Below are positions 1-63,498 of a DNA stretch of 63,498 bases, piece after piece. The stretch comes from Intestinibacillus massiliensis (GTDB lineage Bacteria; Bacillota; Clostridia; Oscillospirales; Butyricicoccaceae). How positions within the stretch are numbered: position 1 is the first letter of the stretch; each line of letters opens with the position of its first letter. The stretch is from NCBI RefSeq assembly GCF_900155735.1, contig NZ_LT707059.1:365672-429169 (forward strand), read 5' to 3'. The position numbers and the translations under genes were made by a program. A model generated the notes under the pieces. That model had not been told where the DNA came from. It made no database searches and saw nothing but the letters and a program-made list of their open reading frames with translations.

Positions 1-66
1 TTTTTGTCGACGCGTCTAGCAAATAATCTTTTTTCACAAAAAACAACGGAGGGCAAAACAAAAGGT

Positions 67-510
67 ATGGATTTGGTTGTAGGATCAATCTTGGAGGGAA
101 AGGTTACGGGTATTACCAAATTTGGTGCCTTTGTAGCTTTGCCGGAGGGGAAGTCGGGAATGGTGCATATTTCGGAAGTCGCCAATTCCTATGTCAGCGA
201 TATCAAAGAGTTCCTCAAGGAGGGCCAGCAGGTCTCCGTAAAAGTGATAAACATCGACCGTGAAGGCCGCATAAACCTGTCTATTAAGAAGGCGCAGCAG
301 CCGGCGCCGGGGAACGCCCCCCGCCCTGCGTTTGAGCGCCGCCCCCCCCGCCCGCGGTCCGCTCCGCAGCGTGGGGCACGCCAGCCGGTCGACCCCGCAT
401 CCATGACATTTGAAGATAAGCTCAAGCTTTTTATGCAGGACAGCGAAAGCCGCCTGTCCGACATTAAGCATAATAACGACCGCAAAAACGGCGCGCGCCG
501 CAAGAAGTAG
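67..510 (+). CDS. S1 RNA-binding domain protein (YabR/GSP13-like)
   Basis: A 147-residue protein with one S1 OB-fold at about residues 4-75; the signature GKVTGITKFGAFV and the segment GKSGMVHISEV are diagnostic. The rest is a basic Pro/Arg-rich tail ending in RKNGARRKK, typical of small ribosome- or RNA-associated S1 proteins such as YabR and general stress protein 13. The frame stays open back to a TTG at 4, but a GGAGGG Shine-Dalgarno lies just before the ATG at 67, so that start is chosen. Exact role unknown; RNA or ribosome binding is inferred from the fold. Confidence 0.85.
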   Translation: MDLVVGSILEGKVTGITKFGAFVALPEGKSGMVHISEVANSYVSDIKEFLKEGQQVSVKVINIDREGRINLSIKKAQQPAPGNAPRPAFERRPPRPRSAPQRGARQPVDPASMTFEDKLKLFMQDSESRLSDIKHNNDRKNGARRKK

Positions 511-527
511 GCGCGTATGAACGGGGA

Positions 528-556
528 AAAACCGGGGCAGCGCCTCGGTTTTCTTT
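528..556 (+). terminator. Intrinsic terminator after the S1 gene
   Basis: An 11-bp stem (AAAACCGGGGC with GCCTCGGTTTT, one G-T pair) and a 3-base loop, followed by a short interrupted T run. Confidence 0.7.
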
Positions 557-565
557 CTGTTTGGC

Positions 566-597
566 CGAAAAAAGGGCGCCCCCGGATAGGGGGCGCC
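566..597 (-). terminator. Terminator-like hairpin in minus orientation
   Basis: A perfect 9-bp GC stem (GGCGCCCCC 575-583, GGGGGCGCC 589-597). Only the minus strand has a T run after the stem (567-573), so it would stop leftward transcription although both neighbouring genes point right. Confidence 0.5.
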
Positions 598-633
598 AAA
601 GATAGGATTGTGGGGATAAAGATATGAACGGTG

Positions 634-667
634 CATGGTGATAACTTCTTACCACCATGGATATAAT
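634..667 (+). promoter_or_regulatory. Promoter and dyad upstream of the amidohydrolase
   Basis: A consensus -10 TATAAT at 662-667, with TGATAA at 639-644 as a weak -35 (17-bp spacer). A perfect inverted repeat, CATGGTG (634-640) and CACCATG (653-659), overlaps the -35 and spacer and is a plausible operator. Confidence 0.5.
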
Positions 668-723
668 AGCATATATGTAAATATATGTCAATCCTAATTT
701 TAAAATTCAGAAAGGTTTCATGC

Positions 724-1905
724 ATGAGCGATATACTGATTATAAACGCAACCGTCCTGCCGATGCAGCAGGGGCGGATTGATCCGGGCTTTGTCTGGGT
801 GCGCGCGGGGAAGATCGCCGCATTCGGTAAAATGGACAGGCTGCCCGCGGCGGCGGACGCGCCCGTACTCGATGCAAAGGGCGGCTACCTGCTACCCGGC
901 CTGGTGGACGCGCACGCGCACCTGGGGCTGTATGAAGATGCGCTGGGCTTTGAAGGCGCAGATGGGAACGAGGATACCGACCCGGTCACGCCCCAGCTGC
1001 GGGTGATCGACGGGATCAACCCGCTGGAGCGCGGCTTTGCCGAGGCGCGCGCCGCGGGCGTGACGACGGTGGTAATCAGCCCCGGCAGCGCCAACCCGAT
1101 CGGCGGGCAGCTTGCAGCGGTCAAGACGAGCGGCCGCCGGATCGACGATATGGTGCTGCGCGCGCCGCTCGCGATCAAATTCGCACTCGGGGAAAACCCA
1201 AAATCGGTCTACCACGACAAGGAGGAGACGCCGGTCACACGTATGGCGACGGCCGCCCTGATCCGGGAGGAACTTGCAAAGGCGGACGAGTACGGCCGCC
1301 GCAAAGAAGAGGCGGAGGAAGACGAGGACAAGGACGCCCCCGACTTCGACCCGAAGCTGGAGGCGCTGCTCCCACTGCTGCGCGGCGAGATTGCAGGGCA
1401 TTTCCATGCGCACCGCGCGGATGATATTTTCACCGCGCTGCGCATTGCAAAGGAGTTCGGCGTCCGCCCTGTCATCGTGCACGGCACGGAAGCGCACCTG
1501 GTGTCCGACCTACTGGCACAGGACGGGGTGCCGGTCATCAGCGGGCCGTATATGACCGACCGCTCCAAGCCCGAGCTGGCCAACCTGACCGAGCGCGCGC
1601 CCGGGCTGCTGCATCGCGCGGGCATGCAGGTGGCGATCACGGTCGACCATCCGGAAATCCCGCTCAAGTTCCTGATGGATGCGGCGCGCATTGCGGTGCG
1701 CGCGGGTATGGACGAGGACGCCGCCCTGCGCGCGGTCACCATCGAGGGCGCGCGCATCGCGCAGATCGACGGCCGCGTCGGGTCGATCGAGGAAGGCAAG
1801 GACGGCGACCTGGTATTGTTCACCGGCCACCCGTTTGATTACAGGAGCCAGGTGGAAGCGGTGTTTTGTGAAGGGAATTGTGTATTCAGGAGGGAAGGAC
1901 AATGA
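724..1905 (+). CDS. Amidohydrolase (imidazolonepropionase-like, COG1228 type)
   Basis: A 393-residue metal-dependent hydrolase. It has the N-terminal beta-strand domain, the metal-binding HAH motif in VDAHAHLG (near residue 66), further candidate ligands in FHAHRADD, VHGTEAH and VDHPE, and the family's C-terminal GKDGDLVLF segment. The ATG at 724 is chosen because AGAAAGG precedes it; an upstream in-frame ATG at 685 has no Shine-Dalgarno. An acidic insert (EEAEEDEDKDAPD, around residue 200) is unusual. The substrate cannot be read from sequence. The stop overlaps the start of the fumarase alpha gene, so the two are probably translationally coupled. Confidence 0.85.
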   Translation: MSDILIINATVLPMQQGRIDPGFVWVRAGKIAAFGKMDRLPAAADAPVLDAKGGYLLPGLVDAHAHLGLYEDALGFEGADGNEDTDPVTPQLRVIDGINPLERGFAEARAAGVTTVVISPGSANPIGGQLAAVKTSGRRIDDMVLRAPLAIKFALGENPKSVYHDKEETPVTRMATAALIREELAKADEYGRRKEEAEEDEDKDAPDFDPKLEALLPLLRGEIAGHFHAHRADDIFTALRIAKEFGVRPVIVHGTEAHLVSDLLAQDGVPVISGPYMTDRSKPELANLTERAPGLLHRAGMQVAITVDHPEIPLKFLMDAARIAVRAGMDEDAALRAVTIEGARIAQIDGRVGSIEEGKDGDLVLFTGHPFDYRSQVEAVFCEGNCVFRREGQ

Positions 1906-2744
1906 AAACGGTCCATGTATCGGAAATTACCGCCTTGGTGCGCGCGCTATGCATCAAGGCGAACTGCGAGTTGCCGGCGGATATCCGCGAAAGCTTTGTA
2001 AAAGGCCAGGCGGCGGAAAAATCCCCGCTCGGCAAAGAGATTTTCGGGAAAATGATCGATAACTGCGACCTCGCCTGTAAAAACGGCGTGCCGGTCTGCC
2101 AGGACACCGGCATGGCGGTGGTGTTTGCGGAAATCGGGCAGGAGGTGCACTTGGAGGGCGGCCTGCTCGAGGACGCGGTGAACGAAGGCGTGCGCCAGGG
2201 CTACCGGGACGGCTACCTGCGCTGCTCTGTGGTAGGCGACCCGCTGCGCCGCGTCAATACCGACGATAACACCCCCGCGATCCTCTACACCAGCCTGGCC
2301 GCTGGGGATGAAGTACATATTACGGTTGCGCCGAAGGGCTTCGGCAGCGAGAATATGAGCGCCATGAAGATGTTTACCCCCGCGGCTTCCAAGGAGGATA
2401 TCATCGGCTTTATCGTGGACGCATGCAGCCGCGCGGGCTCCAACCCGTGCCCGCCGATCGTGATCGGCGTCGGCCTCGGCGGCACCTCCGACAAGGCGGC
2501 GTATCTGGCAAAGCGCGCGCTGATGCGGCCTGCCGGCCAGCGCGCGGCGGATCCCCTGTATGCGGAAATGGAAGAAGAAATCCTGCGCCGCGTTAACGCG
2601 CTCGGCATCGGGCCGCAGGGGCTGGGCGGCACGGTAACCGCGCTGGCTGCTGCAATCGAGCCGTACGCGACCCATATTGCCGGCCTGCCGTGTGTTGTGA
2701 ATATTGGCTGTCATGTGACCCGGCATGCCGAGGGAAAACTGTAA
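1902..2744 (+). CDS. Class I fumarate hydratase / tartrate dehydratase alpha subunit
   Basis: A 280-residue protein matching the alpha subunit of two-subunit, [4Fe-4S]-dependent fumarases and L-tartrate dehydratases. The three expected cluster cysteines appear in VCQDTGM, NPCPPI and IGCHVTRHA. The ATG overlaps the preceding stop (ATGA) and is preceded by AGGAGGGA. Such genes are normally followed directly by the beta subunit; here the next gene is hpf, so no partner is visible. Fumarase versus another hydro-lyase cannot be decided. Confidence 0.9.
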   Translation: MKTVHVSEITALVRALCIKANCELPADIRESFVKGQAAEKSPLGKEIFGKMIDNCDLACKNGVPVCQDTGMAVVFAEIGQEVHLEGGLLEDAVNEGVRQGYRDGYLRCSVVGDPLRRVNTDDNTPAILYTSLAAGDEVHITVAPKGFGSENMSAMKMFTPAASKEDIIGFIVDACSRAGSNPCPPIVIGVGLGGTSDKAAYLAKRALMRPAGQRAADPLYAEMEEEILRRVNALGIGPQGLGGTVTALAAAIEPYATHIAGLPCVVNIGCHVTRHAEGKL

Positions 2745-2873
2745 ACAATAGATAAAAAAGAAAGAAAAATTAAGTTAGATTACGATAACATCAGGGATTT
2801 CAAGCATCCGGGAGATAATCACCGGTAATGGCGGAATTTGACGGGTAAAGAAGGGGCGTATCCTGAGAAAACG

Positions 2874-2882
2874 TGGTATACT
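2874..2882 (+). promoter_or_regulatory. Extended -10 promoter candidate for hpf
   Basis: TGG followed by TATACT (2877-2882), an extended -10 with no convincing -35. The leader to the hpf ATG is about 70 bases and contains a small GGGGC/GCCCC hairpin just upstream of the Shine-Dalgarno. The rest of 2745-2873 shows no gene. Confidence 0.45.
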
Positions 2883-2958
2883 GAAACCAGCAAAACCCGT
2901 ACAATTGAATATCGGAATACAGGGGCTTTTTTCGTAGGCCCCACGAGGAGTTGATGTT

Positions 2959-3483
2959 ATGAAGTTCACCATCGTCGAAAGAAAGATCAAAATTTCTGAT
3001 GACCTTCGCGATTACTCGCTGAGAAAGGTGGAAAAGCTGGATCGCTATTTCCAGTCGGACTCCGCAGCGACGATTACTTTCAGTGAATTGCGCGGCCGCC
3101 AGACCGTCGAAGTCACTGTCAACCACAACGGTATGATATTCCGCGCGGAAGAGACGACGACAGACATGTTTGCATCGGTCGACGGCGCGATCAGCAGTAT
3201 CGAACGTCAGATCCGCAAGAATAAGACCCGCCTGGAAAAGCGGCTGCGCGAGGGTGCGTTTGCCAAGGGCATCCCGGCGCCGTCCGAATTTGCGGAAGAG
3301 GATTTCGACGTGGTACGCCGCAAGAAATTCGACGTGAAGCCCATGTCTGTGGACGAGGCGATTTTGCAGATGAACCTGCTGGGGCATCAGTTCTTCTTCT
3401 TTAAGAACTCTGATGACGATAATGTCCACGCAGTCATCTACAAGCGCGCAGCGGGCGGCTATGGCCTCATTGAAAGCGAATAA
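2959..3483 (+). CDS. hpf: Ribosome hibernation promoting factor, long form
   Basis: A 174-residue long-type HPF. The N-terminal beta-alpha-beta domain (residues 1-100, starting MKFTIVERKIKISDDLRDY) binds the 30S decoding region; the C-terminal domain (about 115-174, with VVRRKKFDVKPMSVDEAI and LGHQFFFF) mediates 70S dimerisation into 100S particles in Firmicutes. A GAGGAG Shine-Dalgarno precedes the ATG. It is monocistronic: own promoter candidate upstream and a strong terminator downstream. Confidence 0.96.
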   Translation: MKFTIVERKIKISDDLRDYSLRKVEKLDRYFQSDSAATITFSELRGRQTVEVTVNHNGMIFRAEETTTDMFASVDGAISSIERQIRKNKTRLEKRLREGAFAKGIPAPSEFAEEDFDVVRRKKFDVKPMSVDEAILQMNLLGHQFFFFKNSDDDNVHAVIYKRAAGGYGLIESE

Positions 3484-3517
3484 ATAGAGAGAAAAATCGG
3501 CTGACTGAGTAAATCGG

Positions 3518-3557
3518 ACAGGCTGGCAGCGCTTTTATGCGGTGCCAGCCTGTTTTT
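3518..3557 (+). terminator. Intrinsic terminator after hpf
   Basis: A perfect 11-bp stem, ACAGGCTGGCA (3518-3528) and TGCCAGCCTGT (3543-3553), followed by five T. Confidence 0.9.
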
Positions 3558-3616
3558 GTGAACGGTGCGGCGTTTCAGTACATTTAGGAAACCAATACCA
3601 TACGGGAGGAAACCTC

Positions 3617-4417
3617 ATGATAAAGACCACTGCGCTCCTGCTTGTATTTGCGGGGGCGCTCAGCATGACGCCGGCGCAGGCGGTAGACGTCGACGCCATC
3701 CCTTCGGAAATTGTGCGGGCGGTAGACGCGGTAAAGGATGAAATCAATACCGTGACCACCCCGGAACCGGAACCCGAGCCTGAACCCGAACCGCAGCCCC
3801 AGCCGGAACCTGTGCCCGAACCGGCCAAGCCGGCGATCCAGCCCTACGCCACGACGCTGGGCACCTATACGACGTCCTATAACCCCCGGCAGACCAACCG
3901 CAACACCAATATCCGCCTGGCGGCCTCCGCGATCAGCGGCACGGTATTGCAGCCGGGCGAGGTGTTCGACTTTAATAAGGTGGTCGGCCAGCGCACGGAG
4001 GCCAAGGGCTACAAGGTGGCGACCGTCTATTCCGGCGGCGAAGCGGTCGACGGTATCGGCGGCGGCATCTGCCAGGTATCTTCCACACTGTTCAACGCGG
4101 CGCTGCTTGCCAATATGCAGATTACCACGCGGAGCAGCCACGGCCTGCGCGTGCATTACCTGCCCGCCGGCCGCGACGCGACGGTTTCCTGGGGCGGCCC
4201 GGAATTCCGGTTTAAGAATTCCAACTCCTATCCGGTAAAAATCACGGCCAGCTATGATTCCGCGAAGGGGAAACTGACCTTTCATATCCTGGGCCCCTCC
4301 AACGCGACGCCCCCGCAAACCAAGATCGCCGTATCCAAGAGCGGCGACGGCTACATAACCAAGCGCTACATGAACGGCGAAGTGAACTATACGACCAGAA
4401 GCTACTATAAGGATTAA
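3617..4417 (+). CDS. VanW-family exported protein
   Basis: A 266-residue protein with a signal peptide ending near AQA (residues 1-22), a proline/glutamate repeat (alternating P and E, about residues 50-75) that looks like a wall-spanning spacer, and a VanW domain (about 85-230) with the characteristic LQPGEVFDFNKVVG and GGGICQVSSTLFNAAL motifs. VanW domains occur in cell-wall-associated proteins; their molecular function is unsettled. The ATG at 3617 follows GGGAGGAA; the frame remains open further upstream without a better start. Confidence 0.88.
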   Translation: MIKTTALLLVFAGALSMTPAQAVDVDAIPSEIVRAVDAVKDEINTVTTPEPEPEPEPEPQPQPEPVPEPAKPAIQPYATTLGTYTTSYNPRQTNRNTNIRLAASAISGTVLQPGEVFDFNKVVGQRTEAKGYKVATVYSGGEAVDGIGGGICQVSSTLFNAALLANMQITTRSSHGLRVHYLPAGRDATVSWGGPEFRFKNSNSYPVKITASYDSAKGKLTFHILGPSNATPPQTKIAVSKSGDGYITKRYMNGEVNYTTRSYYKD

Positions 4418-4469
4418 GCATATTTCTTCCGCCCGCCGGGTAAGGTAAGGGGGAAAGGAAGTGGCTTAT

Positions 4470-4844
4470 ATGAAGTTCTATCTGTGTAAGCATTGCGGCA
4501 ACATCATCACCTTTGCAACGGATGCAGGCGTTCCGGTGCTGTGCTGCGGGGAAAAGATGCAGCCGATTGCGCCCAACTCCACGGAAGCTGCCGGGGAAAA
4601 GCATGTGCCGGTCGTCAAGACGCAGGGCAACACGGTGATGGTCGACGTCGGCAGCGTGCGCCACCCGATGGAGGACAAGCACCATATCGGCTGGATTTGC
4701 CTGGAGACCAGCGCGGGTTACCAAATGCAATACCTGGCGCACGATGCGCCGCCGGTTGCCATATTTGCGTTGCCTGCGGAGGAAAAGCCGCTGCGCGCAT
4801 ATGCGTACTGCAACCTCCACGGGCTTTGGGAGTGCGCCGTTTAG
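4470..4844 (+). CDS. dfx: Desulfoferrodoxin (superoxide reductase)
   Basis: A 124-residue two-domain desulfoferrodoxin. The N-terminal desulforedoxin-like centre I has CKHCG and CCGEKM (four Fe-binding cysteines). The catalytic centre II carries the EKHVP loop with its Glu-Lys pair, RHPMEDKHHIGWI, and the Cys-His pair in YCNLHGLW. It reduces superoxide to peroxide in the cytoplasm of anaerobes. A GTG at 4461 is possible, but ATG 4470 is better spaced from GAAAGGAAG. Confidence 0.95.
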   Translation: MKFYLCKHCGNIITFATDAGVPVLCCGEKMQPIAPNSTEAAGEKHVPVVKTQGNTVMVDVGSVRHPMEDKHHIGWICLETSAGYQMQYLAHDAPPVAIFALPAEEKPLRAYAYCNLHGLWECAV

Positions 4845-4853
4845 CGGCAAAGC

Positions 4854-4892
4854 AAACGACAGGGAGCCGCCTGGCTCCCTGCCGTTTGTTTT
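4854..4892 (+). terminator. Intrinsic terminator after dfx
   Basis: A long GC stem, CAGGGAGCC (4860-4868) with GGCTCCCTG (4873-4881), extended by AAACG/CGTTT, then TTTGTTTTG. Confidence 0.8.
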
Positions 4893-4928
4893 GTGTGTGC
4901 CTGTAGCAAATGGGTTTTGCGGAACGTC

Positions 4929-5093
4929 TTATTGGACAGAAGGGCTTTGCCCGCCCATGAGCTGCTGTGCACAGGCGCGCAGGTCGGCTTCCGAGCGGAA
5001 GGTCAGGCCGCACTGCTTGATGCTCTCCTGTACGCTCATCGGGAGCGACTGAAAATAGCGTTCCGTGGCGCTGTCGTTACAAAATTGATTCAT
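4929..5093 (-). CDS. Small conserved protein, unknown function (54 aa)
   Basis: A 54-residue ORF beginning MNQFCNDSATERYFQSLP and containing the segment VQESIKQCGLTFRSEADLRACAQQLM. It resembles small clostridial proteins of this length that I cannot name. The ATG complement at 5091-5093 has GAGGTGA upstream on the minus strand; an upstream in-frame start (5126) lacks a Shine-Dalgarno. It is isolated between two plus-strand genes. Confidence 0.65.
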   Translation of the reverse strand: MNQFCNDSATERYFQSLPMSVQESIKQCGLTFRSEADLRACAQQLMGGQSPSVQ

Positions 5094-5173
5094 TTCCGTC
5101 ACCTCGTCCTTAGTGTGCGGCGGCACCGTGGTTTTTATGCGGGGAACTCGAAAAGAAGGGAAGAAGGGCTTCG

Positions 5174-6406
5174 ATGAAAAAATTCAGAAAAATTGCGGTA
5201 TGCGCGCTGCTTGCTGCCGCCACCACGGCGTTATGCGGCGGGGAAAGCGCGCAGGCTGCGGATATGCAGCTGCCGATCCTCATGTACCACAACCTGACGG
5301 TGGACGGCGAAACCAATTCCATGACCATCACCCAGGAGCGGTTCCGGGAGGACATGCAGTTCCTGAAGGAATACGGCTACACGCCGTTGCTGTCGGCCGA
5401 CCTGATCGATATCAGCGCCGGCGCAAAGGCGATGCCGGAAAAGCCGGTCATGATCACGTTCGACGACGGGTATGAGAGCAATTATACCCTGGGCTTCCCC
5501 ATCTTAAAAGAGACCGGCATGAAAGCCACCATTTCGCTGATTACGTCGCATATCCGGGACAACGCCAATGTAGGCGTGCCCACCTCCATGACCTGGCAGC
5601 AGGCGCGAGAGATGTATCAGAGCGGCATTGTCGATATCGGCACGCATACGCATATGCTACATAATGAGGAAAATGGCGGCTTCGAGCTTCCCGGCGGGCC
5701 CGACGGCGTCCAGCGCATGAAGGGCGAAAGCTGGATGGATTACCAGACCCGCGTGGGGCAGGATATCCGCATGAGCATCCGCACCATCCAGGCCAACCTG
5801 GGGGACAACGCCCGCGTGCGGTATTTCTCCTACCCCTTCGGGGCGACGGACGCCTGGTTCGGCCAGGTGCTGGTCGATAACGGCCTGTTCGTCAGTACGA
5901 CGACCAAAAGCAGCACGGCGGATATCCGCAACGGGCTTTACGGGCTCCCGCGTTACCGTATTACCATGGAACTGCCGGTCAGCCAGTTGCTCCAGCATAG
6001 CGCCACGGCGACACCGGTGACGTCCAAAGTCTCCTTGGGCGGGCGCGAAGTGGCGCTCCCGGCGTACCAGATCGGGGGCAACAATTACGTCAAGCTGCGC
6101 GACGTGGCCGCATTGCTGGACGGTACCGCGGCGCGGTTTTCCGTAGGCTGGGAAAACGGCAGGGTAACGGTGCAGAAGGGGGCGCAATACACGCCGGACG
6201 GCAGCGAGCTTGCGCCGCTCAGCCAGCAGCCCCACAGCGGGAAATCCATGGTGGACCCGCTCATGGTAGACGGTAAGCCGGCCATGCTGGCGGCGTACAA
6301 TATCGACGGCAACTACTGTTTTAAGCTGCGCAGCCTGGGGGATGCGCTCGGGTTCCGCGTCGACTGGGACGAGGCAAACGGCATATTAATCCTTACAACA
6401 GCATAA
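5174..6406 (+). CDS. Polysaccharide deacetylase with two copper-amine-oxidase-N repeats
   Basis: A 410-residue exported protein. The signal peptide (residues 1-28) ends near AQAAD. The NodB catalytic domain (about 30-265) shows PILMYHNL, the metal-binding TFDDGYESN and the GTHTHMLH pair of histidines. Two C-terminal copper-amine-oxidase-N-like repeats follow (about 278-340 and 355-410), each with the NYxKLRD/NYCFKLRS signature found in clostridial wall proteins. It is expected to de-N-acetylate peptidoglycan or another surface glycan; the substrate is inferred. The same repeats occur in the amidase at 18202-19947. Confidence 0.92.
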   Translation: MKKFRKIAVCALLAAATTALCGGESAQAADMQLPILMYHNLTVDGETNSMTITQERFREDMQFLKEYGYTPLLSADLIDISAGAKAMPEKPVMITFDDGYESNYTLGFPILKETGMKATISLITSHIRDNANVGVPTSMTWQQAREMYQSGIVDIGTHTHMLHNEENGGFELPGGPDGVQRMKGESWMDYQTRVGQDIRMSIRTIQANLGDNARVRYFSYPFGATDAWFGQVLVDNGLFVSTTTKSSTADIRNGLYGLPRYRITMELPVSQLLQHSATATPVTSKVSLGGREVALPAYQIGGNNYVKLRDVAALLDGTAARFSVGWENGRVTVQKGAQYTPDGSELAPLSQQPHSGKSMVDPLMVDGKPAMLAAYNIDGNYCFKLRSLGDALGFRVDWDEANGILILTTA

Positions 6407-6419
6407 ATTTTAGGGGAAG

Positions 6420-6466
6420 GCGCCCGGTTTCGACAAGTAATTTGTGGAAACCGGGCGCTTTTTTTC
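6420..6466 (+). terminator. Intrinsic terminator after the deacetylase gene
   Basis: A perfect 12-bp stem, GCGCCCGGTTTC (6420-6431) and GAAACCGGGCGC (6447-6458), followed by seven T. Confidence 0.93.
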
Positions 6467-6731
6467 TGTCAAGTTGCCGCCGCTGCGCGGTTGCTGTATA
6501 AAATGATGTATTTTGCCCGGCTGCTTGCAAAATGGTTGTCCAATTTGATCGCGGCACATAGCCTTGCATTTTTGATTGGTGGGGCTGGGCTGAAAATATG
6601 CCCAACAAATAGCCTGTTTTTACGAAAATTAATATGTATCATTACTAAAAACAAAAAACGGGCAATGCTTGTGAAAAACATACAAAAAATATATAAAATT
6701 TTGTGAGACAAATCGGAATTTCTTTAAAAGC
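6467..6731. other. AT-rich intergenic stretch without recognisable gene
   Basis: About 265 bases of lower GC than the surroundings. An open frame of 71 codons (6491-6706, +) has no Shine-Dalgarno, an atypical AT-rich composition and no recognisable motif, so it is not called. Confidence 0.6.
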
Positions 6732-6760
6732 TTGACAAAATGAAGTTTTGCAAATATTAT
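6732..6760 (+). promoter_or_regulatory. Strong sigma-A promoter of the G5/3D protein
   Basis: Perfect -35 TTGACA (6732-6737), 17-bp spacer, -10 TATTAT (6755-6760). It implies an mRNA leader of about 125 bases. Confidence 0.9.
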
Positions 6761-6794
6761 AGTTTAAGATTTTTCAAAAACGGGAAAAACATAT

Positions 6795-6858
6795 TTGGCA
6801 GATACATGCAAACTGGAATCTTTTTTATGCTGTGGGGATAGAATGGGATATCTGCCAA
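6795..6858 (+). repeat. Inverted repeat in the leader of the G5/3D gene
   Basis: Perfect 10-base arms TTGGCAGATA (6795-6804) and TATCTGCCAA (6849-6858), 44 bases apart, inside the untranslated leader. It could close a stem around the leader. I see no ydaO-type (c-di-AMP) aptamer consensus. Confidence 0.55.
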
Positions 6859-6892
6859 GGGCGGCGCTTGCCGCAGGATAAGGAGGACCATT

Positions 6893-7912
6893 ATGCAACA
6901 ATTGTCAAAACAGAAATGTAAAGCCCGATCGCGTTGGCTGTCTGCCGCCTTGCTGGCCGCGGGCGCGACGTCGATGCTGACGGCGATGGCTTCGCAGCTC
7001 AATATCTACGAGGTGACAGACAGCGTTCATACGACACAGATAAAAAGCTTCACGGACGACGCGCTGCAAGCCTGTGCGCTGGCGGGTTACGACGGGGAGG
7101 ACTACGCGCTGGTGGCGGACAGCGGGGCGGATAACCTGATCCGCACGCTCCGCGTGGAGCGGAAGTTCCCGGTCAGCATTTTTGCCGACGGCCGGCAGTA
7201 CGAGGCCAAGGCCGTGCCGGGTACGGTGCGTGAAATCCTGGCGGAACAGGGCGTTACGCTGGGGCAGTACGATGAAGTGTCGCCCTCGGCCGATGCGCGT
7301 TTGACGGCGGGCACGCACCCGCGGATCACGGTCTCGCGCGTCACCAAGGAAACGGTGACGGAACGCGCGGCGATCCCCTATAAAAGCATCAAGCGGAACA
7401 CGGCCGAACTGGACTATGGACAGACCCGTGTCTCCCAGCAGGGCATGGACGGCGAAGCGGAGCAGACCGTGCTGGTCACGAAGCGCGACGGCGTGGAGGT
7501 TTCGCGCGAGGTGCAGGACGAGGCCGTCCTGAGGGAGCCGCAGAGCGAGATCCTCGAGGTCGGTACGGGCGGCGCGGTCGTCACGCGCGGCGGCGAGATC
7601 CTGCGCTACGCGCGGGTCGTGGACGTCAAGGCCACCGCTTACAGCACGGAAGGCTGGAGCCGTGAAAATAAAATCACCGCAACCGGGACACGCTGCCGCG
7701 TCGGTGCGGTGGCGGTCGACCCGCGGGTCATCCCGCTGGGTTCCCGCCTGTATATCACTTCGCCGGACGGCGAATCCTGGGTATACGGCACGGCCGTGGC
7801 CGAGGACACCGGCGGCGCGATCAAGGGCAACCGGATCGACCTGTATTACAATACCCAGGCGGAGTGCCGCCGGTTCGGCGTGCGCGGCGCAAAGGTCTAT
7901 GTGTTGAGCTGA
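6893..7912 (+). CDS. Cell-wall protein with DUF348, G5 and 3D domains (YabE/Rpf-like)
   Basis: A 339-residue exported protein. An N-terminal hydrophobic signal segment (about residues 16-35) is followed by a DUF348 ubiquitin-like module (RKFPVSIFADGRQYEAKAVP, about 82-140), a G5 domain (about 145-225) and a C-terminal 3D domain (about 240-339). The 3D aspartates are in AVDPRVIP, AEDTGGA and RIDLYY. The 3D fold resembles MltA-type lytic transglycosylases, so a peptidoglycan-remodelling role is likely. The ATG follows AAGGAGGA. It is monocistronic between a strong promoter and a strong terminator. Confidence 0.92.
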   Translation: MQQLSKQKCKARSRWLSAALLAAGATSMLTAMASQLNIYEVTDSVHTTQIKSFTDDALQACALAGYDGEDYALVADSGADNLIRTLRVERKFPVSIFADGRQYEAKAVPGTVREILAEQGVTLGQYDEVSPSADARLTAGTHPRITVSRVTKETVTERAAIPYKSIKRNTAELDYGQTRVSQQGMDGEAEQTVLVTKRDGVEVSREVQDEAVLREPQSEILEVGTGGAVVTRGGEILRYARVVDVKATAYSTEGWSRENKITATGTRCRVGAVAVDPRVIPLGSRLYITSPDGESWVYGTAVAEDTGGAIKGNRIDLYYNTQAECRRFGVRGAKVYVLS

Positions 7913-7915
7913 GGG

Positions 7916-7947
7916 AAAAGGCTGGAAACCACGGTTTCCAGCCTTTT
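7916..7947 (+). terminator. Intrinsic terminator after the G5/3D gene
   Basis: A perfect 15-bp stem, AAAAGGCTGGAAACC (7916-7930) and GGTTTCCAGCCTTTT (7933-7947); the 3' arm supplies the T run. Confidence 0.88.
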
Positions 7948-8004
7948 GCGTTTTGCGGGCGTGTGTGGTATACTGTGAGGACATTCAAAATGACGGAGGG
8001 CACT

Positions 8005-8868
8005 ATGGGGCTTTGTGATTTAAATACGATCCGCGAGATATTGGGGCGGCACGGTTTCCGCTTTTCCAAATCGTTGGGGCAGAATTTCCTGACGGCGCAA
8101 TGGGTGCCGGAGCGGATCGCGGCGGAATGCGGGGCGGACGCGGGCAGCGGCGTGCTGGAGGTCGGGCCCGGGATGGGCTGCCTGACCGTGGAGTTGTCCA
8201 GGAAGGCGGCGCAGGTGGTCTCCATCGAGATCGACCGCGCGCTGTTCCCGGTGCTGGAGGAGACGCTTTCCGGCACGGGCAACACCGAGGTGGTGCAGGG
8301 CGACGTGCTCAAGACCGATTTGGCGGCATTATGCCGCGAAAAATTCGGCGGCCGCCCGGTGTACGCCTGCGCAAACCTGCCATACTATATCACAACGCCC
8401 GCAATCTCCGCACTGCTTGACGCCGGGGTTTTTGAGGCGGTCACCGTGATGGTGCAGCGGGAGGTTGCGCAGCGCATCTGCGCGGCAGCCGGCACGTCGG
8501 ATTACAGCGCCTTTTCCATTTATGTGCAGTACCACGCCGCGGCCGAAATCCTGTTTGACGTCCCGGCGGAATGCTTTGTGCCGCGCCCCAAGGTGGATTC
8601 CGCGGTGCTGCGCCTTGTGCCGCGGGACAAGCCGGCGGTCGAGGTAACGGACGAAAGGCTGTTCTTCGCCATTGTGCGCGCAGCCTTTAACCAGCGGCGC
8701 AAGGTGCTTTCCAATGCGGCGGTGCCGGCTTTTGGCGGGCGGCTGGACAAGGCGCAGGTGGCTGCGCTGATCGCGGATTGCGGGCTGGACGCGCAAATCC
8801 GTGGCGAACGGCTGACGCTGGCGGATTTTGCAAACCTGGCCAACCGCGCAGCGGCCATGCTCGGCTGA
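8005..8868 (+). CDS. rsmA: 16S rRNA (adenine-N6,N6)-dimethyltransferase
   Basis: A 287-residue KsgA/RsmA protein that dimethylates two adjacent adenines in the 3'-terminal hairpin of 16S rRNA using S-adenosylmethionine. Motifs: KSLGQNFL at the N terminus, the SAM-binding VLEVGPGMG, and catalytic NLPYYITTP. The C-terminal helical domain includes RAAFNQRRKVLSN. The ATG at 8005 is preceded by ACGGAGGG; ATG 7990 has no ribosome binding site. Confidence 0.97.
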   Translation: MGLCDLNTIREILGRHGFRFSKSLGQNFLTAQWVPERIAAECGADAGSGVLEVGPGMGCLTVELSRKAAQVVSIEIDRALFPVLEETLSGTGNTEVVQGDVLKTDLAALCREKFGGRPVYACANLPYYITTPAISALLDAGVFEAVTVMVQREVAQRICAAAGTSDYSAFSIYVQYHAAAEILFDVPAECFVPRPKVDSAVLRLVPRDKPAVEVTDERLFFAIVRAAFNQRRKVLSNAAVPAFGGRLDKAQVAALIADCGLDAQIRGERLTLADFANLANRAAAMLG

Positions 8869-8887
8869 CCGAAGTCAGAGGCCGAGC
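8859..8887. terminator. Shared hairpin at the convergent rsmA/minus-operon junction
   Basis: GCTCGGCTGAC (8859-8869) pairs with GTCAG plus CCGAGC (8874-8887, 3-base bulge). It spans both stop codons. There is no T run, so termination is uncertain; it is the only structured element between the two convergent units. Confidence 0.35.
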
Positions 8888-9189
8888 ACGAGCATGATGC
8901 CGATCAGCACGAGCAGGTCGACGTCGAAGTCGTCCGAATCCGCAATCAGGAAATAAATTGCGATGATGACGATCAGGGTGTCCAGGTCGAAGTGCAGGTT
9001 GCGCAGGCGCCCGGAAAGCGCCTCGCCGACGCCGGACAGGATGCCGCCTGCAGGCTGCGCCTGGGGCGGGGCCTCCCGCTCGTGCGGGGTTTCGTTATGT
9101 ACCGCGGACGCCTGCCCCCCGGGCTGCGGCGCGGCTTCCGGTTCGCGCGGGGGGTTCTCACGCGCGGTACTCAGATAACGGTTATACAA
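8875..9189 (-). CDS. Small protein with C-terminal hydrophobic helix, unknown function
   Basis: A 104-residue protein, last of a three-gene minus-strand operon. A charged, Pro/Gln-rich N-terminal half is followed by a hydrophobic segment (LDTLIVIIAIYFLIA), an acidic patch (DSDDFDVD) and a second short hydrophobic run (LLVLIGIMLVLGL). It begins with TTG at 9189, chosen because GGAAGGGGGG lies 7 bases upstream. Function not recognised; membrane association is inferred. Confidence 0.7.
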   Translation of the reverse strand: MYNRYLSTARENPPREPEAAPQPGGQASAVHNETPHEREAPPQAQPAGGILSGVGEALSGRLRNLHFDLDTLIVIIAIYFLIADSDDFDVDLLVLIGIMLVLGL

Positions 9190-9207
9190 GGCAATGCCCC
9201 CCTTCCG

Positions 9208-9699
9208 TTAGATTTCACGTGTCCCGTCGTCCCCCGTGCCGCGCGGCCCGCCCAGCTGCCCCATTGCGCTGCGCGCCATGCGCGCCATACTGACCAGGCG
9301 CATCGCATGGTCGAGCTGGTGGCCGACGCCGTCGGCGACAAAGGGTTTGAGAGAATTGAGCAGGTTGACCTTCTCGCGGCTGACCGCGTTCGCGCCGCTG
9401 CGCGCGATCGCGTGGAGCACGGGCATCGCGCGGCTCATCAGCTCGGCCGAAGGGTCGTAGTCCGTGTTCGCGCCATGCTGTGGCCGCGGCGGTGTAAAAC
9501 CGCCGAACCCGCCCGCAGGCGCGGCGTTCCCGGGGGAAGGGCGCGCCTGTGCGGGGGAGGGTTCTGGCTGTGGCTCGGCCTGCGGGGGCTGTTCGCCGCC
9601 GGGGCTGCCGCCGAACAGGGAAGAGGCCATGTTGATGGCGCTTTGCAGTTTTTCCGGGTCGGAAAACAGCGAGGAAAGCATATCGTTTGACGGTTCCAT
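9208..9699 (-). CDS. Hypothetical Pro/Gly-rich protein, middle gene of the trio
   Basis: A 163-residue protein beginning MEPSNDMLSSLFSDPEKLQ. A short helical N terminus resembles many clostridial small proteins ending in a phase such as SLFGG, followed by a Pro/Gln/Ala-rich linker (about residues 38-85) and a C-terminal helical region (LMSRAMPVLHAIARSG, SLKPFVADGVGHQLDHAMRL). ATG 9699 has AAGGAGGG upstream; an in-frame start at 9756 does not. Function unknown. Confidence 0.75.
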   Translation of the reverse strand: MEPSNDMLSSLFSDPEKLQSAINMASSLFGGSPGGEQPPQAEPQPEPSPAQARPSPGNAAPAGGFGGFTPPRPQHGANTDYDPSAELMSRAMPVLHAIARSGANAVSREKVNLLNSLKPFVADGVGHQLDHAMRLVSMARMARSAMGQLGGPRGTGDDGTREI

Positions 9700-9721
9700 C
9701 TTGTAAGCAGGCCCTCCTTTA

Positions 9722-10003
9722 TTATTTGCCCATGAGGAATTGCAGCTGGCGGGCAAGATCCGCGCCCTCCGGCGTTTGCATCATCTGCGAGAGCGCGGCT
9801 TTCGCGGCGTTCATGTCGCCCCACTGTGCGGCGGCCGCGGCCTGCTCGATCTGCCCGGCGCAGGCGGGCGGGATGCTCCGTGCGATGCGTTTGCCGTCCG
9901 GGGACTGCGCGTGCTGCATCAGGTTATCAAGGGCTGCCCGCGCCTGCGGGTCTTTCGCCGCGCTTTCCTGTAGCTGCCGGGCGAGTGCGTTAAAGTCAAC
10001 CAT
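9722..10003 (-). CDS. Hypothetical helical protein, first gene of the trio
   Basis: A 93-residue, mostly alpha-helical, Ala/Gln-rich protein (MVDFNALARQLQESAAKDP to LARQLQFLMGK). The ATG at 10003 is preceded by GGAGG; an ATG at 10042 has none. It has no signal peptide or membrane segment. It and the middle gene share a pattern of short amphipathic helices, which suggests co-assembly, but the role is unknown. Confidence 0.75.
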   Translation of the reverse strand: MVDFNALARQLQESAAKDPQARAALDNLMQHAQSPDGKRIARSIPPACAGQIEQAAAAAQWGDMNAAKAALSQMMQTPEGADLARQLQFLMGK

Positions 10004-10082
10004 GGTTGTGTACCTCCAGTTCGTCGTCTCGTGTACTTTCACTATATGTACGGGACGTGCCGGAAGTGACTCAAAAACAGTC

Positions 10083-10111
10083 TTTACAACGACAAATGTT
10101 TGGTGTATAGT
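10083..10111 (+). promoter_or_regulatory. Promoter of the phosphodiesterase-coaX operon
   Basis: -35 TTTACA (10083-10088), 17-bp spacer, -10 TATAGT (10106-10111). Confidence 0.85.
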
Positions 10112-10174
10112 TTAAGGGCATATCGGACGGCGCGGAAGATTGCACGTCCGGGCCGCTTGGATGGTGATTTCAAA

Positions 10175-10696
10175 TTGAAAGTGCTGGTTTTTTCCGACTC
10201 CCATGGGCGGACGCTGGCGATGTATGGGGCGATCGAACGGGAACTCCCGGACGCGGTGATCCACCTGGGGGACTGCGTGGAGGATGCGCGCGACCTGATG
10301 CGGAGTTATCCGGAACTGACAATATGGCATGTCCGGGGGAATAACGATTATGAGCCGGATACGCCTTTCAGCGCGGTGGTTGCTCCCGGCGGCGTGCCGA
10401 TGTACCTGACGCACGGGCACAAGGAGCGCGTGAGCTGGTCGTCGCTCGGCGTGCTGCCGCGCCGCGCGCGGGAAGCCGGCTGCCGCGTCGCGCTGTACGG
10501 GCACACGCACCGCGTCCTGCAGGAGGAAGCGGACGGCGTGCTCGTTTTAAACCCGGGCAGCATCAGCCTGCCACGCGGCGGCCCGGCAAGTTATGCGCGC
10601 CTGGTTGTGGCGGAGGGGCGGCTGTTTGACGTCGCCATGCTGGATGAAGAGGGGCGGCCATACCGGGCGGACAAAAGGATGACAGGGTGGATATAA
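10175..10696 (+). CDS. YfcE/MJ0936-family metallophosphoesterase
   Basis: A 173-residue calcineurin-like phosphoesterase. Metal-binding motifs in order: FSDSHG (residues 6-11), HLGDCVED, RGNND, LTHGH and YGHTH. Family members are phosphodiesterases of uncertain physiological substrate. TTG at 10175 is taken as start: it yields the family N terminus MKVLVFSDSHG, GGTGA lies 7 bases upstream, and the promoter -10 at 10106-10111 lies inside the upstream extension. It heads an operon with coaX 3 bases away. Confidence 0.85.
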   Translation: MKVLVFSDSHGRTLAMYGAIERELPDAVIHLGDCVEDARDLMRSYPELTIWHVRGNNDYEPDTPFSAVVAPGGVPMYLTHGHKERVSWSSLGVLPRRAREAGCRVALYGHTHRVLQEEADGVLVLNPGSISLPRGGPASYARLVVAEGRLFDVAMLDEEGRPYRADKRMTGWI

Positions 10697-10699
10697 GAG

Positions 10700-11515
10700 A
10701 TGCTTTTAGCAATAGACGTAGGCAACACGAATATGGTCTTCGGCCTGTACGAGGGCGAAACGCTGTGCGGTTCCTTCCGCATTTCAACGAACGCGGGGCG
10801 CACCTCTGACGAACTCGGCATGCAGATCCTGCAGTATTATAATTTTAAGGGGCTGGACCCGAAAAAGACCGATGCGGTCATTATCGGCTCCGTAGTGCCG
10901 CCCGTCATGTATTCCCTGACGAACGCGATCAAGAAATACATTGGCCTGCGCCCGCAGATTGTCGGGGAGGATGTGGACCCCGGCATCCAGAATAAATACC
11001 AGAACCCGCGCGAAGTCGGCGTCGACCGCCTGGTGAACGCGGTTTCGGCCACGGAAAAATACGGCAAGCCGCTGATTATCGTGGATATCGGCACGGCGAC
11101 GACCTTCGACGCAATCGACGAGGAAGGCGCGTACCTGGGCGGCGTCATCTTCCCGGGGGTCAAGGTCGCGATGGAGGCGCTCTTTATGAAGGCGGCCAAG
11201 CTACCGCGCGTCGAGATCGTGCGCCCGGAGCGGGCGATCGGCCGCACGACGGTGCAGAGCATGCAGTCCGGCGCGGTGCGGGGCTATGTCGGCGCGCTGA
11301 CCGGCATCATCTGCGATATGAAGGCGGAGATGAAGGGCGCGGTGCGCGTGGTCGCGACAGGCGGCATGGGCCGCATGATGGCGGAATATTGCCCGCTGAT
11401 CGACGAGGTGGACAGCAACCTGACGCTGGAGGGGCTGCTCCGGATTTATCAGCAGAACCGGCATGCGTTTATCGGCTGCGAGGCCGATGGGAAGAAGGAA
11501 GACGTGGATGTTTAA
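10700..11515 (+). CDS. coaX: Type III pantothenate kinase
   Basis: A 271-residue CoaX enzyme that phosphorylates pantothenate in the first step of coenzyme A synthesis. ASKHA-fold motifs: LAIDVGNTN (phosphate 1), GVDRLVNAV, and VDIGTATTFDAI. Adenosine-site glycine loop: VATGGMGRMM. The length fits the family. It overlaps the start of the next gene by 8 bases. Confidence 0.97.
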   Translation: MLLAIDVGNTNMVFGLYEGETLCGSFRISTNAGRTSDELGMQILQYYNFKGLDPKKTDAVIIGSVVPPVMYSLTNAIKKYIGLRPQIVGEDVDPGIQNKYQNPREVGVDRLVNAVSATEKYGKPLIIVDIGTATTFDAIDEEGAYLGGVIFPGVKVAMEALFMKAAKLPRVEIVRPERAIGRTTVQSMQSGAVRGYVGALTGIICDMKAEMKGAVRVVATGGMGRMMAEYCPLIDEVDSNLTLEGLLRIYQQNRHAFIGCEADGKKEDVDV

Positions 11516-12008
11516 GCAAAAATGCATTGGCGCCCGCGGGCCCCTGATGCCCGTGGTTTCCGTCTTATCCTGCGCGCTCATCCTTTACAGCGTCACGGAC
11601 GCCGGGATGCGTGAGCTCGGCTGGCCGGGCTGGGCGGTATTCTGCTGGGTGGCAGTGATGCTGGTAGTCACCGTCATCATCTGGCGGTACACCCGTGTAG
11701 AGATGGAATACATGTGGTTCAGCGGCGAACTGGTGGTGCGTCGCAGCGACCGGATGGAGAATTACCGCCTGGTGGTACGCCAGGAGGAGATGGAGGGCAT
11801 GCGCGACCGGAGCGGCTCCATGGGGCGCTGCTTTTTCGGCGGGCGCACCCTGAACTGCTGCGCAACCCTGCGCGGCCGTGTCTGGGACTGCTGCACCCTG
11901 TACTATCATGATGCGGAAGGCCGCGCGTGGCGGCTGCGCTTCCAACCGGCGGGGGAACTCCGCATGATGCTGGCGCAGGCGGTGCAAACGCAAATGGAAA
12001 AAGCGTGA
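11508..12008 (+). CDS. Membrane protein, unknown function
   Basis: A 166-residue protein with two predicted transmembrane helices (about residues 13-30 and 40-60) and a soluble, possibly PH-like C-terminal domain beginning YMWFSGELVVRR. It contains a Cys-rich region (GRCFFGGRTLNCC, VWDCC). The ATG at 11508 lies inside the coaX 3' end with GAAGAAGGAAG upstream, so the genes are translationally linked. Family not recognised. Confidence 0.75.
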   Translation: MFKQKCIGARGPLMPVVSVLSCALILYSVTDAGMRELGWPGWAVFCWVAVMLVVTVIIWRYTRVEMEYMWFSGELVVRRSDRMENYRLVVRQEEMEGMRDRSGSMGRCFFGGRTLNCCATLRGRVWDCCTLYYHDAEGRAWRLRFQPAGELRMMLAQAVQTQMEKA

Positions 12009-12030
12009 AACAACTTGTTTCACGCTTTTT
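11998..12030. terminator. Bidirectional terminator between the coaX operon and nth
   Basis: A perfect 14-bp stem, AAAAAGCGTGAAAC (11998-12011) and GTTTCACGCTTTTT (12017-12030), with T runs on both strands; it serves both convergent units. Confidence 0.92.
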
Positions 12031-12046
12031 GTGCTTTTTAATGTAA

Positions 12047-12688
12047 TTATTTATTCCCCATTGGATACGACGGGCAGACTGCCGCAAGGCAGCAGTGCTG
12101 GCATTTGGGGCTGCGCGCCGTGCAGACCTCGCGCCCATGTAGTACAAGCCGGTGGCAGAAGTCCGACGATTCCTGCGGGTCGAGCAGCTTGCGCAAGGCG
12201 GTTTCCACTTTGGCAGGATCCTTGAGGTCCTTGACGAAGCCGAGCCGGTTGGACAGGCGGATACAGTGCGTGTCCGTCACGACGGCGGGCTGGCCGTAGA
12301 TATCGCCCAGGATCAGGTTGGCGGTTTTTCGGCCGACGCCGGGCAGGCGCAGCAGGTCCGCCATATTGTCGGGCACCTTGCCGCCAAACTCGGTAAGCAG
12401 CATCTGCGCGGCGGCCTTGATATCGCGCGCCTTGGTGTGGAAAAGGCCGCAGGTTTTGATACCCTCCTCGATCGCCTCGACTGGCGCCTCGGCAAAGCTT
12501 TCGAGCGTGGGGAAGTCCACGTAAAGATCCTTTGTAACCAGATTTACGCGCGCATCGGTGCATTGCGCGGAAAGGCGGGTTGCAAAGAGCAGCTCGTAAT
12601 CCTTTTGATACAGCAGGGCGCAGGTCGCATCCGGGTAGGCTTCCTTCAGCAGGGCGGTAACGGCGGCCGCACGTTCTTTCTTAGTCAT
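12047..12688 (-). CDS. nth: Endonuclease III (DNA glycosylase/AP lyase)
   Basis: A 213-residue base-excision repair enzyme that removes oxidised pyrimidines. It has the helix-hairpin-helix LPGVGRKTAN carrying the catalytic Lys, the catalytic Asp in VVTDTHC, and the C-terminal [4Fe-4S] loop C-x6-C-x2-C-x5-C. Start ATG 12688 has AAGGAGG upstream; an ORF extension to 12820 lacks a ribosome binding site. Confidence 0.97.
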   Translation of the reverse strand: MTKKERAAAVTALLKEAYPDATCALLYQKDYELLFATRLSAQCTDARVNLVTKDLYVDFPTLESFAEAPVEAIEEGIKTCGLFHTKARDIKAAAQMLLTEFGGKVPDNMADLLRLPGVGRKTANLILGDIYGQPAVVTDTHCIRLSNRLGFVKDLKDPAKVETALRKLLDPQESSDFCHRLVLHGREVCTARSPKCQHCCLAAVCPSYPMGNK

Positions 12689-12722
12689 ATCAGGCCTCCT
12701 TGTTTTGCTTGAATTCGACTTT

Positions 12723-12751
12723 ATTGTAGCATACCTGGTTGAAAATGAAAA
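12723..12751 (-). promoter_or_regulatory. Promoter of nth
   Basis: On the minus strand: -35 TTTTCA (12751-12746), 17-bp spacer, extended -10 TGc-TACAAT (hexamer 12728-12723). Confidence 0.65.
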
Positions 12752-12814
12752 TGGCATCAGCACAATTACCAGAACTATTTGTCGATTCGCTCTTTTTTTC
12801 GTATGCCTCATAGC

Positions 12815-12843
12815 TTGCAAAAGGGTTACAGAATTGGTTTAAT
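12815..12843 (+). promoter_or_regulatory. Promoter of glyA
   Basis: -35 TTGCAA (12815-12820), 17-bp spacer, -10 TTTAAT (12838-12843). Confidence 0.75.
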
Positions 12844-12894
12844 ATAAACAATAGGGTTTTTACACTTTAGAATAAGAAAACGGAGGCAAAAAAT

Positions 12895-14136
12895 ATGGTG
12901 CGCGAAGCGATGGAGTTTATAAAGCAGTTTGACCCGGAGATCGGCGATGCTGTACAGGCGGAATACGACCGCCAGTGCCGCAATATCGAGCTGATCGCTT
13001 CTGAAAATATCGTATCCCCTGCCGTAATGGCGGCGATGGCGACGGTATTGACCAACAAATATGCAGAGGGCTACCCGGGTAAGCGCTACTACGGCGGCTG
13101 CGAGTGCGTCGATGTAGTGGAGCGCCTGGCGATCGAGCGCGTCTGCAAGCTGTTCGGCGCGGGCTTTGCCAATGTGCAGCCGCACTCCGGCGCACAGGCC
13201 AATATGGCGGTCTATCAGGCGCTGTGCCAGCCGGGCGACACGGTGCTCGGCATGAGCCTTGACAACGGCGGCCACCTGACCCACGGCAGCCCGGTAAACC
13301 AGTCCGGCCTCCTTTACCATATCGTCCCCTATGGCGTCGACGAAAACGGCTATATCGATTACGACGCCCTGCGCGAGCTTGCCAAGAAGGAAAAGCCGAA
13401 GATGATCATCGCGGGCGCATCCGCATACCCGCGCGCCATCCGTTTTGATATTTTTGCCGACATTGCCAAGGAAGTCGGCGCTTACCTGTTCGTCGACATG
13501 GCGCATATCGCAGGCCTTGTCGCTGCCGGCCTGCATATGAACCCGATGGAATATGCCGACGTGGTCACCACCACGACGCACAAGACTCTGCGCGGCCCGC
13601 GCGGCGGCGTCATCCTGACGAATAACGAGGAACTGGCCAAGAAGTTCAATAAGGCGATCTTCCCGGGCACCCAGGGCGGCCCGCTCATGCACGTCATCGC
13701 GGCCAAGGCGGTCTGCTTCCATGAGGCGCTGCAGCCGGAGTTCAAGGCATATCAGAAGCAGGTCGTCACCAATGCGGCGGCGCTCGCGGACGCGCTGCTG
13801 AAGCAGGGCTTTGACCTGGTTTCCGGCGGCACGGATAACCACCTGATGCTCGCAGACCTGCGCAAGGCCGGCGTTACGGGCAAGGAACTGCAGCGCCGCC
13901 TGGACGAAGTGTACATTACCGCAAACAAGAACACCATCCCGAACGACCCGGAAAGCCCGTTCGTCACCAGCGGCATGCGTATTGGCACGCCGGCCGTCAC
14001 GACCCGCGGCTTCCGTGAGCCCGAAATGGTGCGCATTGCCGAGTTCGTTTGGCAGACGGCGACCGATTTCGACGCAAAGGCCGATTCGATCCGCGCGGGC
14101 GTTTGCGAAATTTGTAAGCAATTTCCGATTTACTAA
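12895..14136 (+). CDS. glyA: Serine hydroxymethyltransferase
   Basis: A 413-residue PLP enzyme that interconverts serine and glycine with transfer of a one-carbon unit to tetrahydrofolate. Signatures: [27 protein letters not shown], and the PLP lysine in [14 protein letters not shown]. It is full length, starts at ATG after CGGAGG, and is monocistronic with its own promoter and terminator. Confidence 0.98.
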
Positions 14137-14149
14137 GAATTATGTTGAC

Positions 14150-14188
14150 AATACAGCCAATTCTGTCGAAGGATTGGCTGTATTTTTT
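14150..14188 (+). terminator. Intrinsic terminator after glyA
   Basis: A perfect 12-bp stem, AATACAGCCAAT (14150-14161) and ATTGGCTGTATT (14173-14184), followed by T. Confidence 0.92.
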
Positions 14189-14210
14189 ATGCAAAAAGCA
14201 AAATGGGGTC

Positions 14211-14238
14211 TTGAAAATACAGGTGGTTATGGTATAAT
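14211..14238 (+). promoter_or_regulatory. Promoter of pgi
   Basis: -35 TTGAAA (14211-14216), 16-bp spacer, consensus -10 TATAAT (14233-14238). Confidence 0.85.
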
Positions 14239-14283
14239 ATAACCAAAGCTTTGGGGCTTGTAACGACATAAGAGGTGGAAAAG

Positions 14284-15630
14284 ATGGCAATGGAGTTAAA
14301 ACTGACCGGTATTCGCCCGTTCATCAATGTAGACGAGATCCGCAACATCAGTTTAATGATTAACATGTGTAATGAGTGGCTGAAGAGCAAAACCGGCGCT
14401 GGCCATGATTACTTGGGGTGGGTAAACCTTCCGAACGATTACGACAGGGAGGAGTTCGACCGGATCAAGAAGACCGCGAAAAAAGTGCAGGGCATATGCG
14501 ACGTTGTCGTTGTCATCGGCATTGGCGGTTCCTATCTGGGTTCCCGCGCGGCCATCGAGTTTGTCAAAGGGCAATATTATAATAACAAGCATGGCAAGGA
14601 CACGCCGGACGTGTATTTCGTCGGCAATAACGTCAGTTCGGCGTATCTGAACGATATCATTGAAATTGTCGGCGACCGCGATTTCTGCATTAATGTAATC
14701 TCTAAATCTGGCCGTACGACCGAGCCTGCAATCGCATTCCGTATCTTCAAGGAAATGATAGAAAAGAAGTACGGCAAGGAAGGCGCAAAGGAGCGCATCA
14801 TCGCCACGACCGACCGCGAAAAGGGCGCCCTCAAGGAACTGGCCGACGCGGAGGGCTATGAAACCTTTGTCGTGCCGGACGATATTGGCGGCCGTTTCTC
14901 TGTGTTGACCGCGGTCGGCCTGCTGCCGATGGCGATTGCCGGGCTGGACATCGACGAGGTCATGCGCGGCGCGCAGGAAGCGATGAAGATGTACGAGACC
15001 AACGACATCAATAACAACGATTGCCTGCAGTATGTCGCAATGCGCAACATCCTGTACCGCAAGGGCATCAACATTGAAGTGTTGGTCAACTATGAGCCGG
15101 CGCTGACGATGCTGGGCGAATGGTTCAAGCAGCTCTTTGCGGAGAGCGAGGGCAAGGAGCATAAAGGCCTGTTCCCGGTGTCTGCAAACTTCTCGACCGA
15201 CCTGCACTCGGTAGGCCAGTTCATCCAGGACGGCACGCGCAGCCTGTTTGAAACCGTAATCTGGGTCAAGGAGCCGCGTACGGATGCGGTCATCCAGGCC
15301 GACGAGGAGGATATCGACGGCCTCAACTACCTGGCGGGCAAATCTATGCAGTTTGTAAACCGCAAGGCATACGAGGGCACGCTGATGGCGCACGTGGACG
15401 GCGGTACCGCGAACATCGTATTTGAGATTGACCGCGCCGACGAGTACCATTTCGGTTACTTGGTCTACTTCTTTGAGAAGGCCTGCGGCCTGTCCGGGTA
15501 CCTGCTGGGCGTAAACCCGTTCAACCAGCCCGGCGTCGAGGATTACAAGAAGAATATGTTTGCGCTGCTCGGCAAGCCCGGGTACGAAGAGCGCAGGAAG
15601 GCGCTGGAAGAGCGCCTGGCAAAACAGTAA
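14284..15630 (+). CDS. pgi: Glucose-6-phosphate isomerase
   Basis: A 448-residue short bacterial-type PGI, the second step of glycolysis. Signatures: [30 protein letters not shown] (sugar-phosphate loop), and the C-terminal [16 protein letters not shown] 14284 is 5 bases from AGGTGG; ATG 14290 is an alternative. It has its own promoter and a strong terminator. Confidence 0.97.
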
Positions 15631-15640
15631 AACGGCAGCA

Positions 15641-15675
15641 AAAAGCAGGCGGGGCATTGCCCCGCCTGCTTTTTT
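15641..15675 (+). terminator. Intrinsic terminator after pgi
   Basis: A perfect stem of about 15 bp, AAAAGCAGGCGGGGC (15641-15655) with GCCCCGCCTGCTTTT, then further T. Confidence 0.95.
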
Positions 15676-15690
15676 GAGCCTTTAAGGTAT

Positions 15691-15719
15691 AAAAAAAACT
15701 CCCTGCCTTGGGCAGGGAG
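15691..15719 (-). terminator. Intrinsic terminator of rpmB
   Basis: On the minus strand a 9-bp stem CTCCCTGCC/GGCAGGGAG with a 3-base loop, then eight T (15698-15691). Confidence 0.92.
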
Positions 15720-15748
15720 CCTTCTCTAATCAAAATATGCGCGCAACC

Positions 15749-15937
15749 TTAGATAGCGCGGGTAACCTTGCCGGAGCGGAGGCACCGAGTACATACGTTG
15801 ACATGGCGGGGAGTACCGTCCACCAGAGCCTTTACACGACGAACGTTCGGCTTCCAGGTCCTGTTGGAACGTCTATGGGAGTGGGAAACCTTAATACCAA
15901 AGGTAACGCCCTTGCCGCAAATATCGCACTTTGCCAT
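15749..15937 (-). CDS. rpmB: 50S ribosomal protein L28
   Basis: A 62-residue L28. It starts MAKCDICGKGVTFG, has the SHSHRRSNRTWKPN segment typical of L28, and keeps two CxxC pairs (CDIC, CTRC), the zinc-binding C+ paralogue form. Start at 15937 follows AAGGAGGT on the minus strand; the much longer open frame upstream is a shadow of hprK. Single gene with own promoter and terminator. Confidence 0.98.
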   Translation of the reverse strand: MAKCDICGKGVTFGIKVSHSHRRSNRTWKPNVRRVKALVDGTPRHVNVCTRCLRSGKVTRAI

Positions 15938-15980
15938 TTTCCTGCACCTCCTTATCTGTAGGCATTGAGTAACGCATATT

Positions 15981-16009
15981 ATGATATCACAACCGGTGGG
16001 GGATTGCAA
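15981..16009 (-). promoter_or_regulatory. Promoter of rpmB
   Basis: On the minus strand: -35 TTGCAA (16009-16004), 17-bp spacer, -10 TATCAT (15986-15981). Confidence 0.75.
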
Positions 16010-16068
16010 GTCAATCCGACAAAAAAATTTATCGAAAGGAAAAAAATAGACGGCGCCCCCGGTTGCCA

Positions 16069-16097
16069 TTGAAAAAGGGGTTTCTTTGGGATATAAT
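16069..16097 (+). promoter_or_regulatory. Promoter of hprK
   Basis: -35 TTGAAA (16069-16074), 17-bp spacer, consensus -10 TATAAT (16092-16097). Confidence 0.88.
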
Positions 16098-16135
16098 AAA
16101 TTATAACTTTGCGAGAGGCAGGGAGGTAACGGCGT

Positions 16136-17068
16136 ATGCAGCTGAAGGAATTTAGCGTAAGCCTGGGTGAATTGATCCAGGAATTTGGTTTTGAAGTGAT
16201 CTATGGGCCGGATGGCTTTGATAAGATAGAAATTACAAAGGACGACATCAACCGCCCCGGCCTGCAGCTGGCTGGCTTTTTCGATTATTTCGACCCGAAC
16301 CGTATCCAGATCATGGGTAAGGTGGAGACGACGTTTGTCGAGCGTTTCACGCCTGAAATGCGGCTTGCATGCTTTGACAAGCTGTTCGCCACACAGATCC
16401 CCGCCATGATCATTTCCCGCAATATCGATGTGTTCCCCGAGTGCCTGGAGGCGGCGCAGAAGCACGGCGTACCGCTGCTGCGTACGAATGAATTCACTTC
16501 GACGATCATGAACGCCATGGTGGCATCGCTCAAGGTAAAGCTTGCGCCCCGCATCACGCTGCACGGCGTGCTGGTTGAAATCTACGGCGAAGGCGTGCTC
16601 CTGCTGGGCGACAGCGGCGTCGGCAAGTCGGAGACGGCCATCGAGCTGGTAAAGCGCGGGCACCGCCTGATTGCGGACGACGCGGTCGAAATCAAGCGTG
16701 TATCGGACAAGACCCTGGTCGGTACGGCACCGGAGGTCATCCGCCACTTTATCGAGCTGCGTGGCATCGGCATTGTCGACGTACGCCGCATCTTCGGTAT
16801 GGGCGCCGTCAAGCTCACGGAAAAGGTCGAACTGATCATCAACCTGGAAGCATGGGAAGAGGGCAAGCAGTATGACCGCCTGGGGCTGGATGGGCAGACC
16901 ACCAGCATCCTGGATATCGCGATCCCATCCCTGACGATCCCGGTCAAACCGGGCCGCAACCTCGCGGTCATCATCGAGGTTGCAGCGATGAACAACCGTC
17001 ACAAGAAGATGGGCTTCAACGCCGCGAAAGAATTACAGGACCGCATGCTCAAGGAGTTTGGCGGTTAA
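16136..17068 (+). CDS. hprK: HPr kinase/phosphorylase
   Basis: A 310-residue bifunctional enzyme that phosphorylates and dephosphorylates HPr on Ser46, linking glycolytic flux to carbon catabolite repression. The N-terminal regulatory domain (1-130) is followed by the catalytic domain with P-loop LLGDSGVGKSE, the RLIADDAVEI segment and IRHFIELRGIGIVDVR. The C-terminal signature NRHKKMGFNAA is present. It fits the nearby glucokinase and the PTS fructose genes at 47.9-50.7 kb. Confidence 0.97.
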   Translation: MQLKEFSVSLGELIQEFGFEVIYGPDGFDKIEITKDDINRPGLQLAGFFDYFDPNRIQIMGKVETTFVERFTPEMRLACFDKLFATQIPAMIISRNIDVFPECLEAAQKHGVPLLRTNEFTSTIMNAMVASLKVKLAPRITLHGVLVEIYGEGVLLLGDSGVGKSETAIELVKRGHRLIADDAVEIKRVSDKTLVGTAPEVIRHFIELRGIGIVDVRRIFGMGAVKLTEKVELIINLEAWEEGKQYDRLGLDGQTTSILDIAIPSLTIPVKPGRNLAVIIEVAAMNNRHKKMGFNAAKELQDRMLKEFGG

Positions 17069-17085
17069 TTACAGCGGACAACCGG

Positions 17086-17118
17086 ACGGGCTGCGGCGCC
17101 ATCGCCGCAGCCCGTTTT
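17086..17118 (+). terminator. Terminator between hprK and glk
   Basis: A perfect 12-bp stem, ACGGGCTGCGGC (17086-17097) and GCCGCAGCCCGT (17104-17115), then four T. It is only 20 bases from the glk start and no separate glk promoter is obvious, so it may act as a partial terminator that lowers glk expression. Confidence 0.8.
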
Positions 17119-17138
17119 GCGGGTCAGGAGGTTTTTTT

Positions 17139-18077
17139 ATGAAAATTGGTGTGGATCTCGGCGGAACCAATACGGTTGTCGGCCTGTGCACGGACGAAGG
17201 CGCGCTGCTCTGCAAGCAGGGCACGCCGACCCGTACCGGCGACCCGGACGGCCTGCGCGCGGACATGCGCCGCCTTGCGCTTGCAGTATGCGCGGAAAAG
17301 GGGGTCGCCCCTGACGAGGTGTGCCAGGTCGGCATCGGCGTGCCGGGCTCTTTTATCAAACGCACCTGTACGTTGACCTTTGGCACCAACCTGCAAATGG
17401 ACGACGTCAGCTTTGCACAGGCGTTCCAGCCGGAATTCAACTGCCCGGTCTATCTGGATAACGACGCCAACTGCGCCGCGCTCGGCGAGTATATCGGCGG
17501 CGCGGGCCGCGGCGTGCGCAATATGGTCATGGTCACGCTGGGCACCGGCCTTGGTGGCGGGCTGATACTGGACGGCAAGCTGTACACGGGGGCGAACGAC
17601 ATTGCGGGCGAGATCGGCCATATGGTGGTGCACTATAACGGGCTGCCGTGCAACTGCGGCCGACGGGGCTGCTGGGAGGCGTATTCCTCCGCCACCGGCA
17701 TGGTGCGCCTCGCGGAAGCCGCGCTGGCGCGGGGCGGCGACAGCCTGCTGCGCGGCATGAAGGCGGAAAACGGCGGGCGGCTCATGGCAAAAATGGTCTG
17801 CGATGCCCGCGACGCAGGCGACAGCCTGGCGGACGGCGTATTCCGGCAGTACGTGGAGTATTTTGCATGCGGCCTTAACAACATGATCGCAATCCTGCAG
17901 CCGGAGAAGATCGTCGTGGGCGGCGGGCTTGCCGGCTATGGGGAAAAGCTGATGTCCCCCGTGCGCGCGCTGATACGGCGCGGCCTGATGAAGGCGGACT
18001 GCGAGCAGGCCGAACTGGTGCTTGCCGAGCTGGGGAACGATGCCGGCATCATCGGCGCCGCGATGCTGGCGCGTTAA
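17139..18077 (+). CDS. glk: ROK-family glucokinase
   Basis: A 312-residue ROK kinase. ATP-binding DLGGTNTVVG is at the N terminus, catalytic Asp in DNDANCAALGE, and the ROK zinc site in HYNGLPCNCGRRGCWE. It likely phosphorylates glucose in the cytoplasm ahead of pgi. ATG 17139 follows CAGGAGG; the open frame upstream of it covers the hprK terminator and is not coding. Confidence 0.93.
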   Translation: MKIGVDLGGTNTVVGLCTDEGALLCKQGTPTRTGDPDGLRADMRRLALAVCAEKGVAPDEVCQVGIGVPGSFIKRTCTLTFGTNLQMDDVSFAQAFQPEFNCPVYLDNDANCAALGEYIGGAGRGVRNMVMVTLGTGLGGGLILDGKLYTGANDIAGEIGHMVVHYNGLPCNCGRRGCWEAYSSATGMVRLAEAALARGGDSLLRGMKAENGGRLMAKMVCDARDAGDSLADGVFRQYVEYFACGLNNMIAILQPEKIVVGGGLAGYGEKLMSPVRALIRRGLMKADCEQAELVLAELGNDAGIIGAAMLAR

Positions 18078-18125
18078 AGGGAAAATTTGTAGTATTACAA
18101 TTCTGTGTGTTTGTTTCAGGTAACC

Positions 18126-18154
18126 TTGATTTTGCCAAATTACGATGCTATAAT
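18126..18154 (+). promoter_or_regulatory. Promoter of the amidase
   Basis: -35 TTGATT (18126-18131), 17-bp spacer, consensus -10 TATAAT (18149-18154). Confidence 0.85.
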
Positions 18155-18201
18155 ACAAACAGTATGTAGTATTTACCGTTTTTGACATAGAGGGAAAATT
18201 G

Positions 18202-19947
18202 ATGAAGCACATATCGCATAAAATCTGTATATTGTCCCTGGCGGCCGCCATGCTGCTCGGTTTGGGCGCGCAGGCGGCCGATACGGCAGACCCGGAGCAG
18301 GGCGCGGCGGCGTCACAGGCCGTGGAGACGGTACAGCCGCCCGCGGTTGCGGAAAACGGGCAGGGCGCGTCCGGGAGCGACCCGGAAAAGCCGACTGCCG
18401 CGGCGGCAACCGGCGCGACCACCTCCTCGCCCCCGGTCCATAAGCTTTCGGTCACGACGAACGCGATCAAGCTGGACGGCAGCGCGGTCAAGCCCGCGGG
18501 GTACAACATCAATGACGAAAACTATTTTAAGCTGCGCGATATCGCCTACTTGATGAACGGCAAGCAGGCGCAGTTTAACGTGGGCTGGGACGGCGCGACG
18601 AGCAGCATTACGCTGACGACGGGCGCGGCCTACCAGAAGGCCGGCGGCGAAATGGCGGGCGCGGCCGCCAAGCCGACCATCCGGGAATCCAACGCCAAAG
18701 TGCTGGTGGATGGCAAGCCGGTGTCTATGACCGCATATAATATTGACGGCAACAACTATTTCCGCCTGCGCGATATCGGCACGCAGCTCGGGTTCGACGT
18801 GGGGTACGACAACACAAGCCGCACCATCCTGATCGACAACCCGCAGCCTGCGCCAAACCGTTATACCGTTTCGTTTGATATGAACGGGCATGGCACGCAG
18901 ATTTCCCCCAAGGCGAACGTGGATGAGGGCAGCAAGATCAGCGCGCCCGCCGCACCGGAAGCCACGGGTTATGCGTTCGATGGCTGGTACAAGGACAGCG
19001 GCTGCAACACGGCTTGGAATTTCTCCAAGGATACGGTGACGGAGGACGTTACCCTCTACGCGAAATGGACGCAGACCTTTACCGTGACCTTCGAAATGAA
19101 CGGCCACGGCACGCAGGTCAGCCCCAAAACAGGGGTCAAGACCGGCTCGAAGATCACAGAGCCCGCCAAGCCGACGGCCGACGGGTATGTCTTCGGCGGC
19201 TGGTACGCAGAGAGCGACTGCTACATCGCCTGGTCGTTTGCGACCGATGTTGTCGCGCGCGATGTGACGCTGTACGCCAAATGGACGCCCAAGGGCGACG
19301 CGGACGATATGGGGAATACGGACGATTCCGGCAGTTCCGCGAACCAGGGCGGTGTTGTCAATACGCGGCGGCTGGACGGCGTCATGACCATCCTGCTCGA
19401 CTCCGGGCACGGCGGCAAAGACCCTGGCGAATCCGGCAATGGCCTGGAGGAAAAGCGGGTCAACCTGGCGGTGACACAGTACCTGAAGGAAATGCTGGAA
19501 AACGCAGGCGTGAAGGTCGTCATGACGGTCGAGAGCCTGGATACCGACCTCAAGGGTTCCGACCGCATCGCGTTCGTCCGCGAGAAGATGGATCAGTATA
19601 ACTTTGACCTCTCCGTCAGCATCCATCATAACGGCGGCGGCGGCGTCGGCGCGGAAGTTTTCGTGCAGACCGACAAGCAGGACCCTTCGGGCGCGAGCCG
19701 CGACCTGGGCAACCTGATTATCGAGGAGTATAAGAAGCTGGGGCAGACCAGCCGCGGCGTTAAGACGCAGAACCTGTATATGGTGCGCGTACCTTCGGAA
19801 TTCGGCGTGCCGGGCATCCTCAGCGAGTTCTGTTTCCTCGATAACGCATCCGACGCTGTCAAGATCGATTCGGACGAAGAGCAAAGGGCGGAGGCGCAGG
19901 CGCTGTATAATGCGATCATGGCGTATTTTGAAAACCATGAATATTGA
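18202..19947 (+). CDS. Modular N-acetylmuramoyl-L-alanine amidase
   Basis: A 581-residue exported enzyme. Order: signal peptide (1-27), low-complexity Ala/Pro/Thr linker (28-75), two copper-amine-oxidase-N-like repeats (about 85-140 and 160-215, both with NYFKLRD/NYFRLRD), two InlB-type B-repeats (about 221-290 and 293-362, each ending VTLYAKWT), and a catalytic Amidase_3 domain (about 395-578). Zinc ligands and catalytic Glu are visible in DSGHGGKDPG, LEEKRVN, SIHHNGGG and LSEFCFLDN. It cleaves the amide between muramic acid and the stem peptide. ATG 18202 follows GAGGGA. Confidence 0.93.
   Translation: MKHISHKICILSLAAAMLLGLGAQAADTADPEQGAAASQAVETVQPPAVAENGQGASGSDPEKPTAAAATGATTSSPPVHKLSVTTNAIKLDGSAVKPAGYNINDENYFKLRDIAYLMNGKQAQFNVGWDGATSSITLTTGAAYQKAGGEMAGAAAKPTIRESNAKVLVDGKPVSMTAYNIDGNNYFRLRDIGTQLGFDVGYDNTSRTILIDNPQPAPNRYTVSFDMNGHGTQISPKANVDEGSKISAPAAPEATGYAFDGWYKDSGCNTAWNFSKDTVTEDVTLYAKWTQTFTVTFEMNGHGTQVSPKTGVKTGSKITEPAKPTADGYVFGGWYAESDCYIAWSFATDVVARDVTLYAKWTPKGDADDMGNTDDSGSSANQGGVVNTRRLDGVMTILLDSGHGGKDPGESGNGLEEKRVNLAVTQYLKEMLENAGVKVVMTVESLDTDLKGSDRIAFVREKMDQYNFDLSVSIHHNGGGGVGAEVFVQTDKQDPSGASRDLGNLIIEEYKKLGQTSRGVKTQNLYMVRVPSEFGVPGILSEFCFLDNASDAVKIDSDEEQRAEAQALYNAIMAYFENHEY
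18862..19287 (+). repeat. Two tandem InlB-type B-repeats in the amidase
   Basis: Two copies of about 70 codons (18862-19070 and 19078-19287). Both start with a VSF/VTF-x-MNGHGTQ motif, contain a GY-F-GWY motif and end VTLYAKWT. This is the Listeria-Bacteroides repeat found in surface proteins. Confidence 0.9.
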
Positions 19948-19970
19948 TACATAAGAAGGGAAGCTTTGCA

Positions 19971-20372
19971 ATGGAAAGCAGGGTGTTGGCGGCGGTTGAC
20001 CGCCACAATAAAGGCTATAATTGTGCGCAGGCGATTGCCTGCACGTACTGCGACCTGTTTGGCGTCGACGAACAGACTGCGTACAAGATGACGGAAGCCT
20101 TTGGCTTCGGTATGGGTACGCAGAACGTGTGCGGCGCATTGAGCGGCGCGCTGGTGCTCGCCGGATTGGACGGCAGCGGCGGCGTGGAAGCGCCCGGCAA
20201 GACCAAAGGCGCGACCTATAAGGTGGCGCGCAGCCTGACGGCGCAGTTTAAGGACGCGGCGGGCGCGCTGCTTTGCAGCGAACTGAAGGGCGGTTCCAGC
20301 AAGGTATCCTGCGAGGACTGTATCAAGTACGCGGCGCAAATGGTAGAAGAATCGCTTCTGAAGGATTCATAA
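19971..20372 (+). CDS. C-GCAxxG-C-C family redox-type protein
   Basis: A 133-residue protein with the family's spaced cysteines: NCAQAIAC near residue 20, NVCGALSGA near 52, LLCSEL near 104 and CEDCI near 116. The family is widespread in anaerobes and is suspected to bind a metal cluster or act in electron transfer; function is unproven. ATG 19971 follows AGAAGGG and is 23 bases downstream of the amidase gene, probably in the same operon. Confidence 0.9.
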   Translation: MESRVLAAVDRHNKGYNCAQAIACTYCDLFGVDEQTAYKMTEAFGFGMGTQNVCGALSGALVLAGLDGSGGVEAPGKTKGATYKVARSLTAQFKDAAGALLCSELKGGSSKVSCEDCIKYAAQMVEESLLKDS

Positions 20373-20407
20373 AAAAACGGCTGACCGGGTTGGTCAGCCG
20401 TTTTTTT
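20371..20407. terminator. Bidirectional terminator
   Basis: AAAAAACGGCTGACC pairs with GGTCAGCCGTTTTTT across a 5-base loop. T runs on both strands serve the convergent plus and minus genes. Confidence 0.94.
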
Positions 20408-20421
20408 ATGGGGATACCCCG

Positions 20422-21276
20422 TTAAAAATACTGTGACAAGCAAGGGACTGCAGCCGCGGTGGGGGCAAAGCCGGGATAGTCGCGTTTAATCCGCGCTGCG
20501 CACCTGCGGCAAAACGCTATGTACGCCGCGGGGTCGTCCCGCATTTGCTGCTTATACCCCCAGACATGGGTATACGCTTGCTGCCCTGAGCCAAACAACG
20601 TGTCCAGGTCGGACAGGATCGCCAGCTTGGCGCCGGCTTCCGCCGCGCACATGGAGAGCAGGCGCTGTTCCGCAAAGACCATATAGGTCAAGGGGTCGTC
20701 TGCGTGTGGCGCGTGCTCCATAAAGGAAATCGCGCGCGCGGTGTACAGCCCCTTGAAGGCCGCGCTGCCGAAATAGGCGAGGGCGGTGTTGCAGGGCTGC
20801 ACCGACCAGTCGAGCCCGTCCAGATCGAACCCTTCCTCCACCTGGAAATGGGAAGGGCCTGGATAGATGTCGGGGTAGATTTCCTCCCGGTGGATCGCGG
20901 CGGCATCCGCACCGGCGCACTGCGCTTCAATGCTGCGCCAGAGGATAAAGTCGGTGTCGATCATGACGCAGGGTGCGGGCATCTCCCGCAGCGCGTAAAG
21001 CTTGCCCGCCGCCCAAAAGGCGAAGGGGGAGACCGTGTCCGGGATGGCGTCCTGCAGGACGGGACGGATGCCGCCGTTCCACAGGGAGCCCAGCCCGAGG
21101 CCTTCATAATATGCGGCGGCCAGGCCGTCGGTCGCCATGGCGATCACCCCGCCTTGCCGCTGCCATTCCAGCGCGGAGAGGACCGTCGTGAGCAGCTCGA
21201 ACGGTTCCACCGCATACGGCGCGCCCGGGTTCCGCGCCGTAAACGGGCGTGTCCAGTTTACATGGAAAGCAAACAT
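20422..21276 (-). CDS. Glycosyltransferase-like protein (DUF6734-like), function unproven
   Basis: A 284-residue soluble protein starting MFAFHVNWTRPFTARNPG. It has a D-x-D-like motif in PCVMIDTDFILW (near residue 107) and later DDPLTYMVFAEQRLLSM, a layout seen in nucleotide-sugar-using GT-A proteins; I assign it only tentatively. There is no signal peptide. It starts within the 3' end of the upstream Gly/Ser-rich gene (1-base gap between stop and start), so the two are co-translated. The neighbouring divergent FkbM gene suggests a glycan or peptide modification locus. Confidence 0.6.
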   Translation of the reverse strand: MFAFHVNWTRPFTARNPGAPYAVEPFELLTTVLSALEWQRQGGVIAMATDGLAAAYYEGLGLGSLWNGGIRPVLQDAIPDTVSPFAFWAAGKLYALREMPAPCVMIDTDFILWRSIEAQCAGADAAAIHREEIYPDIYPGPSHFQVEEGFDLDGLDWSVQPCNTALAYFGSAAFKGLYTARAISFMEHAPHADDPLTYMVFAEQRLLSMCAAEAGAKLAILSDLDTLFGSGQQAYTHVWGYKQQMRDDPAAYIAFCRRCAARIKRDYPGFAPTAAAVPCLSQYF

Positions 21277-21277
21277 G

Positions 21278-21679
21278 TTAAATCAGCTCCAGGCCGTAGC
21301 CCCCGACGCTGAAAACGCCGGAACCGGAAGTCGTCCAGGAGCCGGAACCCGAGGTGCGGATGTAAGACGTCCGGTAGGAGCTTACATAGGAACCTGAGCC
21401 GGAGCCGCCGACATATACATAGCGCTCCATAATCGGGTAGGCGACGGTTTCTTCCGTTGCTTCGTACCAGCCGGTATGCACCGGCTCGGACAGGCGCGCC
21501 TGCCCGGCTTCCTCCGCACCGTATCCGGGGGACGGCGCCGGGCCTGCCACGGGGGGCGGCGCGCTGTGTTTGGCATAACTGTCTAAATCGAGCACGACGC
21601 CGTCAATTTCACGCAGCTTGCCAGGCGCCAGGTCGAGGATACTGCGTGGCTTGGGGGAAGCTGTTTTTTCATTTGCCAT
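21278..21679 (-). CDS. Small Gly/Ser/Tyr-rich protein, unknown function
   Basis: A 133-residue protein with an unusual two-part composition. Residues 1-75 are ordinary and polar with a proline-rich patch (APPPVAGPAPSPGYG). Residues 90-133 are almost only Gly, Ser, Tyr, Thr and Val (GGSGSGSYVSSYRTSY, SGSGSWTTSGSG). It has no signal peptide, no cysteine and no membrane helix. ATG 21679 has AAGGAG upstream. The tail could be a substrate for glycosylation or another modification by the adjacent enzymes; that is inference from context. Confidence 0.75.
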   Translation of the reverse strand: MANEKTASPKPRSILDLAPGKLREIDGVVLDLDSYAKHSAPPPVAGPAPSPGYGAEEAGQARLSEPVHTGWYEATEETVAYPIMERYVYVGGSGSGSYVSSYRTSYIRTSGSGSWTTSGSGVFSVGGYGLELI

Positions 21680-21721
21680 GCGGCGCACACTCCTTAAGTT
21701 TGTAAATGATTTACCACATCT

Positions 21722-21750
21722 ATTATAAATTGCTTTGTGTAAAATCACAA
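21722..21750 (-). promoter_or_regulatory. Promoter of the Gly/Ser-rich gene pair
   Basis: On the minus strand: -35 TTGTGA (21750-21745), 17-bp spacer, consensus -10 TATAAT (21727-21722). Confidence 0.8.
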
Positions 21751-21797
21751 TAGCTAATTAAAAAAACTGCATTTGTTTTTGCAAAAGCGACAGAAAC

Positions 21798-21826
21798 TTT
21801 ACAGATTCCTGTAAGAACGCTATAAT
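21798..21826 (+). promoter_or_regulatory. Promoter of the FkbM methyltransferase gene
   Basis: -35 TTTACA (21798-21803), 17-bp spacer, consensus -10 TATAAT (21821-21826). It lies about 50 bases from the divergent promoter. Confidence 0.88.
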
Positions 21827-21857
21827 AAGCGTATCGATTGAAAATGGGGTGAAGGCG

Positions 21858-22928
21858 TTGGAGTGGAATGGGGTAACGGAAACGGTATGGCAAAGGCTGC
21901 GGCGGGAGCCCCGGCCTATCGTGCTTTACGGCATGGGGGACGGCGCGCAGAAAATCCTGGATGTTTTTGAACGGTATCAGATTAAAGCGTCCGGGGTGTT
22001 TGCCAGCGACGAGTTTGTCCGCGGGCACAGTTTTGCCGGTTTCCGTGTGGAGAAGCTGTCCGAAATAACCGCACGTCTGGATGACGATATCGTCATCGTG
22101 ATCGCATTCGCAAGCCAGCGCCCGGAGGTGCTGGCCAAAATGTATGCGCTCGGGGAGCGGTTCGATGTGGTTGCGCCGGACGTGCCCGTGACGGGCGGCG
22201 GGCTGTTCGACCTCGAATATGCGGCGGCGCATGCACAGACGCTGCGCCGCGCCTACGCGCTGCTGGCGGACGATACGTCCCGCCGTGTATTTGAAAATAC
22301 CGTGGCCTTTAAACTCACCGGGGAGCTGTCCTACCTGCGCGGATGCGAGACGGGTAAGGACGAGGCGTTCCGGGGGCTGCTGCAGCCGGGGGAGCAGGAA
22401 CATTTTGTAGACCTGGGGGCGTATAACGGGGATACCATCCGCGAACTGCTGGGTTACACCGGGGGCGCGTACGCCTCGGTCACGGCGCTGGAGCCGGATC
22501 ATAAAAACTGTAAAAAGCTGCAGCAGTATGTGGATGCGTCGCTGGGCGGCCGTGCGCGCGTGCTGCACGCGGGGGCGTGGGACTGCGACGGTGTGCGCGC
22601 GTTCGCGGCAAAGGCGGGGCGTAATTCGGCGCTTGCGGCGCAGGGGGTGGAAACGCCCGTGCGCGCGGTGGACAGCGTGCTGGACGGCGCGCCCTGCACG
22701 ATGCTCAAGCTGGACGTCGAGGGCGCGGAGCGGCGCGCGCTCGAGGGCGCGCGGGAAACCATCCGCACCTGGCGGCCGAAGCTCAACGTGGCCGTATACC
22801 ACCGCAACGAGGACCTGTTCGACCTGCCGTTGCTCGTGCACAGCCTGTGCCCGGACTACCGGATCTATCTGCGGCACCACCCGTATGTGCCCGCATGGGA
22901 CACAAATTTATATGCGGCCGCGCCATGA
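21858..22928 (+). CDS. FkbM-family methyltransferase
   Basis: A protein of about 356 residues. The N-terminal part (1-110) has a nucleotide-binding look (VLYGMGDGAQKIL, DDDIVIVIAFAS). The C-terminal FkbM SAM-methyltransferase domain (about 180-340) has HFVDLGAYNGDTI as motif I and MLKLDVEGAERRALEGA. Such enzymes O-methylate sugars or polyketide groups. The start is ambiguous: TTG 21858 is 5 bases from GGGGTGA and is chosen; GTG 21849 is the alternative. It is divergent from the Gly/Ser-rich gene pair. Confidence 0.85.
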   Translation: MEWNGVTETVWQRLRREPRPIVLYGMGDGAQKILDVFERYQIKASGVFASDEFVRGHSFAGFRVEKLSEITARLDDDIVIVIAFASQRPEVLAKMYALGERFDVVAPDVPVTGGGLFDLEYAAAHAQTLRRAYALLADDTSRRVFENTVAFKLTGELSYLRGCETGKDEAFRGLLQPGEQEHFVDLGAYNGDTIRELLGYTGGAYASVTALEPDHKNCKKLQQYVDASLGGRARVLHAGAWDCDGVRAFAAKAGRNSALAAQGVETPVRAVDSVLDGAPCTMLKLDVEGAERRALEGARETIRTWRPKLNVAVYHRNEDLFDLPLLVHSLCPDYRIYLRHHPYVPAWDTNLYAAAP

Positions 22929-23024
22929 AAAAGACTGGAATTTTTGCCCTGCCGCGTGTATACTGGGGGTATAGCCACAGGGCTGGAATGAAAAGTATGG
23001 AAATGTATAAAGGAGAGGATTCCA

Positions 23025-23453
23025 ATGGCAACTGGATGCTTTTATTGTGACGCGCACCATGAGGGTCGTGAAAACCTGATGTTCGAGGTCGGCAAGATGA
23101 AGGCCGGCACGCTGTACCTGTTCAAGGACCAGGCGCATAAGGGCCGCTGCGCGCTTGCGCTCGGCACCCATAAGAAAGAGCTTTGCGAATGCGACGAGCA
23201 GGAGCGCAACGATTTCTGCGCAGACCTCGCCGCCGCTTCGGGCGCGGTCAAGAAGCTGTGGGGCTGCACCAAGATCAACCTTGGTTCCTACGGCGATACC
23301 AACCCGCACCTGCATTTCCACATTGTCCCGAAGTATGAGGGCGGTTTTGAGTTCGGCGGCAGCTTTGCAATCGGCAACGACCAGCCTGTATTCCTCGAGG
23401 ACGCGGAGTATCAGGAAATGATCGCCGCCCTGAAAAAGGAACTGGGGATTTAA
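23025..23453 (+). CDS. HIT-family protein
   Basis: A 142-residue histidine-triad protein with HLHFHIVP (His-x-His-x-His) near residue 92 and a CFYC motif at the N terminus, which suggests a zinc-binding variant. HIT proteins are nucleotide hydrolases or transferases; the substrate is unknown. The ATG follows AGGAGAGGA. A 44-residue membrane ORF follows after 2 bases. Confidence 0.92.
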   Translation: MATGCFYCDAHHEGRENLMFEVGKMKAGTLYLFKDQAHKGRCALALGTHKKELCECDEQERNDFCADLAAASGAVKKLWGCTKINLGSYGDTNPHLHFHIVPKYEGGFEFGGSFAIGNDQPVFLEDAEYQEMIAALKKELGI

Positions 23454-23455
23454 AA

Positions 23456-23590
23456 ATGGAACATCATGTTTACCAAGTTTTTGTGGGGATCGGCTGGTAT
23501 GAGGTCTTCATAACGGTTGCCAGCACGGCAATGGCCGTCGCGCTGCCCGCCGCTATCGTGTGGTGGGTGTGGCGGCGGAAACGAGGTTAA
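23456..23590 (+). CDS. Small single-pass membrane protein (44 aa)
   Basis: A short ORF starting MEHHVYQVFVGIGWYEVF, with one hydrophobic helix (ITVASTAMAVALPAAIVWWV) and a basic end (WRRKRG). The ATG is 2 bases after the HIT stop, with GGGGA upstream, and a terminator follows 10 bases after the stop. The arrangement and the clean TM-plus-basic tail support a real gene, but no family is recognised. Confidence 0.55.
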   Translation: MEHHVYQVFVGIGWYEVFITVASTAMAVALPAAIVWWVWRRKRG

Positions 23591-23600
23591 CACATGGGGG

Positions 23601-23627
23601 AAAGGCGGACGGAAGTCCGCCTTTTTT
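23601..23627 (+). terminator. Intrinsic terminator after the HIT unit
   Basis: AAAGGCGGAC (23601-23610) pairs with GTCCGCCTTT around a GGAA tetraloop, followed by T. Confidence 0.93.
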
Positions 23628-23657
23628 GTGTTTGAATTGTTAAATTCCTGGCGACAC

Positions 23658-23686
23658 TTGTTTTTACAGGCAAGAAACGGTATACT
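23658..23686 (+). promoter_or_regulatory. Promoter of the M50 protease-scp operon
   Basis: -35 TTGTTT (23658-23663), 17-bp spacer, -10 TATACT (23681-23686). Confidence 0.75.
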
Positions 23687-23722
23687 ATACTCGTATTTAG
23701 ATTTTTGCCGGAGGACTTTGCT

Positions 23723-24469
23723 TTGCTATTTCGTTTGTTATCGAGCGGCAACCTGAACAGCGCCATTATCGGCCTTGTGCTGTCGCTGCCTGCCATCCTG
23801 TTGTGCCTTTCCGTGCATGAAACCTGCCATGGCCTCGCGGCCTATGCGCTGGGCGACCGCACAGCGCGCGACGAGGGGCGCCTGTCCCTGAACCCGCTTG
23901 CGCATATCGACCCGATGGGCTTCCTTTGCATGGTGCTGTTTGGGTTCGGCTGGGCAAAGCCCGTCCCCGTTAATATTACGCGTTTCAAAAACCGGCGCGC
24001 GGGCATGGCGGTCACCGCGCTTGCAGGCCCGCTCTCCAACTTTATCCTGGCGTTTATCATGTATGCGCTGTACCTGGTGATGGGGCGCGCCATCCTGGGG
24101 CCGGAAATCACTTCCCTGGGGCCGGTCGGCCCTGCGCTGCTGCTGTCGCTGCTGATGTCCGGCCAGCTTGGGCTGGGCGGGCTCCAGGTATTCCTGCTCG
24201 TCGTGCTGACGTTTATCGGCTACAGCGCGATCCTGTCAATCGGCCTCGGCGTTTTCAACCTGATCCCTGTGTACCCGCTGGACGGCTCCCGTATTTTGGA
24301 CGCCCTGCTGCCTTACAAGTATGAAGTGCGCTTTAATAACTTCTGCCGCAAATACCAGAACCTCATTATGCTCGCGCTGATCGTCGTGCTGTGGTTCGGC
24401 GGCCTGGATATGCTGATCAGCTGGGCGGACCGCGGCGTGTACGGCCTGGCGGCCATGCTGTTTGGCTGA
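23723..24469 (+). CDS. Site-2-protease family (M50) membrane metalloprotease
   Basis: A 248-residue polytopic membrane protein. The zinc motif HETCH (HExxH) lies in an N-terminal transmembrane helix. The second metal motif NLIPVYPLDGSRIL has the PxDG form of the family. It resembles the minimal Rip-like M50 enzymes that often sit next to scpAB in Clostridia. TTG 23723 is chosen because GGAGGA lies 7 bases upstream. Physiological substrate unknown. Confidence 0.9.
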   Translation: MLFRLLSSGNLNSAIIGLVLSLPAILLCLSVHETCHGLAAYALGDRTARDEGRLSLNPLAHIDPMGFLCMVLFGFGWAKPVPVNITRFKNRRAGMAVTALAGPLSNFILAFIMYALYLVMGRAILGPEITSLGPVGPALLLSLLMSGQLGLGGLQVFLLVVLTFIGYSAILSIGLGVFNLIPVYPLDGSRILDALLPYKYEVRFNNFCRKYQNLIMLALIVVLWFGGLDMLISWADRGVYGLAAMLFG

Positions 24470-24496
24470 GTCGGATACGGGAAGGGGGGCGACGGC

Positions 24497-25222
24497 GTGG
24501 AAATGACCTTTCAGCTTGAAAATTTCGAGGGGCCGCTCGACCTCCTGCTGCACCTGATCAGTAAGAACAAGGTCAGCATTTACGATATCCCGATTGCCGA
24601 AATCCTGGAGCAGTATATGGCGGTGCTGGACAGCGCCCGGACGATGGATATGGACGTGGCGGGGGACTTTATCGCAATGGCCGCCCAGCTTGTCTACATC
24701 AAGTCCAAGATGCTGCTGCCCTCCTATGACGAGGAGGAAGAAGAGGACCCGCGCGCGCAGCTGGTTGAGATGCTGCTGGAATACCAGCGCATCAAGGAGG
24801 TCACCCCGTACTTCCGCCAGCAGACCGACCTGGGGCGCGATATTTTTGTCAAAGGGCCGGAACTGCGCGACCGCTCCCGGCCGGTGGAATACCGGCATAA
24901 GCCGGACGACCTGGCGCGCGCGGCGCGCAACCTGATGCGGAAGGCACAGCGCCGCCTCCCGCCGCCGGTCAGTTCGTTTTCCGGCATCGTGGGGCGGGAC
25001 CCGGTGCCGGTCAGCGGCAAAATCACCGTGATCCTTAAAAAATTCCTGTCCAGCGCGCGGCTGCGGTTCCAGCGGCTGTTTGACGGGGCGGGGAGCCGCT
25101 CCGAAATTGTGGCGACCTTCCTGGCAGTGCTCGAGCTGTCAAAAACCCGGCGCGTACGCATCGAGGGGGAAGGCGAGGAGACCGAACTGATCTTGGCGGC
25201 GGAGCCGCGGGAGGACGCATGA
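24497..25222 (+). CDS. scpA: Segregation and condensation protein A
   Basis: A 241-residue kleisin subunit of the Smc-ScpAB condensin. The N terminus FQLENFEGPLDLLLHLI is the family signature and binds the Smc neck; the C-terminal winged helix (FLAVLELSKTRRVRIEG) binds the Smc head. It starts at GTG 24497, 8 bases after AAGGGGGG. It overlaps scpB by 4 bases. Confidence 0.97.
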   Translation: MEMTFQLENFEGPLDLLLHLISKNKVSIYDIPIAEILEQYMAVLDSARTMDMDVAGDFIAMAAQLVYIKSKMLLPSYDEEEEEDPRAQLVEMLLEYQRIKEVTPYFRQQTDLGRDIFVKGPELRDRSRPVEYRHKPDDLARAARNLMRKAQRRLPPPVSSFSGIVGRDPVPVSGKITVILKKFLSSARLRFQRLFDGAGSRSEIVATFLAVLELSKTRRVRIEGEGEETELILAAEPREDA

Positions 25223-25821
25223 GCGGGATCGACACAATCGAATGCATAATTGAAGCCATCCTGTTTGCCGCGGGCGACGCGGTGCCCGTGGAGCGGCTTG
25301 CGCAGGTGCTTGGCGCCGACCGGGAAACGGTGGCGCAGGCGCTGCAGGCGCTGTCCGACCGGTATGATTTTGAGCGGCGCGGCCTTATGCTCGCGCGCAT
25401 GGAAGACCGGGTACAGCTTTGCAGCCGCCCGGACTACGCGGACTACATCCGCCGCGCGACGGAAAGCCGCCGCCCGCCCTCGCTCAGCCCGGCGGCGCTC
25501 GAAGTGCTCTCGATCGTGGCGTACCGCCAGCCGGTAACGCGTGCGTTTGTAGAGCAGCTTCGCGGCGTGGACAGTTCCGGCACGGTGTCTTCGCTGGTGG
25601 AAAAAGGGCTGATCGAGGAATGCGGCCGCCTGGACGTGCCGGGGCGGCCGGTGCTGTTCCGCACCACGGCGGCGTTTTTGCGCACATTCTCCATTTCCAG
25701 CCTGGACGAGCTGCCGTCCCTGCCCGAACTCACTGGGGCGGAGGGCGAACAGCTCAGCTTTGATGCAGGGATGCCTGCGGATGGCGCGCCGCCCGGGGGT
25801 GAAGCGGGGCAAGGCGTATGA
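25219..25821 (+). CDS. scpB: Segregation and condensation protein B
   Basis: A 200-residue ScpB with two winged-helix domains. Signatures: IECIIEAILFAAGDAV, LEVLSIVAYRQPVTR and LVEKGLIEECGR with PGRPVLFRTT. It binds ScpA in the condensin complex. ATGA overlap with scpA; next gene also overlaps. Confidence 0.97.
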   Translation: MSGIDTIECIIEAILFAAGDAVPVERLAQVLGADRETVAQALQALSDRYDFERRGLMLARMEDRVQLCSRPDYADYIRRATESRRPPSLSPAALEVLSIVAYRQPVTRAFVEQLRGVDSSGTVSSLVEKGLIEECGRLDVPGRPVLFRTTAAFLRTFSISSLDELPSLPELTGAEGEQLSFDAGMPADGAPPGGEAGQGV

Positions 25822-26462
25822 TCGTTTTAAAAACCATTGGTTTGATCCTGCTTTCCCTGCTGCTGCTTTTGTGCGCGCTTGGGCTTTTTCTGCTGCTTGC
25901 CCGCGCGCGGGTGGACTTCCGGGGAAAGGACGGCGACCTTTCGATCCGCGTGGGCTTGGGGCCGTTCCATTTTAAGATTTGGCCGCTGCCGAAGGCGCTG
26001 CGCGGGCGCGCGGAAAAGGCAGGAGGGCACGCGCCGACAAAGGGCAAGCCCAAACCGGAAAAAGCGGCGGCGGGGAAATTCCATTTGGAAAAACTCGGCC
26101 TGGGCGACGTGCTGTGCCTGGTGCTCGACCTGCTCAGCCAGATGCGCGAAAAGCTGATTTTGGAAACCGTTTTTGCGGATGTCGTCATCGGGACCGGCGA
26201 CGCGGCGCGTACCGGCATCCTTTACGGGTATTCCGCGGCGGGGGCGGGTATGCTTTTGCCGTTTTTGGAGCAAAATTTTAGAATGGGAAAGTGCCATATT
26301 GCGGTTGACGCCGACTTTGACGCGGCCGTCACGCATTGGAATGTTAAATTGGTATTTGCCGTGCGGCCGGGCAGCCTGCTTGCCGTGCTCTTGCACAACC
26401 GCAAACGCTTGATGGATCTGTACCGGCTGATAACGAAAGAAGAAGGGGCGAAAACTGTATGA
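25818..26462 (+). CDS. DUF2953 domain protein
   Basis: A 214-residue protein with an N-terminal transmembrane helix (residues 5-28), a short conserved beta region (DLSIRVGLGPFHFKIWPLP), a charged Lys/Pro linker and a C-terminal domain (FADVVIGTGDAARTGILYGY) typical of DUF2953. It is commonly found between scpB and ytfJ in spore formers. Function is unproven. It overlaps both neighbours by 4 bases (ATGA). Confidence 0.88.
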   Translation: MIVLKTIGLILLSLLLLLCALGLFLLLARARVDFRGKDGDLSIRVGLGPFHFKIWPLPKALRGRAEKAGGHAPTKGKPKPEKAAAGKFHLEKLGLGDVLCLVLDLLSQMREKLILETVFADVVIGTGDAARTGILYGYSAAGAGMLLPFLEQNFRMGKCHIAVDADFDAAVTHWNVKLVFAVRPGSLLAVLLHNRKRLMDLYRLITKEEGAKTV

Positions 26463-26887
26463 GCGAACATCCGATCAGCAACTTAATGAACGAAACCATG
26501 GAAAAAATCAAAAACCTTGTCGACGCCAACACCATTGTAGGATCGCCTGTGGAAACCAAGGACGGCACGACGATTATCCCAATTTCCCGTGTCAGCTTCG
26601 GGTTTGGTTCTGGCGGCTCGGACTATATGTCCAAACACGCCAAGGACAACACGCCGCTTTGTTTTGGCGGCGGCGGCGGCGCGGGTGTGACGGTCACGCC
26701 GGTGGCCTTTGTCGTCGTGGACCGCGGCGGTGCGCGCATCCTGCCGATCAACGTGCAGGCTGACTCCACGGTCGACCGTCTGGTCGAGATGATCCCGGAC
26801 GCGGTGAGCAAGGTTTCCAGCTTCTTTGAGGAGCGCAAAAACAAGGGCAAGGACGACGGCGACCTGGAACCCGACCCGGAAATTTAA
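26459..26887 (+). CDS. ytfJ: Sporulation protein YtfJ (GerW family)
   Basis: A 142-residue GerW/YtfJ protein with PISRVSFGFGSGGS, a GGGGGAGVTVTP glycine loop and AFVVVDRGGARILPI. YtfJ/GerW is made in the forespore and affects spore germination in Bacillus. Its presence supports a spore-forming host. ATGA overlap with the DUF2953 gene. Confidence 0.95.
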   Translation: MSEHPISNLMNETMEKIKNLVDANTIVGSPVETKDGTTIIPISRVSFGFGSGGSDYMSKHAKDNTPLCFGGGGGAGVTVTPVAFVVVDRGGARILPINVQADSTVDRLVEMIPDAVSKVSSFFEERKNKGKDDGDLEPDPEI

Positions 26888-26903
26888 TATAATATTCCCC
26901 GGG

Positions 26904-26935
26904 GCCTACTCGTATAGTTGATTGTACGGGTAGGC
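26904..26935 (+). promoter_or_regulatory. Hairpin between ytfJ and dacF
   Basis: GCCTAC (26904-26909) pairs with GTAGGC (26930-26935), with additional CGTA/TACG pairing inside. No T run follows; it could attenuate or stabilise the transcript. Confidence 0.4.
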
Positions 26936-26963
26936 TTCTCTATGCGGAGGGGGAATAAAAGAT

Positions 26964-28076
26964 ATGAAAAAAATTGCCGGGGTGATGGCGGCGGCGGTCC
27001 TATGCCTGCTGCTGCCAGTGCAGGCGCAGGCCGTCAGCGCGCGGAGCGCCGTGGTGATCGACGGGGCGACCGGTTTTGTGCTGTTCGACCAGAACGCCGA
27101 CGAACAACTGCCCATGGCGTCCACGACCAAGATCATGACGGCCATTACGGCGATTGAAAACTACGATATCGACCGGGAATATACCGTGAAAAAGGAATAC
27201 ACGCAGGTGGAAGGCTCCTCGATGTACCTGAGGGAGGGGGAGGATATCACCCTGCGCGACACGCTCTACGGACTCATGCTGATGAGCGGCAACGACGCGG
27301 CGCTCGCGGTCGCGGGGGAGTGCGGCGGGCAGGCGCATTTTATTGGCCTGATGAATGAAACGGCCGCGCGGCTCGGCCTGACAAACACGCATTTCGACAA
27401 CCCCAACGGGCTGGACAGCGAAACGCATTACACGACCGCGCGCGAACTGGCGGAACTGGCCGCATACGCTATGAAAAACGAGCAGTTCCGCGAAATCGTG
27501 GGGACCAAAAGCTATAATGAAGCCGGCCGCTACATGAAAAACCATAATAAGATGCTGACACTGTACGACGGGTGTTGCGGCGTGAAAACCGGCTTCACCA
27601 AGAAAAGCGGCCGCTGCCTGGTTTCCGCGGCGGAGCGCAACGGGCGGCTGCTCGTCGCGGTCACGCTCAACGCGCCGGACGATTGGAATGACCACGCGGC
27701 GATGCTGGACAGCGCGTTTGCGCAGTACCAGCCGTATACGCTGCACGAGGCGGGCGCGATATTGCGTACCCAGCCGATCGAGGGCGGCTCCGCGGCTTCC
27801 TCCGTCCTGCGGGCGGGGGCTACGGTGGAACTGTACCTGACACAGCGGGAACACGAGATGCTGGAAACCGCATTCGTGGGAAGCCGCTTCACCTATGCGC
27901 CGGTCACGGCGGGCAGCACCTACGGCACGGTCGAGTACCGGGTGGGCGACGCCGTCCTCGCGCAGGATAGCCTGACGTTTGAAACGGGCGCGGCGCTGCT
28001 CCCGGAGGAGAAGGGCGCGCCCGCGCGGCTGATCGACCGGCTGCGCGGGCTGTTAAGCCCAAAACAGGATGAATAG
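26964..28076 (+). CDS. dacF: D-alanyl-D-alanine carboxypeptidase (DacF/PBP5-like)
   Basis: A 370-residue penicillin-binding protein. The signal peptide ends near QAQAVSA. The active-site triad is complete: STTK (SxxK), SGN and KTG. A C-terminal PBP5-type beta domain (about 275-345) follows. It trims the terminal D-Ala of peptidoglycan stem peptides. Its position after ytfJ matches the sporulation carboxypeptidase DacF, but assignment to DacF rather than another PBP5 paralogue is by context. Confidence 0.92.
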   Translation: MKKIAGVMAAAVLCLLLPVQAQAVSARSAVVIDGATGFVLFDQNADEQLPMASTTKIMTAITAIENYDIDREYTVKKEYTQVEGSSMYLREGEDITLRDTLYGLMLMSGNDAALAVAGECGGQAHFIGLMNETAARLGLTNTHFDNPNGLDSETHYTTARELAELAAYAMKNEQFREIVGTKSYNEAGRYMKNHNKMLTLYDGCCGVKTGFTKKSGRCLVSAAERNGRLLVAVTLNAPDDWNDHAAMLDSAFAQYQPYTLHEAGAILRTQPIEGGSAASSVLRAGATVELYLTQREHEMLETAFVGSRFTYAPVTAGSTYGTVEYRVGDAVLAQDSLTFETGAALLPEEKGAPARLIDRLRGLLSPKQDE

Positions 28077-28090
28077 ACAGGAGATAGAAA

Positions 28091-28798
28091 ATGCAGGAGC
28101 GTTTACAGAAAATTTTAGCGCAGGCGGGCGTGTGCTCGCGCCGCGCCGCGGAAGAGATCATTACGGCCGGGCGTGTGACGGTGAATGGCCGCCGCGCCGG
28201 CCTGGGGCAGAAAGCGGACGCGGCGCGCGACCGCATTTGCGTGGACGGCAAGCCGGTTGCCCGCGCGGAGCAAAAGGTATATTTGATGCTGCACAAGCCG
28301 CGCGGCTTTGTCACCACCATGCACGACGAAAAGGGGCGGCGCGACGTTTCGCAGCTTGTACAGGGCTGCGGCGCGCGCGTCTACCCGGTCGGCCGGCTGG
28401 ATTATGACTCGGAGGGGCTGCTCCTCATGACGAACGACGGCGACCTCGCCTACCAGCTTACCCACCCGAAGCATGAAGTCCCCAAGCGCTACCTCGTCAG
28501 CGTGCGCGGCAACCTTGCGCGCCTGCCGGAGCTGTCCCAGCCGATGGAGATCGACGGCTACCAGCTCCAGCCCGCGCAGGTCGCCGTGCTGCGCCAGGAA
28601 GACGGACAGGCCTCCCTGCATATGGTCATCCATGAGGGGCGCAACCGCCAGATCCGGAAAATGTGCGAAAAGTGCGGCTTTGCGGTGCGCCGCCTCAAGC
28701 GCGAGGCGGTGGGGGAGCTGTCGCTCGACCGCGGCCTGCCCGCGGGCAAATGGCGGCTGCTGACGGATGCGGAGGTCGCTTACTTAAAATCCCTTTGA
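28091..28798 (+). CDS. rluB: Ribosomal large-subunit pseudouridine synthase B
   Basis: A 235-residue RsuA-family enzyme. An N-terminal S4 RNA-binding domain (1-60, LQKILAQAGVCSRRAAE) is followed by the catalytic domain with the Asp in VGRLDYDSEGLLL and the EGRNRQIRKM loop. It converts a uridine of 23S rRNA to pseudouridine; the RluB rather than RluE assignment rests on context. The ATG follows ACAGGAGA. Confidence 0.93.
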   Translation: MQERLQKILAQAGVCSRRAAEEIITAGRVTVNGRRAGLGQKADAARDRICVDGKPVARAEQKVYLMLHKPRGFVTTMHDEKGRRDVSQLVQGCGARVYPVGRLDYDSEGLLLMTNDGDLAYQLTHPKHEVPKRYLVSVRGNLARLPELSQPMEIDGYQLQPAQVAVLRQEDGQASLHMVIHEGRNRQIRKMCEKCGFAVRRLKREAVGELSLDRGLPAGKWRLLTDAEVAYLKSL

Positions 28799-28808
28799 TG
28801 CAGGAGCT

Positions 28809-28868
28809 GCGGCAAAAATGAAAGTTCATGTAAAATACCTTGCATTTTGCCGCGATTCCGCATAAAAT
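28809..28868 (+). promoter_or_regulatory. Promoter and inverted repeat of the RpiR-type gene
   Basis: -35 TTGCAT (28840-28845), 17-bp spacer, -10 TAAAAT (28863-28868). Perfect 9-base arms GCGGCAAAA (28809-28817) and TTTTGCCGC (28845-28853) flank and touch the -35, so this is a likely operator, perhaps for autoregulation. Confidence 0.7.
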
Positions 28869-28906
28869 AAGAGAAGAAATTTTCTGGGGGAAAGAGGAGC
28901 GCCGCC

Positions 28907-29770
28907 ATGAATGATTTGATGGCCAAAATTCAGAATAACCTGAGCGATTTTTCCAAGGGGCAGCGCCTGATTGCGCGCTATATCATCGAGCACTATGATA
29001 AGGCCGCCTTTATGACGGCCAGCCGCCTGGGCGTGACGGTGGGCGTGAGCGAATCCACGGTCGTCCGGTTTGCCACAGAGCTGGGGTACGACGGGTATCC
29101 GCACCTGCAAAAGGCGCTGCAGGAAATGATCCGCAACAAGCTGACGGCGGTGCAGCGCATGGAGGTCACGAACGACCGCATGGGCAACCGCGACGTGCTG
29201 CAGACCGTGCTGAACGCGGATGTGGAGAAAATCCGCATGACGCTCGACGAACTCGACCGCGACGCGTTCCACGGCGCGGTCGAGGCCATCCTGAAGGCGC
29301 GGCGCATCTATATCCTCGGCGTGCGTTCCTCGTCCGCGCTGGCGGGTTTTCTCGGCTTTTATTTTAACCTGCTGTTCGACCAGGTGCGCCTGGTCGATAC
29401 CGCCGGCGTCAGCGAGACGTTCGAGCAGATCCTGCGCATCAGCGGGGACGACGTGCTGATCGGCATCAGCTTCCCGCGCTATTCCAAGCGCACGCTGAGC
29501 GCCATGAAATATGCGAAGGACTGCGGCGCAAGGGTCGTGGCGCTGACGGATTCCCGCCTGTCGCCTCTCACGCGCTTCGCAGACCATACCCTGATCGCCA
29601 AAAGCGACATGGCCTCCTTTGTCGACTCCCTGGTCGCGCCGCTGTCGGTCATCAACGCGCTGATCGTTGCGGTCGGCATGGGCAAACAGATGGAGATCGA
29701 GGGGACGTTCAATAAGCTTGAAAGCATTTGGGACGAGTACCAGGTATACGAAAAGCTGGAAGACGAATAA
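28907..29770 (+). CDS. MurR/RpiR-family transcriptional regulator
   Basis: A 287-residue regulator. An N-terminal HTH_6 domain (1-77; TASRLGVTVGVSESTVVRFATELGY) is followed by a SIS sugar-phosphate-binding domain (about 120-250; YILGVRSSSALAGFL, DVLIGISFPRYS). It probably senses a phosphosugar. Target genes are not evident; the downstream gene encodes a flavoprotein. Confidence 0.93.
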   Translation: MNDLMAKIQNNLSDFSKGQRLIARYIIEHYDKAAFMTASRLGVTVGVSESTVVRFATELGYDGYPHLQKALQEMIRNKLTAVQRMEVTNDRMGNRDVLQTVLNADVEKIRMTLDELDRDAFHGAVEAILKARRIYILGVRSSSALAGFLGFYFNLLFDQVRLVDTAGVSETFEQILRISGDDVLIGISFPRYSKRTLSAMKYAKDCGARVVALTDSRLSPLTRFADHTLIAKSDMASFVDSLVAPLSVINALIVAVGMGKQMEIEGTFNKLESIWDEYQVYEKLEDE

Positions 29771-29817
29771 AAATAGGACGGGCCAGCCGTCTGCACCGGA
29801 TAGGGGAGAACACTACA

Positions 29818-31050
29818 TTGGCAATGCTTACGATTGCAGTTGTCGGCGGCGGCGCGGCCGGGCTGATGGCGGCCGGCATGGCGGCGCGCGGGGGCGCGCG
29901 CGTGCTGCTGTTTGAAAAAAACCAAAAGGTCGGGCGCAAGCTTTTTATCACGGGAAAGGGCAGGTGCAATGTCTGCAACGACTGCGACGCACAGACGGTG
30001 CTCGCAAACGTGCCGTGCAACCCGCGTTTCCTGTACAGCGCGCTGGACGCGTTCAGCCCGGCGGACGTCAAGGCTTTTTTTGAACAGGAGGGCGTGCCGC
30101 TCAAGACCGAGCGCGGCAACCGCGTATTCCCGGTATCGGACAAGGCGGCGGACATTATCGACGCGCTTTACCGCTTCGTGCGCCGCGAGGGCGTGAAGCT
30201 GGTACAGGAAGAGGTTTGTGAAATTGCCACGCAGGATGCAAGGGTCAGCGGCGTGCGCACCGCGCGCAGCTTTTACGGGGCGGACCGCGTGATCGTTGCG
30301 ACGGGCGGCGCCTCCTATCCGGCGACCGGCTCCACCGGGGACGGTTACCGTTTTGCAAAGGCGCTGGGGCACACGGTAAGCCCGGCGCGCCCCTCCCTGG
30401 TGCCGCTGGTCGAAGCGGGCGCGCTTTGCCGGGAGATGATGGGGCTATCCCTTAAAAATGTGTCCGTTACGGTTTTTGAGGACAATAAAAAGGTCTATGA
30501 GGACTTCGGGGAAATGCTGTTTACCCATTTCGGGGTGTCGGGGCCGCTGATCCTGTCAGCTTCCGCGCACATGCGGCATTTCGGCAGCAAGGCGTACCGC
30601 CTGGAGATCGACCTCAAGCCTGCGCTTGACCGCAAGACGCTGGACAAGCGCCTGCTGTCCGATTTTGAAAAGCATAAGAACAGCGATTTCATTAACGCGC
30701 TCGGCGAACTGCTGCCGCGTAAAATGATACCGGTGGTGGTGCAGGCGTCCGGGATCGACCCGCACGCCAAGGTCAACAGCATCACGAAGGAGCAGCGCCG
30801 GCGCCTGCTAGACACGCTCAAGGCGTTCCAGGTCGGCATTTCGGGCGCGCGGCCGATTTCCGAGGCCATCATCACCTCGGGCGGCGTCAGCGTCCGGGAA
30901 ATCTCGCCCAAGACCATGGCGTCCAAAAAGGTGGACGGGCTGTTTTTCGCGGGCGAAGTGCTGGACGTGGACGCCTATACGGGCGGCTTTAACTTGCAGA
31001 TCGCCTGGTCGACCGGATATCTCGCAGGGGTATCCGCCGCGCAGGGCTGA
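29818..31050 (+). CDS. NAD(P)/FAD-dependent oxidoreductase (HI0933/BaiN-like)
   Basis: A 410-residue flavoprotein. The FAD-binding GGGAAGLMAAG is near the N terminus, followed by KVGRKLFITGKGRCNVCN, a family hallmark; ATGGASYPATGSTGDGY and the C-terminal FAGEVLDVDAYTGGFNLQIAW complete the pattern. Family members include BaiN and genes of unknown substrate. TTG 29818 is 9 bases from GGGGAG; ATG 29824 is the alternative. Confidence 0.88.
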   Translation: MAMLTIAVVGGGAAGLMAAGMAARGGARVLLFEKNQKVGRKLFITGKGRCNVCNDCDAQTVLANVPCNPRFLYSALDAFSPADVKAFFEQEGVPLKTERGNRVFPVSDKAADIIDALYRFVRREGVKLVQEEVCEIATQDARVSGVRTARSFYGADRVIVATGGASYPATGSTGDGYRFAKALGHTVSPARPSLVPLVEAGALCREMMGLSLKNVSVTVFEDNKKVYEDFGEMLFTHFGVSGPLILSASAHMRHFGSKAYRLEIDLKPALDRKTLDKRLLSDFEKHKNSDFINALGELLPRKMIPVVVQASGIDPHAKVNSITKEQRRRLLDTLKAFQVGISGARPISEAIITSGGVSVREISPKTMASKKVDGLFFAGEVLDVDAYTGGFNLQIAWSTGYLAGVSAAQG

Positions 31051-31080
31051 CGATTACGATATTAAAAAAGGGGAGTTTGG

Positions 31081-31755
31081 ATGATGGGACGGATTGCGGT
31101 GGCAATTGACGGCCCCTCGGGCGCAGGGAAAAGCACGATTGCGCGTGCGGTTGCGGCTGAGCTGGGCTTTATATATGTGGATACGGGCGCGCTCTACCGC
31201 ACGATCGGCCTTGCGGCCTGCCGCGCGGGGGTTGCGGGGGACGATGCGGACGGCGTTACCGCGCTGCTGCCCGGGCTGGAGCTTGAACTGCGGTATGTGG
31301 GCGGCGCGCAGCACGTCCTGCTGAACGGCGAGGATGTGTCGGAGGCGATCCGCACGCCGGAGATTTCGCGCTATGCGTCGCAGGTGTCCGCCATTCCGCA
31401 CGTGCGCGCCTATCTGCTGGATTTACAGCGCGATATGGCGAAAAAGGACAGCGTGATCATGGACGGCCGGGATATCGGCACCGTGATCCTGCCCGATGCG
31501 GAAGTGAAGATTTTTTTGACGGCCAGCGCGGAAAAGCGCGCGCAGCGCCGGTACCTCGAACTGCGGGAGAAAGGGCAGGACGTCACGCCCGCGGAGGTGC
31601 TGCGGCAGATGGCCGCGCGCGACGAACAGGACGCGGGGCGTGCCGCCGCGCCGCTCCGCCAGGCGGAGGACGCCGTCCTCGTCGATACGAGCGGGCTGGA
31701 CCTTGCACAGAGCATTGCGGCGGTGCGCCGCGTCATCGACGGCAAAAGGCCGTAA
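31081..31755 (+). CDS. cmk: Cytidylate kinase
   Basis: A 224-residue CMP/dCMP kinase. P-loop IDGPSGAGKSTIA, FIYVDTGALYRTI and VIMDGRDIGTVILP are the family motifs. The cmk-plsC-ispH/rpsA order is typical of Clostridia. ATG 31081 is used; ATG 31084 is equally possible after GGGGAG. Confidence 0.97.
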   Translation: MMGRIAVAIDGPSGAGKSTIARAVAAELGFIYVDTGALYRTIGLAACRAGVAGDDADGVTALLPGLELELRYVGGAQHVLLNGEDVSEAIRTPEISRYASQVSAIPHVRAYLLDLQRDMAKKDSVIMDGRDIGTVILPDAEVKIFLTASAEKRAQRRYLELREKGQDVTPAEVLRQMAARDEQDAGRAAAPLRQAEDAVLVDTSGLDLAQSIAAVRRVIDGKRP

Positions 31756-31780
31756 TCGCAAATAGAAAGGACAATAGACC

Positions 31781-32383
31781 ATGCCGAAGACCATGCCGAA
31801 ATTCCATCGCTGGCTGCAAAAAATTGCCGTGCCGATTGTAAGCGCCGTGTATCACCTGTATTACCGCCTGCATGTTACCGGCCATGAAAATATCCCGGAG
31901 GGCGGCTGTGTCGTGTGCCCGAACCATACCTCCTATGCCGACCCGCCGCTGGCCGCCGTATCGCTCACCTGGCGGACGAACATCGCGCTGATGGCCAAAA
32001 AGGAGCTGTTTGAAAAGGGCGGCTTTTTTGCACACCTGATCGGCTGGCTTGGGGCGTTCCCGGTATCCCGCGGCGATGCGGACATCACCGCGATCAAGAC
32101 CGCGCTCCAGGCTGTAAAGGATGGGCGTAAGCTGATTATTTTCCCGCAGGGGACGCGCGACGCCGCGGAGGGCGAGACCAAGGAAGGCGCGGCGATGCTG
32201 GCCGCGCGCACCCGCGCACCCATCCTGCCGGTGTACATCACGGAAAACAAAAAGCGTTTCGGCCGCGTCGATGTGATCATCGGCAAGCCGTTTTACCCGG
32301 AAAAGGGCAGCAAGGACTATGCGGCCATCGCGGAAGATATCCTGCGCCGTATTTATGCGCTCAACGGGGAGACGCGCGCATGA
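31781..32383 (+). CDS. plsC: 1-acyl-sn-glycerol-3-phosphate acyltransferase
   Basis: A 200-residue PlsC with the NHTSYADP catalytic motif (NHxxxxD), FPVSRGDAD and FPQGTRD. It makes phosphatidic acid at the membrane. It overlaps ispH by 4 bases (ATGA). Confidence 0.94.
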   Translation: MPKTMPKFHRWLQKIAVPIVSAVYHLYYRLHVTGHENIPEGGCVVCPNHTSYADPPLAAVSLTWRTNIALMAKKELFEKGGFFAHLIGWLGAFPVSRGDADITAIKTALQAVKDGRKLIIFPQGTRDAAEGETKEGAAMLAARTRAPILPVYITENKKRFGRVDVIIGKPFYPEKGSKDYAAIAEDILRRIYALNGETRA

Positions 32384-34326
32384 GCGTCGAGGTAGCAAAG
32401 ACCGCGGGCTTCTGCTTTGGGGTGCGGCGCGCGGTCGACATGGCCGAGCACGAGGCCGCGCGGCACGCGGGCATTTATGCGTACGGCGAGATCATCCACA
32501 ACACCCATGAGATCCGCCGCCTCGCGGCAAAGGGCGTGCGCACGGCGCAGGAAATCAGCGACATCCCGGACGGCGCGTCGGTGCTCGTCCGCGCGCATGG
32601 CGTCCCTGCGGGCTGTTACGACGCCCTCCGCGCCAAAGGGTGTAAGGTGCTTGACGCAACCTGCCCGTTTGTGGCGAAAATCCACCGCATTGTTGCAGAA
32701 GAGAGCAAAGGCGGCCGGAAGATCGTCATTTTCGGCAGCCGGAACCATCCCGAGGTCGTCGGGATCCAGGGGTGGTGCGAGGGTTCCACCGTGTTTGAAA
32801 CGCCCGAAGAAGTGCAGCAGGCGGCCGACGCGGGCGCGTTGCCCGCGGATACGCCGGTCAGCGTGGTGGCGCAGACCACCATCAACCGGAAACTTTGGGA
32901 GAAATCTATTGAGATTCTAAAAAAACAGTGTACAAATTGCAAAATATTTGATACAATATGTAATGCGACGGACGAGCGTCAGGCTGAAGCTCGTCTGCTT
33001 GCCGGAAAATCGGATACTATGATTGTGATTGGCGATAAAAAGAGCTCAAACACAAAGCGCTTGTATGAAATCAGCAAGTCCCTTTGCCATGAGGTGCTCT
33101 ATATCGAAGACGCTGCAGAGCTACCGCAGGCGGACAGGGAGCAGCTTAGTCAGCGGCACATCGGCATTACAGCAGGCGCATCCACTCCGGCATGGATAAT
33201 TAAGGAGGTCAGTAACATGATGAGCGAAGAAACCAAGATCGAAAATGGCGAGGATTTTGCAGCAATGCTGGAAGAATCCTTCAAAACTTTAAATACAGGA
33301 GATAAGGTCACCGGTACAGTTATCCAGATCACCGCTACAGATGTCCAGGTCGACCTGGGCGTTAAGCATGCGGCGTATATCCCGCTTGGCGAGCTGTCTG
33401 ACGACCCGGCCTACAAGGTCGAGGAGCAGTACAAGCCCGGCGACGAGATCGAAGCTGTTGTAGTCCGCGTTAACGATGGCGAAGGCACCATCACCCTGTC
33501 CAAGAAGCGCGTTGACCAGCTCAAGGGCTGGGAGACCATCGAGACGGCGAAGGAAGAGCATACCGTTGTCGAGGGCACCATTATCGAAGAGAACCGCGGC
33601 GGCGTCGTAGCGACCGCGTTCGGCGTGCGCGTATTCATCCCGGCGAGCCAGACCGGCATCCCGAAGGATCAGCCGATGGCGCAGCTGCTGAAGACCAAGC
33701 AGTCCTTCTACATCACCGAGATCAACCGCCAGCGCAAGCGCGTAGTCGGCTCCATCCGTGCAGTACAGCAGGAAGCACGCAAGGCCGCTGCCGAGAAGAT
33801 CTGGGAGACCATCGAGGTCGGCCAGGAATTCAAGGGCGTTGTCAAGTCCCTGACCTCCTATGGCGCTTTCGTAGACATCGGTGGCGTGGATGGCATGATC
33901 CACATTTCCGAGCTGTCCTGGGGCCGTATCAAGCACCCGTCCGAGGTGGTTGCGATTGGCGACGAGGTCAATGTCTATGTCATCGGCCTGGACAAGGAAA
34001 ACAAGAAGATTTCCCTGGGCTACAAGCGCGCAGAGGACAATCCGTGGAATATCTTCAAGGCAAACTATGCGGTTGACGACGTTGCGACCGTGAAGATCCT
34101 GAAGTTTATGCCCTTCGGCGCGTTTGCCGAGATCATCCCGGGCGTTGACGGTCTGATCCACATTTCCCAGATCGCGGATCACCGCATTGCCAAGCCGGAC
34201 GAAGTCCTGACCATTGGCCAGGAAGTCGAGGCTATGATCATCGACATCAACGATGAGAAGAAGAAGGTCTCCCTGTCTATCCGTGCGGCCATGAACGGCG
34301 CGGACGACGATGCAGACGAAGACTAA
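32380..34326 (+). CDS. ispH: IspH fused to ribosomal protein S1
   Basis: A 648-residue fusion typical of Clostridia. Residues 1-279 are 4-hydroxy-3-methylbut-2-enyl diphosphate reductase, the last step of the MEP isoprenoid pathway; [4Fe-4S] cysteines are in GFCFGV, DATCPF and TICNATD. Residues 280-648 carry four S1 domains (starts [38 protein letters not shown] and [14 protein letters not shown]). The join falls exactly between the natural IspH end ([10 protein letters not shown]) and an in-frame ATG with its own Shine-Dalgarno (see 33217). Confidence 0.95.
32929..32957 (+). promoter_or_regulatory. Internal promoter candidate inside the ispH part
   Basis: TGTACA (32929-32934), 17-bp spacer, -10 TACAAT (32952-32957), in a locally AT-rich stretch of an otherwise GC-rich gene. 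It would drive an mRNA for the S1 part. Because it lies in coding sequence the call is tentative. Confidence 0.45.
33217..34326 (+). CDS. rpsA: Nested internal start: free-standing ribosomal S1-like protein
   Basis: Within the fusion gene, AAGGAGG (33202-33208) sits 8 bases before two consecutive in-frame ATG codons (33217 and 33220). Initiation here gives a 369-residue protein of four S1 domains ([18 protein letters not shown]...), equivalent to stand-alone Firmicute S1. Whether it is used is inference, but this Shine-Dalgarno is among the best in the window. Confidence 0.55.
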
Positions 34327-34340
34327 TCCCCTTGTAAACC

Positions 34341-34371
34341 AAAGGCGTACCCGAATGGGTACGCCTTTTTT
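34341..34371 (+). terminator. Intrinsic terminator after the ispH-rpsA gene
   Basis: AAAGGCGTACCC (34341-34352) pairs with GGGTACGCCTTT around a 4-base loop, then T. Confidence 0.93.
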
Positions 34372-34416
34372 ACGTCCCCCTTGCATAGAGTGTAAACTAG
34401 GCAGGGAGGTGGGAAA

Positions 34417-35130
34417 ATGCGGCACAGGAGACGGGGCAGGCCAAGGCGTACGTCCTGGCGGGCGCGGCTGCTGCTCCTATTTGCGGCAGCGCTCGGCTGT
34501 GCGGTGCTGTTTACGGTATATGTCAGGCCGATCATTTTGCTCCACGCGGCAAATTTGGTGCAGTTCACCGCCACGCGCGCAATCAATGACGCCGTGCAGG
34601 ATAAAATTTACCAGAACCGCGCACAATATGAAGAACTGGTCGTTTTGGAACGGGACAACGACAGCCGTGTAACGGCGCTCAAGACCGACGCGATTTCGAT
34701 TAACCGGATCAAGACCGAAATTGTCAACACCCTTTATGACGCGGTCAACGGCCTGGAGCGTACTTCGCTTGACATCCCCGCGGGCACGGTGCTTGCGCCG
34801 GACTATTTGGGCGGCATGGGGCCGAAGATGCACGTGGGCATGTCCGGGCTGGGGGTTGCGAGCGCGGAATTCATCAGCGCCTTTACACAGGCGGGGATCA
34901 ACCAGACGCGGCATAATATCATCCTCGAGGTGCGCGCGGACGTCGACGTAATGACGGCGTTCGGGCGCTGCACGACGACGGTCACAAGCCGCTTCAACGT
35001 CACGGATACGGTGATTGTGGGCACGGTCCCGGAACAGTATACGTATATTGACGACACGGAACAAAGCCTGCTCGGAAAAATCAATGATTATGCCGAACCG
35101 GCGCCTAAAATACCGAAAACGTCAAAATAA
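34417..35130 (+). CDS. yunB: Sporulation protein YunB
   Basis: A 237-residue protein with an N-terminal Arg-rich stretch, a single transmembrane helix (about 18-38) and the YunB domain (ATRAINDAVQDKI, VNTLYDAVNG, LDIPAGTVLAPDYLGGMGP). YunB is expressed in sporulation in Bacillus and required for full spore yield; molecular role unknown. ATG 34417 follows GGGAGGTGG. Confidence 0.94.
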   Translation: MRHRRRGRPRRTSWRARLLLLFAAALGCAVLFTVYVRPIILLHAANLVQFTATRAINDAVQDKIYQNRAQYEELVVLERDNDSRVTALKTDAISINRIKTEIVNTLYDAVNGLERTSLDIPAGTVLAPDYLGGMGPKMHVGMSGLGVASAEFISAFTQAGINQTRHNIILEVRADVDVMTAFGRCTTTVTSRFNVTDTVIVGTVPEQYTYIDDTEQSLLGKINDYAEPAPKIPKTSK

Positions 35131-35141
35131 CCCTTCCGTAA

Positions 35142-37187
<2,046 letters not shown>

Positions 37188-37219
37188 ATTTTCATTGTAA
37201 ATAGAGGAGGAACTCGTAA

Positions 37220-37507
37220 ATGGCAATTTCGAGGAAAGAAATCGAGCATATTGCGGTGTTGGCGCGGCTCGACAGCACGGGCGGCATTTTTGACCGCCTG
37301 GCGGAAGACATGCAGGGCATTATCGGCATGGTAGACAAGCTGCAGCAGCTTGACCTGGGCGATATTACCGACCAGATCGATACGGAGCGCAAAAACGCGC
37401 TGCGCGAGGACGTGGCGAAGCCGGAAAGCAATCCGGAAGAGCTGATCAAGCCCAACGCGCCCGATTTTCAGGCGGGCGGCGTAGCCGTACCCCGTGTGGT
37501 AGAATAA
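37220..37507 (+). CDS. gatC: Asp-tRNA(Asn)/Glu-tRNA(Gln) amidotransferase subunit C
   Basis: A 95-residue GatC that wraps around GatA and GatB in the GatCAB complex. It starts MAISRKEIEHIAVLARL. GAGGAGGA precedes the ATG. It lies 32 bases after ligA and 12 bases before gatA, so all are one operon. Confidence 0.95.
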   Translation: MAISRKEIEHIAVLARLDSTGGIFDRLAEDMQGIIGMVDKLQQLDLGDITDQIDTERKNALREDVAKPESNPEELIKPNAPDFQAGGVAVPRVVE

Positions 37508-37519
37508 GAGGTGGAACAG

Positions 37520-38980
37520 ATGGAATTGTATCAGAAGACGGCGGGCGAGCTTTCCGCGCTGCTCGCATCCAAGGAAATTAGCGCTGTCGAGCTCGCGCAG
37601 GACGTGCTTGCGCGTACCGACGCGGTGGAAGCGCGCGTCCAGGGCTATGTGACGGTCACAAAGGATGCCGCGCTGGCGCAGGCCAAGGCGGTTGACAATC
37701 AGCGCGCCGCAGGGGAGCCGCTGCCGCCGCTCGCAGGCGTACCGGTGGCGGTCAAGGACAATATCTGCACCAAGGGCATCCTGACGACCTGCGCCTCCAA
37801 GATGCTGTATAATTTTGTGCCGCCCTACAACGCGACGGTTGCGGACAAGCTGGCGGCAAACGGCCTCGTCATCACCGGCAAGGCCAATATGGATGAATTT
37901 GCAATGGGTTCCTCGTGCGAGAACTCCGCGATGCACCCGACGCATAACCCCCATGGCCTTGACCATGTGCCGGGCGGTTCCTCGGGCGGCTCCGCGGCGG
38001 TCGTCGCGGCAGGCGAGGCGCCGATTTCGCTCGGCTCCGATACCGGCGGCTCGATCCGCCAGCCTGCGTCGTTCTGCGGCGTGGTCGGCCTCAAGCCTAC
38101 TTACGGTGCGGTTTCCCGTTTCGGCCTGGTCGCGTTCGCGTCCTCGCTCGACCAGATCGGCCCGTTCGGCCGCAGCGTGGAGGACGTCGCGCTGCTCTCC
38201 GACGTCATCATCGGCCAGGACAAGATGGATTCGACCTCGTGCGCCGCGCCGTTCGGCTCGCTGCATGCGGGGCTGAACCCCGACGTCAAGGGGCTGAAGA
38301 TCGGCCTGCCCAAGGAGTATTTCGGCGCGGGTATCTCCGAGGAAGTGCGCGCGGGCGTGCTGGCCGCGGCGGAAACCTATCGGGCGCTCGGCGCGGAGGT
38401 ATTTGAAATCTCCCTGCCGCTCGTCGAATATGCGCTGCCGATTTACTATATCCTGTCCTCCGCGGAGGCGTCCTCCAACCTGGCGCGCTTTGACGGCGTG
38501 AAGTACGGCTTCCGCGCGCAAGGCATTGAGGACATCACCGAGTTATATGTCCAGTCGCGCAGCCAGGGCTTCGGCAGCGAGGTACAGCGCCGCATCATGC
38601 TGGGCACCTATGTGCTGTCCTCCGGTTACTATGACGCTTACTATAAGAAGGCGCGCGCCGCGCAGCGCCGCATCAAGGCGGAGTTTAACGGCGCGTTCCA
38701 GAAGTGCGACGTGATCCTGACGCCGGTCGCGCCCACCACGGCCTACAAGATCGGCGAAAAGTCCACCGACCCGCTCGAGATGTACGCGGGCGACGTGTGC
38801 ACGGTTTCGGTCAATATCGCCGGCCTGCCCGCGATGGTGCAGCCTTGTGGCTTTGACGCGCACAAGATGCCGATCGGCATGCAGCTCATTGGGCCGCGCT
38901 TTGGCGAGCAGCGCCTGCTGAACGCCGGCCTTGCCTTTGAGCAGGCGTCCGGTCTCAAAAACATCATTGCGGCACTGTAA
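37520..38980 (+). CDS. gatA: Asp-tRNA(Asn)/Glu-tRNA(Gln) amidotransferase subunit A
   Basis: A 486-residue amidase-signature enzyme that releases ammonia from glutamine. The catalytic triad is present: Lys in VAVKDNI, Ser in PGGSSGGSAA and the cis-Ser in SDTGGSIRQPA. ATG 37520 follows AGGTGG; the GTG at 37511 overlaps that site and is rejected. Confidence 0.98.
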   Translation: MELYQKTAGELSALLASKEISAVELAQDVLARTDAVEARVQGYVTVTKDAALAQAKAVDNQRAAGEPLPPLAGVPVAVKDNICTKGILTTCASKMLYNFVPPYNATVADKLAANGLVITGKANMDEFAMGSSCENSAMHPTHNPHGLDHVPGGSSGGSAAVVAAGEAPISLGSDTGGSIRQPASFCGVVGLKPTYGAVSRFGLVAFASSLDQIGPFGRSVEDVALLSDVIIGQDKMDSTSCAAPFGSLHAGLNPDVKGLKIGLPKEYFGAGISEEVRAGVLAAAETYRALGAEVFEISLPLVEYALPIYYILSSAEASSNLARFDGVKYGFRAQGIEDITELYVQSRSQGFGSEVQRRIMLGTYVLSSGYYDAYYKKARAAQRRIKAEFNGAFQKCDVILTPVAPTTAYKIGEKSTDPLEMYAGDVCTVSVNIAGLPAMVQPCGFDAHKMPIGMQLIGPRFGEQRLLNAGLAFEQASGLKNIIAAL

Positions 38981-38996
38981 GGAGGTTAGGCAAACG

Positions 38997-40430
38997 ATGA
39001 AATACGAAGCTGTAATCGGCCTCGAGGTGCACGCAGAGCTGTCCACCGAGAGCAAGATTTTCTGTTCCTGCTCCGCCAAGTTCGGCGCGGGCATCAATAC
39101 GCACACCTGCCCGGTCTGTACCGGTATGCCCGGCTCCCTGCCGGTCCTCAACCGCCAGGTGGTACATTATGCGGCCAAGATGGGCCTTGCGACCGGCTGC
39201 ACGGTCAACCGCCTGTGCAAGTCCGACCGTAAGAACTATTTTTACCCCGACCTGCCCAAGGCGTACCAAATTTCGCAGTTCGACGTTCCGATCTGTGAAA
39301 ACGGCGAGGTCTATTTCTATGTGGACGGCGAAAAGAAGTGCTGCCGCCTGGAGCGCATCCATTTTGAGGAGGACGCGGGCAAGCTGCTGCACGACGAGAT
39401 CGACGGCACGGTCGTCGACTTCAACCGCTGCGGCGTGCCTCTGATCGAGATGGTCACGCGCCCCGACCTCCATTCGTCCGCTGAGGCGAAGGAGTTCCTG
39501 GAAACCATCAAGACCACGCTGTCCTACCTCGATATCTGCGACTGCAAGATGGAGGAAGGCTCGATCCGCTGCGACGTTAACGTATCCATCCGCCCGGAGG
39601 GTTCCACGGAGCTGGGCACCCGCGTTGAGATGAAGAACATCAACACGTTTTCCGGCGCGGTGCGCGCGATTGATTTTGAAGTCGCGCGCCAGATTGACGT
39701 GGTCGAGCACGGCGGTACGATCCAGCAGGAGACGCGCCGCTGGGACGACGTTAAGCTTAAGAACACCGTCATGCGTACCAAGGAAGACGCGCAGGACTAC
39801 CGTTACTTCCCGGACCCCGACCTGATCGCGGTCGAGATCGACGACGCCTGGATGGACAAGATCCGTTCCGAAATCCCGGAGCTGCCGGTCGCCCGTTACG
39901 AGCGCTACCGGAACGAGTTCGGCATGACCGCCATGGAGGCGCGCCAGCTTTCCGATTCCTTTGCCAAGGCGGAGCTGCTGGACGCGGCCGCGCGCTCGGG
40001 CAAGGTGAAGCCCAAGGCGGCTGCGAACTGGATCCTGTCCGACATCTCCAAGTACCTCAACGACAAGGCTGTGGAGCTGGAAGACACCAAGCTGACGGCG
40101 GACAAGCTGATCGACCTGATCGTACTGATCGACAAGGGCACGATTTCCGGCGCGGCCGGCAAGAAGGTGCTGCCGGCCATGTTCGAGACCGACGAGACGG
40201 TCGAGGCCATTGTCGGGCGTATGGGGCTTAAGCAGGTGTCCGACGAGGGCGCGATCCTGAAGATTGTACAGGACGTGCTGGCGGACAACCAGAAGGCAAT
40301 CGACGACTATAAGGCGGGCAAGAACGTCACCGGGTTCCTGGTTGGCCAGTGCATGAAGGCTTCCAAGGGGCAGGGCAATCCGCAGATGATCAACAAGCTG
40401 CTGGCGCAGGAGCTTGTAAAGCTTGGATAA
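38997..40430 (+). CDS. gatB: Asp-tRNA(Asn)/Glu-tRNA(Gln) amidotransferase subunit B
   Basis: A 477-residue GatB that binds the misacylated tRNA and carries out the kinase and amidation steps. Signatures: VIGLEVHAEL, CPVCTGMPGSLP, and KSDRKNYFYPDLPK. The C-terminal YqeY-like tail domain is complete. ATG follows AAGGAGGT 16 bases after gatA. Confidence 0.98.
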   Translation: MKYEAVIGLEVHAELSTESKIFCSCSAKFGAGINTHTCPVCTGMPGSLPVLNRQVVHYAAKMGLATGCTVNRLCKSDRKNYFYPDLPKAYQISQFDVPICENGEVYFYVDGEKKCCRLERIHFEEDAGKLLHDEIDGTVVDFNRCGVPLIEMVTRPDLHSSAEAKEFLETIKTTLSYLDICDCKMEEGSIRCDVNVSIRPEGSTELGTRVEMKNINTFSGAVRAIDFEVARQIDVVEHGGTIQQETRRWDDVKLKNTVMRTKEDAQDYRYFPDPDLIAVEIDDAWMDKIRSEIPELPVARYERYRNEFGMTAMEARQLSDSFAKAELLDAAARSGKVKPKAAANWILSDISKYLNDKAVELEDTKLTADKLIDLIVLIDKGTISGAAGKKVLPAMFETDETVEAIVGRMGLKQVSDEGAILKIVQDVLADNQKAIDDYKAGKNVTGFLVGQCMKASKGQGNPQMINKLLAQELVKLG

Positions 40431-40458
40431 GGCACGCACTGCAGCGTGTTAGGATAGG

Positions 40459-40499
40459 AATGCGGCGCGGTATGCCAAAGCATACCGCGCCGCATTTTT
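40459..40499 (+). terminator. Intrinsic terminator after gatB
   Basis: A perfect 17-bp stem, AATGCGGCGCGGTATGC (40459-40475) and its complement (40480-40496), with a 4-base loop and a T run. Confidence 0.96.
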
Positions 40500-40545
40500 G
40501 CGCCCAGCGGGGGTGCCGCCCTTCCGTTTGCCCGACCGGTTGTGC

Positions 40546-40574
40546 TTGACATTTCTCCCGGCTGGAATTACTAT
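40546..40574 (+). promoter_or_regulatory. Promoter of the HxlR-type gene
   Basis: Perfect -35 TTGACA (40546-40551), 17-bp spacer, -10 TACTAT (40569-40574). A CTATA-ACG-CTATA direct repeat covers the -10 and start site and might be an operator. Confidence 0.75.
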
Positions 40575-40652
40575 AACGCTATAAGGAAGTCTTGTTGAGC
40601 AGGCACGGCCGTAGATGGTAGCCACCATTTGGGAATGAAGGAACGAGGTGTT

Positions 40653-40979
40653 ATGGCGATGGCAAAGGAATTGCCCGCGTGCCCGGTAGAGACCACCCTG
40701 ATGCTGATTTCGGACCGCTGGAAGGTGCTGATCCTGCGCGACCTGATGGGCGGCACCAAGCGGTTTGGCGAACTGAAAAAGTCCATCGGCGCCGTTTCCC
40801 AAAAGGTGCTGACAGCGAACCTGCGCGGGATGGAGGCCGACGGCCTGCTGACCCGGAAGGCCTATCCGGAGGTGCCGCCGAAGGTGGAGTATACCCTGAC
40901 AGAAACGGGTTACAGCCTTAAACCTGTCCTGGACGCAATGACCGCTTGGGGCATGGAATACCAATCAAAAAAGGCCTGA
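40653..40979 (+). CDS. HxlR-family transcriptional regulator
   Basis: A 108-residue winged-helix regulator: CPVETTLMLISDRWKVLILRD, LMGGTKRFGELKKSI, VEYTLTETG. A conserved N-terminal Cys (residue 8) is the redox or electrophile sensor position in HxlR proteins such as HypR and YodB. No obvious target adjacent. ATG 40653 is chosen; 40629 and 40659 are alternatives. Confidence 0.9.
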   Translation: MAMAKELPACPVETTLMLISDRWKVLILRDLMGGTKRFGELKKSIGAVSQKVLTANLRGMEADGLLTRKAYPEVPPKVEYTLTETGYSLKPVLDAMTAWGMEYQSKKA

Positions 40980-41012
40980 CAGATGTGGTATGTAAGGGCT
41001 TTGCAGGACGGG

Positions 41013-41048
41013 AAAAGGCTTCGACAGGGCAGGGTCGAAGCCTTTTTT
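41013..41048 (+). terminator. Intrinsic terminator after the HxlR-type gene
   Basis: AAAAGGCTTCGAC (41013-41025) pairs with GTCGAAGCCTTTT, followed by T. Confidence 0.93.
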
Positions 41049-41124
41049 AGACGCCACAAACCGGGTCTGCTGGGGGATATGGTAACGGCTGCCCGTGGCC
41101 TGGGCGACGGCAAACGGCCGGCGC

Positions 41125-41322
41125 TCAAGACTTCCGGAAGTCTTCAACAATTTCGTAAAAGTGGATTGGCGATAACTGGAGGCGGTTGAGCGTGCGCGCC
41201 AGCTGTTCCATTTCGGAAGAATCCGTGGATATGCGCTGCATGCAATAGCCCCCTGGTGCAGCCAGTCCAAACATGGTCGGGGTGGTTGTGTGGTCCTCCA
41301 CAACGCGGTATAACATTTCCAT
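41125..41322 (-). CDS. DUF6514-like small protein
   Basis: A 65-residue protein ending LQLSPIHFYEIVEDFRKS, matching my memory of DUF6514 (short clostridial proteins with an SPIH-x-xDIIEDF ending). GGAGAG lies before the start on the minus strand. It is divergent from the XRE regulator gene. Function unknown. Confidence 0.7.
   Translation of the reverse strand: MEMLYRVVEDHTTTPTMFGLAAPGGYCMQRISTDSSEMEQLARTLNRLQLSPIHFYEIVEDFRKS
41127..41144. repeat. Perfect 18-bp palindrome at the 3' end of the DUF6514-like gene
   Basis: AAGACTTCCGGAAGTCTT is its own reverse complement. It covers the last codons of the gene. No T run follows on either strand, so it is not a classic terminator. Confidence 0.6.
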
Positions 41323-41401
41323 TCTCTCCTTTTACTTTTATCGTTTGCATCCGGTTTCGATACCACTGGAACACATAAAAATTTGCGGGAAGATGTAACT
41401 G

Positions 41402-41410
41402 TGGTATAAT
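41402..41410 (+). promoter_or_regulatory. Extended -10 promoter of the XRE regulator
   Basis: TGg followed by consensus TATAAT (41405-41410), with only a weak -35. This gives a leader of about 120 bases. Confidence 0.6.
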
Positions 41411-41448
41411 GAAACAATCCGTGGAAAAACAAGCCAATCTTATAATAT

Positions 41449-41519
41449 TCCCATAAAATTGTCAATTAGATGGGAGAAAACGGGGGAGGATTTGAAAAAG
41501 TTTTTCCAAATATGGAAAA
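41449..41519 (+). promoter_or_regulatory. Two inverted repeats upstream of the XRE regulator
   Basis: TCCCAT (about 41450-41455) with ATGGGA (about 41469-41474), and TTTTCCA (41502-41508) with TGGAAAA (41513-41519). The second lies immediately before the ribosome binding site. Both are plausible operator half-site pairs for an autoregulating HTH protein. Confidence 0.45.
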
Positions 41520-41537
41520 GGAGGATGAGAACGGGGA

Positions 41538-42299
41538 ATGCTTTTACAGAAGCTAGACTATCTGCGTAAGCGCGACCACTGGACTGCGGAAGAAATATCG
41601 AGGATGGCAAACATACCACTGGGCACGCTGAACAAGATCTTGACGGGCATCACCAAAAACCCGGCGTTGCGCACGATGGACCGCCTGGCGCATGTGTTCC
41701 GTGTGCCGCTGCATTATTTATTGGATAACACCATCCCGATCGAATGCGATCTGTCCGTTTTTGCCGAGCATGAACAATTGGATTGCATCAGCGGCCGGGA
41801 GATGAAATTGGCGAAGCGTTACCGGGCGCTCGACGACCATGCGAAGGACACGGTCGATATCCTGGTCAACCAGCTTTATACCCGTTTGGGCGCCGCCAGC
41901 CAGGGCGCTGAAGAACGGGTGCTGCTGTGCTGCGTGGCGCCGGCACAGGGGGATCACGGTTCCTTCGCCGACGCGTTCCTGTACCGTAGCCTGGCCGCCG
42001 TGCTTTCCCCATGTACGGAGGAGGCGGATATGGCGGTGCAGGTATCGGGCGATGCGCTGGAGCCGATTTACCCCCAGGGGACGATCCTCGCGATAAAATC
42101 GGGCGAAGTCGCGCACAACCAGCTGGGGGTATTCCTTATGAACCGGGAAGGCTTTGTCCGGAAAATGTACTGCAAAAAGGGGATCAAAAAGCTGGTGGCT
42201 GTCAATGTTGACCTGCGTTCGGTCGTCGTCCACGAGGCGGATGAGCTCCGTCCGCTCGGCCGGGTACTGGGCGCAATACGCAATTACCACTGGCTGTAA
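41538..42299 (+). CDS. XRE-family regulator with S24/LexA-like C-terminal domain
   Basis: A 253-residue regulator. The N-terminal HTH_3 (about 1-65; EEISRMANIPLGTLNKILTG) is joined to a C-terminal S24-like fold (about 165-253; MAVQVSGDALEPIYPQGTI). The catalytic Ser expected in G-D-S-M reads Ala (GDAL), and the Lys position in V-K-R reads Arg (VRKM), so self-cleavage looks lost and the domain may only dimerise or bind a ligand. Target genes unknown. Confidence 0.88.
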   Translation: MLLQKLDYLRKRDHWTAEEISRMANIPLGTLNKILTGITKNPALRTMDRLAHVFRVPLHYLLDNTIPIECDLSVFAEHEQLDCISGREMKLAKRYRALDDHAKDTVDILVNQLYTRLGAASQGAEERVLLCCVAPAQGDHGSFADAFLYRSLAAVLSPCTEEADMAVQVSGDALEPIYPQGTILAIKSGEVAHNQLGVFLMNREGFVRKMYCKKGIKKLVAVNVDLRSVVVHEADELRPLGRVLGAIRNYHWL

Positions 42300-42328
42300 T
42301 CCCCGGGTATCCGGATGGCGGCATGGTA

Positions 42329-42337
42329 TGGTATACT
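42329..42337 (+). promoter_or_regulatory. Extended -10 promoter of the WYL regulator
   Basis: TGg followed by TATACT (42332-42337) 24 bases before the ATG; no clear -35. Confidence 0.5.
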
Positions 42338-42360
42338 GGATACGGAAGGGGGTGCCGCGC

Positions 42361-43263
42361 ATGCAGATGCACCGGCTATTTGAGATTGTTTACCTACTGC
42401 TGGAACACGGTAGCATGACGGCTGCGGCGCTGGCGCAGCGCTTCGAGGTCTCCACGCGCACGATCCAGCGCGATATTGACGCGCTTTCCGCCGCTGGGAT
42501 CCCGGTTTATGCGGCGCGCGGGCGGGGCGGTGGCGTGCGACTCCTGCCGGAATTTGTGCTCAGCAAGTCCCTGCTCTCCACACGCGAGCAGGACGAGATC
42601 CTGTTTGCCCTGCAAAGCCTGCACGCGACCGGCGCGGCCGGGGCATCCGATACGCTGTCCCGGCTTTCCGGCCTGTTCCGACGCTCCCATGTAGACTGGA
42701 TCGACGTCGATTTTTCCCGCTGGGGCAGCGAGGACGAGGAGCGCCGCGTGTTTGCCGTCTTGAAGGAGGGCATTTTAAGCGGGAAAGTGGTGGCGTTTGA
42801 GTATTATAATACGAACGGGCAGCATTCCTCCCGTGAAACCGAGCCGATGCGGCTTGGCTTTAAGAGCGGAGGCTGGTATTTGCAGGCATGGTGCCGGCAA
42901 AAGCAGGCCTACCGCACCTTTAAAATCAGCCGGATGGACGCCGTGCGCCTTACGGACGAGACGTTTGTGCCGCGGCTGGAGCCGGTTCCGGTCATGGACG
43001 ACCCGGGGGATACGCTCCCAATGATGCCGCTGCGCCTGCGCTTTGCGCCGGAAATGGCGTTCCGCGTGTATGATGAGTTTGAACGGTCGAAGATCACCCG
43101 GAACGCGGACGGCAGCCTGGACGTTTCGATCGCGTGGCCGGCGGGCGATTGGGGGTATGGCTACCTGCTGTCGTTCGGGGCGGCCGTGGAGGTCCTGGAG
43201 CCGCTGGAGGCGCGTCAGGCGCTCCGGCAGGCCGCGCAGCGGATTGCAAAAATATATGGTTAA
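42361..43263 (+). CDS. WYL-domain transcriptional regulator (YafY-like)
   Basis: A 300-residue regulator. The N-terminal DeoR-type HTH (1-60; MTAAALAQRFEVSTRTIQRDIDAL) is followed by a WYL domain (about 140-215; SGGWYLQAWCRQKQAYRTFKISRM) and a WCX C-terminal extension. The GyrI-like gene follows at 70 bases, a pairing often seen. ATG 42361 follows GGAAGGGGG; the frame upstream overlaps the XRE gene and is not coding. Confidence 0.9.
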   Translation: MQMHRLFEIVYLLLEHGSMTAAALAQRFEVSTRTIQRDIDALSAAGIPVYAARGRGGGVRLLPEFVLSKSLLSTREQDEILFALQSLHATGAAGASDTLSRLSGLFRRSHVDWIDVDFSRWGSEDEERRVFAVLKEGILSGKVVAFEYYNTNGQHSSRETEPMRLGFKSGGWYLQAWCRQKQAYRTFKISRMDAVRLTDETFVPRLEPVPVMDDPGDTLPMMPLRLRFAPEMAFRVYDEFERSKITRNADGSLDVSIAWPAGDWGYGYLLSFGAAVEVLEPLEARQALRQAAQRIAKIYG

Positions 43264-43289
43264 TATGACATAGGGTGTCCTGTTTGATC

Positions 43290-43298
43290 TGTTATGCT
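43290..43298 (+). promoter_or_regulatory. Extended -10 promoter candidate of the GyrI-like operon
   Basis: TGt followed by TATGCT (43293-43298); no good -35 at standard distance. Confidence 0.4.
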
Positions 43299-43332
43299 GG
43301 AGATACCAAAAAGGAAAGCGAGGCAACAGATT

Positions 43333-44034
43333 ATGAATTATGAGGTAGTAACGCTCGATGAGCGCACGGTCGTCGGGATCGGCACGCGGACAGGCAACGA
43401 TGCACCGGATATGATGCAGAAGATCGGCAAGGTCTGGCAGGATTTTATGGGCGGCGGCGCGGTCGAGCGCATACCGGGCAGGACGGGGGATCGCTGCTAT
43501 GGCCTGTACTATAACTACACCTGGGACGATAATTCCTACGACATGCTTGCGGCTTGGGGCGCGCAGGGCGACGCGCCGCTGCCGGAGGGCTTCCAGCGCG
43601 TAACGATCCCGGGCGGCCGGTACGCAAAATTCTCCTTCCGTGGGGATGTGACGCAGGATACCGGGCGGTTCTGGGGCGAGGTCTGGCAGACCGAATTGCC
43701 GCGCGCCTATCGCATAGACTTTGAGGAATACATCTGTGAGGACGGCGACGAGGCCAACGCACAGATCAACATTTATATCGGCCTTGCGGATATCTGCCAG
43801 TCCTGCGGTATGCCGATGACAAAGCCGGAGGAGTACGGCACGGAAGCGGACGGCAGCCGGAGCGCGGAATACTGTGTTTACTGCATGGAAAAGGGGGCGT
43901 TTACGGCGGACTGCACGATGGAGCAGATGATCGAGACCTGCCTGGACGTGGCGCCGAAAATCTATACCGACCGCGAGAAATCCCGCGACATGATGCTGTC
44001 GTATTTCCCGACGCTGAAGAGGTGGCGCAAGTAA
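43333..44034 (+). CDS. GyrI-like effector-binding protein with C-terminal zinc ribbon
   Basis: A 233-residue protein. Residues 1-150 form an AraC/GyrI-like small-molecule-binding (SHS2) domain: MNYEVVTLDERTVVGIGTR, GGRYAKFSFRG. Residues 157-195 form a zinc ribbon with CQSCGMPM and CVYCMEKG (CxxC pairs), followed by a helical tail. No DNA-binding domain. Such proteins sequester drugs or serve as ligand sensors. ATG 43333 is used; start from 43294 has no ribosome binding site. Confidence 0.85.
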   Translation: MNYEVVTLDERTVVGIGTRTGNDAPDMMQKIGKVWQDFMGGGAVERIPGRTGDRCYGLYYNYTWDDNSYDMLAAWGAQGDAPLPEGFQRVTIPGGRYAKFSFRGDVTQDTGRFWGEVWQTELPRAYRIDFEEYICEDGDEANAQINIYIGLADICQSCGMPMTKPEEYGTEADGSRSAEYCVYCMEKGAFTADCTMEQMIETCLDVAPKIYTDREKSRDMMLSYFPTLKRWRK

Positions 44035-44035
44035 G

Positions 44036-44920
44036 ATGGATACCGTCCCCGCAAAAACGATTGTCACACGCACGAAGTCGCCCGGCGCCTGGTTCGGGAT
44101 CGATTATAATATGAACCTGTACCGCGGCTGCTGTCACGGCTGTATTTATTGCGACAGCCGTTCGGCCTGCTACGGCATAGAGGATTTTGACCGCGTGCGC
44201 GTGAAACAGGGCTGCCTGGAAATTGTCCGGGACGAACTGCGCCGCAAGGTCAAAACGGGCGTGGTCGGCACCGGCGCCATGAGCGACCCGTATAACCCGT
44301 TTGAGCGGGAGCACCGGTATACGCGCCACGCGCTGGAACTGCTTTCGGCGTTCGGGTTTGGCGCGGCGATCGCGACGAAAAGCGACCTTATCACACGGGA
44401 TATCGATATCCTGGGCGAAATACGGTCACAGATGCCCGTGCTTTGCAAGCTCACGGTGACCACGGCGGACGACGCGCTCGCGGCCCGGGTCGAACCGCAT
44501 GCGCCGCCGCCGTCCGCGCGGTTCCGCGCGATGGAGCGGCTCTCGGCCGCGGGGCTGTTTACCGGCGTGCTGCTCATGCCCGTGTTGCCATATTTGGAGG
44601 ACAGCCGGGAAAACGTGCTAGAGATTGTGCGCCGCGCGCATGGGGCGGGGGCAAGGTTTATCTATCCGGCCTTTGGGATGACCTGCCGGGAACGGCAGCG
44701 GGAGTATTATTACGGCAGGCTGGACGAGCATTTCCCCGGCCTCCGGGACAAATATGTCAGGCGGTACGGGGCGCGTTACGTCTGTACCAGCCCGCGCGCC
44801 CGCGAGTTGTGGGCGGCCTTTACCGAGGCGTGCGCCGCATATGGTATCCTGTTCGATATGAAAACCATTATCCGCGCGTCCCGGCAGGGCTATGCGGAAC
44901 GTCAGCTTACGCTGTTTTGA
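44036..44920 (+). CDS. SPL-family radical SAM protein
   Basis: A 294-residue radical SAM enzyme of the spore-photoproduct-lyase-like (Rv2578c-type) group. The [4Fe-4S] motif C-x3-C-x2-C is in RGCCHGCIYCDSR near residue 32. TGAMSDPYNPFER and ATKSDLITRD are family motifs. It starts 1 base after the GyrI-like stop. Its real substrate is unknown; DNA photoproduct repair is only one possibility. Confidence 0.9.
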   Translation: MDTVPAKTIVTRTKSPGAWFGIDYNMNLYRGCCHGCIYCDSRSACYGIEDFDRVRVKQGCLEIVRDELRRKVKTGVVGTGAMSDPYNPFEREHRYTRHALELLSAFGFGAAIATKSDLITRDIDILGEIRSQMPVLCKLTVTTADDALAARVEPHAPPPSARFRAMERLSAAGLFTGVLLMPVLPYLEDSRENVLEIVRRAHGAGARFIYPAFGMTCRERQREYYYGRLDEHFPGLRDKYVRRYGARYVCTSPRARELWAAFTEACAAYGILFDMKTIIRASRQGYAERQLTLF

Positions 44921-44933
44921 AAGGGGAAATCCG

Positions 44934-45413
44934 ATGAAATTTAACGGCACCCTGCTTGTAGTGCAGGATTTGGAACGCTCCAAGCGTTTTTATATGGAGC
45001 TTATGGGTTGCAAGGTCACCGAAGATTTTGGCGCAAACATCACGTTTGACAACGCCTTTTCGCTGCAAACCCTGGAAAGCTGGTCGGGGTTTATCCATCG
45101 CGCCCCGGCTGACGTGCGGTTTGCGGGCAACGACGCAGAGCTTTATTTCGAGGGGGACGACTTTGACGGGTTCGTAAAGAAGCTGGAGTCCTGGCCAGGT
45201 TTGGAGTACGTCCACCCGGTGCAGGAACACTCCTGGGGACAGCGCGGCGTGCGCTTTTACGACCCGGACAGGCATGTCATAGAGGTCGGGGAAAGCATGC
45301 GCGACGTGTGCCTGCGGTTCCGTGCGCAGGGCATGACAAACGCGCAGGTCGCAGCGCGCATGGACGTGGACGCCGCCTATGTCGCGCGCTGGCTGGCGGA
45401 AGATTTTGCTTGA
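44934..45413 (+). CDS. VOC-family (glyoxalase-like) protein
   Basis: A 159-residue protein with one VOC module (about 1-118; GTLLVVQDLERSKRFYMELMG, VRFYDPDRHVIEVGE). A C-terminal extension (about 121-159; RFRAQGMTNAQVAARMDVDAAYVARWL) looks like a helix-turn-helix but is common in this subgroup. Metal or substrate unknown. ATG 44934 follows AAAGGGGA. Its stop codon lies inside the -35 of the following promoter. Confidence 0.88.
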   Translation: MKFNGTLLVVQDLERSKRFYMELMGCKVTEDFGANITFDNAFSLQTLESWSGFIHRAPADVRFAGNDAELYFEGDDFDGFVKKLESWPGLEYVHPVQEHSWGQRGVRFYDPDRHVIEVGESMRDVCLRFRAQGMTNAQVAARMDVDAAYVARWLAEDFA

Positions 45414-45439
45414 CAGTTTCTCCCGCCCCATGGTATGAT
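45410..45439 (+). promoter_or_regulatory. Strong promoter of the leader RNA and Na+ pump gene
   Basis: Perfect -35 TTGACA (45410-45415, overlapping the VOC stop codon), 18-bp spacer, extended -10 TGg-TATGAT (hexamer 45434-45439). The predicted start is near 45446, directly before the structured leader. Confidence 0.88.
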
Positions 45440-45448
45440 ACCTGTAAC

Positions 45449-45534
45449 AAAGGGGAGTAGTCAGCGCGGGCAGATGCCTGCGTGATGAAGCCAACAAGCG
45501 TGTTTGCCCGCCCAGGGCATCCTGGCTTCACCTT
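45449..45534 (+). ncRNA. Structured leader RNA, candidate riboswitch aptamer
   Basis: Starts AAAGGGGAGTAG. A short closing stem AAGG/CCTT (45450-45453 with 45531-45534) encloses a hairpin GCGCGGGC/GCCTGCGT (45464-45471 and 45476-45483) and a long-range pairing TGAAGCCA/TGGCTTCA (45486-45493 and 45523-45530) around two small hairpins. An alternative pairing GCGGGCA with TGCCCGC would cross it. It is followed by an intrinsic terminator and a Na+-translocating decarboxylase gene. The GGGGAGUAG start is shared with Mn2+ (yybP-ykoY) aptamers, but the 3' part differs; the context suggests the Na+ (DUF1646) class. The class is not settled. Confidence 0.7.
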
Positions 45535-45542
45535 AAATGACC

Positions 45543-45582
45543 AGACCTGTGTTCCTGTTTTTCAGGGACACAGGTCTTTTTT
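45543..45582 (+). terminator. Terminator between leader RNA and the decarboxylase gene
   Basis: A 15-bp stem, AGACCTGTGTTCCTG (45543-45557) with CAGGGACACAGGTCT (45563-45577) around five T, followed by a T run. It is 65 bases before the start codon and is the probable expression platform of the leader. Confidence 0.92.
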
Positions 45583-45647
45583 GTTATCCAGCCCGGGATA
45601 TATGGGCAAGATAAGCAGGTATGGTGCAAAATAATGGAGGCGATGAG

Positions 45648-46775
45648 ATGGAGTTTTTGTGGGAAGGCATCCTGGCGGTCACCTGGAAACAGCTCGTCAT
45701 GTACTGTGTGGGCGGCGCGCTGATCTGGCTGGCGATCAAGAAAAACTATGAGCCGGCGCTGCTGCTGCCGATGGGGTTCGGCGCGATCCTGGTCAACCTG
45801 CCGATGTCGGGGGTGATCGACCAGATCGCGCAGGGCGTGGGGACGACGCACGGCATCATCCAGTGGCTGTTTGAAACGGGCATCGGCGTATCCGAGGCGT
45901 TCCCGCTGCTGCTGTTCATTGGCATCGGCGCGATGATCGACTTTGGGCCGCTGCTCTCCAACCCGAAGATGTTCCTGTTCGGCGCGGCGGCGCAGTTCGG
46001 CATCTTCCTGACGATTATCGTCGCCACGCTGCTCGGGTTCGACATCCGCGACGCGGCGTCCATCGGCATTATCGGCGCGGCGGACGGCCCGACCTCGATC
46101 CTGGTTTCCCAGGTGCTGCGCAGCGGGTATATGGGTGCGATTGCCGTGGCGGCCTATTCGTATATGGCGCTGGTGCCGATCATCCAGCCCATGGCGATCC
46201 GGCTCGTCACGACGAAGAAGGAACGCGCCATGCGGATGCCGTATACGCCCGGCAATGTATCCAAGCGCATGCGCATCCTGTTCCCGATCCTTGTATCGGT
46301 CATCGCGGGGTTGGTGGCGCCGGCTTCGGTTTCGCTCGTCGGATTCCTGATGTTCGGCAACCTGATCCGGGAATGCGGCGTGCTGAACCGCCTGGCCGCG
46401 ACCGCGCAGAACGAGCTGGCGAACCTGGTTACGCTGCTGCTCGGCCTGACGATCTCTTTCTCCATGCATGCGGAACAGTTCGTTACATGGCAGACGCTCA
46501 TGATCCTTTGCCTCGGGCTGTTTGCCTTCGTGTTTGACACGATCGGTGGCGTGCTGTTCGCCAAGCTGCTGAACCTGTTCTGCAAGAACAAGGTCAACCC
46601 GATGATCGGCGCCGCGGGGATTTCGGCCTTCCCGATGTCGGCGCGCGTTGTGGAAAAAATGGGCATCCAGGAGGATAACCAGAACCATCTGCTGATGCAC
46701 GCGGTCGGCGCGAACGTGTCCGGCCAGATCGCGAGCGTTGTCGCGGGCGGCGTCATCCTCGGGTTCTTCTTGTAA
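45648..46775 (+). CDS. oadB: Sodium-translocating decarboxylase beta subunit
   Basis: A 375-residue polytopic membrane protein of the OadB/GcdB/MmdB family that couples decarboxylation of a carboxybiotin to Na+ export. Functional residues lie in IIGAADGPTSI (the essential Asp), ISAFPMSARV and VGANVSGQIASVV. The alpha carboxyltransferase and biotin carrier are not adjacent, so the substrate is unknown. ATG 45648 is 7 bases from GGAGG; the upstream ATG 45621 is rejected. Confidence 0.93.
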   Translation: MEFLWEGILAVTWKQLVMYCVGGALIWLAIKKNYEPALLLPMGFGAILVNLPMSGVIDQIAQGVGTTHGIIQWLFETGIGVSEAFPLLLFIGIGAMIDFGPLLSNPKMFLFGAAAQFGIFLTIIVATLLGFDIRDAASIGIIGAADGPTSILVSQVLRSGYMGAIAVAAYSYMALVPIIQPMAIRLVTTKKERAMRMPYTPGNVSKRMRILFPILVSVIAGLVAPASVSLVGFLMFGNLIRECGVLNRLAATAQNELANLVTLLLGLTISFSMHAEQFVTWQTLMILCLGLFAFVFDTIGGVLFAKLLNLFCKNKVNPMIGAAGISAFPMSARVVEKMGIQEDNQNHLLMHAVGANVSGQIASVVAGGVILGFFL

Positions 46776-46788
46776 AGGGGGAAGCGTT

Positions 46789-46926
46789 ATGTTAACGGAA
46801 CAGGTGCTGCAAAACCTGATGCAGGCGGCCACGATGATGTGGCAGGGGATGCTCGGCATCTTCGTCGTCATCGGCCTGATTGCACTCATAGTATACCTGC
46901 TGTCGAAAACCGGCGGCACAGCCTGA
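46789..46926 (+). CDS. Small membrane subunit, OadG-like (45 aa)
   Basis: A 45-residue protein with one central transmembrane helix (MLGIFVVIGLIALIVYLL) and a short polar tail, 13 bases after oadB. Size, position and topology match the small gamma-type (OadG-related) subunit that anchors the sodium pump, though the zinc-binding tail of classic OadG is absent. GGGGGAAG precedes the ATG. Confidence 0.75.
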   Translation: MLTEQVLQNLMQAATMMWQGMLGIFVVIGLIALIVYLLSKTGGTA

Positions 46927-46932
46927 CGGCGG

Positions 46933-46970
46933 GCAGGGCGCATGCCTTTTCAGGCGGCGCCCTGCTTTTT
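46933..46970 (+). terminator. Intrinsic terminator after the Na+ pump genes
   Basis: GCAGGGCGC (46933-46941) pairs with GCGCCCTGC (46957-46965), then five T. Confidence 0.9.
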
Positions 46971-46981
46971 GAAATAAGGCC

Positions 46982-47012
46982 TTGACACTCCTGTTAGGGG
47001 AGGCATTACGAT
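46982..47012 (+). promoter_or_regulatory. MerR-type promoter/operator
   Basis: Perfect -35 TTGACA (46982-46987), an over-long 19-bp spacer, -10 TACGAT (47007-47012). The spacer holds a near-palindrome CTCC-tgttagg-GGAG. The 19-bp spacing with an internal dyad is the hallmark of promoters untwisted by MerR activators; it implies autoregulation. Confidence 0.85.
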
Positions 47013-47035
47013 AGGATACGGAAGGAGGGGACAGG

Positions 47036-47845
47036 ATGTTCCGGATCGGTGAATTTTCCAAGATGGGCAAGGTGACCATCAAGGCGCTGCGGTACTACGA
47101 CGAAATCGGGCTGCTCAAGCCGGAATGCATCGACCGTGAAAACGGGTACCGGCGCTATACCACCCGGCAACTGATCGAGCTGCACCGCATCCAGTCGTTC
47201 CGGCAGGTTGGCCTGCCGATCGACGAAATCAAGGCGATCCTGGCGGGCGCCGACCTGCACACGGTTTTGGAAAAGCGCCGGGCGGAACTGCGCGCAGAGA
47301 TCGCCGCAGGGGAGGAACAGCTATCCAGGATTGCGTTTATCCTATCGGGACAGGAGGAGGAAAGGTTTATGAACTATGTTGCAGTGTTAAAAGAACTGCC
47401 CGCATGCACCGTGTATTCCCAACAGATGACGGTGCCGGGCTACGATGCGTATTTTGAAAGGATCCCCGCGATCGGGCAGGCGGTGATGGAAAAATACCCC
47501 GATATCAAATGCACGGTGCCGGAGTATTGCTTCATTATCTATCTGGATGGGGAATACCGTGAAAAGGATATCCATGTGGAGTTCTGCGAGGCGGTGGATG
47601 GGATGCGCCCCGATTTTGACGATATCGTGTTCAAGCGGATAGAGCCCGTGACGGCGGTCTCCGTGATGCACAGGGGGGACTACGCCGGGTTGCCCGAGGC
47701 ATACGCCTATGCGTTTAAATGGATCGAGGAAAACGGTTATACAGCGGCCGATAACCCGCGCGAAAGCTATATTGACGGCATCTGGAACAAGGACAGCAAA
47801 GAAGACTGGCTGACCGAATTGCAGATCCCGGTCACAAAGAAATAA
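47036..47845 (+). CDS. MerR-family regulator with GyrI-like ligand-binding domain (BmrR type)
   Basis: A 269-residue regulator. The N-terminal MerR HTH (1-70; RIGEFSKMGKVTIKALRYYDEIGLL) is followed by a coiled-coil dimerisation helix (about 75-110) and a C-terminal GyrI-like effector domain (about 118-265), as in multidrug-sensing BmrR/BltR. ATG follows AAGGAGGGG. No transporter gene is adjacent, so targets are elsewhere or only itself. Confidence 0.93.
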   Translation: MFRIGEFSKMGKVTIKALRYYDEIGLLKPECIDRENGYRRYTTRQLIELHRIQSFRQVGLPIDEIKAILAGADLHTVLEKRRAELRAEIAAGEEQLSRIAFILSGQEEERFMNYVAVLKELPACTVYSQQMTVPGYDAYFERIPAIGQAVMEKYPDIKCTVPEYCFIIYLDGEYREKDIHVEFCEAVDGMRPDFDDIVFKRIEPVTAVSVMHRGDYAGLPEAYAYAFKWIEENGYTAADNPRESYIDGIWNKDSKEDWLTELQIPVTKK

Positions 47846-47846
47846 A

Positions 47847-47882
47847 GAAAGCGTCCTTCCGCCTTGGCGGAAGGACGCTTTC
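47847..47882. terminator. Bidirectional terminator between the MerR-type gene and fruA
   Basis: GAAAGCGTCCTTCCGCC pairs with its exact complement (47866-47882) around a 2-base to 4-base loop; short T runs on both strands. It serves the two convergent genes. Confidence 0.85.
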
Positions 47883-47883
47883 T

Positions 47884-49773
47884 TTATGCGTTTTGTGCGT
47901 TTTTGACCGGCCGTTTGAGGATTGCAAGCAGTACCGTGCCGACCGCCGCGCCGACGGCCAGCGCCGCGAGATACAGCATCGGCTTCCCGACGACGGGGAA
48001 GACGAAAATACCGCCGTGCGGCGCGGGCAGCGTACATCCCCAGAACATGGACAGCGCGCCGGCCACGCCCGAACCGACCGCGCACGCCGGGATCACGCGC
48101 AGCGGGTCGGCCGCCGCAAAGGGGATCGCGCCCTCGGTAATGAAGGCAAAGCCCATGATGATGTTGGTCAGGGCGGAGCCGCGTTCACGCCGGGTGAACC
48201 GGTTTTTGAAGAACAGCGAACACAGCGCGATGGCAAGCGGGGGCACCATGCCGCCCAGCATGACGGCGGCCATGATATGCGGCTGGCCGGAAGCGATCGA
48301 GGCCGTGCCGAACACATAGGCGGCCTTGTTGATCGGGCCGCCGAAATCGATCGACATCATGGCGCCGAGCACGCCGCCGAGCAGCACGCGGCTGGTATTG
48401 CCCATCGCGTCGAGCGACGCGGTGAGCCAGGCGTTCAGCGCCGCGACTGGCGGGCCGACGACGAGCTGCATCAATACGCCGATGAGCAGGATGCCGAAAA
48501 ACGGGTATAAAAGGACGGGTTTGGTGCCCTCCAGGCTTTTCGGCAGGCGGTCGAAAATATGGCGCAGCGCGTTTACGATCCATCCGGCGAGGAAACCTGC
48601 CAGCAGCGCGCCCAGGAATCCGGAACCGCCCGTATTGGCCAGCATACCGCCGACAAAGCCGACGGCGAGCGCCGGCCGGTCGCCGATGGAAAGGGCGATA
48701 AAACCGGCCAGCACAGGCAGCATGAAGCCGAACGCGGTTTCGCCAATGGTCTTGAGCAGCGCGGCAAGCGGCGTGTTTTTGCCGAAGTTCGCGGGATCGA
48801 TATTGTAGTCGTCGAACAGGAAGGCGAGCGCGATCAGGATGCCGCCGCCGATGACAAACGGCAGCATATGCGATACGCCGTTCATCAGGTGCTTGTACAG
48901 GCTGCGCCCTGCGCCTTCCGCCGGCTCGTCCGTGGAGCCGCCGCGCTCATGATGGATCGGCACGCCCGGGGAGGTGGCCTGCCGCAGCAGGGACTGCGGC
49001 TTATGGATGCCGTCCGCCACGCGCACCCGGATGAGCGGCTTACCGTCAAAGCGGGCGGTGTCCACCTTGCGGTCGGCCGCGACGATGATACAATCCGCGC
49101 GTTCGATTTCCTCGCGCGTCAGCACGTTTTTTGCGCCGCCCGAGCCGTCGGTTTCGACCTTGATGGGGACGCCCATGCTCCGCGCCGCGTTTTCCAGCGC
49201 TTCCGCCGCCATATAGGTGTGGGCGATGCCGGTCGGGCAGGCGGTTACGGCGAGCACGCGGAAGCCGTCCCCAGGCGTGGGAGCCGTGGTCTGCGGCGGT
49301 TCATTTTCACTGAATTTCTCGCGTTCCGCGCGGTCGATGCGCCGCAGGAATTCCTCCGGCTTTTTTGCCCGCAGCAGGTCGGCGCGCAGCGCCTCGTCCA
49401 TCAGCAGGACGGACAGGCGGCCAAGCACGTCCAGGTGCACGTTATCCGCGGTATCCGGTGCGGCAATCAGGAATACCAGGCGGACAGGCGCGCCGTCCAT
49501 CGAGGCAAAATCCACGCCGTCCGGGATGGTCATCGCGCAGAGGGCGGCCTCGCGCACGGCGCTCGATTTCGCGTGCGGGATCGCCACGCCGTCGCCGACG
49601 CCCGTCGTGCCCTGCGCTTCACGCGCATAGACCGCCTTGCGGTACAGCTCCGAGTTGATGACCGCGCCGCTTTTCGCCATGCGATCGGTCAACTGGTCGA
49701 TCACGCCGTCGCGGCTCTTCGCCCGCACCTGCAACAGGATGGATTGTTTTTGCAACAGGTCGGTAATTTTCAT
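47884..49773 (-). CDS. fruA: PTS fructose transporter IIABC
   Basis: A 629-residue fused enzyme II. EIIA (about 1-150) has phospho-His67 in VAIPHAKSS; EIIB (about 170-270) has phospho-Cys179 in TACPTGIAHTY; EIIC (about 290-629) is a polytopic permease with the FGGPINKAAY motif. It imports fructose as fructose 1-phosphate, fed by HPr. The ATG overlaps the fruK stop (ATGA). Confidence 0.97.
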   Translation of the reverse strand: MKITDLLQKQSILLQVRAKSRDGVIDQLTDRMAKSGAVINSELYRKAVYAREAQGTTGVGDGVAIPHAKSSAVREAALCAMTIPDGVDFASMDGAPVRLVFLIAAPDTADNVHLDVLGRLSVLLMDEALRADLLRAKKPEEFLRRIDRAEREKFSENEPPQTTAPTPGDGFRVLAVTACPTGIAHTYMAAEALENAARSMGVPIKVETDGSGGAKNVLTREEIERADCIIVAADRKVDTARFDGKPLIRVRVADGIHKPQSLLRQATSPGVPIHHERGGSTDEPAEGAGRSLYKHLMNGVSHMLPFVIGGGILIALAFLFDDYNIDPANFGKNTPLAALLKTIGETAFGFMLPVLAGFIALSIGDRPALAVGFVGGMLANTGGSGFLGALLAGFLAGWIVNALRHIFDRLPKSLEGTKPVLLYPFFGILLIGVLMQLVVGPPVAALNAWLTASLDAMGNTSRVLLGGVLGAMMSIDFGGPINKAAYVFGTASIASGQPHIMAAVMLGGMVPPLAIALCSLFFKNRFTRRERGSALTNIIMGFAFITEGAIPFAAADPLRVIPACAVGSGVAGALSMFWGCTLPAPHGGIFVFPVVGKPMLYLAALAVGAAVGTVLLAILKRPVKNAQNA

Positions 49774-50693
49774 AAAAGTTCCCCTTCCCCTTGGTATTGG
49801 CGCAGCAGCGCCTGTACGGCTTCGCGGCCGGCAAGCCACTCGGAATAGGCGGTGGCGCTGCCCGCGCAGACCGCCCATTCCAGCGCGGGCTGGTAAGCGC
49901 CCGTTTTGATCCATCCGGCAAGGAAGCCGGCGACCATGCTGTCCCCGGCGCCGGTGGAGCCGATCAGTTCCCCTTCCGGCGCGGGGATACACAGGCTCTC
50001 GCCCTGCTCGGTCAGCAGGACGGCGCCCTCTTGTCCCATGGAAACCAGCACGTTGCGCGCGCCAAACCCCTGCAGGCGCTTTGCGTGGAAGACCACGTCC
50101 TCTATGGCGTGCAGGCGCACCTGGAACAGTTCCCCCAGTTCATGCTGGTTGGGCTTGATGAGGAACGGCGCGTAGGGGAGCGTGCGGCGCAGCAGCGCGC
50201 CAGCCGCATCGACGACGCAATGTACGCCGCGCCCCTTCATGCGGCGCAAAACCGTTTCGTAGAGGTCGTCCTGGAGGCTCGGCGGGATACTGCCGGACAG
50301 GACGAGGTAATCCCCGCTGTGCAGGCCGTCCAGGCGGTCGTTTAGGTTCGCAAGCGCGCGCGGCGGGATTGCCGACCCTGCGCCGTTGATTTCGGTTTCC
50401 TCCTGCGCGCGGAGTTTGAGGTTGATGCGCGTGCAGCCTTCCTGCAGTTCGATAAAATCGGGCGTGCAGCCCTGGGCGTGCAGCAGCCGCACCAGCTCAC
50501 GCCCGGTAAAGCCCGCCGTAAAGCCGAGCATGTGGTTTGGCAGGCCGAGACGCGTGAGCATCAGCGATACGTTGATGCCTTTCCCGCCCGGATAGACCTG
50601 TTCGCCCGCCGCCCGGTTGACCGTACCGGGGCTGAGGCGGGGCAGCGAGACCACCAGGTCGAGCGAAGGGTTACAGGTGAGTGTGTAAATCAT
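49770..50693 (-). CDS. fruK: 1-phosphofructokinase
   Basis: A 307-residue PfkB-family kinase. N-terminal YTLTCNPSLDL and GGKGINVS are family signatures, and GSTGAGDSMVAGF carries the catalytic Asp. It converts fructose 1-phosphate to fructose 1,6-bisphosphate. It precedes fruA; no FruR-type regulator gene is adjacent. AGAGGGA lies upstream of the ATG. No convincing promoter was found on the minus strand in the AT-rich gap. Confidence 0.95.
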   Translation of the reverse strand: MIYTLTCNPSLDLVVSLPRLSPGTVNRAAGEQVYPGGKGINVSLMLTRLGLPNHMLGFTAGFTGRELVRLLHAQGCTPDFIELQEGCTRINLKLRAQEETEINGAGSAIPPRALANLNDRLDGLHSGDYLVLSGSIPPSLQDDLYETVLRRMKGRGVHCVVDAAGALLRRTLPYAPFLIKPNQHELGELFQVRLHAIEDVVFHAKRLQGFGARNVLVSMGQEGAVLLTEQGESLCIPAPEGELIGSTGAGDSMVAGFLAGWIKTGAYQPALEWAVCAGSATAYSEWLAGREAVQALLRQYQGEGELL

Positions 50694-50777
50694 TTGAATC
50701 CCTCTTTTCCAGTCCGGCTTAGTATTGACAGTTTTGAGAAACCTTATAATGATAAAAATGAAAATATATATTCAATA

Positions 50778-50806
50778 TTGACTTTACTAAAATTAAATGA
50801 TATATT
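50778..50806 (+). promoter_or_regulatory. Promoter of the DUF2089 operon
   Basis: -35 TTGACT (50778-50783), 17-bp spacer, -10 TATATT (50801-50806), within an AT-rich divergent gap shared with fruK. Confidence 0.8.
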
Positions 50807-50830
50807 GAACTATATTAAAGGAGGTGCGGT

Positions 50831-51136
50831 GTGGCAATCGAAGTGGTACCCGGCTGGATGGCGGGGCTGGAGGAAGAGGACGTCACTTTCATCAAAAAGT
50901 TCCTGCTTGCGTCCGGCTCGCTCAAGGAAATGGCGCGGCAATACGAAGTGACCTATCCCACGGTGCGGCTGCGGCTCGACCGCCTGATCCAGCGCATCGA
51001 ACTGAGCGAAAGCGCGGAGCGCGACCCGTTTATTGCGCTGGTCAAGCAGCTTGCAATCAATGAAAAGCTGGATTTTAACACGGCAAAAATCCTGATTCAC
51101 GCATATAAAAAAGCGAAACCGGAAGAGGGGATATGA
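50831..51136 (+). CDS. DUF2089-like putative regulator
   Basis: A 101-residue protein with a helix-turn-helix-like middle (FIKKFLLASGSLKEMARQYEVTYPTVRLRLDRLI), typical of DUF2089. It lacks the N-terminal zinc finger of longer members. GTG 50831 is 4 bases from GGAGGTG. It overlaps the next gene by 4 bases, a pairing of regulator and membrane protein common for this family. Confidence 0.85.
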   Translation: MAIEVVPGWMAGLEEEDVTFIKKFLLASGSLKEMARQYEVTYPTVRLRLDRLIQRIELSESAERDPFIALVKQLAINEKLDFNTAKILIHAYKKAKPEEGI

Positions 51137-51471
51137 AAATGGCAATTGCTTCTCAAACGATAGCGGTCGTCTTAATTTTCTGGCTTGCCGTCCTTGTCGG
51201 CGGCGTTGTACTGCAGATATTTTTATCCAGGAGGGAAAGCCGGTGGCCGGGGCTGGTATTACCCGCGCTGACCTTCCTCTATTCGCTGCTTGGCCTGCTC
51301 GGCATCTTGGGATATGGGATGCATACGGTCCAGTTTGCGCTGCAGGCGTTTGTGACGATGCTGATGATGAACATCCCGACGCTCGTCCTGCTCGCCATCT
51401 ACTTTGCCTGCCGCTCACATAAGAAAAAGGCGGCCGAGCTTGACAAAATGAATATCCAAGACTTGGACTAA
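51133..51471 (+). CDS. Small membrane protein, partner of DUF2089
   Basis: A 112-residue protein with three predicted transmembrane helices (about 8-30, 40-60 and 72-92) and a charged C-terminal tail (CRSHKKKAAELDKMN). The ATG overlaps the DUF2089 stop. Function unknown. Confidence 0.8.
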   Translation: MKMAIASQTIAVVLIFWLAVLVGGVVLQIFLSRRESRWPGLVLPALTFLYSLLGLLGILGYGMHTVQFALQAFVTMLMMNIPTLVLLAIYFACRSHKKKAAELDKMNIQDLD

Positions 51472-51474
51472 AAG

Positions 51475-51506
51475 AAAAGCACCCCGGTACCTTCCGGGGT
51501 GCTTTT
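51475..51506. terminator. Bidirectional terminator between the DUF2089 operon and fur
   Basis: AAAAGCACCCCGG (51475-51487) pairs with CCGGGGTGCTTTT (51494-51506), with T runs on both strands. It overlaps the last bases of the fur gene. Confidence 0.9.
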
Positions 51507-51966
51507 ACTCTTTGTGCCCATGTGGGTGTTCGTGATGATGCGGCGCACAGGGCGCGCCCTTTTTGCGGCATCGCGGGCAGACGCCGGTAAACGCCAGGCT
51601 GTGGCCGGTGATGACATAGCCGGTTTCCTCGCACAGCCGTTTTTCCAGCTCGCCGAGCGGGCAGCCGTCGATCGGGACGACGTCGCCGCAGACCGTGCAG
51701 TGGAGCGTGTGCTTATGCGACTGCGGGCAATTAAGCTGGTAATAGAAGCGGCCGTCCCCGCCGTCGTTTTTGAGCAGCAGGCCGCATTCGGTGAGCTGCG
51801 CCAACACGCGATAGGTGGTGGAAAGCCCCATTTTATCTTCTTTTACAGCGAGGGCATGGATTTCGTCCGCCGTCATCGGCGTCCCGGCCTGTGCCAGAAC
51901 CTGCAAGATGACTTCGCGGCGATGGGTACAGCGGAGCCCCGCCGCCTTCAAAAGCTCGGATGCCAT
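51505..51966 (-). CDS. Fur-family metal-dependent regulator
   Basis: A 153-residue Fur protein. The winged helix (1-75; [24 protein letters not shown]) is followed by the dimerisation domain ([21 protein letters not shown]) with two structural-zinc CxxC pairs (CTVC, CPRC). A His-rich tail (HHHEHPHGH) may bind additional metal. Fur, Zur and PerR cannot be told apart by eye. It is divergent from the copper-export operon. Confidence 0.93.
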
Positions 51967-51997
51967 GGCTCAGACGCCCCTTTCGTTTTTTGTTATT

Positions 51998-52026
51998 ATT
52001 ATAGCTTTTGGGCGCGCCCCTGTCAA
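51998..52026 (-). promoter_or_regulatory. Perfect-consensus promoter of the Fur-type gene
   Basis: On the minus strand: -35 TTGACA (52026-52021), 17-bp spacer, -10 TATAAT (52003-51998), both hexamers perfect. The spacer contains the palindrome GGGCGCGCCC. Confidence 0.92.
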
Positions 52027-52069
52027 ACGGCGGATAAAGCGGCGCGCCGCCGCAAAAACTAAAAAGCGC

Positions 52070-52098
52070 TTGACAGGTAGCAACGGCTGGGTTATACT
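52070..52098 (+). promoter_or_regulatory. Promoter of the copper-export operon
   Basis: Perfect -35 TTGACA (52070-52075), 17-bp spacer, -10 TATACT (52093-52098). Confidence 0.9.
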
Positions 52099-52106
52099 GC
52101 AAGCAG

Positions 52107-52124
52107 ACACCCCCGGAGGGGTGT
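52107..52124 (+). promoter_or_regulatory. CsoR operator candidate
   Basis: Inverted repeat ACACCCC-cgga-GGGGTGT starting 8 bases after the -10. Its G-tract dyad resembles CsoR operators, and csoR is the last gene of this operon, so autorepression relieved by Cu(I) is expected. Confidence 0.75.
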
Positions 52125-52141
52125 GGTATGGAGGTGAAGGC

Positions 52142-54685
52142 TTGAAACAGAATTTTAACGTCACCGGTATGACGTGTTCGGCCTGCTCGGCACATGTGGA
52201 AAAGGCCGTTTCCAAGGTCAAAGGCGTGCAGGAGGTGCAGGTAAACCTCCTGGCGGGCACGATGTCGGTCAATTACGACGAGCAGGCGGCCGGGGACAAC
52301 GATATTATCCGCGCGGTCACCGACGCGGGTTACGGCGCGGCATTGCGCGGCGCAAAAGCCGCCGTCAAAGCCGTGGCGCAGACCGACGTTGCCGCGGACG
52401 CGATCCGTGAAATGAAGCGGCGGCTTACCGTTTCGGTCGTGTTCCTGGCCGCGCTGATGTATGTATCCATGGGGCATATGGTGGGTATCCCGCTGCCGCA
52501 TTTCCTGCACGGGCAGGAAAACGCAATGAGTTTTGCGCTGACGCAGTTTTTGCTGACGCTGCCCATCGTACTCGTCAACCGCAAATATTATGTGAACGGG
52601 TTTAAGACCCTGCTGCACCGCGCGCCGAATATGGATTCGCTGATCGCGCTCGGTTCGGGCGCGGCGATGGTTTACGGCGTGTTCGCCCTTTACCAGATCG
52701 GCTGGGGGCTGGGGCACGGGGACGCGGCGCGCGTCAACCAATATGTATCCGACCTGTATTTTGAGTCCGCGGGCATGATCCTGACGCTTATCACGGTCGG
52801 TAAATTCCTGGAGGCGCGCGCCAAGGGCAAGACCGGCGCGGCGATCGCCCGCTTGATGGATCTCGCGCCCAAGACCGCCGTAGTCGAGCGCGGCGGCACG
52901 GAAACGGCCGTGCCGATCGAAGAGGTCGCCGTGGGCGATACCGTAATCGTCCGCCCGGGGCAAAGCATCCCGGTCGACGGCGAGATCACCGAGGGGCAGA
53001 CCGCGATCGACGAGAGCGCGCTGACCGGCGAAAGCATGCCGGTCGAAAAGGGCGTGGGCGACCGGATATATGCCGCGACGATCAATAAAACCGGGTTCAT
53101 CCGGTTCCGGGCAGCCAAGGTGGGCGACGATACGACCCTTGCGCAGATCATCCACCTGGTCGAGGAAGCGGGCGCGTCCAAGGCGCCGATCGCCAAACTG
53201 GCGGATAAGGTCAGCGGCATTTTCGTGCCGGCGGTGCTGGCGATCGCGCTGGTTTCGACCGTGGCCTGGCTGCTGCTCGGCGCGACATTCTCGTTTGCGC
53301 TGTCGACCGGTATCGCGGTGCTCGTCATTTCCTGCCCGTGCGCGCTCGGCCTGGCAACGCCGGTCGCGATCATGGTCGGCACCGGCGTGGGCGCGGAAAA
53401 CGGCGTGCTGTTCAAATCAGCCGAAGCGCTCGAGCACCTGCATACGGTTTCGGCCGTGGTGCTGGACAAGACCGGTACGGTGACCGAAGGCCACCCCCGC
53501 GTGACCGACGTCGTCCCGGCGGCGGGCATGACGGAAAACGGCCTGCTCACGCTGGCGCTGTCGCTTGAGCAGCCGTCCGAACACCCGCTTGCGGAGGCGG
53601 TCGTCACGCATGCGGAGCAGGCGGGATTGACCGCGCAGCCGGTCGAAGCGTTTGACGCCAAGGTCGGCCGTGGGCTGGAAGCCAAAGTGGACGGCGTGCT
53701 GTGCCGCGCGGGCAACGCGCGTATGATGGAGGAAAACGGCATTTCCCTGGGCGCGCTCCGGCAGCAGGGCGAGGCCTTTGCGCAGGACGGCAAAACGCCG
53801 CTGTATTTCGCCAAGGGCGGCGAGGCGGCGGGCGTCATTGCGATCGCGGACGTGGTCAAGCCGTCGAGCGCGCAAGCGGTGCAGGCCATGCGCGAGATGG
53901 GGCTGGAAGTCGTCATGCTGACGGGCGACAACAAAAAGACCGCGGAAGCGATCCGCGGCAAGCTCGGTATCAGCCGGGTCGTCGCGGAGGTGCTGCCGCA
54001 GGATAAGGAGCGGGAGATCCGCGCCCTGCAGGGGCAGGGCAAGCGGGTCGCGATGGTCGGCGACGGCATCAACGACGCGCCCGCACTGGCGCGTGCGGAC
54101 GTCGGTATTGCGATCGGCGCGGGCACGGACGTCGCGATCGAATCGGCGGACGTCGTCCTGATGAAGAGCGACCTGCTGGACGCGGCGAACGCCATCCGGC
54201 TGAGCCGGAAAACCATCCGCAATATCCGCCAGAACCTGTTTTGGGCGTTTTTCTACAACTGCATCGGCATCCCGCTCGCGGCGGGCGTATTCTTCGTCCC
54301 GTTTGCGCTCAAGCTGAACCCGATGTTCGGCGCGGCCGCTATGAGCCTCAGCTCGGTCTGCGTCGTCACGAATGCGCTGCGCCTGCGGTTCTTTAAGCCG
54401 ATTGCAAGCCAGGGCACAGGGGATGGATTAGGGCAACCACCGATCCAGGTATCACATAAAAAAGGAGAAAATACGATGAAGAAGACCATTAAGATTGAGG
54501 GCATGATGTGCACCCACTGTTCCGGCCACGTCCATGACGCGCTGTGCAAGATCCCGGGGGTGCAGGAAGCGGCGGTGAGCCATGAGAGCGGCGAGGCGGT
54601 CGTCACCATGGCGGGCACGGTAGCCGACGGCGACCTGTCCGCGGCGGTCGAACAGGCGGGCTATAAGGTGCTGGGCATCGAGTAA
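52142..54685 (+). CDS. copA: Copper-exporting P1B-ATPase with in-frame C-terminal CopZ domain
   Basis: An 847-residue Cu(I) pump. An N-terminal HMA domain ([15 protein letters not shown]), eight transmembrane segments, actuator TGESMP, the ion-binding CPC in [12 protein letters not shown], phosphorylation [17 protein letters not shown] and [16 protein letters not shown]. After the last helix the frame runs without stop into a second HMA ([13 protein letters not shown]), elsewhere the separate chaperone CopZ. TTG 52142 is 5 bases from GGAGGTG; the long upstream frame overlaps fur and is rejected. Confidence 0.95.
54476..54685 (+). CDS. copZ: Nested internal start: CopZ-like copper chaperone
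   Basis: AAAGGAG (54461-54467) lies 8 bases before an in-frame ATG (54476). Initiation gives a 69-residue HMA chaperone with the metal site MCTHC, the usual CopZ length. It lies in the frame of copA, so copA translation continues through it. Use of this start is inferred. Confidence 0.6.
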
Positions 54686-54698
54686 GGGAGAATAAGAC

Positions 54699-54971
54699 AT
54701 GAGGGCAGATAGGGCAACCATAGAGCGCCTGGTCAAAACCGCGCGCGGGCAGCTGGACGGCGTGCTCCGTATGGTGGAGGAGGACCGCTACTGTATGGAT
54801 ATCGCAAACCAGCTCGCCGCGACGGAAGCGATCCTGCACCGCGCCAAGCGCGAGGTCATGAAGGCGCACCTTGATGGATGCGTGTGCGAGGCGTTTGAAA
54901 ACGGCAACGCCTCGGAGCGGTCGAAAAAGCTTGACGAAATTTTAAAGCTGCTCGATAAATGCTGTGAATAA
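54699..54971 (+). CDS. csoR: Copper-sensing repressor CsoR
   Basis: A 90-residue DUF156 helical repressor. The Cu(I) ligands Cys32, His57 and Cys61 have the same spacing as in characterised CsoR (25 and 4 residues). It lies 13 bases after copA/copZ, closing the operon it presumably represses. Confidence 0.94.
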   Translation: MRADRATIERLVKTARGQLDGVLRMVEEDRYCMDIANQLAATEAILHRAKREVMKAHLDGCVCEAFENGNASERSKKLDEILKLLDKCCE

Positions 54972-54980
54972 CGGCCATGA

Positions 54981-55015
54981 AAAACCGGGAGGGGCTTAGC
55001 CCCTCCCGGTTTTTG
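54981..55015. terminator. Bidirectional terminator between csoR and hisC
   Basis: AAAACCGGGAGGGGC pairs with GCCCCTCCCGGTTTT, with T runs on both sides. Confidence 0.94.
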
Positions 55016-55019
55016 CTTC

Positions 55020-56078
55020 TTATCCAAGATAGCCCGCGAGTGCGGAGAGCAGCTTGTCCATCTCCGTTTCGGTGCCGATTGTGATGCGCAGGTAATTGTC
55101 GATGCGCGGCAGGTTGAAGTGCCGGATAAAGATATTTTGTGCGCGCATGGCCTCAAAGATATCGCGTGCGCGGGCTGCAGGGTGGGTGACAAACAGGAAG
55201 TTGGAGTCCGAAGGGCAGACGGTGAAGCCCAGCCCGCGCAGCGCGGCGGCACAGCGCTCCCGGGTCCCGATGACCTTCCGGCAGGTCTCACGGAAATACG
55301 CGTCGTCCTCGACCGCGGCCGCGCCCGCCTCGATCGAGACCGCGTCCATGGTGTAGGAGTTATAGGAGTTTTTGACCGCTTCCAGGGTGGCAATCAGCGT
55401 TTCGCTGCCGAGCGCAACGCCGATGCGCAGCCCGGCCAGCGAGCGGGATTTGGAGAAGGTCTGCACGATCAACAGGTTCTCGTACTGTTCCAGCAGCGGC
55501 ACGCACGACCAGCCGCCGAAGTCCACGTAGGCTTCGTCGATAATGACCACGCAGTCCTGGTTGTGCGAGAGGATGTCCTCGATAAAGGCGCGCCCCTCGG
55601 AAATGCCGGTCGGCGCGTTCGGGTTGGGCAGCACCACGCCGCCGGACGGCCTGTCGTAATCGCGCGGGTTTACGCGAAAGTTTCCATCCAGCGGCACGGT
55701 CTCGTAGGGGGTGCGGAACAGGCCGCACCAGACCGGGTAAAAGGAATACGTGATATCCGGGAACAAAATTGGCTGCCCGGAGCAGAAAAACGACTGGAAG
55801 GCGAGCGCGAGCACATCGTCCGAGCCGTTGCCCATAAAGACCTGCGTGGGTTTGACGCCGTAATAGGACGACAGGGCGCCGCGCAGGCGCGAGGCGTTGG
55901 CGTCAGGGTACAGGCGGAGCGCGCCGGTATCAAGGCCCTGCAGCGCCTCACGCACGCGGGGCGAGGGCGGGTAGGGGTTTTCATTTGCATTTAATTTGAT
56001 CAGGCCGGGGTTCGACGATTGCTCGCCCGGTACATACGGCGTGATCTTACGCAGCTTTTCCTGCCAAAGTGGGGGCAT
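55020..56078 (-). CDS. hisC: Histidinol-phosphate aminotransferase
   Basis: A 352-residue class I/II PLP aminotransferase. Signatures: KLNANENPYPPSP, NPNAPTGI, IIDEAYVDFGG, and the PLP lysine in QTFSKSRSLAGLRIG. It acts in histidine synthesis (or on aromatic keto acids; HisC can do both). It is not with other his genes. ATG 56078 follows GAGGTGA; the GTG at 56087 overlaps that site. Confidence 0.92.
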   Translation of the reverse strand: MPPLWQEKLRKITPYVPGEQSSNPGLIKLNANENPYPPSPRVREALQGLDTGALRLYPDANASRLRGALSSYYGVKPTQVFMGNGSDDVLALAFQSFFCSGQPILFPDITYSFYPVWCGLFRTPYETVPLDGNFRVNPRDYDRPSGGVVLPNPNAPTGISEGRAFIEDILSHNQDCVVIIDEAYVDFGGWSCVPLLEQYENLLIVQTFSKSRSLAGLRIGVALGSETLIATLEAVKNSYNSYTMDAVSIEAGAAAVEDDAYFRETCRKVIGTRERCAAALRGLGFTVCPSDSNFLFVTHPAARARDIFEAMRAQNIFIRHFNLPRIDNYLRITIGTETEMDKLLSALAGYLG

Positions 56079-56117
56079 TTTTTTCACCTCAAAGCATATA
56101 GACTTAACACTGATAGA

Positions 56118-56146
56118 ATTTTAGCATGATAAAGTGAAAAAGTCAA
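56118..56146 (-). promoter_or_regulatory. Promoter of hisC
   Basis: On the minus strand: -35 TTGACT (56146-56141), 17-bp spacer, -10 TAAAAT (56123-56118). Confidence 0.85.
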
Positions 56147-56179
56147 GCAAAAAGTAGGGTAGACCTTTCACCGGCCGGC

Positions 56180-56188
56180 TGGTATAAT
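56180..56188 (+). promoter_or_regulatory. Extended -10 promoter of the membrane protein-rarA unit
   Basis: TGg followed by consensus TATAAT (56183-56188); no clear -35. Confidence 0.65.
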
Positions 56189-56254
56189 GGCAATATAGTA
56201 GGGATTTGGTCAAAAGGGTGCCTGAATTTGGCAAATTGGAGGGAGGGCGCAACC

Positions 56255-56623
56255 ATGAAGGTTTTCCGCGTCGCTTTGAATTTTCTTGTAACCGCCATGG
56301 CTGCCGTCGTGGTCGGGCTGCTGGCCTATCAGGGAATGGGCGGCGCGGCTGCGGCCTCCAGCTGGGTGCCGGCCGCTGTGGGCGTGCTGGACGCCGCGGC
56401 CGGATTGGCCACGGTTTTCAATTTGGTAGCCTACCGGCGGGACACGGGGGCGTGTATCCTGACGGCGTTGCCCGCCCTGGCGCTGGTTGCGGCCGTGATC
56501 GGCAAGGTGCTGGGGCATGAACCGCCGCCAGCCGCCCTGCTGGTTTATGATTTTTATTTGATTTACTGGTACGCTTATCTGCTCGTCTATGAAAAGCGCA
56601 GGCATAGCAGCCGCAGGTGGTGA
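56255..56623 (+). CDS. Four-helix membrane protein, unknown function
   Basis: A 122-residue protein with four predicted transmembrane helices (NFLVTAMAAVVVGLLAY, AAVGVLDAAAGLATVF, ILTALPALALVAAVI, LVYDFYLIYWYAYLLVY) and a basic C terminus. ATG 56255 follows GGGAGGG. It precedes rarA by 55 bases. No family recognised. Confidence 0.8.
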   Translation: MKVFRVALNFLVTAMAAVVVGLLAYQGMGGAAAASSWVPAAVGVLDAAAGLATVFNLVAYRRDTGACILTALPALALVAAVIGKVLGHEPPPAALLVYDFYLIYWYAYLLVYEKRRHSSRRW

Positions 56624-56678
56624 TGCGGCGCTTGTCCAAGGCCGCGGCGGACAGGCCGCCTGAAAAGGAGAAATATCC

Positions 56679-57932
56679 ATGTATCAGCCTTTGGCGGATA
56701 AAATCCGCCCGCAGACGCTCGATGATGTGGTCGGGCAGCGCGAACTTCTGGGGAAGGGCGCGGTGCTGCGCCGCATCATCGAGGGCGGCAATATCCCGAA
56801 TATGATTTTTTACGGCCCGTCCGGTATCGGCAAAACGACGGTCGCCGGCATTATCGCCAAGCAGACCGAGCGCCGCCTGTACCGCCTGAATGCGACGACC
56901 GCTTCGATCAGCGACATCAAGGCCATTATCGACGAGCTGGATACGTTCTTGGCGCCCAACGGCGCGTTGGTGTACTTGGATGAGATCCAGTATTTTAACA
57001 AGAAGCAGCAGCAAAGCCTGTTGGAGTTTATTGAAAACGGGCGGATGACCCTGATCGCATCCACGACGGAAAACCCTTATTTTTATATCTACAACGCGAT
57101 CTTGAGCCGTTGCACGGTGTTTGAATTCAAGCCGGTGCCGCCCGAAGAGGTCCTGCGCGCGGTAGGCCGCGCCTTTACGATCGCACTGGATGGGCGCGCT
57201 GCGGCCATCGAAGACGGCGTGCCGGAATATATCGCGCGGGCGTGCGGCGGGGACGTGCGCAAGGCGCTGGGCGCGGTCGAGCTGCTGACCGGCGGGCTGG
57301 CGGACGGCGGCGCCGTGACGCTCGCGGACGCCGAACAGGTGGCGCAGCGCTCCAACATGCGCTACGACAGGGACGGCGACAGCCATTACGACGTGCTGTC
57401 CGCCCTGCACAAGTCGATCCGCGGCTCCGACCCGGACGCGGCGCTGCACTATCTGGCGCAGCTTCTGGAGGCGGGGGATATGATCTCCGCGGCGCGCCGG
57501 CTGCTCGTAATTGCAAGCGAGGATATCGGGCTGGCTTACCCGCAGGCCGCCGCGGTCGTGAAGGCCTGCGTGGACTCGGCCTTCCAGCTGGGTTTGCCGG
57601 AGGCGCGTATCCCGCTGGCCGAGGCCGCGATCCTGCTTGCGACTTCGCCGAAATCCAATAGCGTGGCCCTCGGTATCGAAGCGGCGCTGGCTGACCTGCG
57701 CGCCGGGAACGCGGGGGAGGTGCCCGCCCATCTGAAGGACGCCCATTACGGCGGGGCGGCAAAGCTCGGCCGCGGCCTGACTTACCGGTTCCCGCACGAC
57801 TACCCGGGGCACTGGGTCCGGCAGCAATACCTGCCGGACCTCCTGGCTGGGCACAAATACTATGAATATGGGCAGAATAAGAACGAACAGGCGGCAAAGG
57901 CCTACTGGGACCGCATAAAAGGCAACGGTTAA
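56679..57932 (+). CDS. rarA: Replication-associated recombination protein A
   Basis: A 417-residue AAA+ ATPase of the RarA/MgsA family that acts at stalled replication forks. Walker A GPSGIGKTT, Walker B VYLDEIQYF, sensor STTENP, and the C-terminal tetramerisation region with SLHKS-like ALHKSIRGSDPDAAL and YRFPHDY. ATG follows AAAAGGAG. Its stop codon overlaps the stop of the convergent S1 gene. Confidence 0.95.
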   Translation: MYQPLADKIRPQTLDDVVGQRELLGKGAVLRRIIEGGNIPNMIFYGPSGIGKTTVAGIIAKQTERRLYRLNATTASISDIKAIIDELDTFLAPNGALVYLDEIQYFNKKQQQSLLEFIENGRMTLIASTTENPYFYIYNAILSRCTVFEFKPVPPEEVLRAVGRAFTIALDGRAAAIEDGVPEYIARACGGDVRKALGAVELLTGGLADGGAVTLADAEQVAQRSNMRYDRDGDSHYDVLSALHKSIRGSDPDAALHYLAQLLEAGDMISAARRLLVIASEDIGLAYPQAAAVVKACVDSAFQLGLPEARIPLAEAAILLATSPKSNSVALGIEAALADLRAGNAGEVPAHLKDAHYGGAAKLGRGLTYRFPHDYPGHWVRQQYLPDLLAGHKYYEYGQNKNEQAAKAYWDRIKGNG

Positions 57933-58858
57933 CCGCTGAAATCGGTCATGATGAATTTGGTGTTGCAGCGCTCCGGCGTATAGACCCAGGCCTCCAGCCG
58001 CCCGCTGCTGATGAAGTAGCGGGGCGGTGCGGGCGGGTGCGGCGCGTCCTCGAGCGTATCAATGATTGCAAGCTTGATTTTCATGCGCTCGGGCAGGATG
58101 GATTTGATGTACACGGATACGGCCTGCCCTTCGTGCACGCCTTCCCGGCGCTCCGCAAGGCCGGACAGGTTGGGCGTCAGCTCAATGAATATGCCGTAGC
58201 TTTCAATGCTGCGCACAATGCCCTGCACGGTTTCGCCGGGCGTGAAAAGCGCCGCGTTCTGTTCCCAGGTGCCGAGCAATTCCCGGTGTGTCAGCGTCAC
58301 GCGGCGCAGGCGGCAGTCGATATCCAGTACGGCGGCGTAGATATCCTGGCCGACATATAGGCGTTCGGACGGGTGGAATATGCGCGAGACCGACAGGTTT
58401 TCAATGCCGATCAGCGCGGTCACGCCGCAGCCGATGTCCACAAACGCGCCGAACGGCTCGATGTGGGTGACCCGCGCCGGGATGACGTCGCCGCGGCGCA
58501 GATGGCTGAGGAACCAGTCCTGCGCGTCCTGCTGCACGGCGCGGCGGGACAGGATGGCGCGCGGCGGCGTGGTGTTTTCCTGCAGGGCGGTGACGCGGAA
58601 GCACACCGGCTTGCCGACACGGGACAATATTGCAATTTCCCTGGTGGCGCCCTCGCGGATGCCAAGTGCGCACTCCTCCCGCGGGATGATGCCTTCGTAT
58701 TCCCCTAGCGGGACGGTGAGGTCGTGCCCTGCGGTGCAGGAACGCGCGACGGCCTCCAGGATGCTCCCATCCTGCATGGCCTGCCGCAATGCGGCGGCCG
58801 AGGCGGGCGCGCCCGGCTGCCCCTTGCCCTCGGGCAGGTATTTGTCATCTCTTTTCAT
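57929..58858 (-). CDS. S1-domain RNA-binding protein
   Basis: A 309-residue protein with an N-terminal poorly conserved region (LTVPLGEYEGIIPREECALG is S1-like), a clear S1 domain (about 120-190; VIPARVTHIEPFGAFVDIG) and another (about 206-275; VQGIVRSIESYGIFIEL). This is the third S1 gene in the window. ATG 58858 follows AAGGAGG on the minus strand; the long frame upstream is the shadow of udp and DUF951. Role in translation is inferred. Confidence 0.88.
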   Translation of the reverse strand: MKRDDKYLPEGKGQPGAPASAAALRQAMQDGSILEAVARSCTAGHDLTVPLGEYEGIIPREECALGIREGATREIAILSRVGKPVCFRVTALQENTTPPRAILSRRAVQQDAQDWFLSHLRRGDVIPARVTHIEPFGAFVDIGCGVTALIGIENLSVSRIFHPSERLYVGQDIYAAVLDIDCRLRRVTLTHRELLGTWEQNAALFTPGETVQGIVRSIESYGIFIELTPNLSGLAERREGVHEGQAVSVYIKSILPERMKIKLAIIDTLEDAPHPPAPPRYFISSGRLEAWVYTPERCNTKFIMTDFSG

Positions 58859-59015
58859 ATCCAAACCTCCTTGTAAGGACCCGGCCTGCGGGCCCCGATG
58901 TGCAGACAGCCGCCCGCTCCGATTCCCCCGGCTGTGGTGCACGCTTTTCCAATATATGCACACCCCGCAAAAAACTGACCGGCCCGCGAAAAATTTGTGT
59001 TTCCCATACGATTTG

Positions 59016-59024
59016 TGGTATGAT
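59016..59024 (+). promoter_or_regulatory. Extended -10 promoter of the DUF951-udp operon
   Basis: TGg followed by TATGAT (59019-59024), with TTGTGT (58995-59000) as a weak -35 (18-bp spacer). Confidence 0.55.
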
Positions 59025-59048
59025 AAGGGTAACGAAAGGAAGGGACAT

Positions 59049-59243
59049 ATGGACATCCGTTTGCATGATATATTGACGATGAAAAAGGCGCACCCCTGTG
59101 GCAGCCACGACTGGGAGGTCCTGCGCGTCGGCATGGATTTCCGCCTGAAATGCCGGGGCTGCGGGCACGAAATTATGGTGGAGCGCCGCAAAGCGGAGAA
59201 GAACATCAAGTCCATCGAACGGGAGGGGCAGAAGCTATGCTGA
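59049..59243 (+). CDS. DUF951 family protein
   Basis: A 64-residue protein: MDIRLHDILTMKKAHPCGS, then WEVLRVGMDFRLKCRGCGHEIMVER. The HPCG and CRGC motifs form a likely zinc site. Widespread in Firmicutes (YyzM type) with unknown function. ATG 59049 follows GGAAGGG; the longer upstream frame lacks support. Confidence 0.93.
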   Translation: MDIRLHDILTMKKAHPCGSHDWEVLRVGMDFRLKCRGCGHEIMVERRKAEKNIKSIEREGQKLC

Positions 59244-59995
59244 TTGATGGGAAACAAATGCATATTGGGTGCGTCAAAGGGGATGTGGGGCGTTACGTCG
59301 TGCTTCCCGGCGACCCCGGCCGGTGCGAGAGCATTGCGCGCTACCTGGACGCCCCGCGGCATATTGCGCAGAACCGGGAATTTAACGTTTATACCGGCAG
59401 CCTGGACGGCGTCCCGGTCAGCGTGTGTTCGACCGGCATCGGCGGCCCGTCCGCCGCGATCGCGCTGGAGGAGCTGGCCGAGTGCGGGGCGGATACCTTT
59501 ATCCGCGTCGGCACCTCGGGCGGCATTGTTGACAAGGTATGCGGCGGCGACGTGGTCATCGCCACGGCGTCGGTGCGCCAGGAGGGCACGAGCCGGGAAT
59601 ATATGCCGATCGAATATCCGGCTGCCGCGGATTTTGACGTGACCGCCGCGCTCAAGGCGGCGGCGGTGAAGCTGGGTTACCGGCACCATGTCGGCGTCAT
59701 CCAGTCGAAGGATAGCTTTTACGGGGAGATCCGCCCCGCCATGCAGCCGGTCGCGGCAGAACTCGAGGCGAAGTGGAAAGCCTGGAAGGCGGCCGGCGTA
59801 CTGACGAGTGAAATGGAGACCGCGGCGCTGTTTGTCGTCGGCGCGACGCTCGGCGTGCGCTGCGGCGCGGTGCTGAACGTGCTTTGGAATGCGGATAACG
59901 ACGAGGCGCCGAACATCCCGCCGGATGCGGCGGAGCGGGGCATCGTCACCGCGGTGGAGGCGCTGCGCGTGCTGATCGCGCAGGATCGCAAATAA
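59237..59995 (+). CDS. udp: Uridine phosphorylase (nucleoside phosphorylase family)
   Basis: A 252-residue NP-I family phosphorylase. Phosphate-binding LPGDPGRCE, STGIGGPSAAIALEEL and GTSGG; SEMETAALF near the C terminus binds the ribose. Uridine is favoured by family resemblance, but other nucleosides are possible. ATG overlaps the DUF951 stop by 7 bases, with GGGAGGGG upstream. Confidence 0.9.
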   Translation: MLIDGKQMHIGCVKGDVGRYVVLPGDPGRCESIARYLDAPRHIAQNREFNVYTGSLDGVPVSVCSTGIGGPSAAIALEELAECGADTFIRVGTSGGIVDKVCGGDVVIATASVRQEGTSREYMPIEYPAAADFDVTAALKAAAVKLGYRHHVGVIQSKDSFYGEIRPAMQPVAAELEAKWKAWKAAGVLTSEMETAALFVVGATLGVRCGAVLNVLWNADNDEAPNIPPDAAERGIVTAVEALRVLIAQDRK

Positions 59996-60024
59996 GACAG
60001 GGAGAGGAATCGCCGGCATTATTT

Positions 60025-61401
60025 ATGGATAGACAGAAACATAACGATTTGGGCAGCGAGCCGGTCGGTTCGCTGCTGTTCCGGCTGGCGGTCCCGTCGA
60101 TCTGTGCGCAGGTGGTCAACCTGCTGTACAATATCGTCGACCGTATCTACATCGGGCATATCCCGGGCATCGGCGCCACGGCGCTGACAGGCGTGGGCGT
60201 CACCTTCCCGATTATTATGCTGATCGCCGCGTTTGCCTCGCTGATCGGTATGGGCGGCGCGCCGCGCGCCTCCATCCAAATGGGGCAGGGGGACGACGGC
60301 CAGGCCGAAGAAATCCTGGGCAACTGCGTCACCGCGCTGCTTGTAATTTCCGCGGCACTTACCGTGCTGTTCTTGCTTTTGCAGAAACCGCTGCTGCTGT
60401 GGTTTGGCGCCAGCGCGGATACGCTGCCGTACGGCCTTGATTATTTGGGGATCTATATCTGCGGTACGGTGTTCGTGCAGTTTGCGCTCGGTTTAAACGG
60501 GTTTATTTCCGCACAGGGGCGTGCAATGGTCAGCATGCTGACGGTTGTAATCGGCGCAATTTTAAATATTGTGCTCGACCCGCTTTTTATTTTTGTACTG
60601 GGCATGGGCGTACGCGGCGCGGCGCTTGCCACCGTGCTCTCCCAGGCCGTTTCTGCGTTTTGGGTGGTCAAATTCCTGTGCGGCGCTTCGACGCAGCTGC
60701 GCATCCGCAAGGCGCATCTCCGCCCGCGGAAGGACGTCCTGGTGCCGGTTATTAGCCTCGGCGCGTCGCCGTTTGTCATGCAGAGTACGGAAAGCCTGCT
60801 CAGCATTACCTTTAACATTTCCCTGCAGCGGTTCGGGGGCGACCTTGCGGTCGGCGCGATGACGATCCTGACCAGCCTGATGCAGATCGTCAATATGCCG
60901 CTGATGGGCCTGACGGCCGGCGCGCAGCCGATCATCGGGTTCAACCTCGGGGCGCGGCACCCCGACCGGATGCGCAAAACGGTCAAGCTGCTCACGACGG
61001 CGGCGTTTTGCTACAGCATGCTGTTCTGGCTTGCCGTCCAGCTCATCCCGGGCGTGCTGGCGTCCTTCTTTACGGATGACCCGGCACTGCTGCAGTTTAC
61101 CGTTTGGGCAATGCGGATCTATTTCGCAACCGTCTTTGTCATCGCATTCCAGAATTCGCTGCAACAGTCGTTTATCGCGCTGGGCGAAGCGAAAATTTCC
61201 TTGTTTTTGGCGTTGCTGCGTAAAATCATCCTGCTGATCCCGATGATTTTGCTGCTGCCGCGCTTGATCTCCGACCAAGTATTTGCAGTTTTCCTGGCGG
61301 AACCGGTATCGGATTTTATTTCGGCTTCGGTCGTGATCATCCTGTTCCGGAAACGGTTCCGCAGTATCGTTGCATCCATACGGCCACAAGCCGGCGGATA
61401 G
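60025..61401 (+). CDS. MATE-family efflux transporter
   Basis: A 458-residue, 12-helix MATE protein: PVGSLLFRLAVPSICAQVVNLLYNIVDRIYIG at the N terminus split in short motifs, GASADTLPYGLDYLGIY, and PLMGLTAGAQPIIGFNLGA in the second half. It likely exports cationic drugs or metabolites by Na+ or H+ antiport. The GGGAGAGGA lies 15 bases before the ATG, a long spacing, so the start is somewhat uncertain. The 61402-61462 gap holds a small GC hairpin. Confidence 0.92.
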   Translation: MDRQKHNDLGSEPVGSLLFRLAVPSICAQVVNLLYNIVDRIYIGHIPGIGATALTGVGVTFPIIMLIAAFASLIGMGGAPRASIQMGQGDDGQAEEILGNCVTALLVISAALTVLFLLLQKPLLLWFGASADTLPYGLDYLGIYICGTVFVQFALGLNGFISAQGRAMVSMLTVVIGAILNIVLDPLFIFVLGMGVRGAALATVLSQAVSAFWVVKFLCGASTQLRIRKAHLRPRKDVLVPVISLGASPFVMQSTESLLSITFNISLQRFGGDLAVGAMTILTSLMQIVNMPLMGLTAGAQPIIGFNLGARHPDRMRKTVKLLTTAAFCYSMLFWLAVQLIPGVLASFFTDDPALLQFTVWAMRIYFATVFVIAFQNSLQQSFIALGEAKISLFLALLRKIILLIPMILLLPRLISDQVFAVFLAEPVSDFISASVVIILFRKRFRSIVASIRPQAGG

Positions 61402-61462
61402 CCGCGCGCAGGGTTGCCCCGCTGCGCGGCTGCAGGATTAAGAAAGTGTGAGGTGGAATTTT

Positions 61463-61648
61463 ATGCAGGTAAAATACATTGGCGAAAACGACCCTAGGGC
61501 GCTGATCACCGGCAAGGTCTACCCGGTAATCGCAACCGAATATGGCTGGTATCTTATCAAAAATGAAAGCGGCAAGGCGTATATGTATCCGCCGAGCTCT
61601 TTTGAAGTCATGGGCACGATCGAACTCATAAACGAAAAAGAACCTTAA
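61463..61648 (+). CDS. Small conserved protein, SH3-like fold possible
   Basis: A 61-residue protein starting MQVKYIGENDPRALITGKVYPV, rich in beta-strand pattern (YGWYLIKNESGKAYMYPPSSFEV). The sequence resembles small Firmicute proteins with an SH3-like beta barrel; no function known. GTGAGGTGG precedes the ATG. Confidence 0.8.
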   Translation: MQVKYIGENDPRALITGKVYPVIATEYGWYLIKNESGKAYMYPPSSFEVMGTIELINEKEP

Positions 61649-61649
61649 T

Positions 61650-61685
61650 AAGCAGGGCTGTCGGAACCGCGGCAGCCTTGCTTTT
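61650..61685 (+). terminator. Terminator after the small protein gene
   Basis: AAGCAGGGCTG (61650-61660) pairs with CAGCCTTGCTT (61673-61683) with one G-T pair, then T. Confidence 0.75.
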
Positions 61686-61805
61686 GCGTCATACGGCGGG
61701 AAGGCGGCGGCAAGCACCGCCCCCACCGCTGCACAAAATCGCATGGAAAACACGCCCGGATTCTGAACAATCTGTAAAAAGGCGGGGGAAACACCGGGCA
61801 GAGCC

Positions 61806-61834
61806 TTGTGTTTTTGCTTTGGATTTAGTAAAAT
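61806..61834 (+). promoter_or_regulatory. Promoter of the DUF5685-J-domain operon
   Basis: -35 TTGTGT (61806-61811), 17-bp spacer, -10 TAAAAT (61829-61834). Confidence 0.65.
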
Positions 61835-61892
61835 AAAATGAATATGGTTTTGCCTTGTGGCAAGAATCAATGTTAAAGAAGGATACGCCTGC

Positions 61893-62777
61893 ATGTTTGG
61901 ATTCATCAGACCGGTTAAGTCTGAGCTGCGCGTACGCGAGGTAGAGCGCTTCCAAAGCGTCTACTGCGGCCTGTGCCACGCCATCCGGCGGCGGTATGGG
62001 CGCGTGCACACGCTGTCTTTAAGTTATGATATGACCTTCCTGACCCTGCTCCTGGAAGGGCTGCAGCCCGAGGGCGCGGATACCGGGCGGCGCCGGTGCG
62101 ACGCCAGCCCGGTGCGGCCGAAAAACGTGCTTTGCGAGGATGCGGCGGTCGCGTTCGCGGCGGATGTCAGCGTCCTGCTGACGTACCACAAGCTGCAGGA
62201 CACCATTGCGGACGACCGTGGGCTGAAACGGCTCGCCGCGCGGCTGCTTTGCCTGCTGTCCAGGCGGGGGTACCGCCGCGCCTGCGAAAAACAGCCGGCG
62301 CTTGACCGGACGATGGCGGCATGCCTGCAGGAACTGTCGGCGGTGGAAAAAGCCGGCACGCCGTCGATCGACCGCGCGGCGGACCCGTTCGCACGGTTGC
62401 TCGCGGCCTGCGTGCCCGGCCTGGAAGGGGATACCGGGCGCATCCTGCAGGAGCTTTTATACCATGTGGGGCGCTGGATCTACCTGATCGACGCCTGCGC
62501 CGATTTGCAGGACGATTGGGAAAGCGGCGGCTACAACCCTGTGGCGCTGCGCTACGGGCTGACGGCGCCGTCGCTCGAGCCGGTCAAAGGGGCGCTCGAG
62601 CTGACGCTGGAAAAGTCGCTTGCTGCGATATATGCGGCTTTCCTCTTGCTGGATGTCCGGCGGGATCAGGAAATTTTAGAAAATATCATCTGCCTTGGCC
62701 TCCCGGCCGTTACAAGGCAGGTTTTGGATGGAACGTATCAATCGAACGGAGGACGTAACAGGCATGGATCCTTATAA
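61893..62777 (+). CDS. DUF5685 family protein
   Basis: A 294-residue protein starting MFGFIRPVKSELRVREVERFQ, with YCGLCHAIRRRYG (Cys-x2-Cys, possible metal site) and a helical remainder (YLIDACADLQDDWESGGYNP). This family usually precedes a J-domain gene, as here. Function unknown. ATG 61893 follows AGAAGGA; overlap of 14 bases with the next gene. Confidence 0.88.
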   Translation: MFGFIRPVKSELRVREVERFQSVYCGLCHAIRRRYGRVHTLSLSYDMTFLTLLLEGLQPEGADTGRRRCDASPVRPKNVLCEDAAVAFAADVSVLLTYHKLQDTIADDRGLKRLAARLLCLLSRRGYRRACEKQPALDRTMAACLQELSAVEKAGTPSIDRAADPFARLLAACVPGLEGDTGRILQELLYHVGRWIYLIDACADLQDDWESGGYNPVALRYGLTAPSLEPVKGALELTLEKSLAAIYAAFLLLDVRRDQEILENIICLGLPAVTRQVLDGTYQSNGGRNRHGSL

Positions 62778-63351
62778 AGTGCTCGGGGTGACCCCGGAAA
62801 CAAGCGACGACGACGTCAAGCGCGCTTACCGCGAGCTGGCGCGCAAATACCACCCTGATAATTACGTCAACAATCCGCTTGCAGACCTTGCGGAAGCCCG
62901 TATGAAGGAAATTAACGAGGCGTACGACCAGATCATGAGCCAGCGTTCCGGACGTGCAGGCGGCGCATCCCAGCAGCAGGGCTACGGCGGCGCGCAGGGC
63001 GGCGCTTCCGCCAACCCGATATACAGCCAGATCCGCGCCGCCATCAACGCGGGCAACCTGGCCATGGCGGAAGAGATGCTGCAGCGCTGCCCGCAACGCG
63101 ACGCGGAGTGGTATTTCCTGATGGGCAGCGTATACTACCGCAAGGGCTGGTTCGACGAGGCGGGGCGCGCCTATGAACAGGCGTGCCAGATGGATGCCAG
63201 CAACGCGGAGTACCGAAATGCGCTCAATATGCTCAATATGTCCGGCGGTTATGGCGGCTACCGTCCCATGGCTACCATGAGCGCGTGCGATTGCTGTACG
63301 CAGCTTATGTGCCTTAGTTGCTGCTGTAATTGTTGCGGAAACGGGTGTTAA
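62764..63351 (+). CDS. J-domain co-chaperone with Cys-rich C terminus
   Basis: A 195-residue protein. J domain at residues 1-70 with the HPD motif in RKYHPDNY; then a Gly/Gln-rich linker, a TPR-like helical part (AEEMLQRCPQRDAEWYFLMGSVYY), and a short tail of many cysteines (CDCC, CLSCCCNCCGNGC) that may bind metal. Known clostridial arrangement after DUF5685. It probably stimulates a DnaK-type ATPase; client unknown. Confidence 0.88.
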   Translation: MDPYKVLGVTPETSDDDVKRAYRELARKYHPDNYVNNPLADLAEARMKEINEAYDQIMSQRSGRAGGASQQQGYGGAQGGASANPIYSQIRAAINAGNLAMAEEMLQRCPQRDAEWYFLMGSVYYRKGWFDEAGRAYEQACQMDASNAEYRNALNMLNMSGGYGGYRPMATMSACDCCTQLMCLSCCCNCCGNGC

Positions 63352-63369
63352 GGATTGGATAGGTCAAAA

Positions 63370-63498
63370 ATGATTGCACGCGGCGGCATGCTGACGGCGC
63401 TCACGATCGTGCTGCTCTATCTTGCATCGGTGATGCCTGCGGGGCAGGTGGGGCTGTGCGCGGCGGCAGGCGTCGTCCCGGCCGCGCCGCTGTCCCGC
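63370..63498 (+). CDS. Membrane protein, cut by the window end
   Basis: The first 43 codons of a gene running off the right edge: MIARGGMLTALTIVLLYLASV and a second hydrophobic stretch (VGLCAAAGVVPAAPL). Its place after the J-domain gene and its helical start suggest a multi-pass membrane protein. The ATG lies 18 bases after the J-domain stop. No family can be named from this fragment. Confidence 0.65.
   Translation, partial: MIARGGMLTALTIVLLYLASVMPAGQVGLCAAAGVVPAAPLSR

Follow-up and report, generated by a model that had tools for sequence, protein, structure and literature searches.

At this locus a leader RNA ending in a terminator precedes a gene named after a sodium-pump decarboxylase that has no decarboxylase beside it, which raises the question of what ligand the leader senses and what the protein does. 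The stretch analysed here (the window, 63,498 nucleotides) belongs to a genome of 2.84 Mb, the OadB protein of which grouped in a tree with that of an Intestinibacillus massiliensis MAG (Butyricicoccaceae). The protein is called 'sodium ion-translocating decarboxylase subunit beta' in the database. The initial annotation had seen here a candidate riboswitch controlling a Na+-pump decarboxylase subunit; the protein is indeed an OAD_beta protein (PF03977, 509.2 bits, cut-off 31.6), but service in a decarboxylase is probably not its actual role.

The promoter (TTGACA/18/TATGAT, with TG ahead of the -10 element) carries a perfect -35 hexamer that overlaps the TGA stop codon (45411-45413) of an upstream glyoxalase ORF, as had been read from the sequence before. 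Among the OadB leaders of the family, the best promoter match reached 10 or 11 of 12 positions in 25 of 26 cases, against 1 of 26 after one shuffle of each, and ended 9, 10 or 12 bases ahead of the fourth base of the RNA match. The RNA start GGGGAGTAG was recovered in the leader alignment (L1), as were the 8-bp hairpin (P2), the long-range pairing TGAAGCCA/TGGCTTCA (P3.1, strands UGAAGCCA and UGGCUUCA) and the 15-bp terminator, the previously given distance of which to the start codon, 65 bases, fits the ATG at 45648. The closing helices P1.1 (ACAAAGG/CCUGUGU) and P1.2 (GUCA/UGAC), which form the switch, had gone unnamed. A proposed alternative crossing pairing (45466-45472/45505-45511) is complementary in the window but did not covary, with 50.4% of the cells paired versus 51.7% in shuffled alignments and 423 of 500 shuffles as high. 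The coordinates of all features are given in the table.

Features of the leader and of the two genes behind it, in window coordinates
Feature	Position	Strand	Basis or remark
Sigma-70-type promoter, extended -10	45410..45439	+	consensus scan 11/12; conserved before 25/26 family OadB leaders
P1.1, predicted switch helix, 5' strand, one A-G mismatch	45447..45453	+	pairs with 45546-45552
L1 GGGGAGUAG, 5' side of the putative metal-binding internal loop	45453..45461	+	near-invariant columns; overlaps the ends of P1.1 and P1.2
P1.2, 5' strand	45460..45463	+	pairs with 45538-45541; 98.3% of cells paired; two-sided change in 4/4 pairs
P2 hairpin, 8 bp (45464-45471/45476-45483)	45464..45483	+	90.8% of cells paired; two-sided change in 7/8 pairs
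P3 arm: P3.1 (45486-45493/45523-45530) and P3.2 (45505-45509/45515-45519)	45486..45530	+	92.9% and 80.5% of cells paired
L3 loop ACAAGCG, starting with ACA at 45494	45494..45500	+	A45496 corresponds to A48 of X. oryzae, which contacts Mn2+
Joint from P3 to P1.2 at the place of P4, no hairpin	45531..45537	+	7 unpaired bases here and in models R1 and R2
3' strands of P1.2 (45538-45541) and P1.1 (45546-45552), CAGA of L1 between	45538..45552	+	AGAC in 88/88 leaders
Intrinsic terminator, 15-bp stem (45543-45577) and T run	45543..45582	+	5' arm contains the 3' strand of P1.1; mutually exclusive with P1.1
Solitary oadB-like gene	45648..46775	+	PF03977; longest ORF starts at 45621; start from MEFL of the homologues and GGAGG at 45636
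Mini-gamma ORF, 45 aa, one hydrophobic helix	46789..46926	+	PF04277 weak, 14.6 bits, cut-off 27

In the alignment of 88 family leaders, 89.0% of the cells paired (73.8% when shuffled), 376 two-sided changes were counted (115.9 when shuffled) and 29 of 32 pairs carried one, whereas pairing fell to 31-46% when the partners were slid by 1-3 columns. The 45 leaders of named loci (42 before oadB and 3 before mntP) gave 92.8% pairing and 258 two-sided changes versus 79; both alignments (A4 and A5) hold related sequences and were fitted to the model, towards the structure of which the pair counts lean. The outermost pairs of P1.1 were kept least (27-31 of the 88 unpaired). P2 and P3.1, for which covariation among homologous leaders had been suggested as a check, covaried in both sets. 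Leader and terminator together folded with a z of -5.47 (none of 200 shuffles was equally stable). Folded up to the terminator only, the leader gave a z of -1.98 (10 of 200 as stable), a weak value for the aptamer, and folding energy was rejected as sole proof. The main evidence for the predicted structured RNA is comparative, from covariation rather than from folding energy, and it supports the architecture of a transcription-terminating riboswitch with its own promoter.

Searching the window against Rfam at the curated thresholds gave nothing. The yybP-ykoY model RF00080 scored 10.1 bits (E=0.46) on the window leader, below its gathering cut-off of 45, and gave nothing at E<=10 on a longer stretch of the window; none of the leaders scanned reached this cut-off (best 35.3 bits). 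The window RNA was therefore filed as a divergent variant and not as a member of RF00080. A DNA search of 60 related genomes revealed five leader homologues (E 8e-27 to 0.02), four of which precede an OadB gene and the fifth a Na+/Ca2+-exchanger-type gene. RF00080 matched three of the five below threshold (24.9, 20.6 and 15.4 bits); another leader from the genome of the window scored 30.8 bits.

Two covariance models were compared. R1 was trained on five oadB leaders, the window's included, and two exchanger leaders (alignment A3), and matched in 59 of 87 family genomes, with 88 leaders in the loci examined. R2 was trained on 43 mntP-type leaders and no oadB leaders; its training alignment was fitted by R1, so that the two models share one structure. 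With E-values that are rough by the tool's own statement, R2 matched the window at 45445-45553 with 78.0 bits (E=2.2e-17), its sole match in 63 kb up to E=10. In 20 kb of E. coli DNA around mntP and alx, the gap before mntP was the sole match of either model (R2, 24.3 bits, E=2.7e-4; R1, 17.4 bits, E=0.0086), and the alx leader was missed by both. The mntP and oadB leaders were thus found by each other's models. The analysis thus shows the structure, its covariation and the homology of the oadB leader to mntP leaders, and with this homology the new riboswitch class that the initial annotation had held possible was rejected. Mn2+ (yybP-ykoY) had been set aside for the 3' half of the RNA and proved to be the right class after all: once the missing P4 is recognised, this half fits the class pattern GYCA-ACA ... 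UGGC ... AGACC.

The window RNA shares with yybP-ykoY elements (RF00080; L. lactis, X. oryzae, E. coli mntP) the loop L1 with AGAC opposite, the ACA of L3, GYCA/UGGC at P3.1, a P1.1 that competes with the terminator, and targets of the mntP, exchanger and P-type ATPase kinds. At L1, 84 of the 88 family leaders have GGGGAGUA or AGGGAGUA. Unlike these elements, it scores below the Rfam cut-off, stands before a solitary oadB, and has the 7-base joint in the place of the P4 that makes the class's four-way junction. A three-way-junction element of the class has already been described, the streptococcal mgtA Mn2+ switch (PMC9495176). The RNA looks like part of a P4-less, divergent branch of the yybP-ykoY (Mn2+) class that is missed by Rfam's model. 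The low RF00080 score, the lack of P4, the missed alx leader and the A-G mismatch in P1.1 speak against a Mn2+ switch, as do the weak fold of the aptamer by itself, the low computed probability of P1.1 and the leaders in which the scan described below detected no overlapping terminator.

Of the Rfam models, RF02617 (SSRC10; 26.1 bits, E=0.0026, cut-off 56) matched the window leader best; its consensus contains GGGAGuag and GUCaa. SSRC10 differs in that it was reported as a Streptococcus pyogenes 'sRNA' before a putative calcium transporter gene (PMC3675131); this 'sRNA' may be a Mn2+ switch of that gene that has terminated early, and we infer that SSRC10 is the mgtA switch. RF02617 was rejected as a leader detector, since only 2 of its 13 matches in 8 genomes were recognised as known leaders and the window's was missed.

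The L3 loop reads ACA48UACU in X. oryzae and UCA41AUUC in L. lactis, and N7 of the third-base adenosine contacts Mn2+ (PMC6754395). In the window, ACA occupies 45494-45496, placing A45496 at this discriminator position. Located by a simple motif, as the base after C(A/G)AC, the discriminator is an A in 25 of the 26 family OadB leaders and a C in the other. Of the 41 named OadB leaders, 38 have A and one has G, the motif being absent from two; for all 88 family leaders the counts are 79 A, three C and six lacking the motif.

The 3' strand of P1.1 (45546-45552) also belongs to the terminator, and the two helices are mutually exclusive. In a terminator scan, 67 of the 88 family leaders and 31 of the 41 named ones had a terminator that overlaps the leader end; in the remaining 21 and 10, it lay downstream only (6 and 4) or was not found by the scan (15 and 6). 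In the literature, P1.1 is the switch helix, its 3' part otherwise enters the terminator, and Mn2+ promotes read-through (PMC11087558); a C. difficile review calls members of this class OFF switches (PMC11477304). The experimental paper was followed over the review in transferring ON logic to the window, and the strand common to P1.1 and the terminator likewise suggests that Mn2+ means ON. For the full leader, the energies were -37.9 kcal/mol in the closed form, -61.2 in the terminated form and -63.4 in the minimum-energy fold, which is also terminated, and the computed probability of P1.1 without ligand stayed at or below 0.34 throughout transcript growth. The free RNA would therefore terminate, and read-through would need P1.1 to be held while the terminator forms. 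At low Mn2+, then, 45546-45552 would enter the terminator and transcription would stop. At high Mn2+ the ion would join L1 and L3 and hold P1.1 closed, keeping its 3' strand from the terminator, so that the polymerase would read into oadB and the mini-gamma ORF. Mn2+ binding, the docking of L1 and L3 and the ON logic are what we infer from the riboswitch class. In the minimum-energy fold, AAGG (45450-45453) can also pair with CCUU (45531-45534) just past P3, competing with P1.1; this pairing is perhaps part of the ligand-free state.

We regard it as very probable that 45447-45582 constitutes a transcriptional ON riboswitch of the yybP-ykoY (Mn2+) type, with a three-way junction lacking P4. A constitutive attenuator without ligand would account for the much greater stability of the terminated form, but two-sided changes occur in every helix and the unpaired metal site is conserved, which makes it very improbable. 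Still harder to credit is a Na+-I (DUF1646) riboswitch turning on Na+ export, the class that the initial annotation had favoured. It would share the ON logic, and oxaloacetate decarboxylase genes are occasionally associated with it in print (PMC9337991); however, the three Rfam searches of the window had no match to it, in sequence or structure, among those listed, and the mntP leaders match strongly. More room, though still little, is left for a yybP-ykoY variant that keeps the fold but has shifted its specificity to Ca2+, Na+ or some other ion, matched to OadB. The L3 loops of oadB leaders frequently read ACAAGC(A/G)UG in place of ACAUACUUG, and P3.2 is set off by mismatches; two of the targets in the window's genome belong to Na+-linked families, and the streptococcal three-way-junction member also binds Ca2+ (PMC9495176). 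Against such a shift stand the conserved discriminator adenosine and L1, the cross-detection of the mntP and oadB leaders, and a family OadB leader (L053) with the canonical ACAUACA.

A Mn2+ riboswitch is often the mark of a Mn2+ exporter, for example MntP. Downstream of the 88 family leaders, genes for MntP (39), OadB (26), a P-type ATPase (6) and an exchanger (4) were found, besides CitMHS-like (3), Na/Pi-like (2), TetR (2) and six other genes, five of which appeared by eye MntP-like and one exchanger-like. The genes were named by motif or cluster and one representative per kind was searched in Pfam, giving Mntp, Na_Ca_ex, cation ATPase, CitMHS, Na_Pi_cotrans and TetR. Three leaders occur in the window's genome, one each before oadB, an exchanger gene and mntP. 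The CitMHS-like (L116, L117, L120), Na/Pi-cotransporter-like (L109, L110) and TetR-like (L111, L112) genes are unusual targets for a Mn2+ switch. Separately, three Lachnospiraceae leaders upstream of solitary oadB (L232, L246, L251; R2 scores 22.6-23.5 bits) seem by eye to lack P2 and to have a small P4-like hairpin; they seem to represent a second route to a three-way junction.

PF03977 matched in 84 of 87 family genomes, many of which have two types of the protein. The higher-scoring type adjoins alpha and biotin carrier in all 8 loci tested and gamma in 7 of them, whereas these three were found in 0 of 29 loci tested of the lower-scoring type, which includes the window's. Alpha and biotin carrier were likewise absent beside oadB in 79 of the 80 named loci, several of which are short, so that a missing neighbour is less informative in them; in the remaining one, L248, a separate operon lies close by. 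When a tree was built from 141 proteins, left from 167 long rows after removal of copies, the two types came to lie on either side of one branch (106 versus 35, support 100). The method was a quick one with long branches flagged, and each protein was labelled 'solitary' or 'operon' by its better blast hit rather than by its locus.

R1 matches lay upstream of 26 of the 38 lower-scoring OAD_beta places (<=509 bits, one of them partial, in G067) and of 0 of the 71 higher-scoring places, split and compared by eye with other partials dropped. The best 80 of 246 named loci, which share genomes with the family set and were recorded mostly as Oscillospiraceae, Lachnospiraceae or Clostridia, gave 49 R2 matches, of which 46 precede oadB and 3 a neighbouring mntP-like gene. 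The idea that every solitary oadB has such a riboswitch was rejected, given that no R1 leader was found at 12 of the 38 family genes and no R2 leader upstream in 34 of the 80 named loci; one of the latter (L250) is cut by a contig edge, with the 3' end of a leader visible by eye.

Just 3' of solitary oadB, weak PF04277 matches were obtained in 8 of 8 genomes tested (E 0.003-0.25). The small ORF there has the motif GM-x-GIF and mostly 37-56 aa, and a motif search found such a mini-gamma-like ORF in 98 of 104 solitary loci with enough sequence (loci not freed of doubles). Some have an N-terminal extension, which in L219, L221, L222, L224, L226, L229, L248 and L290 is (G)IIGGADGPT-like and resembles the tip of OadB's helical hairpin. 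In StOAD, gamma can be seen attached to beta over residues 2-43, and its C-terminal tail serves to recruit alpha (PMC7274780). Only the first of these parts has a counterpart in the mini-gamma, which is devoid of the alpha-binding tail.

The window OadB matched the beta subunit of the StOAD beta-gamma structure (PDB 6iva) with E=8.4e-100, and the two systems have in common a single-helix gamma-like partner; StOAD residue numbers were counted on this alignment. Equivalents of the Na+-binding D203, S382 and N412, as well as Glu40 and Ser419, were invariant in 106 of 106 solitary proteins. Unlike in StOAD, the solitary OadB has no adjoining alpha or biotin carrier, and two further positions are relaxed: the R304 equivalent is R in 30, S in 58, T in 11, N in 6 and K in 1 of the 106, and the N311 equivalent is N in 63 of 106, whereas both are kept in 35 of 35 operon-type proteins. 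Positions that distinguish the types include I97, A144, D297, F328 and Q360; D297 is found in 106 of 106 solitary proteins versus S in 32 of 35 of the operon type, in a stretch that looks membrane-bound.

These residues bear on a rival reading, in which the solitary OadB is still a decarboxylase beta subunit and borrows alpha and the biotin carrier from an operon elsewhere in the genome. Such an operon with alpha exists in the window's genome, and alpha was matched in 7 of 8 genomes tested. In StOAD, R304A and N311A inhibit decarboxylation moderately and E40A severely (PMC7274780); Glu40 is kept throughout, and the window protein keeps R304, N311 and the Na+ residues as well, so that the case for lost decarboxylation is only partial. 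Glu40, together with the 12 of 38 and 34 of 80 genes without a leader, also counts against a transporter as the target. Pointing the other way are the missing alpha-recruiting tail of the mini-gamma, the relaxation of R304 and N311 in the lineage, and G031, the one of the eight genomes without an alpha match, which is 97% complete and has a solitary OadB as its one beta and no gamma over the cut-off. On balance, we consider the borrowing of subunits unlikely.

In five of 109 solitary loci (L275, L280, L281, L291, L295) oadB lay near mntP or a P-type cation ATPase gene, versus 0 of 38 operon loci; the operon control is smaller (182,922 versus 1,039,403 bases) and the 109 loci were not freed of doubles. 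Four loci where oadB has no leader of its own have it near mntP, three of them also near a P-type cation ATPase gene, and the fifth has it near the ATPase gene alone; in L281, L291 and L295 the mntP-like neighbour of the leaderless oadB bears a leader itself. From regulation and neighbourhood, a role in Mn2+ homeostasis is likely and Mn2+ export possible. We propose that the solitary OadB is a Na+-coupled transporter in Mn2+ homeostasis, with Mn2+ as the putative transported ion. The regulated pair would best be explained as a stand-alone beta-gamma transporter module, derived from the decarboxylase sodium pumps and serving Mn2+ or divalent-cation homeostasis beside MntP and the Na+/Ca2+-exchanger-type protein, both of which have like leaders in the genome; the chances of this reading appear about even. 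That OadB and the mini-gamma form a new family of stand-alone, probably Na+-coupled, Mn2+-induced exporters of Mn2+ (divalent cations), secondary transporters that have lost the biotin-driven engine, is a more tentative proposal that we would not call probable; hints of it are the leaders at 46 of 80 named loci, the neighbourhood of mntP and ATPase genes where oadB has no leader, and D297, invariant in the solitary type alone.

In the titles and beginnings of abstracts covered, no paper linking OadB to yybP-ykoY or Mn2+ was found; an earlier mention in Dambach 2015, Price 2015 or Martin 2019 is possible. A paper on Na+ riboswitches names both yybP-ykoY and oxaloacetate decarboxylase, tying the decarboxylase to the Na+ switches (PMC9337991). 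The locus thus sets a Mn2+ mark, assigned from the riboswitch class, on a protein named as a decarboxylase subunit, with no decarboxylase beside its gene. Should OadB transport Mn2+, the present name would be wrong for a lineage of such proteins in Clostridia, and experiments could then address how a pump driven by decarboxylation turned into a stand-alone transporter. The P4-less branch, matched in 132 of 394 genomes of the order, tends to fall under the public cut-off, and the Mn2+ regulons of gut Clostridia are therefore probably under-annotated. With its gene under a putative Mn2+ switch, the orphan OadB may therefore help gut bacteria to cope with excess manganese.
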